Origin: Polyangiaceae bacterium
GTDB taxonomy: Bacteria > Myxococcota_A > Polyangia > Polyangiales > Polyangiaceae
Length of the DNA: 43,915 nt
Reading direction: 5' to 3'
Assembly (NCBI GenBank): GCA_029261965.1
Contig: JAJDAH010000448.1
Location: 1 to 43,915, forward strand
In this document: one piece after another, positions 1 through 43,915 of the stretch
Numbering within the stretch: position 1 is the stretch's first letter
Layout of the letters: each line of letters starts with the position of its first letter
Notes under the pieces: generated by a model
What the model was told of the DNA's origin: nothing
Databases searched by the model: none
Seen by the model: the letters and a program-made list of their open reading frames with translations, nothing else
Position numbers and translations under genes: made by a program

Positions 1-486
1 TCGACCGGCAAAGGCAAGTACGAATCCGATGCACGCCGCGGCGATCTGACCGTCGTCGCGACGAATGCGAAGCCGGCTCACTTCGAGGATGGTGACGACG
101 ACGGCGAAAATCACGACGGACAAGATCACGACGGCCGCAGCGCGCCCGACGACCCACGCCGCGCTCCGAGCTCGCGTCGGGAACCCGACCCACGTCGCCA
201 CGCCGATCGAAACCAGCGAGCCGACAATCCAGAGCACCGGCGCCAGGTCGCCGAGGTCTCGATCGAGCGCCTGGGCGATCGCGATCAGAATCAACGACCC
301 GCCAGCGGCGATCATCGCCGCCCGAATCGGATCGAGTACAAACCGAAAAAACGGATTGTCCTGGTTCCGAGCTCCGGGCTCGGGCTGGGGGAAAGGCGGG
401 TATGCGCCAGCCGGTGCGTGCGGCGCGGGGGCGCCGCCCGTTGCAACGGGAGCGCCGCCTCCGTCTTCCCCACTCGAACCCGTCAC
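1..486 (-). CDS. Partial membrane protein of unknown function (3' end beyond the window)
   Basis: The reading frame is open on the minus strand from a GTG at 486 to the window edge, giving 162 residues without a stop. The N-terminus is a Gly/Pro/Ala-rich cytoplasmic-looking linker of about 50 residues. Four hydrophobic segments follow, around residues 57-73, 82-102, 109-132 and 150-161. They alternate with short charged loops and suggest a small polytopic inner-membrane protein. It lies 50 bases downstream of the copper monooxygenase-like lipoprotein on the same strand, so co-transcription is possible. I do not recognise a family. The Pro-rich N-terminus followed by 3-4 helices is common in myxobacterial proteins of unknown function. 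A GGGAG about 12 bases before the GTG weakly supports the start. Confidence 0.65.
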   Translation of the reverse strand, partial: MTGSSGEDGGGAPVATGGAPAPHAPAGAYPPFPQPEPGARNQDNPFFRFVLDPIRAAMIAAGGSLILIAIAQALDRDLGDLAPVLWIVGSLVSIGVATWVGFPTRARSAAWVVGRAAAVVILSVVIFAVVVTILEVSRLRIRRDDGQIAAACIGFVLAFAGR

Positions 487-536
487 CGCTTTGAGGTTCT
501 CCCGTCGACCGGGGTGTCGGTCAAGCTCGGCTCAGC

Positions 537-1466
537 TCATTCGCTGCATATGCCGAAAATGTCGGGCGCCGGCGGATAGCGAAACATCATCGCGTAGCAC
601 ATCTCGTCGGTGGAGCTCTCGCCGTATCGGACCGTTTCGTCGTGCGGGTTGTCGTAGGTGCAGTCGACGAAGACCTCGTCACCACGGGCGAGCGCGACCT
701 CGGGGAAAACGCGCAGGGTTTGCTGCTCGAAATCGAACGCCTCGTCGTGAATCGTCACCGTCCCGTCGATGCTGCTCTCGGCGACGACAGTCATGTGCGT
801 ACCGATCTGATGCATGTGCGGGATCATCGCGAACACCGTGTTGTCGCCGCTTTGGGTGCACACGCCTCGAACCGTCGTGACCTCGCGCGCCGGCGCCCGG
901 ATCCTGTCGGGCCCCATCAACACGGCTTCGGCCTTGTGCGCGATGTCCTCTTCGGCCGCTCCACGCACCAACGTCGATGTCGTTCCGCTGATCGTCTCGG
1001 CCGACGTGTTGAAAATGTGGATGTTCAAGTGCAACTGTGTGCCGGCTTCGAGCTTGGTCGCCACCCCTTCGGGGAACTCGACGGGGCCTGTACCGACACC
1101 GGTGGCATGCAGCATCTGGATGTGACCCTCGAAAGGATCGCGGCAACGCTTGACGCCGTCCTGGCCCGACGAGCGTCCGGTCGTCAGCACGGTGTGGTGG
1201 GTGCCGCTCGGTGCCCCGGTATCGAAGGCGTCGACCCAGGAGTCTTCCGTCACGGTGCGCCGAGCGCAGATGTAGTCTTCTTCTCCGGGCGCGAGCGTCC
1301 AGCCCGCTTCGAGCAGCGGCTGCCACTCGCCGATGACCAACCCGTCGAGCGGGTTTTGGGGTCCGGGGTTGGTGGGCTCGGCGCCGGGGGCCGAATCGCC
1401 GCAGCCCGCCAAGCCGAGGGCAGAGCCGAGCAGGAGCCACGAGAGGGGTCGAAGAGTGAGGTCCAT
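537..1466 (-). CDS. Copper type II monooxygenase-like (PHM/DBH C-terminal fold) lipoprotein
   Basis: A 309-residue predicted lipoprotein with a signal peptide ending in the lipobox LAGC (Cys22). The ligand pattern of peptidylglycine alpha-hydroxylating monooxygenase can be traced: an HH pair at 90-91 (CuH-like), His at 146/150 in LHLNIHIFN, an HxH at 217-219 in IPHMHQIGTH (CuM-like), and a Met at 289 in DEMCYAMM that matches the CuM methionine. All expected copper ligands therefore appear present, arguing for a redox-active periplasmic protein. The substrate is unknown. The start was set at ATG 1466, not at an earlier in-frame Met, because a GGAGG precedes it and the signal peptide begins there. 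The divergent neighbour is a thioredoxin-like lipoprotein, which may serve the same envelope compartment. Family assignment is from motifs only. Confidence 0.82.
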   Translation of the reverse strand: MDLTLRPLSWLLLGSALGLAGCGDSAPGAEPTNPGPQNPLDGLVIGEWQPLLEAGWTLAPGEEDYICARRTVTEDSWVDAFDTGAPSGTHHTVLTTGRSSGQDGVKRCRDPFEGHIQMLHATGVGTGPVEFPEGVATKLEAGTQLHLNIHIFNTSAETISGTTSTLVRGAAEEDIAHKAEAVLMGPDRIRAPAREVTTVRGVCTQSGDNTVFAMIPHMHQIGTHMTVVAESSIDGTVTIHDEAFDFEQQTLRVFPEVALARGDEVFVDCTYDNPHDETVRYGESSTDEMCYAMMFRYPPAPDIFGICSE

Positions 1467-1611
1467 GGGGCCTCCGAGAGTGTGCAAGCCGGGTGCCAGG
1501 ATGCCAACCCGAGTTCACCTCGCGGTTTCCAGCGCCCAGGCGCACGAGCCGCGAACCCATGTTCACGACAGGTGTGGCCTCGGTGCCCCGTGCCGAACCA
1601 TACTGCACCGG

Positions 1612-2109
1612 ATGGTGGTCCGAGTTTTCTCAGCGGCGCTCCTGCTGGCCTCGGCGTGCGCTTCACCGCCGGTGCTTCCGCCAACGGCGCCGAGCGCCCT
1701 GCTCGAAAAGCCCGCCCCTAGCTTCGAACGCGAGGCGCTGGATGGATCGAAGGTCGACACCGTCGCGCTCGCCGGAAAAACCGTCGTCGTGAAATTTTTT
1801 GCCGAGTATTGCGAGCCTTGCAAGCGCACACTGCCGGCGGCCCAGCGGCTCCATCAAAAGCACCGCGACGTCGCGTTCATCGGGATCTCCGAAGACGACC
1901 GCGCTCAAACCGCAAGCGACATCAAGAACAGCTACGGCCTCTCGTTCCCGATCATTCACGACCGAGGGCAGGTGCTCTGGGGACGCTTCCGCGTCGCCGA
2001 GATGCCCATGACGTTCGTGCTGGACGACCAGGGCGTCGTGAAATGGGTCGGCGGCCCGGGACAAACCGAAAAAGAACTCGAGCAAGCCCTGCTCGCGCTC
2101 GAGCGCTGA
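1612..2109 (+). CDS. TlpA/AhpC-type thioredoxin-fold lipoprotein
   Basis: A 165-residue predicted lipoprotein. The signal peptide is followed by Cys16 in LASAC, a slightly atypical lipobox with Ala at -3. The remainder is a thioredoxin-like domain of the TlpA/ResA/AhpC-TSA group. The redox motif CEPC is at 67-70 after the strand VVVKFFAEY, and the cis-proline context is AEMPMTFV. The family reduces or shuttles disulfides in the periplasm, for example in cytochrome c maturation or copper-centre assembly. The start ATG 1612 was chosen over far-upstream in-frame Mets because it begins the hydrophobic signal peptide and avoids overlap with the divergent copper protein gene. The 145-base divergent spacer should hold both promoters. 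Confidence 0.85.
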   Translation: MVVRVFSAALLLASACASPPVLPPTAPSALLEKPAPSFEREALDGSKVDTVALAGKTVVVKFFAEYCEPCKRTLPAAQRLHQKHRDVAFIGISEDDRAQTASDIKNSYGLSFPIIHDRGQVLWGRFRVAEMPMTFVLDDQGVVKWVGGPGQTEKELEQALLALER

Positions 2110-2124
2110 AGTCCTCCGCGCTTT

Positions 2125-2149
2125 CTAGGCATGGCTAGCCTTAGCCTAG
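2125..2149. terminator. Inverted repeat between convergent genes, possible bidirectional terminator
   Basis: CTAGGC at 2125-2130 pairs with GCCTAG at 2144-2149. The spacer contains a second palindrome, GGCTAGCC, at 2133-2140. It sits in the 51-base gap between the convergent thioredoxin-like gene and the 452-residue lipoprotein gene. No T-run follows on either strand, so intrinsic termination is only a guess. Confidence 0.3.
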
Positions 2150-2160
2150 GGGGCCCGGCG

Positions 2161-3519
2161 CTAAAACGTCCCGTCGACGAACCCCGGGCCGATGCCGATC
2201 TGTACCCGCGGCTTGGAGCGCGCAGCCGCGGGCAGCTCCTCGAAGGTTTCCATCTTCTCTTCCCGACTGTAGGCGAACCAACCGTAGCTACCGCCTGCGA
2301 GCGCTAGCCACAGCACGCCGGTGCCAATCAGAAACCCCGGCGACGGAAAGCAATCGTCCTTCTGCCCGGTCATCGGATCCACGCCGCCGCAATCTCCCGC
2401 GGCGATGACGATACCCGCCGTCGTGAGGCCCACACCACCAATGCCGACGGGGATCCCACCGAAATAGAACGCGAACTTCGAAAGCGATGGGCTGCCTCGG
2501 CCGATTTGGTACTCGGCTTTGACGCGTGTTCCCGGCCGATGCGGAAACGCCTGCGGCAACCGGAGCTCCGCCCGAGGTTTCTCGCGCTGGAGATAGTAGC
2601 CACTCACCGGCTGCACCCAACTGCCGCACGGTAAGGTGCACACGACCGCGCCCCCTGGCTGACGCAAGGTCCAGGTTTCGTCTTCGTCCTCGGGGGCGGG
2701 AAACGAAATGTGAACTCCCGTCAGCCGCGCTTGCTCGTCCGTCACGGCCGGGCCCGGCGCGCCGGCGGTGGCCGGAGCGGCGGCGCTCCGCCGGAGCGGC
2801 TGCAGAAACACCTGTATCGGCGAAGCGCACTGACCGTGAGGCGCTTCGTCCGTCGACTCCGCACAGCTCGACTGAGTGCCGGCCTCGCGGAGCGTCACTT
2901 CCTTTTTCGACCCCTTGGCCCCGGCGCCAACCCCCGCCACACCCACGCGGCCACCCCCCGAGATGTCACTGCCGCTCAAGAGCTTGAACGCGCCGACACT
3001 GATCGCGCTGACGAAGTGCGTGGCTCCGGAGCATGCACCCCCCGGCGGATCGGTCGGCATTGCCGTGCTCCTCAGCTGACCGGCCACCGTCGTCCGCACG
3101 GCGAGGCGGCCACTTCGCTGAAGCTCCCCCTCCAGGCTCAGCGCGCCGAGAGGCAGCTTCGCGTAGAGCTCGTCGGAGCTGCCGATCTCGATGGTGTCGG
3201 TCGCCAGCGTGGTGCGACTCCAGGTGTAGCTCCCACTCAACCGGCAAGCGTCGATGATTCTGAGCTCGCATCCGGAGTATTCGACGGCGACCAACTGCTC
3301 GTCGGTCAGGCTCTGCAAATGCGCTTTCTCCGACGCCGGCCACTCGGTGACGAGTGGGTTGGCCGCGTCGGCGGCGACTTTGCACTTGGCGAGCGGCGTC
3401 GGATCCGTCTGGGGAACGATTGGCGCCGGGCCCGGTCCGTCGGCCCCGCCGAAGAGGCCCGAACAACCCAATTGAAGCGGCGCCAAGGCACCGAAGAGAA
3501 ACCCGAAAGCGGCCCGCAT
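2161..3519 (-). CDS. Lipoprotein of unknown function with two C-terminal hydrophobic segments
   Basis: 452 residues from ATG 3519. The signal peptide ends with lipobox LQLGC (Cys19). The N-terminal half contains a segment (EQLVAVEYSGCELRIIDACR) that I recall from other myxobacterial lipoproteins, but I cannot name a family. Later come a VISFPAPEDEDETWTL-like region, a Cys pair in VCTLPCGSW typical of PEGA-like surface modules, and two hydrophobic stretches (FYFGGIPVGIGGVGLTTAGIV and FLIGTGVLWLALAGGSYGWF, ending near residue 420). The gene follows the Tudor-like lipoprotein on the same strand after 41 bases and is probably the last gene of the nadB operon. The longer open frame upstream of ATG 3519 runs antisense through the neighbour region and lacks a signal peptide, so it was discarded. 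Confidence 0.75.
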   Translation of the reverse strand: MRAAFGFLFGALAPLQLGCSGLFGGADGPGPAPIVPQTDPTPLAKCKVAADAANPLVTEWPASEKAHLQSLTDEQLVAVEYSGCELRIIDACRLSGSYTWSRTTLATDTIEIGSSDELYAKLPLGALSLEGELQRSGRLAVRTTVAGQLRSTAMPTDPPGGACSGATHFVSAISVGAFKLLSGSDISGGGRVGVAGVGAGAKGSKKEVTLREAGTQSSCAESTDEAPHGQCASPIQVFLQPLRRSAAAPATAGAPGPAVTDEQARLTGVHISFPAPEDEDETWTLRQPGGAVVCTLPCGSWVQPVSGYYLQREKPRAELRLPQAFPHRPGTRVKAEYQIGRGSPSLSKFAFYFGGIPVGIGGVGLTTAGIVIAAGDCGGVDPMTGQKDDCFPSPGFLIGTGVLWLALAGGSYGWFAYSREEKMETFEELPAAARSKPRVQIGIGPGFVDGTF

Positions 3520-3560
3520 TCGTCGGCGAGCATAACACCGTAGGCCTCGCGGTTGCGTCT

Positions 3561-4070
3561 TCAACGTCGACCCACCACGCGATCGATCTCGACCACCTCG
3601 TCCCAAGCGTCCTCGTGGCCGTCGTAGTGGACACGCACGCGATCGGGGCCGACGATCTCGATGATGGTCGCGGAGTACACCGAGCCTCGCCACTTGACCC
3701 GGACCCGGTCGGCTTGTCGATAAGGGCTTACCGGAGCCGCCGAGCTCGACGCCTTCGGGCTGACTCCCATGGCACGCGCCACTCGATCCGGCGGTGGCGG
3801 CGCATTCGTCACCTCTCCCTGCACGCGGCTCTTGATGGCATCGTATTGCACGTCCTGATCCCACCTCTGCTCGTAGCCGTCGAAGTGCACGCGGTACCGG
3901 CGCGGGTTCTCTTTCACCTGAATGATGTACGCCGGGTACTCGTACGCGGGCTTTGCCTTCTTGTCCCAGATCACCCACACGTGGTCGCCGACGCGGTACG
4001 TTTCCTTGCACCCGCCGAGCGTCATCGCGGACACCCAGAGCAAGAGAACGATCGTCAGGCGTCGACTCAC
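3561..4070 (-). CDS. Lipoprotein with two Tudor/chromo-barrel-like modules
   Basis: 169 residues from a GTG at 4070. That GTG shares bases with the TGA of the patatin gene (GTGA overlap), which decides the start over a longer frame. The signal peptide ends with LGGC (Cys21). Two SH3/Tudor-knot-like repeats follow, at about residues 25-78 (YRVGDHVWVIWD ... YRVHFDGYEQRWD) and 117-166 (YRQADRVRVKWRG ... VRVHYDGHEDAWD). They are joined by a Pro/Ser/Ala-rich linker. The pattern V-x-V-x-(7-15)-A-x-I-x2-(10)-R-V-H-(F/Y)-D-G-(Y/H)-E is that of chromo-barrel or Tudor-like domains. In eukaryotes these bind modified histones or RNA. Here the export signal argues for a different ligand, which is unknown. 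Confidence 0.75.
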   Translation of the reverse strand: MSRRLTIVLLLWVSAMTLGGCKETYRVGDHVWVIWDKKAKPAYEYPAYIIQVKENPRRYRVHFDGYEQRWDQDVQYDAIKSRVQGEVTNAPPPPDRVARAMGVSPKASSSAAPVSPYRQADRVRVKWRGSVYSATIIEIVGPDRVRVHYDGHEDAWDEVVEIDRVVGRR

Positions 4071-5170
4071 GAAGCGCTCTCGGGCGGTCCAGGCGCTAAC
4101 GACGGCACCGCCGCACGCCAACCCATGCGCTCGACGGTCTTGGGATTTTCTTCGAGCCACCCAGCAACGTGCTCACGGGTGGCGCGGTACGCGTGCTCGA
4201 GGATCTTGCGCCGCGCAGCGAAGCTCGCGGGGTTGTGCATGAAGAGCGCCGCATCGGTCGGCTCCGGCTCGATGACGATGAGCTCGGGTCCGCCGCTCTC
4301 TCGAGCCCGGGCGACTTTCTCTTGGAGCAGGGCGTGCATGCCGATGCGAATCGCTTGGTTGGTCACCCAGAGCATGCCCTTGTCGCGCGCGCTCGGCCTC
4401 TGACCGTGGCCGGTCGGCACGCTCTCGGCGCTGACGGGCACCATCGGGTTGACGATGATGATGACGTCCGCGCCGGCCTCTTGGGCCACGTCGATATGCG
4501 ACACCTGCGCCGCCCCCGTGTCGATGTAGTACCGGTCACCGATCCGCACCGGCGAGAAGAACGGCGGGATCGCCATCGACGCGATGCAGGCGCGGGCCAC
4601 CGGAACGTGCCGAAGCTCGGGCCCACCAAAAAGCGCGCGCTCGCCGGAGTCGAGATCGAACGCGAGAATGCGCAAGTCTCGCGGCATCGCTTGAAACCCG
4701 TTCGGCACCCGGCGACGGACAAAAAAGTCTTCGAGAAAACGCTCGAAGCGGTCGAGGGTGAACACGCCAGCGGGCAGCGTGTCGTAGAGGCGGTCGAATT
4801 CGACCCAGAGCTCCGCTGGCGTCGTCGGCACGTTCGAAGCGACGCTTGCCCCGCCGTGCCGGAGCGCCCGCCAGCTCGACAGCGTGGTGCGCCACCACTC
4901 GTAGACATCGACCCGGAGCACGTGCTTTCGCTCGAGGTTGAAGTACACATCCGCCGGATCGAGAAACGCGCGGTAGATGCGCTGCACCGGCAGTCCTCCA
5001 GCCAGCGCCGCCGCGACACAAGCGCCGCTCGACGTGCCCACGTAGAGATCGAGCTCGTTCGTGTCGAGGCCGTCGACGGCGTGCTCGAGCGCCGCGAGCG
5101 CGCCGATTTGATACATCGCGCCGGTCGCTCCGCCGCCCAAGAGGCACAGTGCAATCTTCGGTGCCGTCAT
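4067..5170 (-). CDS. Patatin-like phospholipase family protein
   Basis: 367 residues. The N-terminal oxyanion-hole loop is GGGATG (12-17) and the nucleophile elbow is GTSSG (45-49, Ser47). The second dyad residue is Asp217 in YIDTGAAQ, a variant of the usual DG(G/A) with one Thr inserted. No signal peptide is visible, so a cytoplasmic or injected lipase is expected. Patatins use a Ser-Asp dyad to release fatty acids from phospholipids. Its ATG overlaps the TGA of the CPBP protease gene (ATGA at 5167-5170), and its own TGA overlaps the GTG of the downstream lipoprotein gene, so translation of the three genes is likely coupled. Substrate unknown. Confidence 0.88.
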   Translation of the reverse strand: MTAPKIALCLLGGGATGAMYQIGALAALEHAVDGLDTNELDLYVGTSSGACVAAALAGGLPVQRIYRAFLDPADVYFNLERKHVLRVDVYEWWRTTLSSWRALRHGGASVASNVPTTPAELWVEFDRLYDTLPAGVFTLDRFERFLEDFFVRRRVPNGFQAMPRDLRILAFDLDSGERALFGGPELRHVPVARACIASMAIPPFFSPVRIGDRYYIDTGAAQVSHIDVAQEAGADVIIIVNPMVPVSAESVPTGHGQRPSARDKGMLWVTNQAIRIGMHALLQEKVARARESGGPELIVIEPEPTDAALFMHNPASFAARRKILEHAYRATREHVAGWLEENPKTVERMGWRAAVPSLAPGPPESAS

Positions 5171-5988
5171 CCGTCGTCCTCGAGTCGCGCCTGCTCCGCG
5201 TCTTCGCTTTGAACTGCGACGTACTGTACCGCGAAAACGAACGCGCCGAGCACCATCCAGCTGCCGACGACCACCGGCAGCTCGAAGTGCACCGGCTCCG
5301 AGACCGAAGAAACTCCCGTGAAGACGGCGATGACCGTCGTCGCGTTGAACCCGACGTGCAGCGCCAACGGCGGAAGAAGCGAGCCGCTCGACACGCGGAG
5401 ATGCGCGATCACCGCCGCCACCAAGAGCAGCGACGGCCAGTCTCGGAGCTCCGGGTGGGCGAAAGTGAACAAGATCGACGTCACCACCGCCGCCCCCGCC
5501 ACGGTCGTGGCCCGTCGAAGCCACACGAAGAGCGCACCACGAAAGAAAAGCTCCTCGATGAGCGGGCCGACGCACGCGATGCTCACCAAGACGGCCACCA
5601 TTTGCGCGGTCGTCTCCGTGCTCAGCATGGCCGCACGGGCCGCGAGCGCTTCTTCCGGCGTCGGCCACCGCGCTTCGACGACGCCGCGCAGCTGCGTCGC
5701 GGGGATCTGCAAGACCAGCCCGAGCGCGAGTCCCAAGAACAGGAGTGACGACGCCGTGGGCCGGAGCCCGAGCCCGTCCCGGAGGGAGACTTCGGGCAAG
5801 TGCACCCGCAGGACGGCGAGGCTGATTCCGACGAACACGAGCGCCGCCAGCGCCGTGCTCGTGACGATGTCGACGTAACCCCCGCGCAGGATCGCGAATA
5901 CTTGCGCGAAAGAAATGAGCAAGAACACCGCGAGCACGCCCCAGGCGATCGCCACGGCGTAGACCACGAGGTCGTCTCTGGGTTTCAA
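5167..5988 (-). CDS. CPBP family intramembrane metalloprotease (CAAX protease/Abi-like)
   Basis: 273 residues with about eight hydrophobic segments. The three CPBP signatures are in order: EELFFRG (Glu145, Glu146, Arg150), FTFAHPEL with His178, and HVGFN with His211/Asn215. These form the glutamate/histidine site of Rce1-type intramembrane proteases. Bacterial relatives process or mature membrane proteins and peptides, and some confer bacteriocin immunity. The start is taken as TTG 5988 because TTGA makes a 4-base overlap with the nadB stop, matching the overlaps at the next two junctions. No ATG or GTG lies in a better place before the first helix. Confidence 0.85.
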   Translation of the reverse strand: MKPRDDLVVYAVAIAWGVLAVFLLISFAQVFAILRGGYVDIVTSTALAALVFVGISLAVLRVHLPEVSLRDGLGLRPTASSLLFLGLALGLVLQIPATQLRGVVEARWPTPEEALAARAAMLSTETTAQMVAVLVSIACVGPLIEELFFRGALFVWLRRATTVAGAAVVTSILFTFAHPELRDWPSLLLVAAVIAHLRVSSGSLLPPLALHVGFNATTVIAVFTGVSSVSEPVHFELPVVVGSWMVLGAFVFAVQYVAVQSEDAEQARLEDDG

Positions 5989-7595
5989 CGTCCGCGAAGA
6001 TGCGGCAACACACCGCGTTTGCAAACCGTGTCGAGGGCGTAGGCCTCGGCGGTACCGACGTGGTCGGTGGTGTAGTGAAGTCCACGGCTCTCGCGTCGGC
6101 TCGCCGCGGAGGAAACGATGAGCTCGGCTACCATCGCGATGTTCCGCAGCTCGAGCAAGTCTCGGGTCACCAGATGCTTCCAGTAGTACTCGCGGATCTC
6201 TTCTTCCAATAGCGCCGCGCGGCGCGCCGCGCGCCGAAGCCGCGTATCGCTCCGCACGATGCCGACGTAGTTCCACATCAACCGCCGTAGCTCGTCCCAG
6301 TTGTGCGTCACGATGACCGCCTCGTCGCTCGGCACCGCGGGGCCGATCTCCCAGTCGGGCACTTCCGGCCACGGCGCCGCGCGGAGCTCGGCGACTTGCG
6401 CCTCGAGCTTGGCCGCCGCTCTCCGCCCGAACACCAACCCTTCGAGCAGCGAGTTCGACGCCATCCGGTTGGCCCCGTGTAGCCCCGTGCACGCCGCTTC
6501 GCCTACCACCCAGAGCCCCGGCAAGCTGCTTCGTCCGTGCAGATCGCTCGTGATCCCCCCGCACATGTAGTGCGCCGCGGGTACGACGGGGATCGGCTCG
6601 CTCGCGATATCGATGCCGTACTCGGCGCAGCTCTCCAGAATGTTGGGGAAACGCTCTTTCAGAAACGACGCTGGCTTGTGCGTCATGTCCAGGTGAACGA
6701 ACTCCGAGCCCGTTCTCTTCATCTCAATGTCGATGGCACGAGCGACGACATCACGAGGGGCGAGATCCGCCATCTCGTGGTGCTTCTCCATGAAGCGCTC
6801 CCCCGTGTTGGGATGGCGGAGCACGCCCCCCTCCCCCCGGAGCGCTTCGCTCATCAGAAAACTCTTCGCCTTCGGATCGTAGAGGCACGTCGGGTGGAAC
6901 TGGTAAAACTCCATGTTCGCGATCTCGGCGCCCGCCCGATACGCCATCGCCACGCCATCCCCGGTCGCGACATCCGGGTTCGAGGTGTAGAGGTAGACCT
7001 TGCCGGCGCCACCGGTCGCGATGACGGTCGCCCGCGCCAGCACGGTTTCGACGGTGCCGCGGTTCTCGTCGAGCACGTAGGCGCCCACACAGTGGTCAGG
7101 TCCACCGAAGCGACTCATCGTGATGAGATCGACCCCCATGTGCCACTCGAGCATCTCGATGTTTTCTTCTGCAGCGACGGCCTCCACCAACGCGCGTTCG
7201 AACTCGCGCCCGGTGATGTCACCGGCGTGGGCCACACGCCGCTTCGTGTGACCACCCTCGCGACCAAGATCGAGATCGCCGTTGGGTCGTCGCGAAAAAT
7301 CGACGCCGAGATCGAGCAGCCACTGAATGGCGTCCGGGCCACCTTGAACGCAGAGATCGACCACCACGTCGTGGCAGAGCCCCGCGCCCGCCTCGAGCGT
7401 GTCTTCTTTGTGCCGCTCGAAGGAGTCCTCCGGTGAGAGCACCGCGGCGACGCCACCCTGGGCCCACTGGGTCGCCGAGTCCCGACTCTCGCGCTTGGTC
7501 GCGACGAGCACCTTGCCGTGCTTGGCGGCGTTCAGCGCGAACGTCAGCCCGGCGATGCCGCTGCCGAGCACGAGGTAATCGGTCTGAATCGCCAA
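5985..7595 (-). CDS. nadB: L-aspartate oxidase
   Basis: 536 residues, full length for the family. It oxidises L-aspartate to iminoaspartate with FAD, the first step of de novo NAD synthesis, in the cytoplasm. The N-terminal dinucleotide-binding motif is GSGIAG (11-16), followed by the ATQWAQGGVAA substrate-loop signature, the EFYQFHPTCL and ALRGEGGVL motifs of the succinate dehydrogenase/NadB group, and the C-terminal FAD motif LHGANRMASNSLLEGL. The start is TTG 7595 with GGAG five bases upstream. nadA and nadC are not in the window. nadB heads a minus-strand operon with overlapping genes. A close alternative would be a fumarate reductase-type flavoprotein, but length and motifs favour NadB. 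Confidence 0.95.
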   Translation of the reverse strand: MAIQTDYLVLGSGIAGLTFALNAAKHGKVLVATKRESRDSATQWAQGGVAAVLSPEDSFERHKEDTLEAGAGLCHDVVVDLCVQGGPDAIQWLLDLGVDFSRRPNGDLDLGREGGHTKRRVAHAGDITGREFERALVEAVAAEENIEMLEWHMGVDLITMSRFGGPDHCVGAYVLDENRGTVETVLARATVIATGGAGKVYLYTSNPDVATGDGVAMAYRAGAEIANMEFYQFHPTCLYDPKAKSFLMSEALRGEGGVLRHPNTGERFMEKHHEMADLAPRDVVARAIDIEMKRTGSEFVHLDMTHKPASFLKERFPNILESCAEYGIDIASEPIPVVPAAHYMCGGITSDLHGRSSLPGLWVVGEAACTGLHGANRMASNSLLEGLVFGRRAAAKLEAQVAELRAAPWPEVPDWEIGPAVPSDEAVIVTHNWDELRRLMWNYVGIVRSDTRLRRAARRAALLEEEIREYYWKHLVTRDLLELRNIAMVAELIVSSAASRRESRGLHYTTDHVGTAEAYALDTVCKRGVLPHLRGR

Positions 7596-7894
7596 AGCAG
7601 CTCCGGGTTTTTCGGCTCCGCGCTTAGAGTATTTGCCCTATCAGCGAGTTTCGACTGTTGCTACCACGGGGGGCCGCCCCGAGCCCCGCGAAGTGCACGG
7701 AAAAAAGCACAAAAGCTGGATCGGGGCCGCCGCCTCGCCCCCACGCCGGCCATCCGCTCATTGACTCGGCCCCCGGTCGATCTTAACGCTCCGGCGCCTA
7801 AAACGCGCCGCACCAACGCATCCGAGGCCCCTCCCCTTTCGAGTCAGGCCGCGCGGTTGCTCCCCTGGCGGCGAATCCCGAAGGAGGCCAATCC
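7596..7894. promoter_or_regulatory. Divergent intergenic region between nadB and etfB
   Basis: 299 bases without a convincing gene on either strand. It must carry the promoters for the nadB operon (leftward) and etfBA (rightward). It is less GC-rich around 7625-7665 and has an A-run near 7700. I see no clear sigma-70 hexamer pair, riboswitch or operator. Confidence 0.4.
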
Positions 7895-8716
7895 GTGAAG
7901 ATCCTCGTGCCGCTGAAGCGGGTTGCAGACCCGGACAACGCGAACAAGGTCAAACCGACCGCCGACAAGGTCGATACGAGCGGGCTCGAATGGAAAATCA
8001 ATCCGTTCGACGAATACGCGCTCGAGTCGGCGCTCCGCCTGACGGAGGACGGCAAGGCCCCGAAGAAGCGACTCGGCGAGGTCATCGTCGTGACGGTCGG
8101 CCCGAAGGAGACCGAGACCACGCTTCGCTCGGCGCTGGCCACCGGCGCGGACCGCGCCATCCGCGTCGACGCCGAAGACGACGCGCTCGACGGCCGCATG
8201 GTCGCCAAAGCGCTTCAGTCGATTGTCGAAGCCGAGAAGCCCGACATCGTGCTGATGGGCAAGCAGGCGGTGGACGGGGACACCAACCAGGTCGGCCAGA
8301 TCCTCGCCGAGCGGCTGGACTACCCGATGGCCACCTTCGCCGCGACCATCCAGGAAGAGGACGGCGGCGTGTTGGTGAGTCGCGAAGTGGACGGCGGCGT
8401 GTGCTGGCTCCGGCTCAAGAACCCGTGTGTGGTCACCGTCGACTTGCGCATCGTCGCTCCCGAGAGCGTCTATTCGCTGAAGACCGACAAGTCCTTCAAG
8501 CACAACGACGGGGTGCGCTTCGCCGCGCTGCCGGCGATCATGAAGGCGAAGAAGAAGCCCCTCGACGTCAAAACCCTCGGCGACGTCGCCGCGGGCACCG
8601 AGCTCACCGCCAAGTACAGCAAGTTCGAGCCGCCGCCCCAGCGCGCAGCAGGCGTCAAGGTCGCGGACGTCGCGGAGTTGGTTCAGAAACTGGCTACCGA
8701 AGCCAAGGTCATTTGA
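7895..8716 (+). CDS. etfB: Electron transfer flavoprotein subunit beta
   Basis: 273 residues from GTG 7895, with a strong AAGGAGG seven bases upstream. EtfB pairs with EtfA to carry electrons from acyl-CoA and other dehydrogenases to the quinone pool through ETF-quinone oxidoreductase. Visible family features are the N-terminal MKILVPLKRV, the SGLEWKINPFDEYALE segment, ATGADRAI with the AMP-site region, and the signature MGKQAVDGDTNQVGQ followed by LRLKNPCVVTV. Normal length. It is followed after 12 bases by etfA, the standard two-gene operon. Cytoplasmic. Confidence 0.96.
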   Translation: MKILVPLKRVADPDNANKVKPTADKVDTSGLEWKINPFDEYALESALRLTEDGKAPKKRLGEVIVVTVGPKETETTLRSALATGADRAIRVDAEDDALDGRMVAKALQSIVEAEKPDIVLMGKQAVDGDTNQVGQILAERLDYPMATFAATIQEEDGGVLVSREVDGGVCWLRLKNPCVVTVDLRIVAPESVYSLKTDKSFKHNDGVRFAALPAIMKAKKKPLDVKTLGDVAAGTELTAKYSKFEPPPQRAAGVKVADVAELVQKLATEAKVI

Positions 8717-8728
8717 GGAGCATGAACT

Positions 8729-9709
8729 ATGGCTGACGCACTAGTGGTTGCAGAGGTCGCGGACGGCAAGGTCCGCAAGGGCACGTTCAGCGCCATCTCG
8801 ATGGCGAAAAAGGCTCTGGAGGCCTTGGGCGGCTCGTTCTCGATTCTTCTCATCGGCAGCGGGGTCAAAGGCCTCACCGGTGAGGTCGCCGGCTTCGGCG
8901 CGGCGAAGATCTTGGTCTGCGACGATCCGTCGCTCGCCAACTACACCGCCGAGAACTTCGCCCCGACGGTCGCCGAGGTGGGCAAAGGCTTCGGGCTCGT
9001 CTGCGCGGTCGCCTCGTCCTTCGGCAAGGACCTGATGCCACGAGTCGCCGGTCGACTCGACGCCGCGTTCGCCGGTGACTGCGCCGACGTATCGAACGAG
9101 GGCGGCAAGGTCCTCTACAAGCGGCCGATGTTCGCCGGCAATGCCTACGGGTATTGCACCCTCGAGACGCCAATCCAGGTGGCAACCGCTCGCCAAAGCG
9201 AGTTCGACGGCGCCGAGCCGAGCGGCGGCGAGTCCCCCGCAGAAGACGTGGCGAAGGTCGCACCAGGCGAAGCGGCGTCCCGCGTCGAGTTCGTCAAGCT
9301 CGAGCAGGTCAAGAGCGAGCGCCCCGAGCTCTCCGAAGCCACGACGATCGTCTCGGGAGGCCGAGCGCTGAAAGAGCAGTTCTTCCAGGTGCTCGAACCC
9401 CTCGCCGACGTTCTCAGCTCCGGCATCGGCGCCAGTCGCGCCGCGTGCGACGCCGGCTACGCCCCGAGCGACTTTCAGGTCGGACAGACCGGCAAGATTG
9501 TCGCCCCTCAGCTCTACTTCGCCATCGGCATCTCCGGAGCCATCCAGCACATCGCTGGCATGAAGGGCTCCAAGTGCATCGTCGCGATCAACAAGGACCC
9601 GGACGCGCCGATTTACCAGCTCACCGACTACGGTCTCGTCGCCGACTTGTTCGTCGCCGTGCCGGAGCTGGTCGAAGAGCTGAAGAAGCACAAGGCCGCA
9701 TCAGCCTGA
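8729..9709 (+). CDS. etfA: Electron transfer flavoprotein subunit alpha
   Basis: 326 residues, full length. The N-terminal domain pairs with EtfB. The C-terminal FAD-binding domain contains the diagnostic run [10 protein letters not shown] (about 210), [49 protein letters not shown] and [18 protein letters not shown]. It forms the FAD-bearing half of ETF and works in fatty-acid and amino-acid oxidation. The ATG at 8729 follows etfB after 12 bases; the AGGAGC just upstream is a plausible ribosome site. A short gap then leads to a tRNA gene, so etfA ends the operon. Confidence 0.96.
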
Positions 9710-9735
9710 CGAAAAATCCGAGGAATCAAGCCAAC

Positions 9736-9764
9736 TTGACAGTGTGGGCCGAAACCCTCAGAGT
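9736..9764 (+). promoter_or_regulatory. Candidate promoter of the tRNA-Pro gene
   Basis: A perfect TTGACA at 9736-9741 is followed after 17 bases by CAGAGT at 9759-9764, a weak -10. The predicted start would lie about 25 bases before the mature tRNA at 9795. Position and spacing fit a tRNA promoter; the weak -10 lowers confidence. Confidence 0.4.
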
Positions 9765-9794
9765 TTCGCGCCCATCACGGCTTGGTTCACTCAT

Positions 9795-9868
9795 CGGGGC
9801 GTAGCGCAGTTTGGTAGCGCGCACGGTTCGGGTCCGTGAGGTCGGCAGTTCGAATCTGCCCGCCCCGA
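9795..9868 (+). tRNA. tRNA-Pro (anticodon CGG)
   Basis: A complete 74-base cloverleaf. The acceptor stem is CGGGGCG with CGCCCCG. The D stem is GCGC/GCGC. The anticodon stem CACGG/CCGTG has the loop TTCGGGT, giving anticodon CGG, which reads CCG. The T stem is GGCAG/CTGCC around TTCGAAT. The discriminator is A and no full CCA is encoded. The gene sits at the border between the core etfBA operon and an accessory stretch, a typical place for integration, but I found no second copy of its 3' end in the window. Confidence 0.95.
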
Positions 9869-10056
9869 CAATTACCGAAATTTCTCTTGGGCCCAGCTCG
9901 CGGAAACGGGCGCGGTTTCTCGAAAGTCGGGAACAGATAGCGCAGAACCTGTAGACGGTGCCGACGTGGGCTAACGCGCATGGGCGGGGCGGTAACGATT
10001 GGGCGTGTGGGGGGAGCGCGCCGACACTGGTGCGCAGCGCGGGGCGGGGGCCGCCG

Positions 10057-10080
10057 GTGGGCGTGGGCGTGGGCGTGGGC
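10057..10080. repeat. Four tandem copies of the hexamer GTGGGC
   Basis: GTGGGC is repeated exactly four times, followed by a partial GTG. It lies in the non-coding gap after the tRNA and just before a long palindrome. It is a short simple repeat, possibly length-variable between strains. Confidence 0.85.
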
Positions 10081-10092
10081 GTGCCTTTCCAC

Positions 10093-10130
10093 GTATAAGC
10101 GCTGATACGTGGACGTATCGGCGCTTATAC
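10093..10130. repeat. Near-perfect 38-base palindrome (18-base arms)
   Basis: Arms at 10093-10110 and 10113-10130 are reverse complements with a single mismatch (T against C at arm position 11) and only two bases between them. The arms are AT-richer than their surroundings. The palindrome lies 25 bases beyond the stop of the minus-strand gene ending at 10155. No T-run follows, so it could be an operator, a recombination or replication site, or part of a termination region. Confidence 0.8.
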
Positions 10131-10134
10131 ACGA

Positions 10135-10149
10135 CTCCCCTACGGGGAG
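10135..10149. terminator. Short GC hairpin just after a minus-strand stop codon
   Basis: CTCCCC at 10135-10140 pairs with GGGGAG at 10144-10149 around TAC. It begins five bases after the stop of the gene ending at 10155 and is followed by the long palindrome. Together they may stop minus-strand transcription heading for the tRNA. No U-tract is seen. Confidence 0.35.
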
Positions 10150-10154
10150 ATGTC

Positions 10155-11021
10155 TCACGGACAGATCGCGGCGCACAAGACACCCAATCCCGAGAACGGA
10201 ATCCCCTCGAGCTCGAGCTCGGCTTCCTTGGCTCCTCTGGGCATTGCCGCTCGGACCCGCGCACGCTCGAGACCGAGCGCTCGGAGCGTCGCTTCCATCT
10301 CGAACGCGGTCGCGCGCTGCTCCTTCGATACCGCTCGGCCGCCCGTCACCTTCCCTCTTCCGTCGCGGATCTTCCGGGCGGCGTCGTCCTTCTCGCGTGT
10401 CGTCGCCTTGTTCACGGAGATGTTCGTGCCGTCGGGCAGCTGGATGGTTCCTTTCTCTATCCCTTCCGGCGTGTCCGCTTCCGGAGTCGCTCGACAAAGC
10501 GCCACCAAGGCGTAGGCGTGCGTCGGGCCTACACGCTCGGCGACCTCACGGCTCACCTCGCTGGCGATCGACGCCAGACGCTCTGCTAAGGCAGTACTGA
10601 TATCCAACTCTGCGCGCACGAGCGCGCGGAAGCTCTTGTGACCGACGGAGCTGTACGCGGACTTCTTCTTCAAGCGGGCAAGAGCCAAGCCCACGTCGTA
10701 GAAGTCGCTCTTGATACGGCGTGTCCGCGTTTTGATCAGCTTGATGTCTGCCTTCGCCTTCGCTGCGATCGCCTTCTGGTTCGCTTTCGCGCGCTTCTCC
10801 GTCGCCGTGACCTTCGGGTTGATCTTGTGGGGGCGCGTGCGCTTCTTGGGGTTGATCTTGTGCGGCCGAGTCCGTTTCGTCGGCCTCTTGGGTGAAGGCG
10901 GCGCCACCGCAGTTTTCACGGGCGCCTTCTTCTCCGCCTTGCCGCGCTTGCCGCCCTTTCCGCGATCCCCGCGGTTTGGCAGCCTCCTCCCTCCACGGGT
11001 GCTCTTCTTCTTCGTCGCCAT
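10155..11021 (-). CDS. Basic-tailed DNA-binding-like protein of unknown function
   Basis: 288 residues. The first ~95 residues are extremely Lys/Arg/Pro/Ala-rich, like a histone-H1 or AlgP-type tail, and contain a tandem repeat of KRTRPHKINPK (49-59 and 60-70). The folded part (about 100-180) includes DFYDVGLALARLKKKSAYSS, GHKSFRALVRAELDIS and ERLASIASEVSREVAERVG. This resembles the helical domain of the plasmid/phage-type DUF3102/ParB-like group seen in the upstream gene, but I cannot name it with certainty. A C-terminal region of about 90 residues has no recognised feature. The start ATG has GGGAG nine bases upstream. It follows its partner gene by three bases, so the two form an operon. 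No signal peptide is visible. Confidence 0.72.
   Translation of the reverse strand: MATKKKSTRGGRRLPNRGDRGKGGKRGKAEKKAPVKTAVAPPSPKRPTKRTRPHKINPKKRTRPHKINPKVTATEKRAKANQKAIAAKAKADIKLIKTRTRRIKSDFYDVGLALARLKKKSAYSSVGHKSFRALVRAELDISTALAERLASIASEVSREVAERVGPTHAYALVALCRATPEADTPEGIEKGTIQLPDGTNISVNKATTREKDDAARKIRDGRGKVTGGRAVSKEQRATAFEMEATLRALGLERARVRAAMPRGAKEAELELEGIPFSGLGVLCAAICP
10812..10877 (-). repeat. In-gene tandem repeat of a 33-base unit (2 copies)
   Basis: Encodes the duplicated KRTRPHKINPK in the basic tail of the gene at 10155-11021. The two DNA copies differ by several third-position changes, so the duplication is not recent. Confidence 0.8.
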
Positions 11022-11024
11022 CGC

Positions 11025-11501
11025 TCAAATCTCCCGTTCCAGCTTGTTCGCCGCGGTCGCCACGGCTTTCAGATCGCGCTTCAGCCCACTGCGGATATTC
11101 TCGTCATCGATCTTCCCAATCTTCGTCGCACGCAGTGCCGATAGCCAGGCCTGCGTTTTCATCCTGAGTCCGTGCGCACGCATCGCCGCGCTGACGCTTC
11201 GCCGGCGTTTCAGGTACCGCTTCGTCGCCGCCGAGAACTGCTGGTGATTCATCTCGAGCAACTTCTGCCGTTGCCCCTTCTTCAGCGCCTTCTGCTGCGC
11301 TGGCACGTCGAGTAGCGCCACGCGGTAGAGCTTGGCCACCCCGAGCTCCTTCCACTGCTCGATCACCCCCGGCCGGTCCACGCTCAAGGCGTGCAGCCGC
11401 ACATACCGCGACGCCGTCGCCTGAGTCAGCCCCAATTCGTCAATCCATTCGAGATACCGCGCCCGAAGCAACGTCTTTCCCTCGCTCAGCAAGTCTCCCA
11501 T
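11025..11501 (-). CDS. DUF3102-like helix-turn-helix protein
   Basis: 158 residues from ATG 11501. The N-terminal stretch MGDLLSEGKTLLRARYLEWID ELGLTQATASRYVRLH matches the DUF3102 pattern (a helix with EAK/EGK, then a W, then a short HTH with TAxRYxRL). That pattern is found in plasmid- and phage-linked DNA-binding proteins. The rest is helical and basic (KALKKGQRQKLLEM, FSAATKRYLKRRR). GGAG eight bases before the ATG supports the start. The frame stays open upstream (GTG at about 11618), so the true N-terminus could be longer. The stop lies three bases before the next gene's ATG, so the two are co-transcribed and plausibly co-operate on DNA. Function unproven. Confidence 0.65.
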   Translation of the reverse strand: MGDLLSEGKTLLRARYLEWIDELGLTQATASRYVRLHALSVDRPGVIEQWKELGVAKLYRVALLDVPAQQKALKKGQRQKLLEMNHQQFSAATKRYLKRRRSVSAAMRAHGLRMKTQAWLSALRATKIGKIDDENIRSGLKRDLKAVATAANKLEREI

Positions 11502-11576
11502 CTCGCCGCTCCGGGGCGCCGACCTCCCCCAACGGTCGCGCAACCATTTTCCTTGAGCGCTGTTCAGAAGACGCCG

Positions 11577-11592
11577 CCACGAGTTTTCGTGG
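11577..11592. promoter_or_regulatory. Inverted repeat in a divergent spacer
   Basis: CCACGA (11577-11582), GTTT, TCGTGG (11587-11592). It lies in the 202-base gap between the DUF3102-like gene (leftward) and the DUF3160 lipoprotein gene (rightward). Possible operator; no promoter hexamers recognised. Confidence 0.3.
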
Positions 11593-11662
11593 ACGACGAG
11601 CGTCCTGGCTTTCGGCACGGACTTTGCGAGCAGACCGAATGAACCAATGAACCCGAACCTGT

Positions 11663-11677
11663 GGCACAGACTGTGCC
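11663..11677. promoter_or_regulatory. Palindrome GGCACA-GAC-TGTGCC, candidate operator
   Basis: A perfect 6-base inverted repeat with a 3-base spacer, 27 bases before the ATG of the DUF3160 lipoprotein gene and within the divergent spacer. Size and form suit a dimeric regulator; the two DNA-binding-like genes next door are candidates. Inference only. Confidence 0.35.
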
Positions 11678-11703
11678 GTTCGCGGGCGATCGTGGAGGCA
11701 CGG

Positions 11704-13965
11704 ATGGGACGTATGAAGAGAAGTCGAGTTGCTTGGGTGGCGATATTCGCCCTGTCGTTGCCGCTCGCTGCGTGCGGGAGCAGCTCGGAGGGGCCCAGCG
11801 GGTCGGGCGATAGACTGCTGGAGCCGGGGAAACCCGTGGCGCCGATCGAGCGTCCGGGCATGCAGGAAGCCCGAAACCAGCTTCAGATCGAGCTCGATGG
11901 CGTCAGCGACTGGACCGCCGACGATTTGCTCGATCGATACGGCGTCGCGTTCAGCGATTCGCTCTCCTACGACCCGCTCCAGGCCGACGGGCTGTCGCTC
12001 ATTCAGGCGTCATCGCTCGGCTTGGACGCCGACGAAACGGCGCGGCTCGCTCAGAACGGGTTCGTGATTACCGCCCGTCAGGAGTTCCCGACGTTCACCT
12101 ATGGCTACGAGACGATCTACCTCGAAGATCTTCCGGTCTACATCTCGGCCGACTCCGTCCTGTACGCGGTGCACCGTTCGTACGACACGCTGCTCGAACG
12201 CATCGAGGAGGGCGCGCTCATTCCGGCCCTCGACGGCATGCTCGACGAGATGCGTCGAGCGCTCACGAATTCCGGGCTCCCGCTGACGGCGCAGCAACGA
12301 GCCGACGCGGATTTGTATCTGACCGTCGCGCTCAGCCTGCTTCGAGGGCAAAGCGAGCCACCGGCGGCTGGTGCGTCTTCGGTGGCGATCGAAAGTTTCC
12401 TCGACAACGCCGAGGCAGCCAGCGCCTGGCAACGGCTGACGCTCTTCGGCGTCGAACGCGACATCGACTTCTCGATGTTCACGCCGCGAGGCCACTATGC
12501 GAACTCCCAACGGCTCACGACGTACTTCCGAGCGATGACTTGGCTCGGACGTCTGGACTTCCGCATCATCGAGACACAGCCGGACGGCTCGCAAGTCTTC
12601 CATCGGAGGCAGCTCGAGGGAGCGCTCGCGCTGCGCTGGCTGATGAACGACCAAGCGAGGCGGAGCTACGACGTCATCGACCGCGCCATCACGGCGTTCG
12701 TCGGCGAGCACGACTACATGACGGTGCCCGAACTCGACGACCTGATCGTCGACTTGGGGCTGCAAGACGCCTCCGCTCTGACGAACCTCGGCGACGGGGA
12801 AATCGCCCAAGCCGTGCTCGACGGCGGCTACGGGGCGCAGCGCATCTCGAGCCACATCATGATCAACGGTCTGACGGGGGGTACGCTCCCGCTCTCGTCC
12901 TCATTCGCGTTGATGGGTCAACGCTACGTCATCGACAGCCACGTCTTTTCGAACGTGGTTTACGACCGCGCCGGCGGAGGAGACGTCGCGCGAATGATGC
13001 CCGATCCGCTCGACGCGGCCTTCGCGGCACTCGCCAACGATCACGCGGGCCAGCTTCTCGAGCCGGAGCTGCGGGCGTTCGACTATGCGCCCGACCTCGC
13101 GTCGATGCGCCTGCTCGCCGACGCGCATCCCCCGGAATTCTGGCAAACAAACCTCTACAACCTCTGGCTGGGCGCGCTGCGCGGGCTTTCACCCTCCGGA
13201 GCCGTCGAGGATCCCGCCTCCGCCGGGATACCGCTCGTCAGCGCTACCGAACCGTGGGGCCGTCGCATACTGAACACTCAGCTCGCTTCGTGGGCCGAGC
13301 TCCGCCACGACACGATTCTCTACGCGAAGCAGTCCTTCACCGCCGGTGGCGCGTGCGAGTTTCCCGACGCCTACGTCGATCCCTACCCCGACACGTTCCT
13401 CGCGATCGCTTCACTCGCAGAGCAGGGCAAGGCGCTGGCAGTCGAGCTGCCCTGGAACGACACGTGGACGGCGGACGGCGTCTCGAGCTACTTCGACGCC
13501 CTCTACGACACCGCGCTTCGTCTCCACGAAATCGCCGCACGACAGCGCACGGGCACACCGCTCACCCCGGACCAGCTCGCGTTCGTCAACGAAGCGGTGG
13601 CGACGGTATCGGAGGGCTGCACCGGCGAGGCGGACTCGGCGACGGGATGGTACGCGCGCCTGTTCTTGGACCGCACGAAAGCGGTGGAATGGGACCCCAC
13701 GATCGCCGACGTGCACACCCAACCGACCGACATCGGGGGCACTCCAGTGGGGCGCGTTTTGCACGTCGGAACCGGTCGCGCCCGACTCATGGTCGTGACC
13801 GTCGACACCTGCTCGGGCCCACGCGCCTATGCCGGTCTCGCTTCGTCGTACTATGAAACGATCACCGAGGACTTCGAGCGGCTCGACGACGACGGTTGGA
13901 GAACAGATCTCGACTCTGGCGCGCAGCCAGAGCCCGAATGGGTCGACGCTGTCGTACAGCGCTGA
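11704..13965 (+). CDS. DUF3160 domain lipoprotein
   Basis: 753 residues from ATG 11704, preceded by GGAGG at a 5-base spacing. The signal peptide ends with lipobox LAAC. The rest matches DUF3160: the signature NGFVITARQEFPTFTYGYETIYLEDLPVYISADS-type region (given here by its key run FVITARQEFPTF and LPVYISADSVLYAVHRSYD) is at about residues 115-160, with family-typical FLDN, YFRAMTWLGR, QASWAELRHDTILYAKQS-like and WYARLF segments in order. DUF3160 proteins are secreted, all-helical and of unknown function, and are frequent in myxobacteria and Bacteroidetes. The gene stands alone, with divergent DNA-binding-like genes upstream and a toxin-antitoxin region downstream. Confidence 0.9.
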   Translation: MGRMKRSRVAWVAIFALSLPLAACGSSSEGPSGSGDRLLEPGKPVAPIERPGMQEARNQLQIELDGVSDWTADDLLDRYGVAFSDSLSYDPLQADGLSLIQASSLGLDADETARLAQNGFVITARQEFPTFTYGYETIYLEDLPVYISADSVLYAVHRSYDTLLERIEEGALIPALDGMLDEMRRALTNSGLPLTAQQRADADLYLTVALSLLRGQSEPPAAGASSVAIESFLDNAEAASAWQRLTLFGVERDIDFSMFTPRGHYANSQRLTTYFRAMTWLGRLDFRIIETQPDGSQVFHRRQLEGALALRWLMNDQARRSYDVIDRAITAFVGEHDYMTVPELDDLIVDLGLQDASALTNLGDGEIAQAVLDGGYGAQRISSHIMINGLTGGTLPLSSSFALMGQRYVIDSHVFSNVVYDRAGGGDVARMMPDPLDAAFAALANDHAGQLLEPELRAFDYAPDLASMRLLADAHPPEFWQTNLYNLWLGALRGLSPSGAVEDPASAGIPLVSATEPWGRRILNTQLASWAELRHDTILYAKQSFTAGGACEFPDAYVDPYPDTFLAIASLAEQGKALAVELPWNDTWTADGVSSYFDALYDTALRLHEIAARQRTGTPLTPDQLAFVNEAVATVSEGCTGEADSATGWYARLFLDRTKAVEWDPTIADVHTQPTDIGGTPVGRVLHVGTGRARLMVVTVDTCSGPRAYAGLASSYYETITEDFERLDDDGWRTDLDSGAQPEPEWVDAVVQR

Positions 13966-14023
13966 GCGTGGCTCGCGCTCGCTTGCAAACCGCTCGCGCC
14001 GGCCTCCGATCGGCTTCGCTGTC

Positions 14024-14101
14024 GTGACTCTCGACGACGACCTCGTAGCCGAGGCAGTAGCACTTTCTGGGTTGGGGAAATCTGCGCGAAGTGCGCGCTG
14101 G
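14024..14101 (+). pseudogene. VapB-like antitoxin fragment
   Basis: From GTG 14024 the frame reads TLDDDLVAEAVALSGL followed by GKSA. This is the N-terminal ribbon and first helix typical of VapB-type (DUF2191) antitoxins, which run T-(L/I)-DDDLVAEA-(4)-GLKTK. After about 25 residues the family likeness ends and no VapC follows, so this looks like a decayed remnant. The frame runs without a stop into the MazE-like gene, but the intervening residues look non-coding. Confidence 0.45.
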
Positions 14102-14220
14102 ATGACGCCGCGAGATGGGCGTCGGCCCGAAAGAGGACAGCCGCGCCGCCGCGCCAGTTCGTGCTCACGCTCCCGTTCGAGCTTCGCACTCGCCTCGGTT
14201 GAAGCGGCCGGCCACGGATG

Positions 14221-14260
14221 TTGGCTTGGCCCAATAAGAATCCTATTGTATTTATCCAAC
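14221..14260 (+). promoter_or_regulatory. AT-rich leader/operator region of the toxin-antitoxin pair
   Basis: The 40 bases before the antitoxin ATG are much AT-richer than the flanks. They include TATTGTAT (-10-like, about 14243-14250) and an upstream TTGGCT about 18 bases away. ATAA and TTAT blocks form a loose inverted repeat. Autoregulation by the ribbon-helix-helix antitoxin would be expected. The ribosome site is not obvious. Confidence 0.4.
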
Positions 14261-14503
14261 ATGTCGGCCAAGCCGGTGCAGGTGTCGATTGACGAAGGGC
14301 TGCTCCGCGAGGTCGACCGCGATCCCGACGTCAAGCGCGATGGTCGATCGGCGTTCGTTCGGAACGCGCTGCGACTCTACCTTCGCGTCAAAGCCCGTCG
14401 ACGCGTCGACGAACGAATCCGCAGAGCGTATCGGAATGAAACGGACGAGCTCGTGGGCGAGATAGACGATCTCATCGAGGCTCAGGAGTGGCCCGAGAAA
14501 TAG
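14261..14503 (+). CDS. Ribbon-helix-helix antitoxin (MazE/CopG type)
   Basis: 80 residues. The N-terminal KPVQVSIDEGLLREVDRD is the ribbon-helix-helix strand and first helix; GRSAFVRNALRLYLRVKARR is the second helix. The acidic C-terminus (RNETDELVGEIDDLIEAQEW) is the usual toxin-binding tail. The last 16 bases overlap the MazF-like toxin gene, the standard antitoxin-first order. The protein should neutralise the toxin and repress the shared promoter. It could equally be called CopG-family; the toxin neighbour decides. Confidence 0.85.
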   Translation: MSAKPVQVSIDEGLLREVDRDPDVKRDGRSAFVRNALRLYLRVKARRRVDERIRRAYRNETDELVGEIDDLIEAQEWPEK

Positions 14504-14814
14504 CGCGTGGACAGCTCTGGCAGCTTCGACTTGCACGGCCAGACAAGCAATGTCCGGTTCTCGTGCTGAGCCGCGACTCGCTGCTTGACGTCTTGCACAC
14601 GGTCACTGTTGCGGCGGTGACCTCGACGTTGCGCGGCTCGCCGACGGAAGTGGAGGTCGGCGTCGACGAAGGACTGAAACACCCGAGTTGCGTGAATCTC
14701 GTGAATGTCTTTACGGTCCGCCAGAGCGACCTTCGTCGCTTCGTCGGATCCCTGAGCGCACAAAAGATGCTTGAAGTCTGCGACGCACTCGAAATCGCCG
14801 TTGGCTGCGACTAG
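14488..14814 (+). CDS. MazF/PemK-family mRNA interferase toxin
   Basis: 108 residues from GTG 14488, overlapping the antitoxin by 16 bases. The family core is present: RGQLWQLRLARPDKQCPVLVLSRDS (the usual RG-(D/E)-(I/L)-W ... P-hydroxyl-VLSRD), then VAAVTSTLRGSPTEVEVG, with the conserved LKHPSCVNLVNVFTVRQSDL block and the Ser/Thr after the first strand. MazF toxins cut mRNA at short sequences and stop growth when the antitoxin is lost. Length is typical. The pair is probably functional because neither gene is broken. Confidence 0.88.
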   Translation: MAREIARGQLWQLRLARPDKQCPVLVLSRDSLLDVLHTVTVAAVTSTLRGSPTEVEVGVDEGLKHPSCVNLVNVFTVRQSDLRRFVGSLSAQKMLEVCDALEIAVGCD

Positions 14815-15172
14815 CAGGACCGCTCGGGCTTCGTTGGTGTCGTCCCCGTTGGTGTTCCAGGTTGCACGTTCAGCGCCCCCGACCGCCACCCTGCGGGACT
14901 TAGGGGTTCAGCTACCGGACCAGAAAAACGAGTCGAAGGGCATCCGCCCCAATCGGTACGCGAATCTGTGCGGGGAGTTCGAGCACGCGGTCTACTTGCC
15001 GAAGGAGCTCTGGGATCACCTCGGCAGCGAAGAGAGGGTCATCGCGGCGTTGAAGCGCTTGGCCGATGTCTCGCGGGACGAGGGTGGCCGCGGCGCCGCC
15101 GAGTAGGAGCGGAAAGCAGACGCTGCTGCTGTGGCCTCCGACGCGTCGGCGCATCGTGACGGACGCCGGGCC
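14815..15172. other. 358-base gap with one weak reading frame
   Basis: No convincing gene. A plus-strand frame ending with the TAG at about 15104 reads EFEHAVYLPKELWDHL and then GSEERVIAALKRLADVSRDE, which has protein-like composition. No ATG or GTG with a ribosome site begins it outside the toxin gene. It may be the C-terminal remnant of a lost gene. The opposite-strand frame looks like its shadow. Confidence 0.35.
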
Positions 15173-15832
15173 TCACAGCGGCAGGTCTGGCTCGCTCTGG
15201 TCTTTCCGGCGCTTGCGATACCGAGCGTAGAGCTGCTGTGCGACGACCAGCGCGATGGCGACGGCCGTGGCCTCGGCGACGTGCTTCGCCAGCCAGTCGA
15301 TGATCGGATCCGTCCACGTCTCGACAGCGTTCCCGAAGTAGAGCCAGACGAACGCAAACGCGACTTGGCCCGGCAGGATGGCGATCACGAAGAGGCGGAA
15401 TCGTAGCCGCGCGATGCCCGCCAACGCCGCTACGCTGTAGAACGGCGCCAGGATCACGAGGAGGATCCCGAGGCGCGCGTAAACCGCCTCGAGCGTGTTC
15501 ACGATCTTTTTCGCCCACCGGCCGCGCTTTTCGAAGAACGTGATGAGAGCGTGGCCGTACAGCGCCCCGACGCCGTACGTCGCGAGGAAGTTCAACGTGC
15601 GCCTCGCCGAGCCGACGATGAGAGCCTCCCAGAGCTCGACTCGGTTCGCCACCAACACCAGGTGACGGGAAATCGGATTCAGACCCAACAGCACGAGCGG
15701 ATGCTCGACCAGGAGGTAGGGCGACAGCGCGGTTCCGGCCACGCCGGTAATGGTGGTGAAGGCGACGAGGGCGAGAATCAGCCGGCGCACTCGTGGTGGC
15801 AGGGCCGGCGCCGTGCGCGGCAATCTACTCAT
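15173..15832 (-). CDS. VTT/DedA-like inner-membrane protein
   Basis: 219 residues with five or six hydrophobic segments, at about residues 17-38, 42-60, 75-95, 115-140, 143-165 and 183-205. The N-terminal LSPYLLVEHPLVLLGLNPISRHLVLVA and the central RLGILLVILAPFYSVAALAGIARLRFRLF resemble the VTT (SNARE-associated/DedA) domain, with its re-entrant loops and R-x-R-x-F after the second. DedA proteins move or flip lipid carriers such as undecaprenyl phosphate. The tail RKRRKDQSEPDLPL is cytoplasmic. The match is from pattern memory, so the family call is moderate. The gene stands alone on the minus strand. Confidence 0.7.
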   Translation of the reverse strand: MSRLPRTAPALPPRVRRLILALVAFTTITGVAGTALSPYLLVEHPLVLLGLNPISRHLVLVANRVELWEALIVGSARRTLNFLATYGVGALYGHALITFFEKRGRWAKKIVNTLEAVYARLGILLVILAPFYSVAALAGIARLRFRLFVIAILPGQVAFAFVWLYFGNAVETWTDPIIDWLAKHVAEATAVAIALVVAQQLYARYRKRRKDQSEPDLPL

Positions 15833-15874
15833 GCGTTGGGTGCGTGAGGGGTGAATTACGGCGCAATGTGCACT

Positions 15875-16225
15875 TCAAGGCCCCATCGAGAAGCTGTCGT
15901 CGAGGTCCGCGTAGACCACGACGAGCTGCTCCTTGCCCTCACTGACGAGCACCATGCGGAAGTTCGTCCCAGCCACAACTTGGGTCTGAGCACAGGCAAT
16001 GTCGTACGTGCCCAAACCCAGCTCCGTGGCCGCGAATTCTGCCGCGGCTACGACGCGATCGTCCGTCGTGCTCGCATCGCCATAACCCCCCGGGACGGGA
16101 TTCGCTTCGCCACACGATGAGCTGCCAGCGTTCCTAGCCCCCTCGCCAGCGCCGGAATGCCCACACCCCATCCCCATCAGCACCGCGGCCAAAGCACCAG
16201 CGTTCACTCGAGCGATTGTCACCAC
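15875..16225 (-). CDS. Cystatin-like lipoprotein
   Basis: 116 residues from GTG 16225 (the next codon is also GTG, so the start is uncertain by one residue). A short signal peptide ends with MGMGC (Cys21). The mature part shows cystatin (I25) signatures: PGGYGDAS with the N-terminal GG trunk, DDRVVAAAEFAATELG (the long helix), and QVVAGTNFRMVL (82-93), which contains the QxVxG first hairpin of papain-type protease inhibitors. The ending EQLVVVYADLDDSFSM matches the last strands. Bacterial cystatin-like proteins are uncommon. It may inhibit cysteine proteases in the envelope or simply use the fold. Confidence 0.75.
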   Translation of the reverse strand: MVTIARVNAGALAAVLMGMGCGHSGAGEGARNAGSSSCGEANPVPGGYGDASTTDDRVVAAAEFAATELGLGTYDIACAQTQVVAGTNFRMVLVSEGKEQLVVVYADLDDSFSMGP

Positions 16226-16456
16226 GCCCGGGTCTAGAGCTAGCCCATCGACGGGTCAAGAGGGCGCCGCACGTCGGGCAGCGCCGACCGAAGCTCCTGC
16301 CGCCGGGTCCGCCTATGAATGTGGACGTGAACCTCTCACAAGAACGGAGGGCGCGCGGCTGTCCCTGGCGAACCCCGTCAGCCCTGTGGCGCGTAGGTCG
16401 GACCCCTCGCAAGCGAACCCGCGCGTCAGAGGCTGCTGTCGGAGAGCGTGGGAGCG

Positions 16457-16789
16457 ATGGCCAAATCGCCGGCACCATCCGAACGACGGTCGCCATGACC
16501 CGTTCGCGATCTGGCGCGCGCTACCGATGCTCGCTACTGGAAGGACCGATCTGAAATCGCCCTACTGCGCCTCGACTATGGGCGTGCGGTCTCTGCGGCC
16601 GAACACGCGCTGACGCTCTCGCCGTCATTCGTGGAAGCGCACTTCGCGCCGGGGGAGGCCTTGCGCCGAAGCGGACAGGGAACAGCGGCTCGTTCCGCCT
16701 TCGAGCGTGCGAATGGTCTAGAACCGGGCAACCCTCGGGTTGCCGAAGCCCTGTCGGTCGAATCTGCTTCCCCCTGCAGTGCGCCGTGA
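16457..16789 (+). pseudogene. TPR-repeat gene remnant interrupted by a TGA
   Basis: From ATG 16457 the frame reads 13 residues, meets TGA at 16496-16498, then continues for 96 codons to TGA 16787-16789. The second part contains clear tetratricopeptide pattern: DYGRAVSAAEHALTLSPSFVEA and then GEALRRSGQGTAARSAFERANGLEPGNPRV. No start codon with a ribosome site begins the second part. This looks like the C-terminus of a decayed TPR protein, fitting the toxin relic and repeat-rich surroundings. Confidence 0.55.
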
Positions 16790-16886
16790 GCCTTGGTCCG
16801 GCCGGCGCCGGGGACGGCGGCGAGCTCGTGCTAACTGACGAAAAGAAGTATTCGTCGGCGTCGCTGGTGAGCGCCCGAATGGACGC

Positions 16887-16965
16887 GAACTGGCGCCCGC
16901 GCCCGCGGCTACCTCGCCCGGGGAAGGTGGATGAACTGGCGCCCGCGCCTGCGGCTACCTCGCCC
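16887..16965 (+). repeat. 33-base direct repeat, two copies plus a partial third
   Basis: 16887-16919 and 16933-16965 are identical except for one C/T change. A 16-base piece (CGCCCGCGCCTGCGGC) recurs at 16971-16986. The unit begins GAACTGGCGCCC and ends TACCTCGCCC. It lies upstream of the HNH gene. Confidence 0.85.
16909..16930. repeat. Left copy of a 22-base repeat flanking the HNH gene
   Basis: Reads CTACCTCGCCCGGGG followed by AAGGTGG. It is identical at 20 of 22 bases to 18438-18459 on the same strand and overlaps the first 33-base direct repeat. The unit is itself nearly palindromic. Confidence 0.75.
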
Positions 16966-17232
16966 ACCCGCGCCCGCGCCTGCGGCCCCGCACCCGCTCC
17001 CGCCCAACGCGGCTCGAAGTCCGCGCGAGGTGCGACGAGAAAAAGCCACCGCGCGAGCGTTTCGCACTTGACAGAATTTCGAGGCCCGCGGCGCGAGAAA
17101 CGCGAGCCGTGTTCAGATGTGCCATTGCCGCGCACTCGCGACGGTCTCGCGCGCTTTGCCTTGGCGAGGGTCGAAGTTTTTCGAATTGCCGCCGAAAGGT
17201 GGCGAGGCGGCGCCAGAGGAAGCCGGAAAAAC

Positions 17233-18543
17233 ATGCCTTATGAGAAAGACATGATGCGACCAAACAATCGCGAGCATCCACAACGACTCCGACACGTCAG
17301 CGACCACAAGCTTCTCGCCGATCTCGACAAGCTCGTCGCCCAGAGCAACGCCGTCACTTCGCTCGTCGTGCTGCACATCGCAGAGGTCGACCGGCGGAGG
17401 CTCCATGCTCACGGCGCCTACAGCTCCACGTTCGACTACTGCGTGAGAAAGCTCGGGCTGAGCGAAGCCGCTACCTGCCAGCGCATCGCAGTGGCGCGCA
17501 AGGCACGGGAGTTTCCGGCCATGTTCGATCTCCTCGAGCGTGGCGAGATTCACCTGGCAGGGCTGTCGCTGCTCGCCAAGCACTTGACCCCGAGCAATCA
17601 CCAAGAGTTGCTTCGCGCGGCTCGTCGGAAAAGCAAACGAGACATCGAAAAGCTCCTCGCAGAGAGGTTCCCGAAGCCCGACGTGCCCGAGAGGATTCGG
17701 AAGTTACCGGAACGCACCGGAACCCTTGGCCGGGCAGCGGCTTTCGCTCGCGATACATCCAGCGACGCGAGCAACACGACGCCTGCCGATCCGAGCCCAG
17801 GCTCGACTCCCCGCGGGGTGCCACCCTCGATGCAAAGGCGCGCGGAGAAACTCGAACCGCTGGCGCCGGCTCGATACAAGATCCAACTCACCGCCGATCA
17901 GGAGCTTCACGACAAAATCGAGCGCGCGCGAGAGCTGCGCGCCCACAAGGACCCGCGCGGCGATCTGGCCGACTTGTTCGATGAAGCGCTCGGGTTGCTG
18001 ATCGACAAGCTGGAGCGACAGAAGTTCGGGAAGTTGAAGCCCCGCCCGAAGAAGGCGGTCACTGGCAACAGCGCGGATACCGCGTCGCGCGGCGCTCGCA
18101 CGTCGCGGCATGTTCCCGCCGCGACGCGGCGTGAAGTCTCCGAGCGGGATGGATGTCAGTGCACGTTCGTTGGCGACGACGGGGCGCGGTGTCCTGCGCG
18201 GGCGCGGCTGGAATTCGACCACGTGAAGTCATTCGCGCGGGGAGGCCCGACGACCGCGGACAATTTGCGCCTCAGGTGCAGGGCTCACAATCAGATGGCG
18301 GCCGAGCGCGAGCTCGGTCGCGAGTACGTGCGAAAGAAGATCGCAGCCTCACGCGGTCAGCTACGCGATGTTTGGGGCGACCCATGGGCGACCGAGCAAC
18401 CGGTGGGCAGCTCAGCCGAGTCGGTCCGCTCGAGCTCCTACCTTGCCCGGGCAAGGTGGGAAGATTGCTCATTCGTCGCTTTCGGTCGTCGACTGGGACA
18501 GCGCCTCGCCGAGCGGTCCCCTCACCGCGTGGTCGACTCCTGA
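17233..18543 (+). CDS. HNH endonuclease domain protein (13E12/DUF222-like)
   Basis: 436 residues from ATG 17233. The N-terminal part (VSDHKLLADLDKLVAQSN, HGAYSSTFDYCVRKLGLSEAAT, RIAVARKAREFP, GEIHLAGLSLLAKHL) is the helical domain that precedes HNH nucleases in many myxobacterial and actinobacterial 13E12-type proteins. A variable low-complexity middle is followed by a DQELHDKIERARELRAH segment. The C-terminal HNH motif begins RDGCQC, continues with RLEFDHVKSFARGG (DH pair) and DNLRLRCRAHNQ (N and H). Such genes often occur as many near-identical copies. It could be a mobile-type nuclease or a nuclease-derived regulator. The start could also be the ATG at 17251. The C-terminal ~60 residues overlap a palindrome and are not conserved-looking. 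Confidence 0.85.
   Translation: MPYEKDMMRPNNREHPQRLRHVSDHKLLADLDKLVAQSNAVTSLVVLHIAEVDRRRLHAHGAYSSTFDYCVRKLGLSEAATCQRIAVARKAREFPAMFDLLERGEIHLAGLSLLAKHLTPSNHQELLRAARRKSKRDIEKLLAERFPKPDVPERIRKLPERTGTLGRAAAFARDTSSDASNTTPADPSPGSTPRGVPPSMQRRAEKLEPLAPARYKIQLTADQELHDKIERARELRAHKDPRGDLADLFDEALGLLIDKLERQKFGKLKPRPKKAVTGNSADTASRGARTSRHVPAATRREVSERDGCQCTFVGDDGARCPARARLEFDHVKSFARGGPTTADNLRLRCRAHNQMAAERELGREYVRKKIAASRGQLRDVWGDPWATEQPVGSSAESVRSSSYLARARWEDCSFVAFGRRLGQRLAERSPHRVVDS
18438..18459. repeat. Right copy of the 22-base repeat, with a perfect 16-base palindrome
   Basis: It contains the perfect palindrome CCTTGCCCGGGCAAGG at 18441-18456, inside the 3' end of the HNH reading frame. It matches 20 of 22 bases of 16909-16930, so the HNH gene is bracketed by the pair about 1.5 kb apart. 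Confidence 0.8.
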
Positions 18544-18747
18544 CGCGCGCAGGCGGGAGCCGTCCCATTGGCCTTCGGCGAGGAACGCCCAACGCCAGGT
18601 TCCCTCCGCCCGTCCAGAGATCGCCACCCGGTTGCCGAGCCCCGCATCCACCCGATAGTCGACAGCGCCGACCGTCGCCTCAGCGACCGGAGCCTCGTCG
18701 TAGGAAATGTTTCGTTCTGTAACCATCGGTTTTTCAATGTTTTTCAT
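18469..18747 (-). CDS. Small protein of unknown function
   Basis: 92 residues starting at ATG 18747. The N-terminal ~18 residues are encoded by unusually AT-rich DNA (MKNIEKPMVTERNISYDE). The rest looks like a compact beta-rich domain (VDYRVDAGLGNRVAISGRA, GTWRWAFLAEGQWDG, LGEALS). I do not recognise it. Its 3' end overlaps the convergent HNH gene by 75 bases, which weakens one of the two C-termini. A 13-base inverted repeat lies just before it and GH15 lies upstream on the same strand. It may be the last gene of that operon. Confidence 0.5.
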   Translation of the reverse strand: MKNIEKPMVTERNISYDEAPVAEATVGAVDYRVDAGLGNRVAISGRAEGTWRWAFLAEGQWDGSRLRASGVDHAVRGPLGEALSQSTTESDE

Positions 18748-18758
18748 GGCCTCGCCCT

Positions 18759-18793
18759 GCGCTTACTACTGAATATGCTTTCAGTAGTAGCGC
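18759..18793. promoter_or_regulatory. Inverted repeat between GH15 and the small downstream gene
   Basis: TACTACTGA (18764-18772) pairs exactly with TCAGTAGTA (18781-18789). The stem extends by GCGC/GCGC (18759-18762 with 18790-18793) after one bulged T. The spacer is 8 bases. It could be a terminator for GH15 or an operator/attenuator for the small gene. No T-run is seen on the minus strand. Confidence 0.5.
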
Positions 18794-18815
18794 GAGCCGG
18801 TAGAACCCGCAAGGG

Positions 18816-20783
18816 TCACGTCGCGGCTTGGAGCGCACGGTACTTGTCGGCGTACGCCGTGACCGCCCAAACGAACGCCGAATGACTCCAGGTAAGCGGC
18901 GAGACCGACAGCGGATCGCCACCGAGCGGGTGCACTTGCTCCGCCAGCACGCCGGACGGAAGCGCGTTCTTCACACACCATTCGAGGTACGGAATCGCGG
19001 CGCGCAATTCTTCGAGGGTCTCGGCCTTCTCGATTTCGTATTCACCGAGCCAGAGCGTCGAAATGAACCAGGGGTTCCCCGGCAGATCTGCCGGGACGTC
19101 TTCATCGCGCTGGTACCGGTCGTTTTGATAGCGGGCGACGCCGCCGATGGGCGTGCATAACGAGAGCTCCTGGCGTATCGCGTCGACCGTGGCGACCATG
19201 CGTTCGCCCTTGGCTGGCATCGCGTGGAGCGTCACGAGCCCGAGCAGGCTGACGTCTATCACCTCGTCGAGCTCGTAGCCGTCGGCTGTCCGATAACCCG
19301 AGCGGGCGTAGCGTCCGAGCCCTGGATGGTAGAGGTGCTCGTCGATGGCGCGCGCCATCCGCGCGGCGGCCTCGTCGTACGAGGCTGCGCGTGAATCGTC
19401 CTGAAAAACCCGAGCGAAGCTGGCGGCGGCTCGCAGACCACTGATGACGGCCGCCACCGTGTACGCATGCACGCCGTATCGCTCCTCCCAGAGATCGTAC
19501 GACGGAGTCGGCAGCCCAGTCTCCGCATCTCGATACGCCATGAGGAAATCGGCGGACTCGAGAACGAACTTTTCGTAGAGCGGGCGGATGAACTCGATGT
19601 CGTTGGAATGCTCGTAGTGAATCCAAAGAGCCCACAAAAGCAGCGCCGTCGAGTCTTCCTGGATCGGCAACACCTCCTTGCCGTCCAACACCCACGCGTG
19701 CCAATTGCTGGCAATGGTTCCGTCGGGGTAATAGTGCTGAAAGAGGTAGCCGCCCTCCGAGAGCGCCTCACTGCAGAACGTGAAGAACCGCCGACACAGC
19801 TCGCCGTAGCCCGCCGTTTCCAGGGCGACCGCCACGAAAGCTCCATCGCGGCCCCACATGTAGGAATACGTGTCCCCGCCGAACCGAACGATGTCCGAAT
19901 CATTGGCCGCGATGATGGCACCCCGGTTGTCAATCTGTGACCGGAGAACCAGCAGGCTGCGACAGAAGATGTCCGTGACCGAAGCAGGCAGATCGCAAAC
20001 GGGTCGTGGCTCCTTGCTGACCCAGGCCCTCCAATAACTCGTCGTGCGCTCGATCAGACCCAAGGGAGTGTGCTTGGCGACGCGCTCGCTGAGCGCGGCA
20101 ACCTCGTCGTAGCAAGTGCCCGCCGCGAGCCAGTGAAACGCCGTATCGCTTCCTCCCGGAGGCACGACGAGCCGGACTCCGATGGTCGACTCGGCGACTC
20201 CCCACGCAACGGCATTCCCATCCAGCTCGCCGCTTTCTGCGTCCCTCCAGGAGGCGCGCCGTCCGGGCGCATCCTTCACGCTGCACGAGAAGTAGTCCGC
20301 AGCAGTTCTTCCGCCTGCGCAGCAGTTGGCGAGAAAATATCGATTGTGCTTGTAGTGAACGATGGCCCGGGTGCGCGGGTCGAAGAACGCCGTGTCGCTG
20401 AGCTCGTGGCCGTGCAGGTGAAAGTCGTGACTGAAAAACAGTCTGACGTCGCGAGCCTTGCCGGTCAGATCGAAGGCCTCGAGTCGCCTGACGTATACGT
20501 CGAGCTGGGAGTCGACGGCGTCGCGACACCGGAGCTCGAGGCCCAGCTCCTCGTTCTCGAGGAGGACGTCGGTGACGAGGCTGTCGTCGAGATATCGGAT
20601 GTCCTTCTTCCACCCCGCGCCCATCCACGAAAAGCGTCCGTCGACCCAGACTCCGAGTCGGAACTCCTGCCCGCGGGTATGGTTCTCCTGCCCGATCCAA
20701 GGGAAGTAGATATCGCGGATCCGATAGCTCAGATCGAAGTTGACGAGCAGATTCCCGTTGCTGACCGGTACGTCCCTGGGCAT
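18816..20783 (-). CDS. Glycoside hydrolase family 15 protein (glucoamylase/glucodextranase-like)
   Basis: 655 residues without a signal peptide, so a cytoplasmic enzyme. The N-terminal beta-sandwich domain (about 1-270) begins SNGNLLVNFDLSYRIRDIYFPWIGQENH, typical of bacterial GH15. The (alpha/alpha)6 barrel contains GGDTYSYMWGRDGAFVA, HAWVLDGKEVLPIQEDSTALLLWAL with the likely general-acid Glu (EDS), and NPWFISTLWLGEYEIEKA with the likely base Glu. GH15 enzymes release glucose from alpha-glucans or act on trehalose or dextran-type bonds. The ATG directly follows the TAG of the GT4 gene with no gap, so the genes are coupled. Substrate not predictable from the sequence alone. Confidence 0.88.
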   Translation of the reverse strand: MPRDVPVSNGNLLVNFDLSYRIRDIYFPWIGQENHTRGQEFRLGVWVDGRFSWMGAGWKKDIRYLDDSLVTDVLLENEELGLELRCRDAVDSQLDVYVRRLEAFDLTGKARDVRLFFSHDFHLHGHELSDTAFFDPRTRAIVHYKHNRYFLANCCAGGRTAADYFSCSVKDAPGRRASWRDAESGELDGNAVAWGVAESTIGVRLVVPPGGSDTAFHWLAAGTCYDEVAALSERVAKHTPLGLIERTTSYWRAWVSKEPRPVCDLPASVTDIFCRSLLVLRSQIDNRGAIIAANDSDIVRFGGDTYSYMWGRDGAFVAVALETAGYGELCRRFFTFCSEALSEGGYLFQHYYPDGTIASNWHAWVLDGKEVLPIQEDSTALLLWALWIHYEHSNDIEFIRPLYEKFVLESADFLMAYRDAETGLPTPSYDLWEERYGVHAYTVAAVISGLRAAASFARVFQDDSRAASYDEAAARMARAIDEHLYHPGLGRYARSGYRTADGYELDEVIDVSLLGLVTLHAMPAKGERMVATVDAIRQELSLCTPIGGVARYQNDRYQRDEDVPADLPGNPWFISTLWLGEYEIEKAETLEELRAAIPYLEWCVKNALPSGVLAEQVHPLGGDPLSVSPLTWSHSAFVWAVTAYADKYRALQAAT

Positions 20784-22025
20784 CTACCCGCCGACGGCTG
20801 GCACCTGAGTGGACTGCTCGAGCCGCGTCCCTGCGGCGCGAGTCGCGCCACGAGAGGATACGGCGGCAAGCTCTTCGTACAGCGCAGCGTAGGCCCCGCT
20901 CATTCGCCGAATGGAAAACTCGGATTCGACGTGTCTCTGGCACGCCGTGCGATCGATCCGACCGACGTGGTCCACCGCCTCGACCATCGCTTCGACCGAA
21001 TCGACCACGAACCCGGTCTCACCGTGCTTCACGATTTCGGGAACGGAGCCTTCTCCGAAGGCGACGATGGGAGTTCCGGACGCCATGGATTCGATCAAGA
21101 CCATCCCGAACGGCTCGCCCCAACGGATCGGAAAGAGAGTCGCTCGTGCGTGTCGGTACCAGTGCTTCTTGGCGGCACCATCGAGCTCGCCAATGTAGAT
21201 GATCCGTTTGTCGGAGGACAGGATCGGCTGCATCACCCGTTCGTAGTAGTCGGCCCCCGGTGGGCATCGGCTCACGTCGACGACTAGATCAATCGATTCA
21301 CTCAGTCGTGAGAAGAACTCTCGGTCCTCAGCCTTGTTCTGCACGCATCCGGCGAGCACCAGCTTGGCGTTCGTTCGTCGCGCCACGGCGATGGCCGTGT
21401 CCTGGCCTTTGACCTCGGTCATCCTCCCGATGTTGAGGAGGTAGCTGCCCGCGCTCGGCCCCTCGTTCGCCGAGTACTCGTCCACGTCGATCCCATGGTG
21501 GATGGTCTTCGCCACGGGCAGCACACCGGCGTACTGCCGCCTCTGAAACTCACTGATCGCCACGAACTTCAGCGACGGAGGGAACACCGCGTGCGGATTG
21601 CGCTCGCGAAACTCGGCCACCCCGCTGTGGGCTGCCGGCACGTGCAGGGTCATCACCACCGGCCGGTGTGGGTCGAACGTCCCAAGGCATACGCGCTCGA
21701 ACCATTCGTGCATGTGTACGATGTCGACGTCACCGCGTCTCGCTCGCTCGAGGGCCCGAGACAGGTGAAGATCGACGTGGGCCTGCGCCAGCGAGCCGCC
21801 GGCGGACACGTAGTCACCGAGTGTCACGGGCACCGTCTCGTACTTCTCGCCGGTCACCTCGGAGTCCGACGAACACGCGACGATCGACCGGTGTCCGGAG
21901 GCGTGCAGCCCCTTGTCGAGGTTGAATACGATCGTCTCTATCGGGCCGTAGCCGATTCTCGACTTGATCGCCTTGTTCATGGTCGCCACGTGAAGGACGG
22001 TCAACGGCCTCCGTCGCGCGCGCAT
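20784..22025 (-). CDS. Glycosyltransferase family 4 protein
   Basis: 413 residues from ATG 22025. GT-B fold: N-terminal LTVLHVATMNKAIKSRIGYGPIE and the glycine-rich acceptor loop, HMHEWFERV, then VAISEFQRRQYAG and IHHGIDVDEY. The C-terminal donor domain starts YLLNIGRMTEVKGQD and carries the E-x7-E signature in EPFGMVLIESMASGTPIVAF. It should transfer a sugar from a nucleotide donor. The frame stays open upstream to 22307 with protein-like residues (STSDIDFAAPAEIPLRAATF), so a GTG start at 22157 is a real alternative. It is immediately followed by GH15 and preceded by a transglutaminase-like gene, all on the minus strand. Confidence 0.85.
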   Translation of the reverse strand: MRARRRPLTVLHVATMNKAIKSRIGYGPIETIVFNLDKGLHASGHRSIVACSSDSEVTGEKYETVPVTLGDYVSAGGSLAQAHVDLHLSRALERARRGDVDIVHMHEWFERVCLGTFDPHRPVVMTLHVPAAHSGVAEFRERNPHAVFPPSLKFVAISEFQRRQYAGVLPVAKTIHHGIDVDEYSANEGPSAGSYLLNIGRMTEVKGQDTAIAVARRTNAKLVLAGCVQNKAEDREFFSRLSESIDLVVDVSRCPPGADYYERVMQPILSSDKRIIYIGELDGAAKKHWYRHARATLFPIRWGEPFGMVLIESMASGTPIVAFGEGSVPEIVKHGETGFVVDSVEAMVEAVDHVGRIDRTACQRHVESEFSIRRMSGAYAALYEELAAVSSRGATRAAGTRLEQSTQVPAVGG

Positions 22026-22442
22026 GACCGCTGCGCTCTCGATGCCCCGGGGCTCGAGGTCCTTGCGAAAAGTCGCTGCCCGGAGCGGGATTTCCGCAGG
22101 CGCCGCGAAGTCGATGTCGCTGGTCGAAGCACCCCCGAGCTCGGCGATGGGTTTCACGGCGCAACCCGAGTGCCGTCGTCGGACGAGGAGCGTGGTCGTT
22201 GGGGGCTTCGGTCGGGTTTCAGGAGGTACTTTCGTCGATCGGTGCCCCCGGGATCCCTCCCATGGGCCGCGCGTCGATCGAGGCGCCAGCGTTCTCGTCG
22301 CCGTCATTACGGTCGAGGGCGAGAGAGGTCACGCAAGCGACGCTGCATTCCTACCACGGCCAGGGTGCCCGCGCTCGACCGAGTGACGAGCACTGGGCGC
22401 CCAGCCATTCGCGCGTCGTTCCGTGAGTCGCGGACGAACGAA
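22026..22442 (-). other. 417-base gap between the transglutaminase-like and GT4 genes
   Basis: No separate gene is seen. Bases 22026-22157 continue the GT4 frame from a possible GTG start and look coding. The rest (22160-22442) has no recognisable gene, promoter or strong hairpin. If GT4 starts at 22025 it may have its own promoter here. Confidence 0.4.
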
Positions 22443-23258
22443 TCAGTTGCCCGCCAAAACCTCGTCCGCCCAAACACGAAATCCTTGCAGCTCGTTCGGA
22501 CCGAACGTCGTCGCTAGCGCCACGTCCGCGGCGTCTCGCCCGCGAGCCACGAGCACACGGCCGATGCGCGGCGCGTTGTTACGAGGATCGAACGTGTGCC
22601 AAGCGCCGCCGAGGTAGACCTCGAGCCACGCGGCGAAGTCCATCGGTGCGTGCGGCGGTGGGATCCCGATGTCCGCGAGGTAGCCCGTGCAGTAGCGGGC
22701 AGGGATGTTCATGCAACGGCAAAGGGTGACGGCGAGATGGGCGTAGTCGCGACACACCCCTCGACGTTGGTTGAAAACTTCCCAAGCCGTTCGCGTCGGA
22801 TCGGCGTGCTCGTAGCCGAACTGAACGTGCCCGTGCACGTAGTCGCAGATGTTCTGCACGCGAGCCCACCCGCGGGGACCACCCGAGAACATCTTCCAGG
22901 CGGTCTCGGTCAGGCGATCGGTTTCGCAGTACCGGCTTCCAAGTAGAAAAACGAGGGTTTCTTCGGGGAGTTGCTCGACCGGGTGCTCCCACGCGTCGGG
23001 CATCAGCGGGTCAGGCGCACCGTCATCTCTGATGACCGCATCGGCCGTGAGACGAACACTTCCCCCCGGGGCGACGATGCGATTGCACCAGTTGCCGAAG
23101 CCATCGCGATAGCTTTGGATCGGGACTGCCGGGTTGGATTGCATGTAGTCAGGCACGACGAGATCCGACGCGCGGCTGAAGTGAACGTTCAGCGCGAGGA
23201 TCATCGGCGTGGGTTGCGGCAGCTCGTAGTCGAGCTCGTAGCCGACTCGTATTTGCAT
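22443..23258 (-). CDS. Transglutaminase-like cysteine protease family protein
   Basis: 271 residues. The N-terminal beta domain (MQIRVGYELDYELPQPTPMI) is the one that precedes bacterial transglutaminase-like domains. The core has the Cys-His-Asp triad: Cys169 in QRRGVCRDYAHLAVTLCR, His221 in GGAWHTFDPRN and Asp224. Upstream is the usual YVHGHVQFGYEHADPTRTAWEV. Such proteins hydrolyse or cross-link peptide amides and are often encoded with circularly permuted ATP-grasp genes; here the partners are carbohydrate enzymes. No signal peptide. The start ATG 23258 was chosen because the domain begins there; an in-frame ATG at 23294 is possible. Confidence 0.85.
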   Translation of the reverse strand: MQIRVGYELDYELPQPTPMILALNVHFSRASDLVVPDYMQSNPAVPIQSYRDGFGNWCNRIVAPGGSVRLTADAVIRDDGAPDPLMPDAWEHPVEQLPEETLVFLLGSRYCETDRLTETAWKMFSGGPRGWARVQNICDYVHGHVQFGYEHADPTRTAWEVFNQRRGVCRDYAHLAVTLCRCMNIPARYCTGYLADIGIPPPHAPMDFAAWLEVYLGGAWHTFDPRNNAPRIGRVLVARGRDAADVALATTFGPNELQGFRVWADEVLAGN

Positions 23259-23443
23259 GGCTGGGATGTTGCCACGTGACGTTTGCCGGTTCATGCGTGG
23301 AGCGCGGAGGACATTTCGAGAAAGACGTACTCCCACCGAGGGCCACGTAGTACACTCTCTCGAACCCGGGGGAACGCAGTCCCGCGAAAGCGGGGCATGC
23401 GGATGCGTTTGTCTCATTCCCGCCAACGAAACGGAGTCTCGAC

Positions 23444-23578
23444 ATGGGCGACAAGTCACCAAAGGCCAAACAACGGGCCAAGTCACAGAAGAACACCGCC
23501 AAGACTCAGGCGAACGACGTCAAAGCTAAACGACAGGCTGGCAACGATTCGGGGCGGCTCGTGAAAGATAAGAAATAG
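23444..23578 (+). CDS. Small basic protein starting MGDKSPK
   Basis: 44 residues with an ATG at 23444 and GGAG (23433-23436) seven bases upstream. The composition is Lys/Gln/Ala-rich and strongly basic, with no Cys or Trp (MGDKSPKAKQRAKSQKNTA ... GRLVKDKK). I recall very short proteins that open with MGDKSPK across several soil bacterial phyla; function unknown and disorder likely. It is short enough to be missed by gene finders. It is divergent from the transglutaminase-like gene (185-base spacer) and upstream of the Ser/Thr kinase gene on the same strand. Confidence 0.7.
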   Translation: MGDKSPKAKQRAKSQKNTAKTQANDVKAKRQAGNDSGRLVKDKK

Positions 23579-23694
23579 CGCGCCAGGGACGGCCAGCCCG
23601 CTCACCACCATCCCGTGCGGTCCGGAGCGATTGCTGAACGGCTACGCCGCACGCGAGCGCGGCCGTGATCTATGCTCTTCAACGTCAGCGCGGG

Positions 23695-26103
23695 ATGACC
23701 GGTCAGGCCGAAAAGCCGCCACGAGCGGATCCGACGAAACTCTGGAGTCGGAAGATTCACGCCGGCGAGGAAATCGCCCGGGGTGGGATGGGCTACATCC
23801 TGCGGGGCACCGACACCAAGCTCCGGCGCGAGCTCGCGCTCAAGGTGGCTCCCGCGCCGCGGAGCGAGCTGCCGAAGGAGCAACTCGCGCGCTTCATCGA
23901 AGAGGCGCAAATCACCGCGCAGCTCGAGCATCCGAACGTCGTCCCCGTCCACGAGATCGGTCTCGATCCGGACCAGCGCGTGTTCTTCTCGATGAAGCTG
24001 GTCGGCGGCCGGTCGCTGGAGTCGATCCTCGACGCCAGGCACCAGGGAGACCCGGACACCCTCAGCGAATTCGGCCTTCGGCGCTTGCTCGACATTTTCC
24101 TGCAGGTTTGTCAGGCGATTGAATACGCACACGCTCGGGGGGTCATTCATCGCGACCTCAAACCCGCGAACATCATGGTCGGCGACTTCGGGGAAGTGCT
24201 GGTGATGGACTGGGGCGTCGCCAAGGTGCGCGGTCGAGCCGACCGCGACAGTAGTCACGTCGTGACCACTTCGCCCGACGGCGAATCGTTCGACGATACG
24301 AGCGATCTCGTCGACCGCGAGGCGCTGTCGTCGATCCGCACGGGACGCAAGAACCTCGAGACGCAGCTCGGCGTCGTCATCGGAACGCCGGGCTACATGT
24401 CCCCGGAGCAAGCCAAGGGCTTGCCGGTCGACGAACGCACGGACATGCACGCCCTCGGGGTGATTCTCTACGAGATCCTCTGCGACCAGCTTCCCTACGA
24501 CTCCGAGGACCCACACGTCCTGCTCACGCTCACGATGACGCAAGACCCGGTGAGTCCGTCCTTGGTGAACCCCAAAACTCCGGCGGCGCTCGACGCGCTC
24601 ACGATGCGCCTGCTCGACAAGGAGCCCGAACGCCGCTTGCCCATTCCCGAGGTTCGAGCCCACGTTCGGAACTATCTCGAAGGGATAGAGCGCGACTACG
24701 GCCGCGAGAGTCTCTGGAGCAACGTGCTTTGGGTCATCGGTGCCCTGGCGCTGTTCTCCTTCTTGGTCTGGTACGTCACCGGACAATCGATCAGCGCCCT
24801 GTTCATCCTCGCCCCAACCACGGTCTTCAACGCCATCGGCTGGTTCTTGCTCGTCGTCGCGCTTCGGTATCCGCTCTCGTCAGCGTGGACAGCCATCCGG
24901 CGGGCTCGAACCGAGCACGATCGCTTTCGTCCAGCACCGCGTGAAGCGTTGTTCGTTTCGGGCTTTCTCGCGCACCGGAGTCTGGCAGCCGCCATCGCGC
25001 CGGTTTTCCAGCTCGTATTCATCGTCGAGCTCTTAGTCGTGGTCGGCCTACACTCCTCGGTTGGCGCCGACCTCTCCACCGATCTCGTGCGCGGCATCAT
25101 GAGCGAGCTCAGAGCCGAATGGAGCCGAGCGCTCATCGTGATCCTGGTGTTCCTGTTCGCCTACCTCTTCTGTCTGTATCGAGAAGTTCGCCACGCCCGA
25201 CGAATGGACCGGTACGAAACTCTCGTCCAGCGCTCGCGGTGGGAATCCACCTGGCCGGTGTTTCTCATCCTCATCCTGCTCGTCACTATCGGACTCACCG
25301 ACGTACTCGATTGGGTCGTCATCACCGGCGTGCGGCCGTTGCCGTATCTGCGACACCTACTCGTGACTCAGCCCGTCGACGTCTTCGACGTCGTCAAGAC
25401 GCTCGTGTTCCAGGGCACGTTTTTGATGGGCTTGGTGTTCGCGACGGTGCTCTTGGCGTTCCCGTTCCCCGAGGTCCTCGCCGCGCTCCGGCTGCCCTAC
25501 CAACCCCACGACGCCGCGGCCGTGCGGGGTCGCACGCAGTACTTCCTCCGGTCGATGTCGATCTATCGCGTGGCACGGGTCAATTGGCTCTACGGCGGAG
25601 CGATGATCGGCTGCCTCACGGCGCTGGCGATCCTCTCGGGCCAATCGTCGGCGCCGCTCCTTCAGCAGGTGCTCTACGTGCTCGGCCCGTCACTCATCGG
25701 TTTTGTCGGGTATTGGCTGTCCAAGCGGCGAGTCACCCGACTCTTGGTCAGCTCGCCGGCGCTCGCGCGGCTGGTCAGGACTCAGATCGAGATCGGCAAA
25801 GGCGAGAGCGACGAGGCGTCCATCAACGAGCTCGCCGCAGCGCCCGTTCGCCGGCGGTTTCTCGAGCTCTTGGTGCCAGTGGCGTGCATCGCTGGCTTTC
25901 TGCTTTTCACAGGGAGCGGTTTGCATCAACGAGCGATCGAGCAGCTCGTCATCCCCATCAGCACCGCGGGTTGGCTTCTGATTTTGCCCTACGCCCTACT
26001 CGTACCGGTCATTCTTCTCGCCGACCGCGTGCAGCTGCTCCTCCTGCGCCGCCGCAACGCGCCTTCGCTCGACGAGGTAGAAGTCCCTGATCCGGCGCCG
26101 TGA
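23695..26103 (+). CDS. Ser/Thr protein kinase with a large polytopic C-terminal membrane region
   Basis: 802 residues. The N-terminal kinase domain has the glycine loop ARGGMG, the VAIK-type lysine (Lys50 in LALKV), HRDLKPANIMV (152-162), DWG in place of DFG (172-174) and the GTPGYMSPEQAKG activation segment, so catalysis is expected. After residue ~325 the protein is mostly hydrophobic, with roughly ten membrane segments. Their loops are basic on one face (RAREHDRF-like, YREVRHARRMDRYE). This membrane part is not a known sensor domain that I recognise. An unusual insert with SSHVVTTSPDGESFDD sits between DWG and the GTPGYM loop. The start could also be the GTG at 23665. Confidence 0.88.
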   Translation: MTGQAEKPPRADPTKLWSRKIHAGEEIARGGMGYILRGTDTKLRRELALKVAPAPRSELPKEQLARFIEEAQITAQLEHPNVVPVHEIGLDPDQRVFFSMKLVGGRSLESILDARHQGDPDTLSEFGLRRLLDIFLQVCQAIEYAHARGVIHRDLKPANIMVGDFGEVLVMDWGVAKVRGRADRDSSHVVTTSPDGESFDDTSDLVDREALSSIRTGRKNLETQLGVVIGTPGYMSPEQAKGLPVDERTDMHALGVILYEILCDQLPYDSEDPHVLLTLTMTQDPVSPSLVNPKTPAALDALTMRLLDKEPERRLPIPEVRAHVRNYLEGIERDYGRESLWSNVLWVIGALALFSFLVWYVTGQSISALFILAPTTVFNAIGWFLLVVALRYPLSSAWTAIRRARTEHDRFRPAPREALFVSGFLAHRSLAAAIAPVFQLVFIVELLVVVGLHSSVGADLSTDLVRGIMSELRAEWSRALIVILVFLFAYLFCLYREVRHARRMDRYETLVQRSRWESTWPVFLILILLVTIGLTDVLDWVVITGVRPLPYLRHLLVTQPVDVFDVVKTLVFQGTFLMGLVFATVLLAFPFPEVLAALRLPYQPHDAAAVRGRTQYFLRSMSIYRVARVNWLYGGAMIGCLTALAILSGQSSAPLLQQVLYVLGPSLIGFVGYWLSKRRVTRLLVSSPALARLVRTQIEIGKGESDEASINELAAAPVRRRFLELLVPVACIAGFLLFTGSGLHQRAIEQLVIPISTAGWLLILPYALLVPVILLADRVQLLLLRRRNAPSLDEVEVPDPAP

Positions 26104-26134
26104 GCCCACGAGGTTTGGGTCCGGCGGCTGGAGT

Positions 26135-26299
26135 CTAGAAGTACAGCCAGAGCGTCATCCAGAGCGCACCGGTCAACGCGACCGGAAGAACGAGCCAAGC
26201 CGCAGTCCGACTCGAATCGTTTCGTTGGTCTGCCCGCGGCGTACGGGCCGCCGGCGGCGCTTGGCGAAAAAGTTCATCGTTGATGGCTCGTGTGGTCAT
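26135..26299 (-). CDS. Small single-span membrane protein
   Basis: 54 residues starting at ATG 26299, with AGGAG four bases upstream. The first 33 residues are polar (MTTRAINDELFRQAPPA). The C-terminus is one hydrophobic helix, WLVLPVALTGALWMTLWLYF, ending at the stop. This suggests a tail-anchored protein. No family is recognised. It converges on the kinase gene with a 31-base gap and is divergent from the hybrid histidine kinase. Confidence 0.6.
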   Translation of the reverse strand: MTTRAINDELFRQAPPAARTPRADQRNDSSRTAAWLVLPVALTGALWMTLWLYF

Positions 26300-26535
26300 G
26301 GCGCTCCTGAAAGTGAGACTTGCCCCCCTCGTACCCAAGTTCCGTGCCACTCCACGCGCTCGCCCCGATGCGGGTTCTACGCGGGAAAATTCGACCCGAG
26401 CGCAGGGCCAGCTCGCGAAAACCCTGCGTTCAGGGCGGAGGGGCCGGCGTTTCTGCGCGCTCGGGCCTGCGGCAAAGACACCTCGGTAGTCCCACGGAAG
26501 GGAGTTCCCCGCTCAAGGATCTCCGAAAAATCTCG

Positions 26536-26541
26536 TAATAT
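26536..26541 (+). promoter_or_regulatory. Possible -10 element of the hybrid histidine kinase gene
   Basis: TAATAT stands out in GC-rich sequence, 18 bases before the first GTG. The expected -35 position (about 26513-26518) reads TCAAGG and is poor. The 259-base divergent gap (26300-26558) holds nothing else recognisable. Confidence 0.3.
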
Positions 26542-26558
26542 TGTGATCGTGGGCCGCT

Positions 26559-28826
26559 GTGCCCGCGGCGTGTCCCGTGGCTGAAGGCATTTTCACCAAC
26601 CTCACCCTGCTCCCGCTTCTGGGACTGGTGATCTATCTGGCTCTGCACCAGTGCACGATGGTCCTGTTTCGCCCGGGCGTGGCGGAGTTTCAGGGGCGCG
26701 CCGCCTTCTCCACCCTCGGAGCGATATTCCTCGTCGCTCGATATCTGCAGTACATCGACAACCCCGGGGTGCAGGCATGGGCGGCACGAATTCAGTTCGG
26801 CGCCGGGATGCTGTTCGTCGTCGTCGCAGCAGTGGCCTTGGGCGCCGTGGTGGCAGAAAAACAGCGCTCGTTTCGCTGGATCTACATCGCCGGCATCGCC
26901 CTATCGGCGGGGCATCTATTCGGCGACTGGTTCATGTCCGAGCCGCTCGTCGAACGTATCGACCTATTGGGTCGAAAGTTCCGGACCCTCGAAGCCGGTC
27001 CCCTCGCCTGGCTGGTGATCCCCTATGTCGCGGTGTCGGTCGCCCTCCTCTTGCGAAGCGGCCGAGAGGTGTCCAAGACCGATCGAGCTCGAACACCGCT
27101 ACTGACGATCATGCCGCTCATCGCAGCAGTGGCCGGCACCAACGACATCTTGATGGCATTCGGCGTCATCCAGAGCGTCCAGGTCCTCGAGTTCTCTTTC
27201 GCCATTTTCACCATGATGACGTCCTACGTCTTCATCCGGCGCGGTGAAGAGCTCAACGCGAACCTCGAACGAGAAGTTGCTGCCCGCACGAGAGAGCTGC
27301 GCACTCAGCAGGACGTGCTCTCCAAAGCCGTCGATACGCTCCGAGCCCTCGTCGATGGTTTGCCGGATCCGGTGTTCGTTTACCGCCACGGCAAATTCCT
27401 CCTCGCCAACCCATCGGCGCTCGCGTTTCTGGGGCGCTCAGAATCCGATCTCGTCGACAAACCCGTGGCGAGCGTGCTGTCCCCGAGAGATGCGCGCGCC
27501 GTGGATGTCATCGTCCAGATCGAAAGCTCGTCCCAACCCATGGCACCCACCGAGGTCCACTTCATTCGAAAGGACGGTTCGACGGCCATCGGCGAGGTCG
27601 TCGGTCTCGCCTTCGAGTTCCGCGGGGAGCCTGCCGCCCTCGCGATCGTGCGCGACGTCACCGAACGGCGCCACATCCAAGACAAGCTCGCCTCCACCGA
27701 ACGCCTCGCCTCGGTCGGCACCCTCGCCGCCGGCGTCGCTCACGAGATCAACAATCCGCTGAGCTACGTCCTGACCAATGCCCGCCTCGCCATCGAAGCC
27801 ATCGAGGGGAAAAATCCAGACCTCCGAGAGACGAAGGAAATGCTGGAAGAGATCGCCCAGGGTGCCGAGCGCGTCCGGCGCATCGTGGGCGATCTGAAAG
27901 ACCTCTCCCGTGCCGACGTCGAGGAAATCGCGGCGACGAGCGTTGCAAAAGCAGTTCAGCGAGCGCTCAACGTCTGCGGCAACGAGGTGCGGCACCGGGC
28001 GCGGGTCGACCTAAACCTCGGCGAGACGCCACTCGTAGCGGCCAATTCGGCGCGGCTCGAGCAAGTCTTTCTCAACCTCATCGTCAACGCGTCGCACGCC
28101 ATCCCCGAGGGTCAGTCGGACCGAAATACGATTTCCATCAGATCCGGCACCACCGACGACGGCGCTGCCTACGTCGAGATCGCCGATACCGGCAGCGGCA
28201 TTCCGAAACACGTGCTCGACAAGGTGTTCGACCCCTTCTTCACGACCAAACCGTTCGGCAGCGGGACGGGTCTCGGACTCGCCATCAGTCAAAACATCAC
28301 AGCGAAGTTCGGCGGCGACATCCAACTCGACAGCACCGAGGGCGAAGGGACCGTCGCGCGGGTCGTCCTGCCGGCGGCCCAAGGCGAAGCTCAGAGCCTC
28401 TCGGCCATCGAAATCGAGCCGACGAGTGAAATCGTGCGGCGCGTGCTGATCGTCGACGACGACAGGACCGTGGCGCGATCGCTCAGCCGCGTGCTCAAGA
28501 AGCACCATGTCAAGAGCGCGTCGAGCGGTCGCGAAGCCCTCGACCTCTGCAAGGACGGCGAGTTCGACATCATCTTCTGTGACGTCATGATGCCCGAGAT
28601 GGACGGCATGCAAGTGTGGGAAGAGCTGCGCAAAGACGTGCGTGGCCTCCACGAACGGATCGTCTTTTTGACGGGGGGCGCGTTCACGCGCCGGGCGGAA
28701 AGCTTCCTCGAAAACGTGCCCAACCTGTGGCTGCAAAAGCCGGTGGACCACAAGGTCATTCGCCGCCTCACCCGAGAAGGCCCGCCAAAGCTCGACGCGC
28801 CTCGACACGTCGGCCTCACCGCTTGA
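26559..28826 (+). CDS. Membrane PAS-domain hybrid histidine kinase
   Basis: 755 residues from GTG 26559 (GTG 26577 is an alternative). Residues ~12-226 contain about seven hydrophobic segments, a membrane sensor region of unrecognised family. A coiled linker (ELNANLEREVAARTRELRTQQ) leads to a PAS domain (about 255-370). The kinase core follows: H-box AHEINNPLSY with His395, N-box NLIVNASHAI, DTGSGIP, FDPFFTTKP and GSGTGLGLAI. The C-terminal receiver has VDDD, the phospho-Asp in FCDVMMPEMDG, FLTGG and QKPV. The receiver should take the phosphate from His395 and pass it on. No cognate regulator gene adjoins it, so the output is unclear. Confidence 0.92.
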   Translation: MPAACPVAEGIFTNLTLLPLLGLVIYLALHQCTMVLFRPGVAEFQGRAAFSTLGAIFLVARYLQYIDNPGVQAWAARIQFGAGMLFVVVAAVALGAVVAEKQRSFRWIYIAGIALSAGHLFGDWFMSEPLVERIDLLGRKFRTLEAGPLAWLVIPYVAVSVALLLRSGREVSKTDRARTPLLTIMPLIAAVAGTNDILMAFGVIQSVQVLEFSFAIFTMMTSYVFIRRGEELNANLEREVAARTRELRTQQDVLSKAVDTLRALVDGLPDPVFVYRHGKFLLANPSALAFLGRSESDLVDKPVASVLSPRDARAVDVIVQIESSSQPMAPTEVHFIRKDGSTAIGEVVGLAFEFRGEPAALAIVRDVTERRHIQDKLASTERLASVGTLAAGVAHEINNPLSYVLTNARLAIEAIEGKNPDLRETKEMLEEIAQGAERVRRIVGDLKDLSRADVEEIAATSVAKAVQRALNVCGNEVRHRARVDLNLGETPLVAANSARLEQVFLNLIVNASHAIPEGQSDRNTISIRSGTTDDGAAYVEIADTGSGIPKHVLDKVFDPFFTTKPFGSGTGLGLAISQNITAKFGGDIQLDSTEGEGTVARVVLPAAQGEAQSLSAIEIEPTSEIVRRVLIVDDDRTVARSLSRVLKKHHVKSASSGREALDLCKDGEFDIIFCDVMMPEMDGMQVWEELRKDVRGLHERIVFLTGGAFTRRAESFLENVPNLWLQKPVDHKVIRRLTREGPPKLDAPRHVGLTA

Positions 28827-29120
28827 GCCCGTCCTACCGGTTGCACCGGGACGGCGATTCGGCGTCTGCCGCGGTTCTTGCCGCCGTACTGTCGCACGAT
28901 GGCTCCGGGCGCTGCTTCTAGCCCGTCGAGAAACTCCTCCCGGTAGGCGAGCTTTCGGCCAATGCCACCTCGAAGTTTTTCGCGCGATAGCTGACGGCGG
29001 CGATCTTCAATGGCGACGCCATCGAACCCGACATCGTTTCAGGCAGGATCCAAGTCCCGCTCCGCTGAATCGATTCTGGTTTGAGAAAAATGGGGCTCGG
29101 ACTACGGTTGATTCCCGCCG
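28827..29120. other. 294-base gap between the histidine kinase and ATP-grasp genes
   Basis: No confident gene. A minus-strand frame ending at 28918 includes SPLKIAAVSYRAKNFEVALAE, which reads like protein, but no ribosome site precedes its ATGs (29034, 29145) and it is very short. It may be a gene remnant or chance. No clear promoter or terminator was recognised. Confidence 0.35.
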
Positions 29121-30161
29121 ATGCCCGCTGAACCGTCGAACCCATTGCGCGTTCTCGTCGTGACGGGCGACCACTCTGAGCCGGATCCGACGAAGTGGGA
29201 CGGGGGCTATTCGAGCGACGACCTGGACCTCCACAAGCAGATGTGCGCAGCCCTCGAGAGTCTCGACGGCTACCGGTTCGAAGTCCTCAGCGAACACCGC
29301 CGGCTGCTCGACCGCCTCCAGAACGAGCCTCCGGATCTCGTTCTCAATTTCTGTGACACGGGGTTTCGGAACGTTCCGTCCCAAGAGCTGCACGTCGCAG
29401 CGCTCTACGAGATGTTCGGCGTGCCTTACACGGGGGCAGCACCGGCATCGATGGTGCTTTGCTACGACAAGGCCATCGTCCGACTAATCGCCGAAGCGCA
29501 CGGCGTCCCGACACCGCGCGAAGTCTACGTTCCCGCGGACCAGCCGTTGTCCGAGGTCAGCGCCACGTACCCTTGCCTCGTCAAACCCGCCCAGGGCGAC
29601 GGAAGTGTGGGCATCAACCGCACCGCCGTGGTCGGAAGTGACGAAGAAGCTCGCGCACAGCTCGAATGGTTCCGGCGCGAGCTTCCGGGACGCGCCGCCC
29701 TTCTGCAGGAGTATCTACCGGGGCCCGAGTACGGGCTGGCGCTCATCGGCAATCCGGACGGCGGCCTCGAGGCGTTCCCTCCGTTGCGCGTGGATTTCGG
29801 AGAGCTCCCGGAGGGCTTGCCGCACATCCTCGCCTTCGAAACGAAGACCGGCCCCGAGACCCCTTACGGGAGCGTTCGAATCGTCGAGGCCGACCTTTCC
29901 GATGAGGACCTGGTCAACATGCGTGCTCGAGCCTCGTTGATGTTCGAAAGGCTTCAGTGCCGGGACTACGCCCGTTTCGATTTTCGGACTGGGGCAGACG
30001 GCGAAATCAAGCTCATCGAGGTCAACCCGAACCCGGCTTGGAGCTCAGCAGGAAAGCTCGCGCTCATGGCAGGCTTCGCCCAGAAGACCTATTCGCAGAT
30101 GCTCGAGATGATTCTCGAGTCCGCCCGACGGCGCCTGAACGCGAGAAGCGAAGGCGATTAG
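29121..30161 (+). CDS. D-alanine-D-alanine ligase-like ATP-grasp protein
   Basis: 346 residues, no signal peptide. Three-subdomain ATP-grasp layout: N-terminal Rossmann-like RVLVVTGDHSEPDP, the FGVPYTGAAPASMVLCYDKAIVRLIAEAHGVPTP-type region (key pieces YTGA and DK, as in Ddl enzymes), CLVKPAQGDGSVGIN for nucleotide binding, LLQEYLPGPEYGLALIG, and the metal site FDFRTGADGEIKLIEVNPNPAWS. The family joins a carboxylate to an amine using ATP. It differs from housekeeping Ddl in its N-terminus, so the substrate may be another dipeptide or amino-acid amide. A CocE-like hydrolase gene follows after 31 bases, which suggests a paired make-and-cut function. Confidence 0.82.
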   Translation: MPAEPSNPLRVLVVTGDHSEPDPTKWDGGYSSDDLDLHKQMCAALESLDGYRFEVLSEHRRLLDRLQNEPPDLVLNFCDTGFRNVPSQELHVAALYEMFGVPYTGAAPASMVLCYDKAIVRLIAEAHGVPTPREVYVPADQPLSEVSATYPCLVKPAQGDGSVGINRTAVVGSDEEARAQLEWFRRELPGRAALLQEYLPGPEYGLALIGNPDGGLEAFPPLRVDFGELPEGLPHILAFETKTGPETPYGSVRIVEADLSDEDLVNMRARASLMFERLQCRDYARFDFRTGADGEIKLIEVNPNPAWSSAGKLALMAGFAQKTYSQMLEMILESARRRLNARSEGD

Positions 30162-30192
30162 GAATCCCCCGGCAGGGGACTAGGATGCGCCG

Positions 30193-32241
30193 ATGCCCGA
30201 AGATGGTCCGCTCGTCCGCCAAGATTTGCTGAGTCGCATTCGCGAGGTCGAGAACGTCTTCGTGCGGATGCCGGACGGGCGGCGACTCGCGGCGCGAATG
30301 TGGCTGCCCGCCGACGCCGACGAGAACCCAGTCCCGGCGATCCTCGAGCTCATTCCCTACCGCAAGCGGGACTTCATGCGAGCGCGAGACGAACGCATGC
30401 ACCGCTACTTCGCGGGCCACGGCTATGCAGCCGTACGCGTCGACGTTCACGGCTCGGGCGACAGCGACGGCGTGCTCCGCGACGAATACTCCGCGCAGGA
30501 GCTCGACGACGCCGTGAGCGTCATCGAATGGATCGCAAGTCAGTCGTGGTGCACCGGCAAAGTCGGCATGATGGGGATCTCCTGGGGAGGCTTCAACACG
30601 CTTCAGGTGGCGGCCAAGGCGCCTCCGGCCCTCGGCGCCGTCATCACGTTGTGCGCGAGCGACGACCGCTACGCCGACGACGCCCACTACATGGGCGGCT
30701 GCCTGCTCAACGAGAACCTGCAATGGGGCGCGGTGCTGATGACGTACAACGCGCTGCCACCCGATCCCGAGATCGTGGGCGATCGCTGGCGCGAGATGTG
30801 GCTCGAGCGCCTCGACGAGGCGGTGGCGTTTCCGGCGCTCTGGATGCAGCACCCGTGGCGGGACGAGCTGTGGAAACACGGATCGGTGTGCGAGGAATAT
30901 TCGGCGATTCGGTGTCCGGTTTATGCCGTTGGCGGGTGGGCGGACGGGTACAGCAGCGCCGTCGCCCGCCTGCTCGCCGGCTTGCCGGGCATTCGCAAGG
31001 GGCTCGTCGGTCCCTGGGCACACACGTTCCCTCACAACGGCTACCCCGGCCCTTCCATCGGCTTTCTCCAGGAAGCGATTCGCTGGTGGGATCAGTTCCT
31101 TCGCGGAAAGGACACCGGGATCCTCGATGAGCCCATCTACCGAGTGTGGATGCAGGAAAGCGTGCCGCCGGCACCCCAGTACGAAGAACGGCCAGGACGT
31201 TGGGTCGCGGAAGCCGAGTGGCCGTCCCCTCGAATCCACTGGCGGCAATGGTTCCTTAACGCCGAAGGCCTCACCGACGTACCCGAAGCGCCGACCGATT
31301 TGTCCATCTGCTCGCCGCAGCTCACCGGCGTCGTCTCCGGCGAGTGGTGCGCCTTTGGCTCGGAGGGCGAAATGCCCCTCGATCAACGCCCGGACGACGG
31401 ACGCTCGCTCGCTTTCGATGGACCGCCCCTCGAAGAACGACTCGAGATCCTCGGCGCAGTCGGGGTCGAGCTCTCGTTGTCGAGCGATTCCGAAGTCGCT
31501 CTCGTCGCAGTGCGCCTGAACGACGTCGCGCCGGACGGCACATCGACACGCGTCACCTACGGACTGTTGAACCTCACCCACCGCGACAGCCACGAACGGC
31601 CGGAGCCACTCTCGCCGGGTGCGCCGTACCGAATTCGCCTCGAGCTCAACGACGTGGCCCACGCCTTTCCGCCGGGACACCGAGTCCGACTGGCCATCTC
31701 GACGTCCTACTGGCCGATCGCGTGGCCCGCCCCGACCGCCGCCACGCTCACCCTGAAGACGGGGCAAAGCTCGATACGGCTGCCGACACGACCACCCGAT
31801 CCCGCCGACGACGACCTCCCGGCGTTCGAGCCGCCCGAGGTGGCCCCGGCCATCGAGCACCACCCGCTGCGGGCGCTTCCGCTGAAACGCGTCGTCGAAC
31901 GCGACCTCACCACGAACGAAATGATCTACACCCTGTCGAGCGACGCGGGGGAATTCGGCGGCCACTCGCGAGCGAGGCTCGAAGAGCTCGGGCTCGAGCT
32001 GGGCTACACGCTGACCAAACGACACTGGATCGCCGCTGAAGACCCACTCTCCGCCAAGAGCGAGCTCGTACAACGCGCATCGATGAGCCGCGGAGACTGG
32101 TCGGTGCGTGTAGAGACCACCGTGCGTCTCACCTCGGAGCGCCACCACCTGCGGTTCCGTGCAGAGCTCGCCGCTTTCGAAAACGAACGGAACGTCCGCA
32201 CTCGCTCCTGGGACGAGGAGATCCCCCGCAAGCTCTTCTGA
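30193..32241 (+). CDS. CocE/NonD family alpha/beta hydrolase (S15-like)
   Basis: 682 residues. The N-terminal alpha/beta-hydrolase domain has the triad Ser130 in GISWGGF, Asp251 in GGWADGYSS and His277 in GPWAHTFPHNG. The C-terminal half is the jelly-roll domain of the X-Pro dipeptidyl-peptidase/cocaine esterase family (GVELSLSSDSEVALVAVRLNDVAPDG, FPPGHRVRLAISTSYWP). Members cleave esters or amides, including N-terminal dipeptides. No signal peptide, so a cytoplasmic acyl hydrolase or peptidase. The ATP-grasp gene upstream is probably in the same operon. The stop is four bases from the stop of a convergent gene, which is unusually tight packing. Confidence 0.9.
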   Translation: MPEDGPLVRQDLLSRIREVENVFVRMPDGRRLAARMWLPADADENPVPAILELIPYRKRDFMRARDERMHRYFAGHGYAAVRVDVHGSGDSDGVLRDEYSAQELDDAVSVIEWIASQSWCTGKVGMMGISWGGFNTLQVAAKAPPALGAVITLCASDDRYADDAHYMGGCLLNENLQWGAVLMTYNALPPDPEIVGDRWREMWLERLDEAVAFPALWMQHPWRDELWKHGSVCEEYSAIRCPVYAVGGWADGYSSAVARLLAGLPGIRKGLVGPWAHTFPHNGYPGPSIGFLQEAIRWWDQFLRGKDTGILDEPIYRVWMQESVPPAPQYEERPGRWVAEAEWPSPRIHWRQWFLNAEGLTDVPEAPTDLSICSPQLTGVVSGEWCAFGSEGEMPLDQRPDDGRSLAFDGPPLEERLEILGAVGVELSLSSDSEVALVAVRLNDVAPDGTSTRVTYGLLNLTHRDSHERPEPLSPGAPYRIRLELNDVAHAFPPGHRVRLAISTSYWPIAWPAPTAATLTLKTGQSSIRLPTRPPDPADDDLPAFEPPEVAPAIEHHPLRALPLKRVVERDLTTNEMIYTLSSDAGEFGGHSRARLEELGLELGYTLTKRHWIAAEDPLSAKSELVQRASMSRGDWSVRVETTVRLTSERHHLRFRAELAAFENERNVRTRSWDEEIPRKLF

Positions 32242-32245
32242 CGAC

Positions 32246-33181
32246 TCAGCGGCGGCGCAACTTGGGAATGATGCCGCGAGTCTCCCAGAACGACGCGGCG
32301 AGCGCTTTCCTTGCGCGGCGACCCGTCGCCAGGTCCCAGCAGTTGATGATCGCGAGACGAAAGCCGCCGGGCGGCATGGCATGCAGCTCCGGGGCCTTGT
32401 CCTCGTAGAACGTGACCTGCACGCTCGATATCGCGGGATCCGCGCGCAGCTCCTCCACTACGGACTTCGGTGGATGACGGTACTGCGCATCGTGGGTCGC
32501 ATACAGCACCACGCTGTACCCGTCTCGGCGGTCGCCATCCGCGTAGCTCCATTCCTTCTTGGCGTAGAGCGCGACTAGCGCGTCGAGCCAGCCCTCGCCG
32601 TAGAGATCCGGCCACTGATCGGCGAAACGCAGATGCCCCTCGATGATTTTTCCTCCGATCGTCTCGAGGTTCATCATCCCGGTGTAGCTCGAGAAGTGTT
32701 GACGGATCCACGCCGCGCAATGCTTCTCGACCTCGGATCGCGCGGCGGCAAGCACCGTCCAGTAGTCGAACGTGGCATGCGGGCCGGGCTCCGCGAGCAC
32801 GTGGCGCCACCACACGGCCTCGCCCGAGACGACCGCGACGTCCGAGCTCAGGTGCTCTCCATCGAGGAGCGTGCACCACATGTGCCCGGGGTCCCGTCCG
32901 ACGAGGTACTCGTCGGCGCTTCCGAAGACTCGGGTCTCCATGCCCATGCCCCGCAGGTTGTAAATGGGCTTGGAAAAAACGGGGTAACCCTGAGGCTCGA
33001 TGCCGTGCGGCGCGCAATCGAGACCCTGTTTTTCCGCAACGAGGAGCTTGTTGTAGATCCAGCGATGCTCGGGAAATAGGCGATAGCAATCCTGGTCCTC
33101 GGTCGGGATGAACACGTCATCCGGACAGGACACATCCTCGAAGTACTGCATGCGCCACGGGTCGCGTTCGACGATCGACAT
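32246..33181 (-). CDS. ATP-grasp-like protein of unknown function
   Basis: 311 residues from ATG 33181, preceded by an AAGGGA-type ribosome site. Pieces recall an ATP-grasp fold: a cofactor-binding strand YPVFSKPIYNLRGMG (VKP-like), GHMWCTLLDGEHLSSDVAVVSGE, and a C-terminal metal-site-like MNLETIGGKIIEGHLRFADQWPDL, where ExxGGKIIEGHLR resembles the E-x-N-x-R of the family. The N-terminus (CPDDVFIPTEDQDCYRLFPEHRWIYNK) is distinctive. I do not recognise a named subfamily, so the ATP-grasp call is inference. It is convergent with the CocE-like gene and divergent from the SGNH-like gene. Confidence 0.55.
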   Translation of the reverse strand: MSIVERDPWRMQYFEDVSCPDDVFIPTEDQDCYRLFPEHRWIYNKLLVAEKQGLDCAPHGIEPQGYPVFSKPIYNLRGMGMETRVFGSADEYLVGRDPGHMWCTLLDGEHLSSDVAVVSGEAVWWRHVLAEPGPHATFDYWTVLAAARSEVEKHCAAWIRQHFSSYTGMMNLETIGGKIIEGHLRFADQWPDLYGEGWLDALVALYAKKEWSYADGDRRDGYSVVLYATHDAQYRHPPKSVVEELRADPAISSVQVTFYEDKAPELHAMPPGGFRLAIINCWDLATGRRARKALAASFWETRGIIPKLRRR

Positions 33182-33334
33182 GCATTTCCCTTACCTCAAC
33201 TGGCACGCGGCGTACCGTCGTTCGGCGTCTCTAGCGCAATCGAGCCGCTCGCCCGGCGCGCTGACTGCGCGGGGCCCGCACCGAGACCGGCAGAACCTTG
33301 CACTCGCGCGGACAGTGCTCGACCATGCCCGCAA

Positions 33335-34429
33335 ATGGCTTCCGTGCGCTCGGGTGAGCGGGCCAGATTCTCGCTGGCGAGCTCGCCGCTTCGGTGGACT
33401 CTTCACGCTCTGTACGTCCTGCCCATGCTCTGGGCGCTCCAGGCCTTCGACTCATGGCTGATCGAGGACGACGCCGAGCGGCCGGAGCCGACGTTTTCCC
33501 GCCGGCGCGTCAGTCCACCAACCGAGCCACCGAAGCCGCGTTCGGAGCGAAAGGGGCTGACCTGGCAGCTCGAGCGTGTGGACGAAAAACCAGAAGCGAA
33601 GGTCATCGTGCTGGGTCAGAGCACGATGGGGCAGTGGCTCACCCCGAGCTACCTCAGCCGCATGCTCGGCGTTCGCGACCGAGACGTTCTCGACGCCCAC
33701 CTCGGCGGTTGTCACCCGGACTGCACGTGGGCTGAGGTCCGACGACTGAAAGCGAAAACGCGACGCTTCGACACGGCTTTTTTCGGCCTGAACCTGTACC
33801 AAATGTGCGACCAGCCGTCGTGGAAGCGGTCGATGCAGCACGTCAGCATGACGCCGCCCGACTCGACCCTCGACCTCTACGCGCTGTACGCGCAAAGCAA
33901 GGACCCACTCGAGCACGTCGGCCAACACGCGGGCATGCACGTGCTCCTGGCTACTCAGGACCCAGTGTACGTCCGAGCCAAGCTCGCCGATGCGCTCTCG
34001 ATTCGAAACACTCTCGGGCACCGCTCACCATCCTGGTGGCGGGACGAAAAAGCCCCGGTGCGCGTCGACCCTGAAAAGAGACGCGGCTGGCTTCCCACCT
34101 GCGACTACGAAAAGGATTCTCTCGGCGGCAAACCCGCGTTCGTCGCGGCCCTGCTCGATGAGCTCAGCGCCATTTCCTCGCGCACCTTCCTCCTCGTCCT
34201 GCCGGACAGACTGCTGCTCCTGCCCGAACACCAGTCCGCTTGGCAAAAACACCGGGAGCTCATGGCGTCGCTCGCCGCGGAGCGCGAGCACGTTTCGCTC
34301 ATCGACCTCGCCACGGACGGCGCCCGGCACTGGAACCACTTCCGTGACGCCGTGCACGTCGCCGGACGCGGGCGGTCGTTGCAACGCCAACTATTCGTCC
34401 GGCGCCTGAAGGAGCTGGACGCACTGTGA
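33335..34429 (+). CDS. SGNH-hydrolase-like partner of a MBOAT acyltransferase
   Basis: 364 residues. One N-terminal membrane anchor (about 22-40, TLHALYVLPMLWALQAF) is followed by a periplasmic SGNH-like domain. The nucleophile loop is VIVLGQSTMGQW (Ser96, GQS in place of GDS) and the C-terminal catalytic-like pair is Asp338/His341 in FRDAVHV. The layout is that of AlgJ/AlgX/DltD-type proteins, which act with a MBOAT channel acyltransferase to O-acetylate or acylate an envelope polymer. The GTG of the MBOAT gene overlaps this stop (GTGA at 34426-34429), confirming the pairing. The polymer is unknown. Confidence 0.78.
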   Translation: MASVRSGERARFSLASSPLRWTLHALYVLPMLWALQAFDSWLIEDDAERPEPTFSRRRVSPPTEPPKPRSERKGLTWQLERVDEKPEAKVIVLGQSTMGQWLTPSYLSRMLGVRDRDVLDAHLGGCHPDCTWAEVRRLKAKTRRFDTAFFGLNLYQMCDQPSWKRSMQHVSMTPPDSTLDLYALYAQSKDPLEHVGQHAGMHVLLATQDPVYVRAKLADALSIRNTLGHRSPSWWRDEKAPVRVDPEKRRGWLPTCDYEKDSLGGKPAFVAALLDELSAISSRTFLLVLPDRLLLLPEHQSAWQKHRELMASLAAEREHVSLIDLATDGARHWNHFRDAVHVAGRGRSLQRQLFVRRLKELDAL

Positions 34430-35955
34430 TTTTCCCGACATGGGAGTTCACCCTTTTTTTCGGGGTGTTCTTCGTGGGCTTCCTCGCGCTCGGCGGCCGG
34501 GCGCGCAAGGTGTGGACTCTCCTGGCCAGCTACGCCTTCTACGCGTCCTGGAACCTCTCGTTTTGCGCCCTGCTTCTGCTCTCCACCGTGGTCGACTTCG
34601 GTGTCGCGCGAGCCCTGGCGTCGACCGAACGCGTCGGGCGTCGGCGGCAGCTTCTCGCGCTGAGCGCCGTCGTGAACCTCGGCGTGCTCGCCTACTTCAA
34701 GTACTGCAACTTCTTCGTCGGCTCGTTCGCCGCGCTGCTGTCGAGCGCAGGCATCGAAGCCAACGTGCCCCTGCTCGAAATCGTGCTGCCGGTCGGGATC
34801 TCGTTCTACACGTTTCAGACCCTCGCCTACACCATCGACGTCTACCGCGGTGAACTGAAGCCGACTCGTTCACTCCTGGATTTCGCGATCTACGTCGCGT
34901 TCTTCCCGCAACTGGTCGCAGGCCCCATCGAACGGGCCGGGCGACTTCTTCCTCAGATCGAAAACCTCGGCCGGCGTCTGGAAAACGGCGCGCTCGGCCG
35001 GATCCGGTGGGACGGCCTCGCTTTCGTCGCCCTCGGTGCGTTCAAGAAGGCCGTGCTCGCGGACAACTTCGCCGCAATCGTCGAGACCACCTACCAGAAC
35101 CCCGCGGACACCTCTCCCTTGGCGCTTTGGGTCGGCACCTACGCATTCGCGATCCAGATCTACTGTGACTTCTCGGGCTACTCCGACATGGCCGTCGGGA
35201 TCGCGCGGCTGATGGGCGTGGACCTCGTGCAGAACTTCCGAGCCCCGTACGCCGCCGCCGGGCCGCAGGAGTTTTGGCAGCGGTGGCACATCTCACTGTC
35301 GACTTGGTTGCGGGACTATCTCTACATTCCGCTCGGAGGCAACCGGGGCGACGTTTGGCGCACCGGGAGAAATCTCCTCATCGTCATGTTCCTCGGCGGC
35401 CTCTGGCACGGCGCCGCGTGGAGCTACGTCTTGTGGGGCGTGTTCCACGGCGCGCTGCTCGTTCTGTATCGAATGGCTGGCTCCGGATGGGTAACCGGGG
35501 TGCTCGGGACCGCGTCGTCCAGCCTACGGGTGCGTGTGCCTGGCTTGTTCTCGTGGCGGCCGGGCCGCTTGGCCGCGAACGGCGTTTGGACATTGCTTCG
35601 GCGAACGCTGTTCTTTCATTTCGTCTGCCTGGGCTGGGCGCTTTTCCGAGCCCGCTCCACGGCTGATTGCCGCGTGCTCTGGAGCAAGCTCACGAGCGCC
35701 GGCGGCGCAGACTTCGGGAGCTTCTGGACGCGGATCGATGCCTCCGGCGAGGGCAACTACCTCACGCTCATGTTTTTCGCCGGCTGCGCGGTCTTGTTGG
35801 CTCAAAACATCTGGCCGGTCGGCACCGACCGGGTCGTCAACGTCTTTTGGCGCCTCCCCACGCCAATTCGCTTCGCGACCATCGTGGCCCTCGCCTACGC
35901 GACCGTCATCCTGTCGCCGCCGGCGTCGCCACCGTTCATCTATTTCCAGTTCTGA
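34426..35955 (+). CDS. MBOAT family O-acyltransferase (AlgI/DltB-like)
   Basis: 509 residues and about ten membrane segments. Family signatures: VLPVGISFYTFQTLAYTIDVYRGE (120-144), FPQLVAGPIERAGRLLPQ, YCDFSGYSDMAVGIARLMG (about 247-265), FWQRWHISLSTWLRDYLYIPLGGNRGD with His288, and LGGLWHGAAW with the catalytic His328. AlgI/DltB-type enzymes carry acyl groups across the inner membrane to a periplasmic acceptor. It starts at GTG 34426, overlapping the SGNH-like gene, and is the last plus-strand gene before a convergent regulator. Confidence 0.93.
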   Translation: MIFPTWEFTLFFGVFFVGFLALGGRARKVWTLLASYAFYASWNLSFCALLLLSTVVDFGVARALASTERVGRRRQLLALSAVVNLGVLAYFKYCNFFVGSFAALLSSAGIEANVPLLEIVLPVGISFYTFQTLAYTIDVYRGELKPTRSLLDFAIYVAFFPQLVAGPIERAGRLLPQIENLGRRLENGALGRIRWDGLAFVALGAFKKAVLADNFAAIVETTYQNPADTSPLALWVGTYAFAIQIYCDFSGYSDMAVGIARLMGVDLVQNFRAPYAAAGPQEFWQRWHISLSTWLRDYLYIPLGGNRGDVWRTGRNLLIVMFLGGLWHGAAWSYVLWGVFHGALLVLYRMAGSGWVTGVLGTASSSLRVRVPGLFSWRPGRLAANGVWTLLRRTLFFHFVCLGWALFRARSTADCRVLWSKLTSAGGADFGSFWTRIDASGEGNYLTLMFFAGCAVLLAQNIWPVGTDRVVNVFWRLPTPIRFATIVALAYATVILSPPASPPFIYFQF

Positions 35956-35974
35956 GCTGCCGACTGTCGGGGAC

Positions 35975-36556
35975 TCATGCCGTGGCAACCGCGCTCGCGA
36001 GTCCGAGCGTCTCGAGCAGCAGGTGCGTATCGAGCGGCTTCGACAGCACCGCCATCGCTCCAGCATCCGCGAAGGACGCTTCGAGCTGGCGCGTGAGCCG
36101 CCCAGACAGCGCGACGATCATGATGCTCTTCGTCTCCGGGCTCGCCTGGAGCCGCTTGCACAGATCCACGCCGTTGACGCCCGGCATGTAGGCGTCCACC
36201 AGCACCGCGTCCGGCCGAAACAAACCGATCTTGAGCAACGCATCCATCGAGCTCTCCGCCGTCTCGACCGTCAACTTCGGTGCGTGGCGTTTGATGAGCC
36301 GCTTCGCGTTCCGCAGGAACGTCGTGTCGTCGTCGATAATCAGCAATCGCGCCACGCCCGCAAGAGACAGGGGCACGGGCATGTCGTGATCTCGGAGAAA
36401 TCGAATCAGTGCCCCCCGCTCGACCCGCCGATGCCCGCCGGGCGTGCGATAGGCCGCAAGCAGACCGTTGTCGATCCAGTTGAGAACCGCCGAGGGGCTC
36501 GCGTTGATGAGCTTCGCGACGGCATGTGAGCTGAGATAGTCGGTGGGTGCGTCCAT
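35975..36556 (-). CDS. MerR-like helix-turn-helix fused to a receiver domain
   Basis: 193 residues. The N-terminal excisionase/MerR-type HTH (6-52: SSHAVAKLINASPSAVLNWI, then GLLAAYRTPGGHRRVE) is followed by a CheY-like receiver (about 70-188) with the acidic pocket DDD (75-77), phospho-acceptor Asp121 in VLVDAYMPG, Ser151 and Lys173 (LSKP). This order, DNA-binding domain first and receiver second, is the reverse of the usual one. It starts 65 bases after the stop of the kinase fusion gene on the same strand, so its phosphodonor may be the histidine kinase or receiver of that protein. It is the likely output of the locus. Confidence 0.88.
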   Translation of the reverse strand: MDAPTDYLSSHAVAKLINASPSAVLNWIDNGLLAAYRTPGGHRRVERGALIRFLRDHDMPVPLSLAGVARLLIIDDDTTFLRNAKRLIKRHAPKLTVETAESSMDALLKIGLFRPDAVLVDAYMPGVNGVDLCKRLQASPETKSIMIVALSGRLTRQLEASFADAGAMAVLSKPLDTHLLLETLGLASAVATA

Positions 36557-36621
36557 TCTACTATACCTCTGAACGGTCCATTTCTTCGTCCCTTTAGCCT
36601 AATCCGTCGCGGCGGTTCCGA

Positions 36622-39600
36622 CTATCCGCCATCGAGCAGTTTTCTGATCTTCTCCGCCAGAACCTCGTGATGAATGGGTTTTTGCAGGAACTCCACGCTT
36701 TTGCCCAAAATCCCCCGTTCGGCCAGAACCCCCCCCGCCTGCCCCGACATGAACAAAACCTTCGTTTCGGGCCGTAGCTCGCGGACCCTCCGGGCAGTCT
36801 CCAGACCGTTCATCCCGGGAATGAGTACGTCCGAGAGCAGCAAATCGATCGACTCCGCGTGCCCCTCCACGATTTTCAACGCCTCCTCGCCACTCGCCGC
36901 CGTCAGCACCGAGTACCCATAAGTCTCGAGCACCCGCCGAAGCGGCCGGCGGACCAAAGGCTCGTCTTCGACCAGGAGTACGGTCTCGCGGCCACGCAGC
37001 GACTCCCGAGCGTCACGAGACTCCGTCGGCACCTTTGATACATCCGCCGACGGGAAGTGGATCGTGAACGTCGTACCAACGCCCTCCTGACTTTCCACCT
37101 CGATCACGCCACCGGCTTGCGTGATGATTCCGTGCACCGAGGCGAGCCCCAAACCCGTACCTCCTCGCTCGATTTTCGTCGTGAAGTACGGTTCGAACAC
37201 GCGCTTCCGCACGTCCTCCGGCATGCCCTGACCATCGTCGGCAACCGAGAGGGCCACATGGACTCCAGCGGCCAAGCCATTCGGGGAGCGTTCCTTGATG
37301 ACGGCCCGCGCCGTCCGGATCACGATCTTTCCGCCGCCCGGCAACGCGTCCCGTGCGTTGATGACCAGATTGGTCAATACCTGGTCGAGCTGCCCGGGAT
37401 CGACCATGACGTTCGGCACATCGTCCGCCAAGTTGGTCTCAAGCGTGATTCTGTCCCCGACGAGTTGATTCAAGATCGAGCGGAGTGCCCGGGCGGCGTC
37501 ATTCACTCGAACGAGCTCGGGTTCGGAGAATTGTCCCTTCGAGAACGCCAGAAGCTGTCGCGTCAAATCCTCGGCCCGCACCGTCGCACTTCGTATCGTC
37601 CGAATGTCCTCGAGCTGTTCCCCCTCGGTCGCGTCGAGCTCGAGCACCTCCGCCGCCGCGCGAATCGTCGCAAGCAAGTTGTTGAAGTCGTGACCGATGC
37701 CACCCGCAAGGCGCTCGACGGCTTCCAGCTTCTGGGTCTGATGCAACTGCTCGGCGGCTCGTTCGCGCTCACCGAGCACTCGAGCAAGCTCGAGGGCAAC
37801 GGGGATCTGCAGAGCGAGTGCATGAAGCACTTCCGCGTCGTCGCCACCAAAAACGCCTAGCGGCAGCCTGCGGTCCAAGTAGACGATACCAATGGCGCGG
37901 TGCCGAACCATCAGAGTCGCGGCGATGATGCTGCGGCGCTCGGTTCTGGCAACCGCGACGCCGTCGTCGATGTCCGCCGCGTCCTCATCCGCGTAGGCGA
38001 GCAGCAACCCTTGGATGACGTCTCGGTCGTAGTCGGCCGAGGCATCGAGATCCGTGCCATCCAGCGCTCGGCCGGCCAACAACTTCAACCGGCCATCGTT
38101 GTCGGACTGCGGGGCATCTGGTTCGAGGCCAATGCGTTCGCTCGTGAGGAAAATGAAGCCTCGTTCGGCATGAAGTGACCGAACAATCTCGTCGATGACC
38201 ACGCGCGCTTGATGCTCGGGTTCGAGATCGGCCACCGGCGCCCGCCCAACCCGGAGCAGCGTTCTGAGATATGCGCGCGTTCGCGATCGACGGCCCGTCA
38301 GCCCCGTGACCGACATGCTCGAAGCCACCATGTCGGAGCGGGCGCCTCGGCGCGGCTTCAACCCAAACTCTTCGCGTACCCAGCGCGCGCGATAGACCGC
38401 GCCATGTTCTTCCGCCAGAGCTTCAGCCATGCGCGCCTGGTCACGGGCCGCATCGAGTTGTCCCGCCGCTTGAAGCAAGTGCGCTCGCCCTCTATGAACG
38501 GCATACAAGACCCAAGGGGCCGCTTCCTGTTGGGCAAGCGCTTCCGCCTGAGCGAACAATTTTTCGGCGGCGGGTCGATCCGACTCGAAAAATCGCAGGC
38601 CCGCCTCGATCACCAGCTGATGCGCATCGAACAATGGGATTCGAGCTGCCCGGCGGAGCTCGTCGTGCGCTGCTTCGAGGAGACGCAGGCATGTTGGCCG
38701 GGTCTGCTCGTCGCAGCGGTAGCATGCGTGCAGACGCGCGTGAGCAGCGTAAACATAGTACTCGTGCACCTCGAGGTGAGCGCGAGGCGGGTCAAACTTC
38801 TCTGCTCTGAACTCTTCGACCAACGCCTCGAACTCTTCTCCCAGGTCGCCCGTTTCACTGAAGCGCCTAACTCGGGCTCCGTAGTTCGAGATGTGCTGTA
38901 CGCCCTTCGCAGGAGCGCGAACCGCTGTCCGTTCTAGGGGACTGACCAAGGCGTCTGCGTCAGCGTCGCGACCGAGGCTAGCAAGGACGCCACGCGCACA
39001 GGCCTCGACGTGCTCCACGACGAGAGGAGCGCCCTCGTGTTGCGCAACCTTCGCGATCGAACGTTCCATCCACTTCCAAGCCTCCCTGCATCGCCCACGG
39101 ACCGACTCGACCTGCGCTTGGTTGTAAGCTGTCAAACAGAAGTCACTCAGTTCACGCCAGTGACCGTACTCGGTAAGCGACCTAGCGCCCGCATCGAGTG
39201 CCGCTGGCACGTCGCCGTTCCAAATTGCAACTACAGCTTGCATTTGAAGTGCTTGCGCATAGAGCGCTGGGTCGCGCAGTTCGCGAGCGACGTCATCCGA
39301 TGCCGAGAGGTAGCGGCGAGCACTGTCTCTCCGGCCGAGGACGCACCGCAGCATTGCATGCAGCCCAAGGCTCTTCACCATGGCATCCGACGGACCTAGC
39401 CAATCGGCAACACGGCTCGACCGCAGCGTGACTTGCACGAAGATCGATGGCTGAGCTTTCTGAAAGGAGAGCCGGGCAAGCTGATAGTAGAGCGTCGCCA
39501 ACATTTCGGCCCGCCAACGATCGCCAGACCACGGCACCAACCGCCCGAATGCGCGGTGGAACACCCAACCGACAAGTGCAATCAACGTCGGCCAAATACC

Positions 39601-42093
39601 GTCACTGGGCGGCTTTGCTCCCACCACGCGCAACGCTTCGCAGAGGGCTATCCACGACCGATCCGCATCGAAGTTCAGCTCAATCCATGCGATTCGGGAA
39701 AGAACCATCGCCTTGGTGATCGTATCGACTTCGATCTGGCGAAACCCCTCGAATCTGCTTTTCGCAAGTTCGAGCGAGCCAACGCGCAGGTACGCCTCTC
39801 CGAGGAGGTAGCTCAGCTCCGGATGGATGGAATCTGCAAGCTGCGCGTGGGCTTTTTCCGCGACCTCCAACGATGCGATTGCTCGACTGTTGTCGAAACT
39901 ACGGAACGACAACCTCGCGGCCATGAGGTTGGACACGAACGTGCGCTCAGGGTTTTCGGCCGTGAATCCACGCGCATAGTGAAATGCCCGAGTATGCACT
40001 TTCTCCTCGAACTCTGTGCCAACTTCAGGATCAAGCTCGAGCAAAGCGCGACCGATGAGCGAGTTGACATAGTCTCGGTCGAGTGCCTCTTCATCGATCG
40101 CATCTGCGATCAACTGGTGGGTTTGCCGCCTCTCCAGATCCCCCATGGCTTCGAGCAACGCTTCCCGCACGCGGTGATGTGAAAACACGTGGCGCCCATT
40201 CTCGATCGCTTCCACGAGTCGCGCGCGCCGCGCATTCGCCAGAGTGGCTTGGACCTCAGAGGCCTCCAACCGAGAGACCTTGACCACGAGCTCGTCATCG
40301 AAGGCATCGCCAGCGACGGCACCTATCGAGAGTACGGCCTGGGCCGCTCGATCGAGACGCGTGATCCGACCCGCCAACAGGTCCGGAACCGCTCCGGTGG
40401 CGGGGAGCTCTGTGAGCCTCTCGGAATAGAATCGCCACACGCCCCAGTGAGGCCCGACCGCGCCAACGTCCAACATGGCGCGCACAACCTCGAGCACCGC
40501 GAGCGGCGTGCCGTCGCTCAATGCGCGAACACAACGGTGCAAATCAGCGTCCACCGACCCGCCGCCCAAGTACTCGGTAACCAATTCGGAGACTTCGATG
40601 TCGGTGAACGGGCCGAGGCTGATCTCGGCCAAGGTTGCACCGACCGCCGCGTCTCGGAGCTCGTCGGCGCTCCGCTCAAACTCGTCCCCGGTGCGAGTTG
40701 CCAGCAGAATCGCCACCTTTGACTCCGTCGCGCTGGCGAACGTTCTCTTTAGAACGCTTCGGCTCCCATCGTCGAGCCATTGCGTGTCGTCCACGAACAG
40801 CATTGTAGGTGCGAGGCTCGACAGGAAGTTCCGAAGGAATTCGCTCAGCCCTTCGACGAAAACATGTCCCGCGTCATCGGTGCGCGGCACCGTTCGGGTA
40901 TCGTCGAACAAGAAACCAATGCGTGGTGAAAGAACCCGAACCAGCGGAGCCAAGTCCCCCGCAGCCGCGCGAAGGGCTGCAACTCGTTTCACGCGTTCAC
41001 GCGCCGGCACGTGGGGCAATTCATCCAGGTAGGATTCGATCAGCTGCCGGATGACGAAAAAGGGCCTGGTTCCGTCGGAGGGGCAGCGGGCGACTAGCAC
41101 TGGCCGTCCCAATTCGCGCACCTCATTCAGAAATCCGCTCGCGACTGTGGTCTTCCCGCTCCCAGGGGACCCTCTCAACACGGAGAGGGTGCTCTTCATG
41201 GTCTCGGCTTCGTCCCATGCGCGACGGAGCGCGTTGAGCTCGACACTGCGCCCGACCAAACAGACATCGTCGAGGCTGGGGGTCCTCCCCGCGTCGGCAG
41301 CGACCGCTGAGTCGTCACTGGAGCACGCTGCATCTAGCGCTCGCAGTACGAGTCGCGCGTTCGCAAATCGGTCATCAGGTCGCCGTTCGAGCAGCCGGCG
41401 AATGAGTTCGCGGAGGCGTGGAGTGACCGCGGACCCGCGCAGCTGCTCGTCCACGTCACCATCAGGTGGTCGTCCTGTAAGGCAGGCAACCATCACGCTA
41501 CCGAGCGCGAACAGATCCGCCCTACCGTCGATTCGCGTCCTGAATACGCTCAACTGTTCGGGCGCCGAGTACTCTCGAGTACCAACTGCGCTCGACGCAT
41601 CCTGCGCGTCGCTAGCCACGGCGAATCCGAAATCGACCAGGCGGGCCGCGCCCGTGCTCGCGTCAAAGATGATGTTCTGTGGCTTGACGTCCCTATGAAC
41701 CAGACCTGCCCGATGGATCGCATCGAGGGCGGTCGCGACTTGCACGCCGAGCGCGGTCGTCTCCCGCTCGGTGAATACCTTGCTGAGAATGCGGTCGGCC
41801 AAGGTTTCTCCCGCGGCCAGCTCCATTACCAGGTACGGAATGTCGCCTACTTCGCCGACTTCCATGACCTTCATGAGGTTTGGATGGGTGACCCTAGCCA
41901 GCGCGACTGCTTCGCGGCGAAAACGCGTTGCTATGCTTTGTCTGTCGAGCGGACCTTCCTCGTCGAAGCCAAGAGGCAACTTGACAGCGTAGGTCGTATT
42001 CTTGCGGCGTCCCTTGTAGACGACGCTGAATCCACCCCGCCCGAGTTCCTGCAGGAGTTCGATTTGCGGGATTCGAATTCGCGGCTCTGCCAT
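36622..42093 (-). CDS. Giant Ser/Thr kinase-AAA-TPR-GAF-histidine kinase-receiver fusion protein
   Basis: 1,823 residues from ATG 42093 (a TTG at 42144 would add 17). Domains in order: Ser/Thr kinase (about 8-255; GRGGF loop, Lys38, HRDVKPQN 133-140, DFG 154-156); an AAA/AcyC-type ATPase (about 280-620) with Walker A GSPGSGKT (308-315) and Walker B TMLFVDD (430-436); a TPR-like helical region (about 650-1270); a GAF domain (about 1300-1450); a histidine kinase with His1468 in GGIGHDFNNLL, NLVINARDAL, DDGQGMP and GGTGLGLA; and a receiver with Asp1755 (LLLSDVLIPGMNG) and Lys1805. All catalytic residues look intact. No membrane segment is seen. The layout resembles PknK and the kinase-cyclase proteins linked to TOMM loci, but ends in a phosphorelay instead of a cyclase. 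Confidence 0.9.
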   Translation of the reverse strand: MAEPRIRIPQIELLQELGRGGFSVVYKGRRKNTTYAVKLPLGFDEEGPLDRQSIATRFRREAVALARVTHPNLMKVMEVGEVGDIPYLVMELAAGETLADRILSKVFTERETTALGVQVATALDAIHRAGLVHRDVKPQNIIFDASTGAARLVDFGFAVASDAQDASSAVGTREYSAPEQLSVFRTRIDGRADLFALGSVMVACLTGRPPDGDVDEQLRGSAVTPRLRELIRRLLERRPDDRFANARLVLRALDAACSSDDSAVAADAGRTPSLDDVCLVGRSVELNALRRAWDEAETMKSTLSVLRGSPGSGKTTVASGFLNEVRELGRPVLVARCPSDGTRPFFVIRQLIESYLDELPHVPARERVKRVAALRAAAGDLAPLVRVLSPRIGFLFDDTRTVPRTDDAGHVFVEGLSEFLRNFLSSLAPTMLFVDDTQWLDDGSRSVLKRTFASATESKVAILLATRTGDEFERSADELRDAAVGATLAEISLGPFTDIEVSELVTEYLGGGSVDADLHRCVRALSDGTPLAVLEVVRAMLDVGAVGPHWGVWRFYSERLTELPATGAVPDLLAGRITRLDRAAQAVLSIGAVAGDAFDDELVVKVSRLEASEVQATLANARRARLVEAIENGRHVFSHHRVREALLEAMGDLERRQTHQLIADAIDEEALDRDYVNSLIGRALLELDPEVGTEFEEKVHTRAFHYARGFTAENPERTFVSNLMAARLSFRSFDNSRAIASLEVAEKAHAQLADSIHPELSYLLGEAYLRVGSLELAKSRFEGFRQIEVDTITKAMVLSRIAWIELNFDADRSWIALCEALRVVGAKPPSDGIWPTLIALVGWVFHRAFGRLVPWSGDRWRAEMLATLYYQLARLSFQKAQPSIFVQVTLRSSRVADWLGPSDAMVKSLGLHAMLRCVLGRRDSARRYLSASDDVARELRDPALYAQALQMQAVVAIWNGDVPAALDAGARSLTEYGHWRELSDFCLTAYNQAQVESVRGRCREAWKWMERSIAKVAQHEGAPLVVEHVEACARGVLASLGRDADADALVSPLERTAVRAPAKGVQHISNYGARVRRFSETGDLGEEFEALVEEFRAEKFDPPRAHLEVHEYYVYAAHARLHACYRCDEQTRPTCLRLLEAAHDELRRAARIPLFDAHQLVIEAGLRFFESDRPAAEKLFAQAEALAQQEAAPWVLYAVHRGRAHLLQAAGQLDAARDQARMAEALAEEHGAVYRARWVREEFGLKPRRGARSDMVASSMSVTGLTGRRSRTRAYLRTLLRVGRAPVADLEPEHQARVVIDEIVRSLHAERGFIFLTSERIGLEPDAPQSDNDGRLKLLAGRALDGTDLDASADYDRDVIQGLLLAYADEDAADIDDGVAVARTERRSIIAATLMVRHRAIGIVYLDRRLPLGVFGGDDAEVLHALALQIPVALELARVLGERERAAEQLHQTQKLEAVERLAGGIGHDFNNLLATIRAAAEVLELDATEGEQLEDIRTIRSATVRAEDLTRQLLAFSKGQFSEPELVRVNDAARALRSILNQLVGDRITLETNLADDVPNVMVDPGQLDQVLTNLVINARDALPGGGKIVIRTARAVIKERSPNGLAAGVHVALSVADDGQGMPEDVRKRVFEPYFTTKIERGGTGLGLASVHGIITQAGGVIEVESQEGVGTTFTIHFPSADVSKVPTESRDARESLRGRETVLLVEDEPLVRRPLRRVLETYGYSVLTAASGEEALKIVEGHAESIDLLLSDVLIPGMNGLETARRVRELRPETKVLFMSGQAGGVLAERGILGKSVEFLQKPIHHEVLAEKIRKLLDGG

Positions 42094-42171
42094 CGACTGG
42101 TCGGCAAAGATACCGTGATAGTCCGGGTCGAGAAAGCCCAGCAATATCGACGCACCGCCAAGGTCGACGCC

Positions 42172-43182
42172 TCAAGCAACAGGATGTATTAGCAACTCCC
42201 TAGGCACCGGTCCGACGAGGTTCGGATGACCGACGCCAAACGTTAGAGCCATCGCGTTTTCTTGGAGGGCCTTCGAGACGAACACCTCGCCCTTCAGTTC
42301 CGGAGGGGTCAGGTCGACATAGTGCGTGTCATCCGCGCCACCGCACTCGATCGTCGCGTGCGGTGATGAACCCTCAATCCAACGAGCAATGGCATCCTGA
42401 TTGCCCGGACACAAGTAGTACTCCTGATGAAAGTGGGGTCTGGGCTCGGGGTCCGGCGACCTCGTGGGAATTTCCTCGCCCCAGAGGAAACCGAGCCGTT
42501 GAACGCACTCCTGCGACGCTGCCGCCACGGCCTCGACCAAGCGAGAACGGGCGCCGAACCCGTAGGCAAAAGGATATTCGTCGCACTCAGGAAAACCGAA
42601 TACAGCGGCAACGCGACCCGGATTTCGTCCTTGCCCAGCAAGTTCATACGCCTTGAAACTGTAGACGCCGGCGAACCCCGCCACGTCGAAATCGTCGGGC
42701 AGCGCCACCGTTCTCAGTCGCCCCTCCCCGAACCATCCACGAAGAACAGCGTCCCGTTCAACGAGTTCCCACCTCGCGCGGCGGCAAGCGTCGCGCCAAC
42801 CACGGCCAGCGGCAACGCCATTGGACACCGAGTACTGCCAACCCCTCGATCCGTCCGCGACAGGAAAAACCTCGTCGTGACGCAGTTCACGCCCCGCAAC
42901 GCCCGCCGCGTCATGCAAGCGGTAGCAAGCTGAGCCGCGAGCCTGCGCTTCCAGAATGCATGCCCGTTCAACGAGTTCGTAATACGCTCGCGCGAACGGA
43001 GGCGCCTCCATGTTTCCGGCGGCGCTGCCGAGGGCAGAGCCGCCCCTTTTGTGATGCGCGACGAGCCCCACGAGCGCGATGCTGGTTCGCCCGATATCGA
43101 CTATCTCGTGGAAAACCTCCGGCTTACACCATCCGTTCGGGAGGGGAATCTCCTCTTGCAGGTCACGCAGAGGCCCGAACAC
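42172..43182 (-). CDS. YcaO-domain protein (TOMM cyclodehydratase-like)
   Basis: 336 residues from GTG 43182, which has GGGGAGG six bases upstream. This start lies inside the 3' end of the diiron gene, a 20-base overlap. YcaO hallmarks are visible: GSALGSAAGNMEAPPFARAYYELVERAC (ATP-site Glu69 and Glu72), SVSNGVAAGRGWRDACRRARWELVERDAVLRGW (Glu139, Glu142, Asp144) and RSRLVEAVAAASQECVQR (Glu217, Gln224). YcaO enzymes use ATP to activate peptide amides and build azolines, thioamides or amidines in ribosomal peptides. The protein is shorter than typical cyclodehydratases, has no fused E1-like partner, and ends HPVA without the PxPxP tail of azoline-forming members. The kinase fusion follows closely in the same frame. 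Confidence 0.85.
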   Translation of the reverse strand: MFGPLRDLQEEIPLPNGWCKPEVFHEIVDIGRTSIALVGLVAHHKRGGSALGSAAGNMEAPPFARAYYELVERACILEAQARGSACYRLHDAAGVAGRELRHDEVFPVADGSRGWQYSVSNGVAAGRGWRDACRRARWELVERDAVLRGWFGEGRLRTVALPDDFDVAGFAGVYSFKAYELAGQGRNPGRVAAVFGFPECDEYPFAYGFGARSRLVEAVAAASQECVQRLGFLWGEEIPTRSPDPEPRPHFHQEYYLCPGNQDAIARWIEGSSPHATIECGGADDTHYVDLTPPELKGEVFVSKALQENAMALTFGVGHPNLVGPVPRELLIHPVA

Positions 43183-43852
43183 GTGTCGCCTCCCCCAGCT
43201 CCATGGCCGCGAGCTCGTCGAAGAAGAGATCGAAACTGTGCGTGGTGCGACGAAGAGTCTGAAGGAGGGGCGCCAGCATCGTTTCGTCGGTGACGAGTTT
43301 TTCGATCTCGGAGAATCCTTCAGCAACGTGCGCCTTGTCCAACTCGACATGTTTCCCGATCACCGAAAGTGCGGAGGCCGGAACACCGCAGCTGCCGTTC
43401 AATGCCTGTAGCCACTCTGCACCGAGCAGGACGATGAAGTACTCGGCGAAGAACACATACGCCAGATACGAGCTTGGCTCCTTTTCGATGGTGAGTCGAA
43501 GTTGGTCCACCAACTCCTTCATGGATCGAGTCGGCTTGACGGCGGGATACACACCGAAAATCTCCGACATCGTCGCCAGGTCCTGTTCCGCCCACCGATC
43601 GTGGCCGACTTCCTCCCGGGCTTTGAGGGCAAAGAATTCCGCAATGGCGGCCTCCCCACGGCAAGCGCAGTTTGCACGAGCGAGATCGAGAAATGGTGGA
43701 GTGTGCCGAATCAAGAAGTGGATGTTGGCCAGATAGGTCGCGATGGTCTGAGGACTCAATCGCCCGTCCCGGGCGAGCTGGAGCAGTGACGCATGCGTCC
43801 TGACCTTTTCCGCGTAGTCTTCGATTTCCCGCACCAGCGCATCGCTAATCAT
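43163..43852 (-). CDS. Heme-oxygenase-like diiron (HDO/TenA-PqqC fold) protein
   Basis: 229 residues from ATG 43852, with GGAGG five bases upstream. All-helical heme-oxygenase-like fold. The ligand pattern of the iron-containing redox group is present: LKAREEVGHDRW (Glu80/81, His84), FFAEYF (Glu137) and KHVELDKAH, an HxxxDxxH motif (His168, Asp172, His175). Relatives are HDO oxygenases that desaturate, decarboxylate or N-oxygenate small molecules, together with TenA/PqqC. The metal motif favours a diiron oxidase over TenA. The TGA lies inside the YcaO start region (20-base overlap), so the two are translated together and the enzyme may act on the YcaO substrate or product. Confidence 0.85.
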   Translation of the reverse strand: MISDALVREIEDYAEKVRTHASLLQLARDGRLSPQTIATYLANIHFLIRHTPPFLDLARANCACRGEAAIAEFFALKAREEVGHDRWAEQDLATMSEIFGVYPAVKPTRSMKELVDQLRLTIEKEPSSYLAYVFFAEYFIVLLGAEWLQALNGSCGVPASALSVIGKHVELDKAHVAEGFSEIEKLVTDETMLAPLLQTLRRTTHSFDLFFDELAAMELGEATRVRASA

Positions 43853-43885
43853 CGATACCTCCAAAACGACCGTCGCCGGCCAAGT

Positions 43886-43915
43886 TCAAACGGGGACTAG
43901 CGCGGCCCCCGCACG
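43886..43915 (-). CDS. Possible 3' end of an upstream gene running off the window
   Basis: Nine codons (RAGAALVPV) end with TGA 43886-43888, 33 bases before the diiron gene's ATG. Position and spacing fit the tail of the preceding gene of the operon, which could be a precursor peptide or another modification enzyme. Too short to identify, and it could be chance. Confidence 0.3.
   Translation of the reverse strand, partial: RAGAALVPV

Follow-up and report, generated by a model that had tools for sequence, protein, structure and literature searches.

Of 183 genomes of the order, 20 share a gene cassette comprising a GNAT acyltransferase, a micro-ORF, a YcaO enzyme and a giant sensor kinase, mostly together with an HDO-type (heme-oxygenase-like dimetal oxidase) gene, and this cassette appears to point to a so far undescribed type of peptide signal in bacteria. 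With moderate confidence, we read it as a leaderless micro-peptide RiPP cassette whose modified product is probably a signal read by the AAA/helical-repeat sensor of the giant, the conservation of the peptide being an observation and its chemistry a prediction. The window, meaning the whole 43,915-nucleotide stretch that was analysed, probably holds the 3' part of such a cassette, which would make a modified micro-peptide and sense it.

Four minus-strand genes lie in close order in the window, and their positions and all spacings were confirmed as the initial annotation gave them. The HDO-type gene (43163..43852, minus strand, 229 aa) overlaps the YcaO gene (42172..43182, minus strand, GTG start at 43182, 336 aa) by 20 bases, and the latter is followed after 78 bases (27 if a TTG start is used) by the giant sensor kinase (36622..42093, minus strand, 1823 aa) and, after a further 65 bases, by a regulator with a MerR-like HTH and a receiver (35975..36556, minus strand). 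The contig breaks off inside the operon, 63 bases upstream of HDO, and the truncated leader of the HDO gene that runs to the contig end (43853..43915, minus strand) is GC-rich, at a place where many other loci have a hairpin. Outside the window, at the end of contig C152 of the same genome (G000), lie what are probably the operon's first two genes: there the GNAT gene (C152, 15043-15741) is directly followed by the micro-ORF MKKRFALTTL* (C152, 15762-15794) with a strong Shine-Dalgarno (SD) sequence. This contig end is likely the missing 5' part of the window operon, a link drawn from single-copy status and from shared synteny with relatives rather than from reads. The GNAT copy of the window genome matched Acetyltransf_1 with 24.6 bits against a cut-off of 20.7, this family was matched at E<=0.1 in 15/15 GNAT members, and no GNAT relatives were found in viral contigs and plasmids. 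In one genome (G116), a divergent receiver-EAL protein lies upstream of GNAT, and BLAST matches it to receiver domains of similar ORFs in G121 and G122.

The initial annotation had proposed a peptide-modifying locus and, as a test, a search for a small conserved ORF on the upstream side of HDO; the proposal is supported and the test succeeds, with a micro-ORF in 21/21 loci (20 in the order and one outside), placed upstream of HDO wherever HDO occurs. All 21 encode 9-10 residues, in 20 distinct peptides with the consensus M-(K/R)-K-[K/R]-F-A-x-x-[S/T/C]-x (round brackets optional), and every one has an SD core of 4 to 7 bases situated 4-8 bases upstream. K at -8, F at -6 and A at -5 are invariant, the alanine being encoded by all four codons (GCA 5, GCC 5, GCG 6, GCT 5), while the penultimate residue is T (10), S (6) or C (5) in every peptide and uses nine codons, both serine codon families among them. 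Serine, threonine and cysteine are the residues modified by azoline-forming YcaO enzymes. Among the cysteine peptides is that of G124, MKKFALGCF, whose Cys may be the most reactive. A DNA pattern combining SD and micro-ORF gave 18 matches in the 183 genomes, each in a cassette, and none in a reversed control; it was derived from known members, but is still fairer than the shuffle test (0/6300), for which regions were picked for holding the ORF and the expression was fitted to the set. A narrower pattern (ATG start, F/L endings only) missed four of the eight GNAT-bearing genomes of its draw (G076, G119, G060 and G428), and its fifth match, in G377, was out of frame and counted as chance. As in known RiPPs, a ribosomal precursor gene adjoins modifying enzymes; a leader or follower region, which is typical but not universal as a guide for RiPP enzymes, is absent, the whole peptide being 9-10 residues long. 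We also considered that a longer precursor of a conventional TOMM might lie concealed in the locus, and rejected this, as the GNAT-HDO spacers (39-232 bases, by ORF calls) held no other shared ORF by eye. Micro-precursors are a trait shared with the biarylitides and myxarylin, which derive from a pentapeptide called the smallest reported precursor, one of them in a myxobacterium; these are cross-linked by a P450, the word YcaO is absent from their description, and its available part describes no GNAT, HDO or kinase (PMC12951456).

One and the same set of 20/183 genomes is picked out by GNAT, by YcaO of the cassette type and by the sensor region of the giant, including three in which YcaO lies on another contig. 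The YcaO search matched 24 genomes, of which G126, G152, G013 and G018 (E 1.3e-4 to 3.6e-4) had no GNAT match and were left out, and the sensor-region search matched 21, the 20 cassette genomes plus a weaker outlier, G026, also left out (27% identity, an open frame that stops after the helical region, and a contig without a cassette gene). This shared profile opposes a chance linkage of kinase and YcaO, and kinase homologues occurring mostly without YcaO or HDO neighbours, the outcome that the initial annotation had set against its own reading, did not arise. Distances among GNAT, YcaO, HDO and giant were also correlated (r 0.78-0.93), but were left out as evidence because shared ancestry yields the same. 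Outside the order, one genome (G428, 6% contaminated, locus on a 10 kb contig) has YcaO, GNAT, micro-ORF and HDO, with no giant on that contig or, at E<=1e-5, in the genome, and sensing by the giant is therefore not obligatory. Apart from the cassette families, no gene family was seen to be widely shared around the loci, the largest clusters of ORFs spanning four loci of one genus; a dedicated protease or exporter was thus not recognised, which is what a leaderless product would allow. The same observations bear on an unlikely alternative, namely that the modified micro-peptide is a bacteriocin-like antibiotic or toxin and the kinase regulates its production or resistance instead of acting as a cell-to-cell receptor. 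Many azole peptides of known activity are antimicrobial, and the biosynthetic part without the giant in G428 would suit such a role; however, no immunity gene was broadly shared either, none of the order's 20 cassette genomes lacks the sensor region of the giant, and the peptide sequence is under tight constraint throughout the order, whereas toxins often diversify.

Gene order around the micro-ORF speaks to its own function. GNAT is constant as the 5' gene, while the 3' gene varies, being mostly HDO, YcaO in the radical-SAM variants described below and the giant in G060. Behind the micro-ORF, a hairpin reaches z <= -3 (mononucleotide shuffles of 70 bases) in 7/20 folded loci (G133 -7.6, G116 -7.2, G142 -5.7, G168 -4.4, G124 -4.2, G428 -3.8, G169 -3.2), and is not stronger than shuffles in several others (G076, G071, G092, G138, G179, G100). 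An SD, a short ORF and then a strong hairpin would also be expected of a regulatory leader peptide that controls the downstream genes via the hairpin by attenuation or ribosome stalling, with YcaO acting on another substrate, but we consider this improbable, given the loci without a hairpin above shuffles, the changing downstream and constant upstream gene, and an interchangeability of S, T and C that fits YcaO chemistry and not stalling.

The HDO of the window falls below the Pfam cut-off for PF14518 (E 2e-4; 21.6 bits versus 28.9), while a profile of its relatives matched the heme-oxygenase-fold chains 3dde (4.9e-9) and UndA (1.7e-4). Residues E80/E81, H84, E137, H168, D172 and H175 are invariant in 14 aligned rows and are, we assume by analogy, His/carboxylate metal ligands. 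The AlphaFold model (pLDDT 52.6, no fold match at E<=0.001) is too weak to support the fold, and assigning a subfamily by fold was abandoned for that reason. Matches of at least 207 bits occurred in 16/183 genomes, all cassette-bearing, the search having matched 35 genomes of which 19, at <=104 bits, were uncounted, G060 (50.5 bits) among them. Two genomes encode a B12 radical-SAM enzyme in place of HDO, and neither has an HDO match at E<=1e-8. In G142 a remnant of HDO is left, in G060 the gene is gone from the locus, and no radical-SAM replacement was found in either; the HDO step may therefore be dispensable. It is very improbable that the product is a metal-binding molecule, as might be proposed from the TonB-dependent receptor (11890-14286) and Fur-family (14374-14901) genes just upstream of GNAT, in the same direction, in the window genome (locus L045), and from the occurrence of HDOs in chalkophore production (PMC13108848, available part): tblastn with the two proteins (E<=1e-3) gave no match in the stretches of the other 20 loci, many of which end at contig breaks, and 16/21 peptides have Thr or Ser, not Cys, as their conserved nucleophile.

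YcaO itself is above its family cut-off (PF02624, 47.3 bits versus 25.7), with ten residues invariant in 19 aligned rows (E69, E72, R73, S120, G122, E139, E142, R143, E225 and Q228), SagD/TruD-like ATP-site motifs and the C-terminus HPVA, which is HPIA in most relatives. Among solved structures its profile best matched TruD, MusD and LynD (E 1e-6 to 3e-5); its matches to E. coli YcaO (0.0099) and MJ1094 (0.029) were weaker. Some archaeal and bacterial YcaOs modify proteins, and the lack of RRE and E1-like families among the four window proteins is compatible with a protein-modification and signalling module that contains the micro-peptide as a small subunit unrelated to YcaO action, but this order of matches and the constant tie of YcaO to a peptide with a penultimate S, T or C make that scarcely plausible. 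In its ATP-site motifs, S/T/C substrate residues and nearest solved relatives the system resembles the TOMMs (linear azol(in)e peptides), while differing in the 9-10 residue leaderless precursor, in a score from the SagD model TIGR03604 (35.5 bits) that falls far short of the cut-off of 219.25, and in that no E1-like C protein, ocin-ThiF partner or FMN dehydrogenase was found among the four window proteins, which also contain no TfuA, the partner of thioamide-forming YcaOs. Goadsporin likewise combines a YcaO cyclodehydratase (GodD) with N-acetylation by a GNAT (GodH) on a ribosomal peptide, but its precursor GodA has a 30-residue leader and a 19-residue core and is served by a peptidase-transporter, and the available part of its description mentions no kinase or HDO (PMC5303826).

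The giant, described from Pfam matches and an alignment of 15 members, begins with a Ser/Thr kinase domain (41374..42060, minus strand; Pkinase 1.6e-40) whose catalytic motifs are intact in the window copy, followed by an AAA_16 ATPase domain (40720..41259, minus strand; 1.9e-16) with the Walker A motif GSPGSGKT, by the helical-repeat candidate sensor region used as query in the phylogenetic-profile search (38314..39930, minus strand), and by GAF (1.2e-4), HisKA (5.9e-9), HATPase_c (2.2e-23) and receiver (Response_reg, 1.4e-22) domains (36643..38217, minus strand). TPR evidence is weak (TPR_MalT, E 0.01), and the all-helical, low-confidence model of the sensor region (pLDDT 49.9) is too weak to support a fold. 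The comparison with TIGR03903, the TOMM kinase/cyclase fusion, suggested in the initial annotation was apt in that the sequence similarity has its centre in the AAA part (residues 276-669, the best of two matched stretches, which includes the AAA_16 domain) and likewise involves an adjoining YcaO gene; it is partial in reaching 201.2 bits of a 705.75 cut-off, and a Pfam scan found no cyclase family in the giant, which has a HisKA-HATPase-receiver output where the fusion has a cyclase. That annotation had also started the signalling chain with Ser/Thr phosphorylation, but the HRD/DFG motifs are absent in two of the 15 aligned giants (G160 and G060), whereas the Walker-A lysine and the phospho-acceptor His are kept in all 15, which does not support this first step as a necessary one. 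Nor is there support for the HTH-receiver (HTH_17, 32.3 bits, plus receiver), the end point of the chain in that annotation, as a general output conserved with the cassette: in the stretches of the other 20 loci, many of which are truncated at contig ends, tblastn matched the receiver part only, and the gene was accordingly not accepted as a cassette member. In overall architecture the giant resembles HstK-type double kinases such as cbSTKIII with its GAF and HisKA domains, but has a C-terminal receiver, and the available part of their description includes no peptide-modifying cassette (PMC2176072).

For a modified micro-peptide read by the giant, a route can be proposed in which the ribosome, judging from conservation, would make the leaderless 9-10 residue peptide. 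YcaO and ATP would then close the penultimate Ser, Thr or Cys onto the preceding carbonyl, giving an azoline beside the C-terminus, while GNAT would acylate the N-terminus or a conserved lysine. HDO, or the B12 radical-SAM enzyme instead, would oxidise the C-terminal end, azoline desaturation and oxidative decarboxylation being the favoured options. We infer that the giant senses the cassette product, which would bind its AAA/helical-repeat part, presumably in the cytosol, inside the maker or after re-import, and so shift the output of the histidine kinase and receiver; the Ser/Thr kinase domain would be accessory, and in the window genome the adjacent HTH-receiver may serve as output. The likeness to RRNPPA receptors and RopB-LCP would lie in a tiny leaderless peptide and a cytosolic helical-repeat receptor, which is proposed here; those systems, so far as the available parts of their descriptions extend, are found in Firmicutes and use linear oligopeptides, as against a predicted modified peptide and a candidate hybrid histidine kinase (PMC9765709, PMC10518010). 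More tentatively, the cassette may represent a novel class of signal between cells of Gram-negative bacteria, namely a ribosomal peptide of 9-10 residues that is made without a leader, acylated, converted to a heterocycle at its penultimate residue and oxidised, with a giant hybrid kinase as its own reader and interchangeable oxygen-dependent (HDO) and oxygen-independent (B12 radical-SAM) steps.

Genes as small as the micro-ORF are easily missed by annotation, and the combined SD and micro-ORF search pattern, with no stray match in 183 genomes, offers a way to find them. A concrete predicted substrate, its enzymes and a candidate receptor can now be named, and the exchange of HDO for a radical-SAM enzyme provides an unusual comparison of oxygen-dependent and oxygen-independent catalysis for what may be one step. 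If the proposal is correct, YcaO enzymes would be able to process an entire leaderless peptide of 9-10 residues, and peptide signalling through a dedicated kinase receptor would extend beyond the Firmicutes.

A conserved micro-ORF, preceded by a Shine–Dalgarno (SD) sequence, is tied to genes for YcaO and GNAT proteins, mostly accompanied by a heme-oxygenase-like dimetal oxidase (HDO) or a radical-SAM protein and, within the window's order, also by a giant sensor kinase (Ser/Thr kinase, AAA_16, helical-repeat region, GAF, HisKA, HATPase and receiver). After weak rows were dropped, the system was present in 20 of the 183 genomes of the order. Twelve encode GNAT, micro-ORF, HDO, YcaO and giant in this order on one contig, which stops inside the giant in G138 and G133. 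The cassette of the window's genome is split over two contigs, while in G178 the cassette contig stops within YcaO and the giant lies on a different one. G071 and G092 encode, ahead of GNAT, a radical-SAM protein that carries a B12-binding domain, and genome-wide searches at E≤1e-8 found no HDO in either; the radical-SAM protein had no match at E≤1e-20 in any other of the 22 genomes searched. The HDO of G142 is a 121-residue remnant that gave no match in the profile search, and in G100, G160 and G060 YcaO lies on another contig, with GNAT, micro-ORF and giant remaining together and, in G060, HDO absent from the cassette (12+2+2+1+3 = 20 genomes). Across an even draw of the phylum, GNAT was detected in 8 of 377 genomes.

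Some variants have further neighbours. An L-2-amino-thiazoline-4-carboxylic acid hydrolase family protein (L026, 759–1454) adjoins the giant in the radical-SAM variant of G092, a suggestive position for such a hydrolase beside an azoline-forming enzyme, and the relocated YcaO gene of G160 overlaps a PAPS-reductase-domain gene (L030, 9281–11373).

The micro-ORF was found in 21 of 21 loci and encodes 20 different peptides, 9 residues long in 13 loci and 10 in the other 8, with a GTG start in four cases and an SD core 4–8 bases upstream of each. Numbered back from the C-terminus, the peptides of all loci share K at −8, F at −6 and A at −5, with K or R at −7. Position −2 is occupied by T in 10 loci, S in 6 and C in 5, and the C-terminal residue is F in 12, L in 6 and H, A or Y in one each. 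As background, S, T and C together account for a fraction of 0.127 of the residues in proteins called nearby, which gives no exact probability because the loci are related. All four Ala codons occur at similar frequency at the invariant −5 position, and −2 is encoded by nine different codons, with both serine families among them; what is selected is therefore the peptide and, at −2, a chemical property. A pattern of GGAG, spacer and ORF, the ORF's last residue left free, matched 18 times in the 183 genomes, once in each of 18 cassette genomes and never outside them (reversed control, 0); it missed G133 and G168, which have weaker SDs. A narrower pattern, applied to the 377 phylum genomes, recovered four cassettes, missed another four and gave one further match, which was out of frame. 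We consider the micro-ORF almost certainly a translated part of the system. One of the two main rival explanations is that it is the leader peptide of an attenuator: of 20 folded loci, 7 carry behind the ORF a hairpin that clearly exceeds shuffles (z ≤ −3), the rest showing a weaker excess or none.

Re-checking the window sequence confirmed the four genes of the initial annotation (HDO, YcaO, giant and a MerR-like HTH-receiver), their order and all spacings. The HDO assignment also stands: the Pfam score is sub-threshold (21.6 of 28.9 bits), and support comes from a profile of 14 relatives, which matched the heme-oxygenase-fold chains 3dde (4.9e-9) and UndA (1.7e-4), and from a candidate metal-ligand set invariant in their alignment. 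The window's YcaO exceeds its Pfam cut-off, and ATP-site motifs are retained across the aligned family. The window is exactly contig C388, which ends 63 bases upstream of HDO. A search of the same genome with a GNAT protein, for the partner gene seen in relatives, located a single copy, which lies at one end of contig C152 and is followed by the SD sequence AAAGGAGG and, after 6 bases, the ORF MKKRFALTTL*; C152 ends 16 bases past this stop. Given the relatives' gene order and the single copy of each part, the two contigs probably represent one operon. Just upstream of GNAT, in the same direction, lie genes for a TonB-dependent receptor and a Fur-family regulator (L045, on C152, 11890–14901); tblastn against the 20 remaining locus stretches, many of them cut by contig ends, found no counterpart of either (E≤1e-3). 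In the window, an MBOAT acyltransferase gene (34426–35955) is convergent to the HTH-receiver gene. Elsewhere in this genome, an open frame of 693 residues contains another YcaO with a strong match (150 bits; L001, contig C292, 10908–11849); the surrounding 20 kb (L043) hold no MKKF-type micro-ORF.

The micro-peptide is probably the YcaO substrate. From the chemistry of these families, YcaO would form an azoline at the penultimate S/T/C, GNAT would N-acylate the peptide, for which goadsporin GodH offers a precedent (PMC5303826), and HDO would perform an oxidation. An HDO review cites ribosomal peptide modification via a thioamide genome-mining paper and nowhere contains the word YcaO (PMC13108848). 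Titles and abstract openings on YcaO, GNAT, HDO, short or leaderless precursors and TOMM kinases, with subscription papers and preprints outside the scope, yielded no description of the cassette, and no paper of the open literature searched combined MKKFA with YcaO.

The other main rival is that the product is an antibiotic. Outside the order, G428, the sole carrier among 79 genomes of its own order, carries a cassette of YcaO, GNAT, micro-ORF and HDO that lacks the giant; within the order, the giant is directly next on its cassette's contig in 19 of 20 genomes, the G178 contig ending earlier. The giant scored 201 of the required 705.75 bits against the NCBI model TIGR03903, best over residues 276–669. 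All 15 aligned giants retain the Walker-A lysine and phospho-acceptor histidine, while those of G160 and G060 have lost the catalytic motifs of the Ser/Thr kinase and that of G060 also the aspartate of its receiver. Conservation in the helical-repeat region comes close to that of the catalytic domains, and in a search of the 183 genomes this region alone marks cassette genomes. Together, these observations point to the AAA/helical-repeat part as the input, with the histidine kinase providing the output. The two giants with degenerate Ser/Thr kinase domains (pseudokinases; L073, 2963–8224, and L074, 4649–10033) both occur in genomes whose YcaO has moved from the cassette. A relative of the giant in G026 (L097, 1044–5114; 27% identity in the sensor region) has an open frame that ends after the helical region and no cassette genes on its contig.

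A divergent receiver-EAL protein lies upstream of GNAT in G116 (L036, 11859–13055), with similar receiver-bearing ORFs in the corresponding position of G121 and G122; near the giant, such a protein is a possible c-di-GMP output. From the giant's architecture, we lean slightly towards sensing of the product by this kinase. The analogies are helical-repeat receptors that bind short peptides (PMC9765709) and leaderless peptides whose secretion and re-import involve no signal sequence (PMC10518010).
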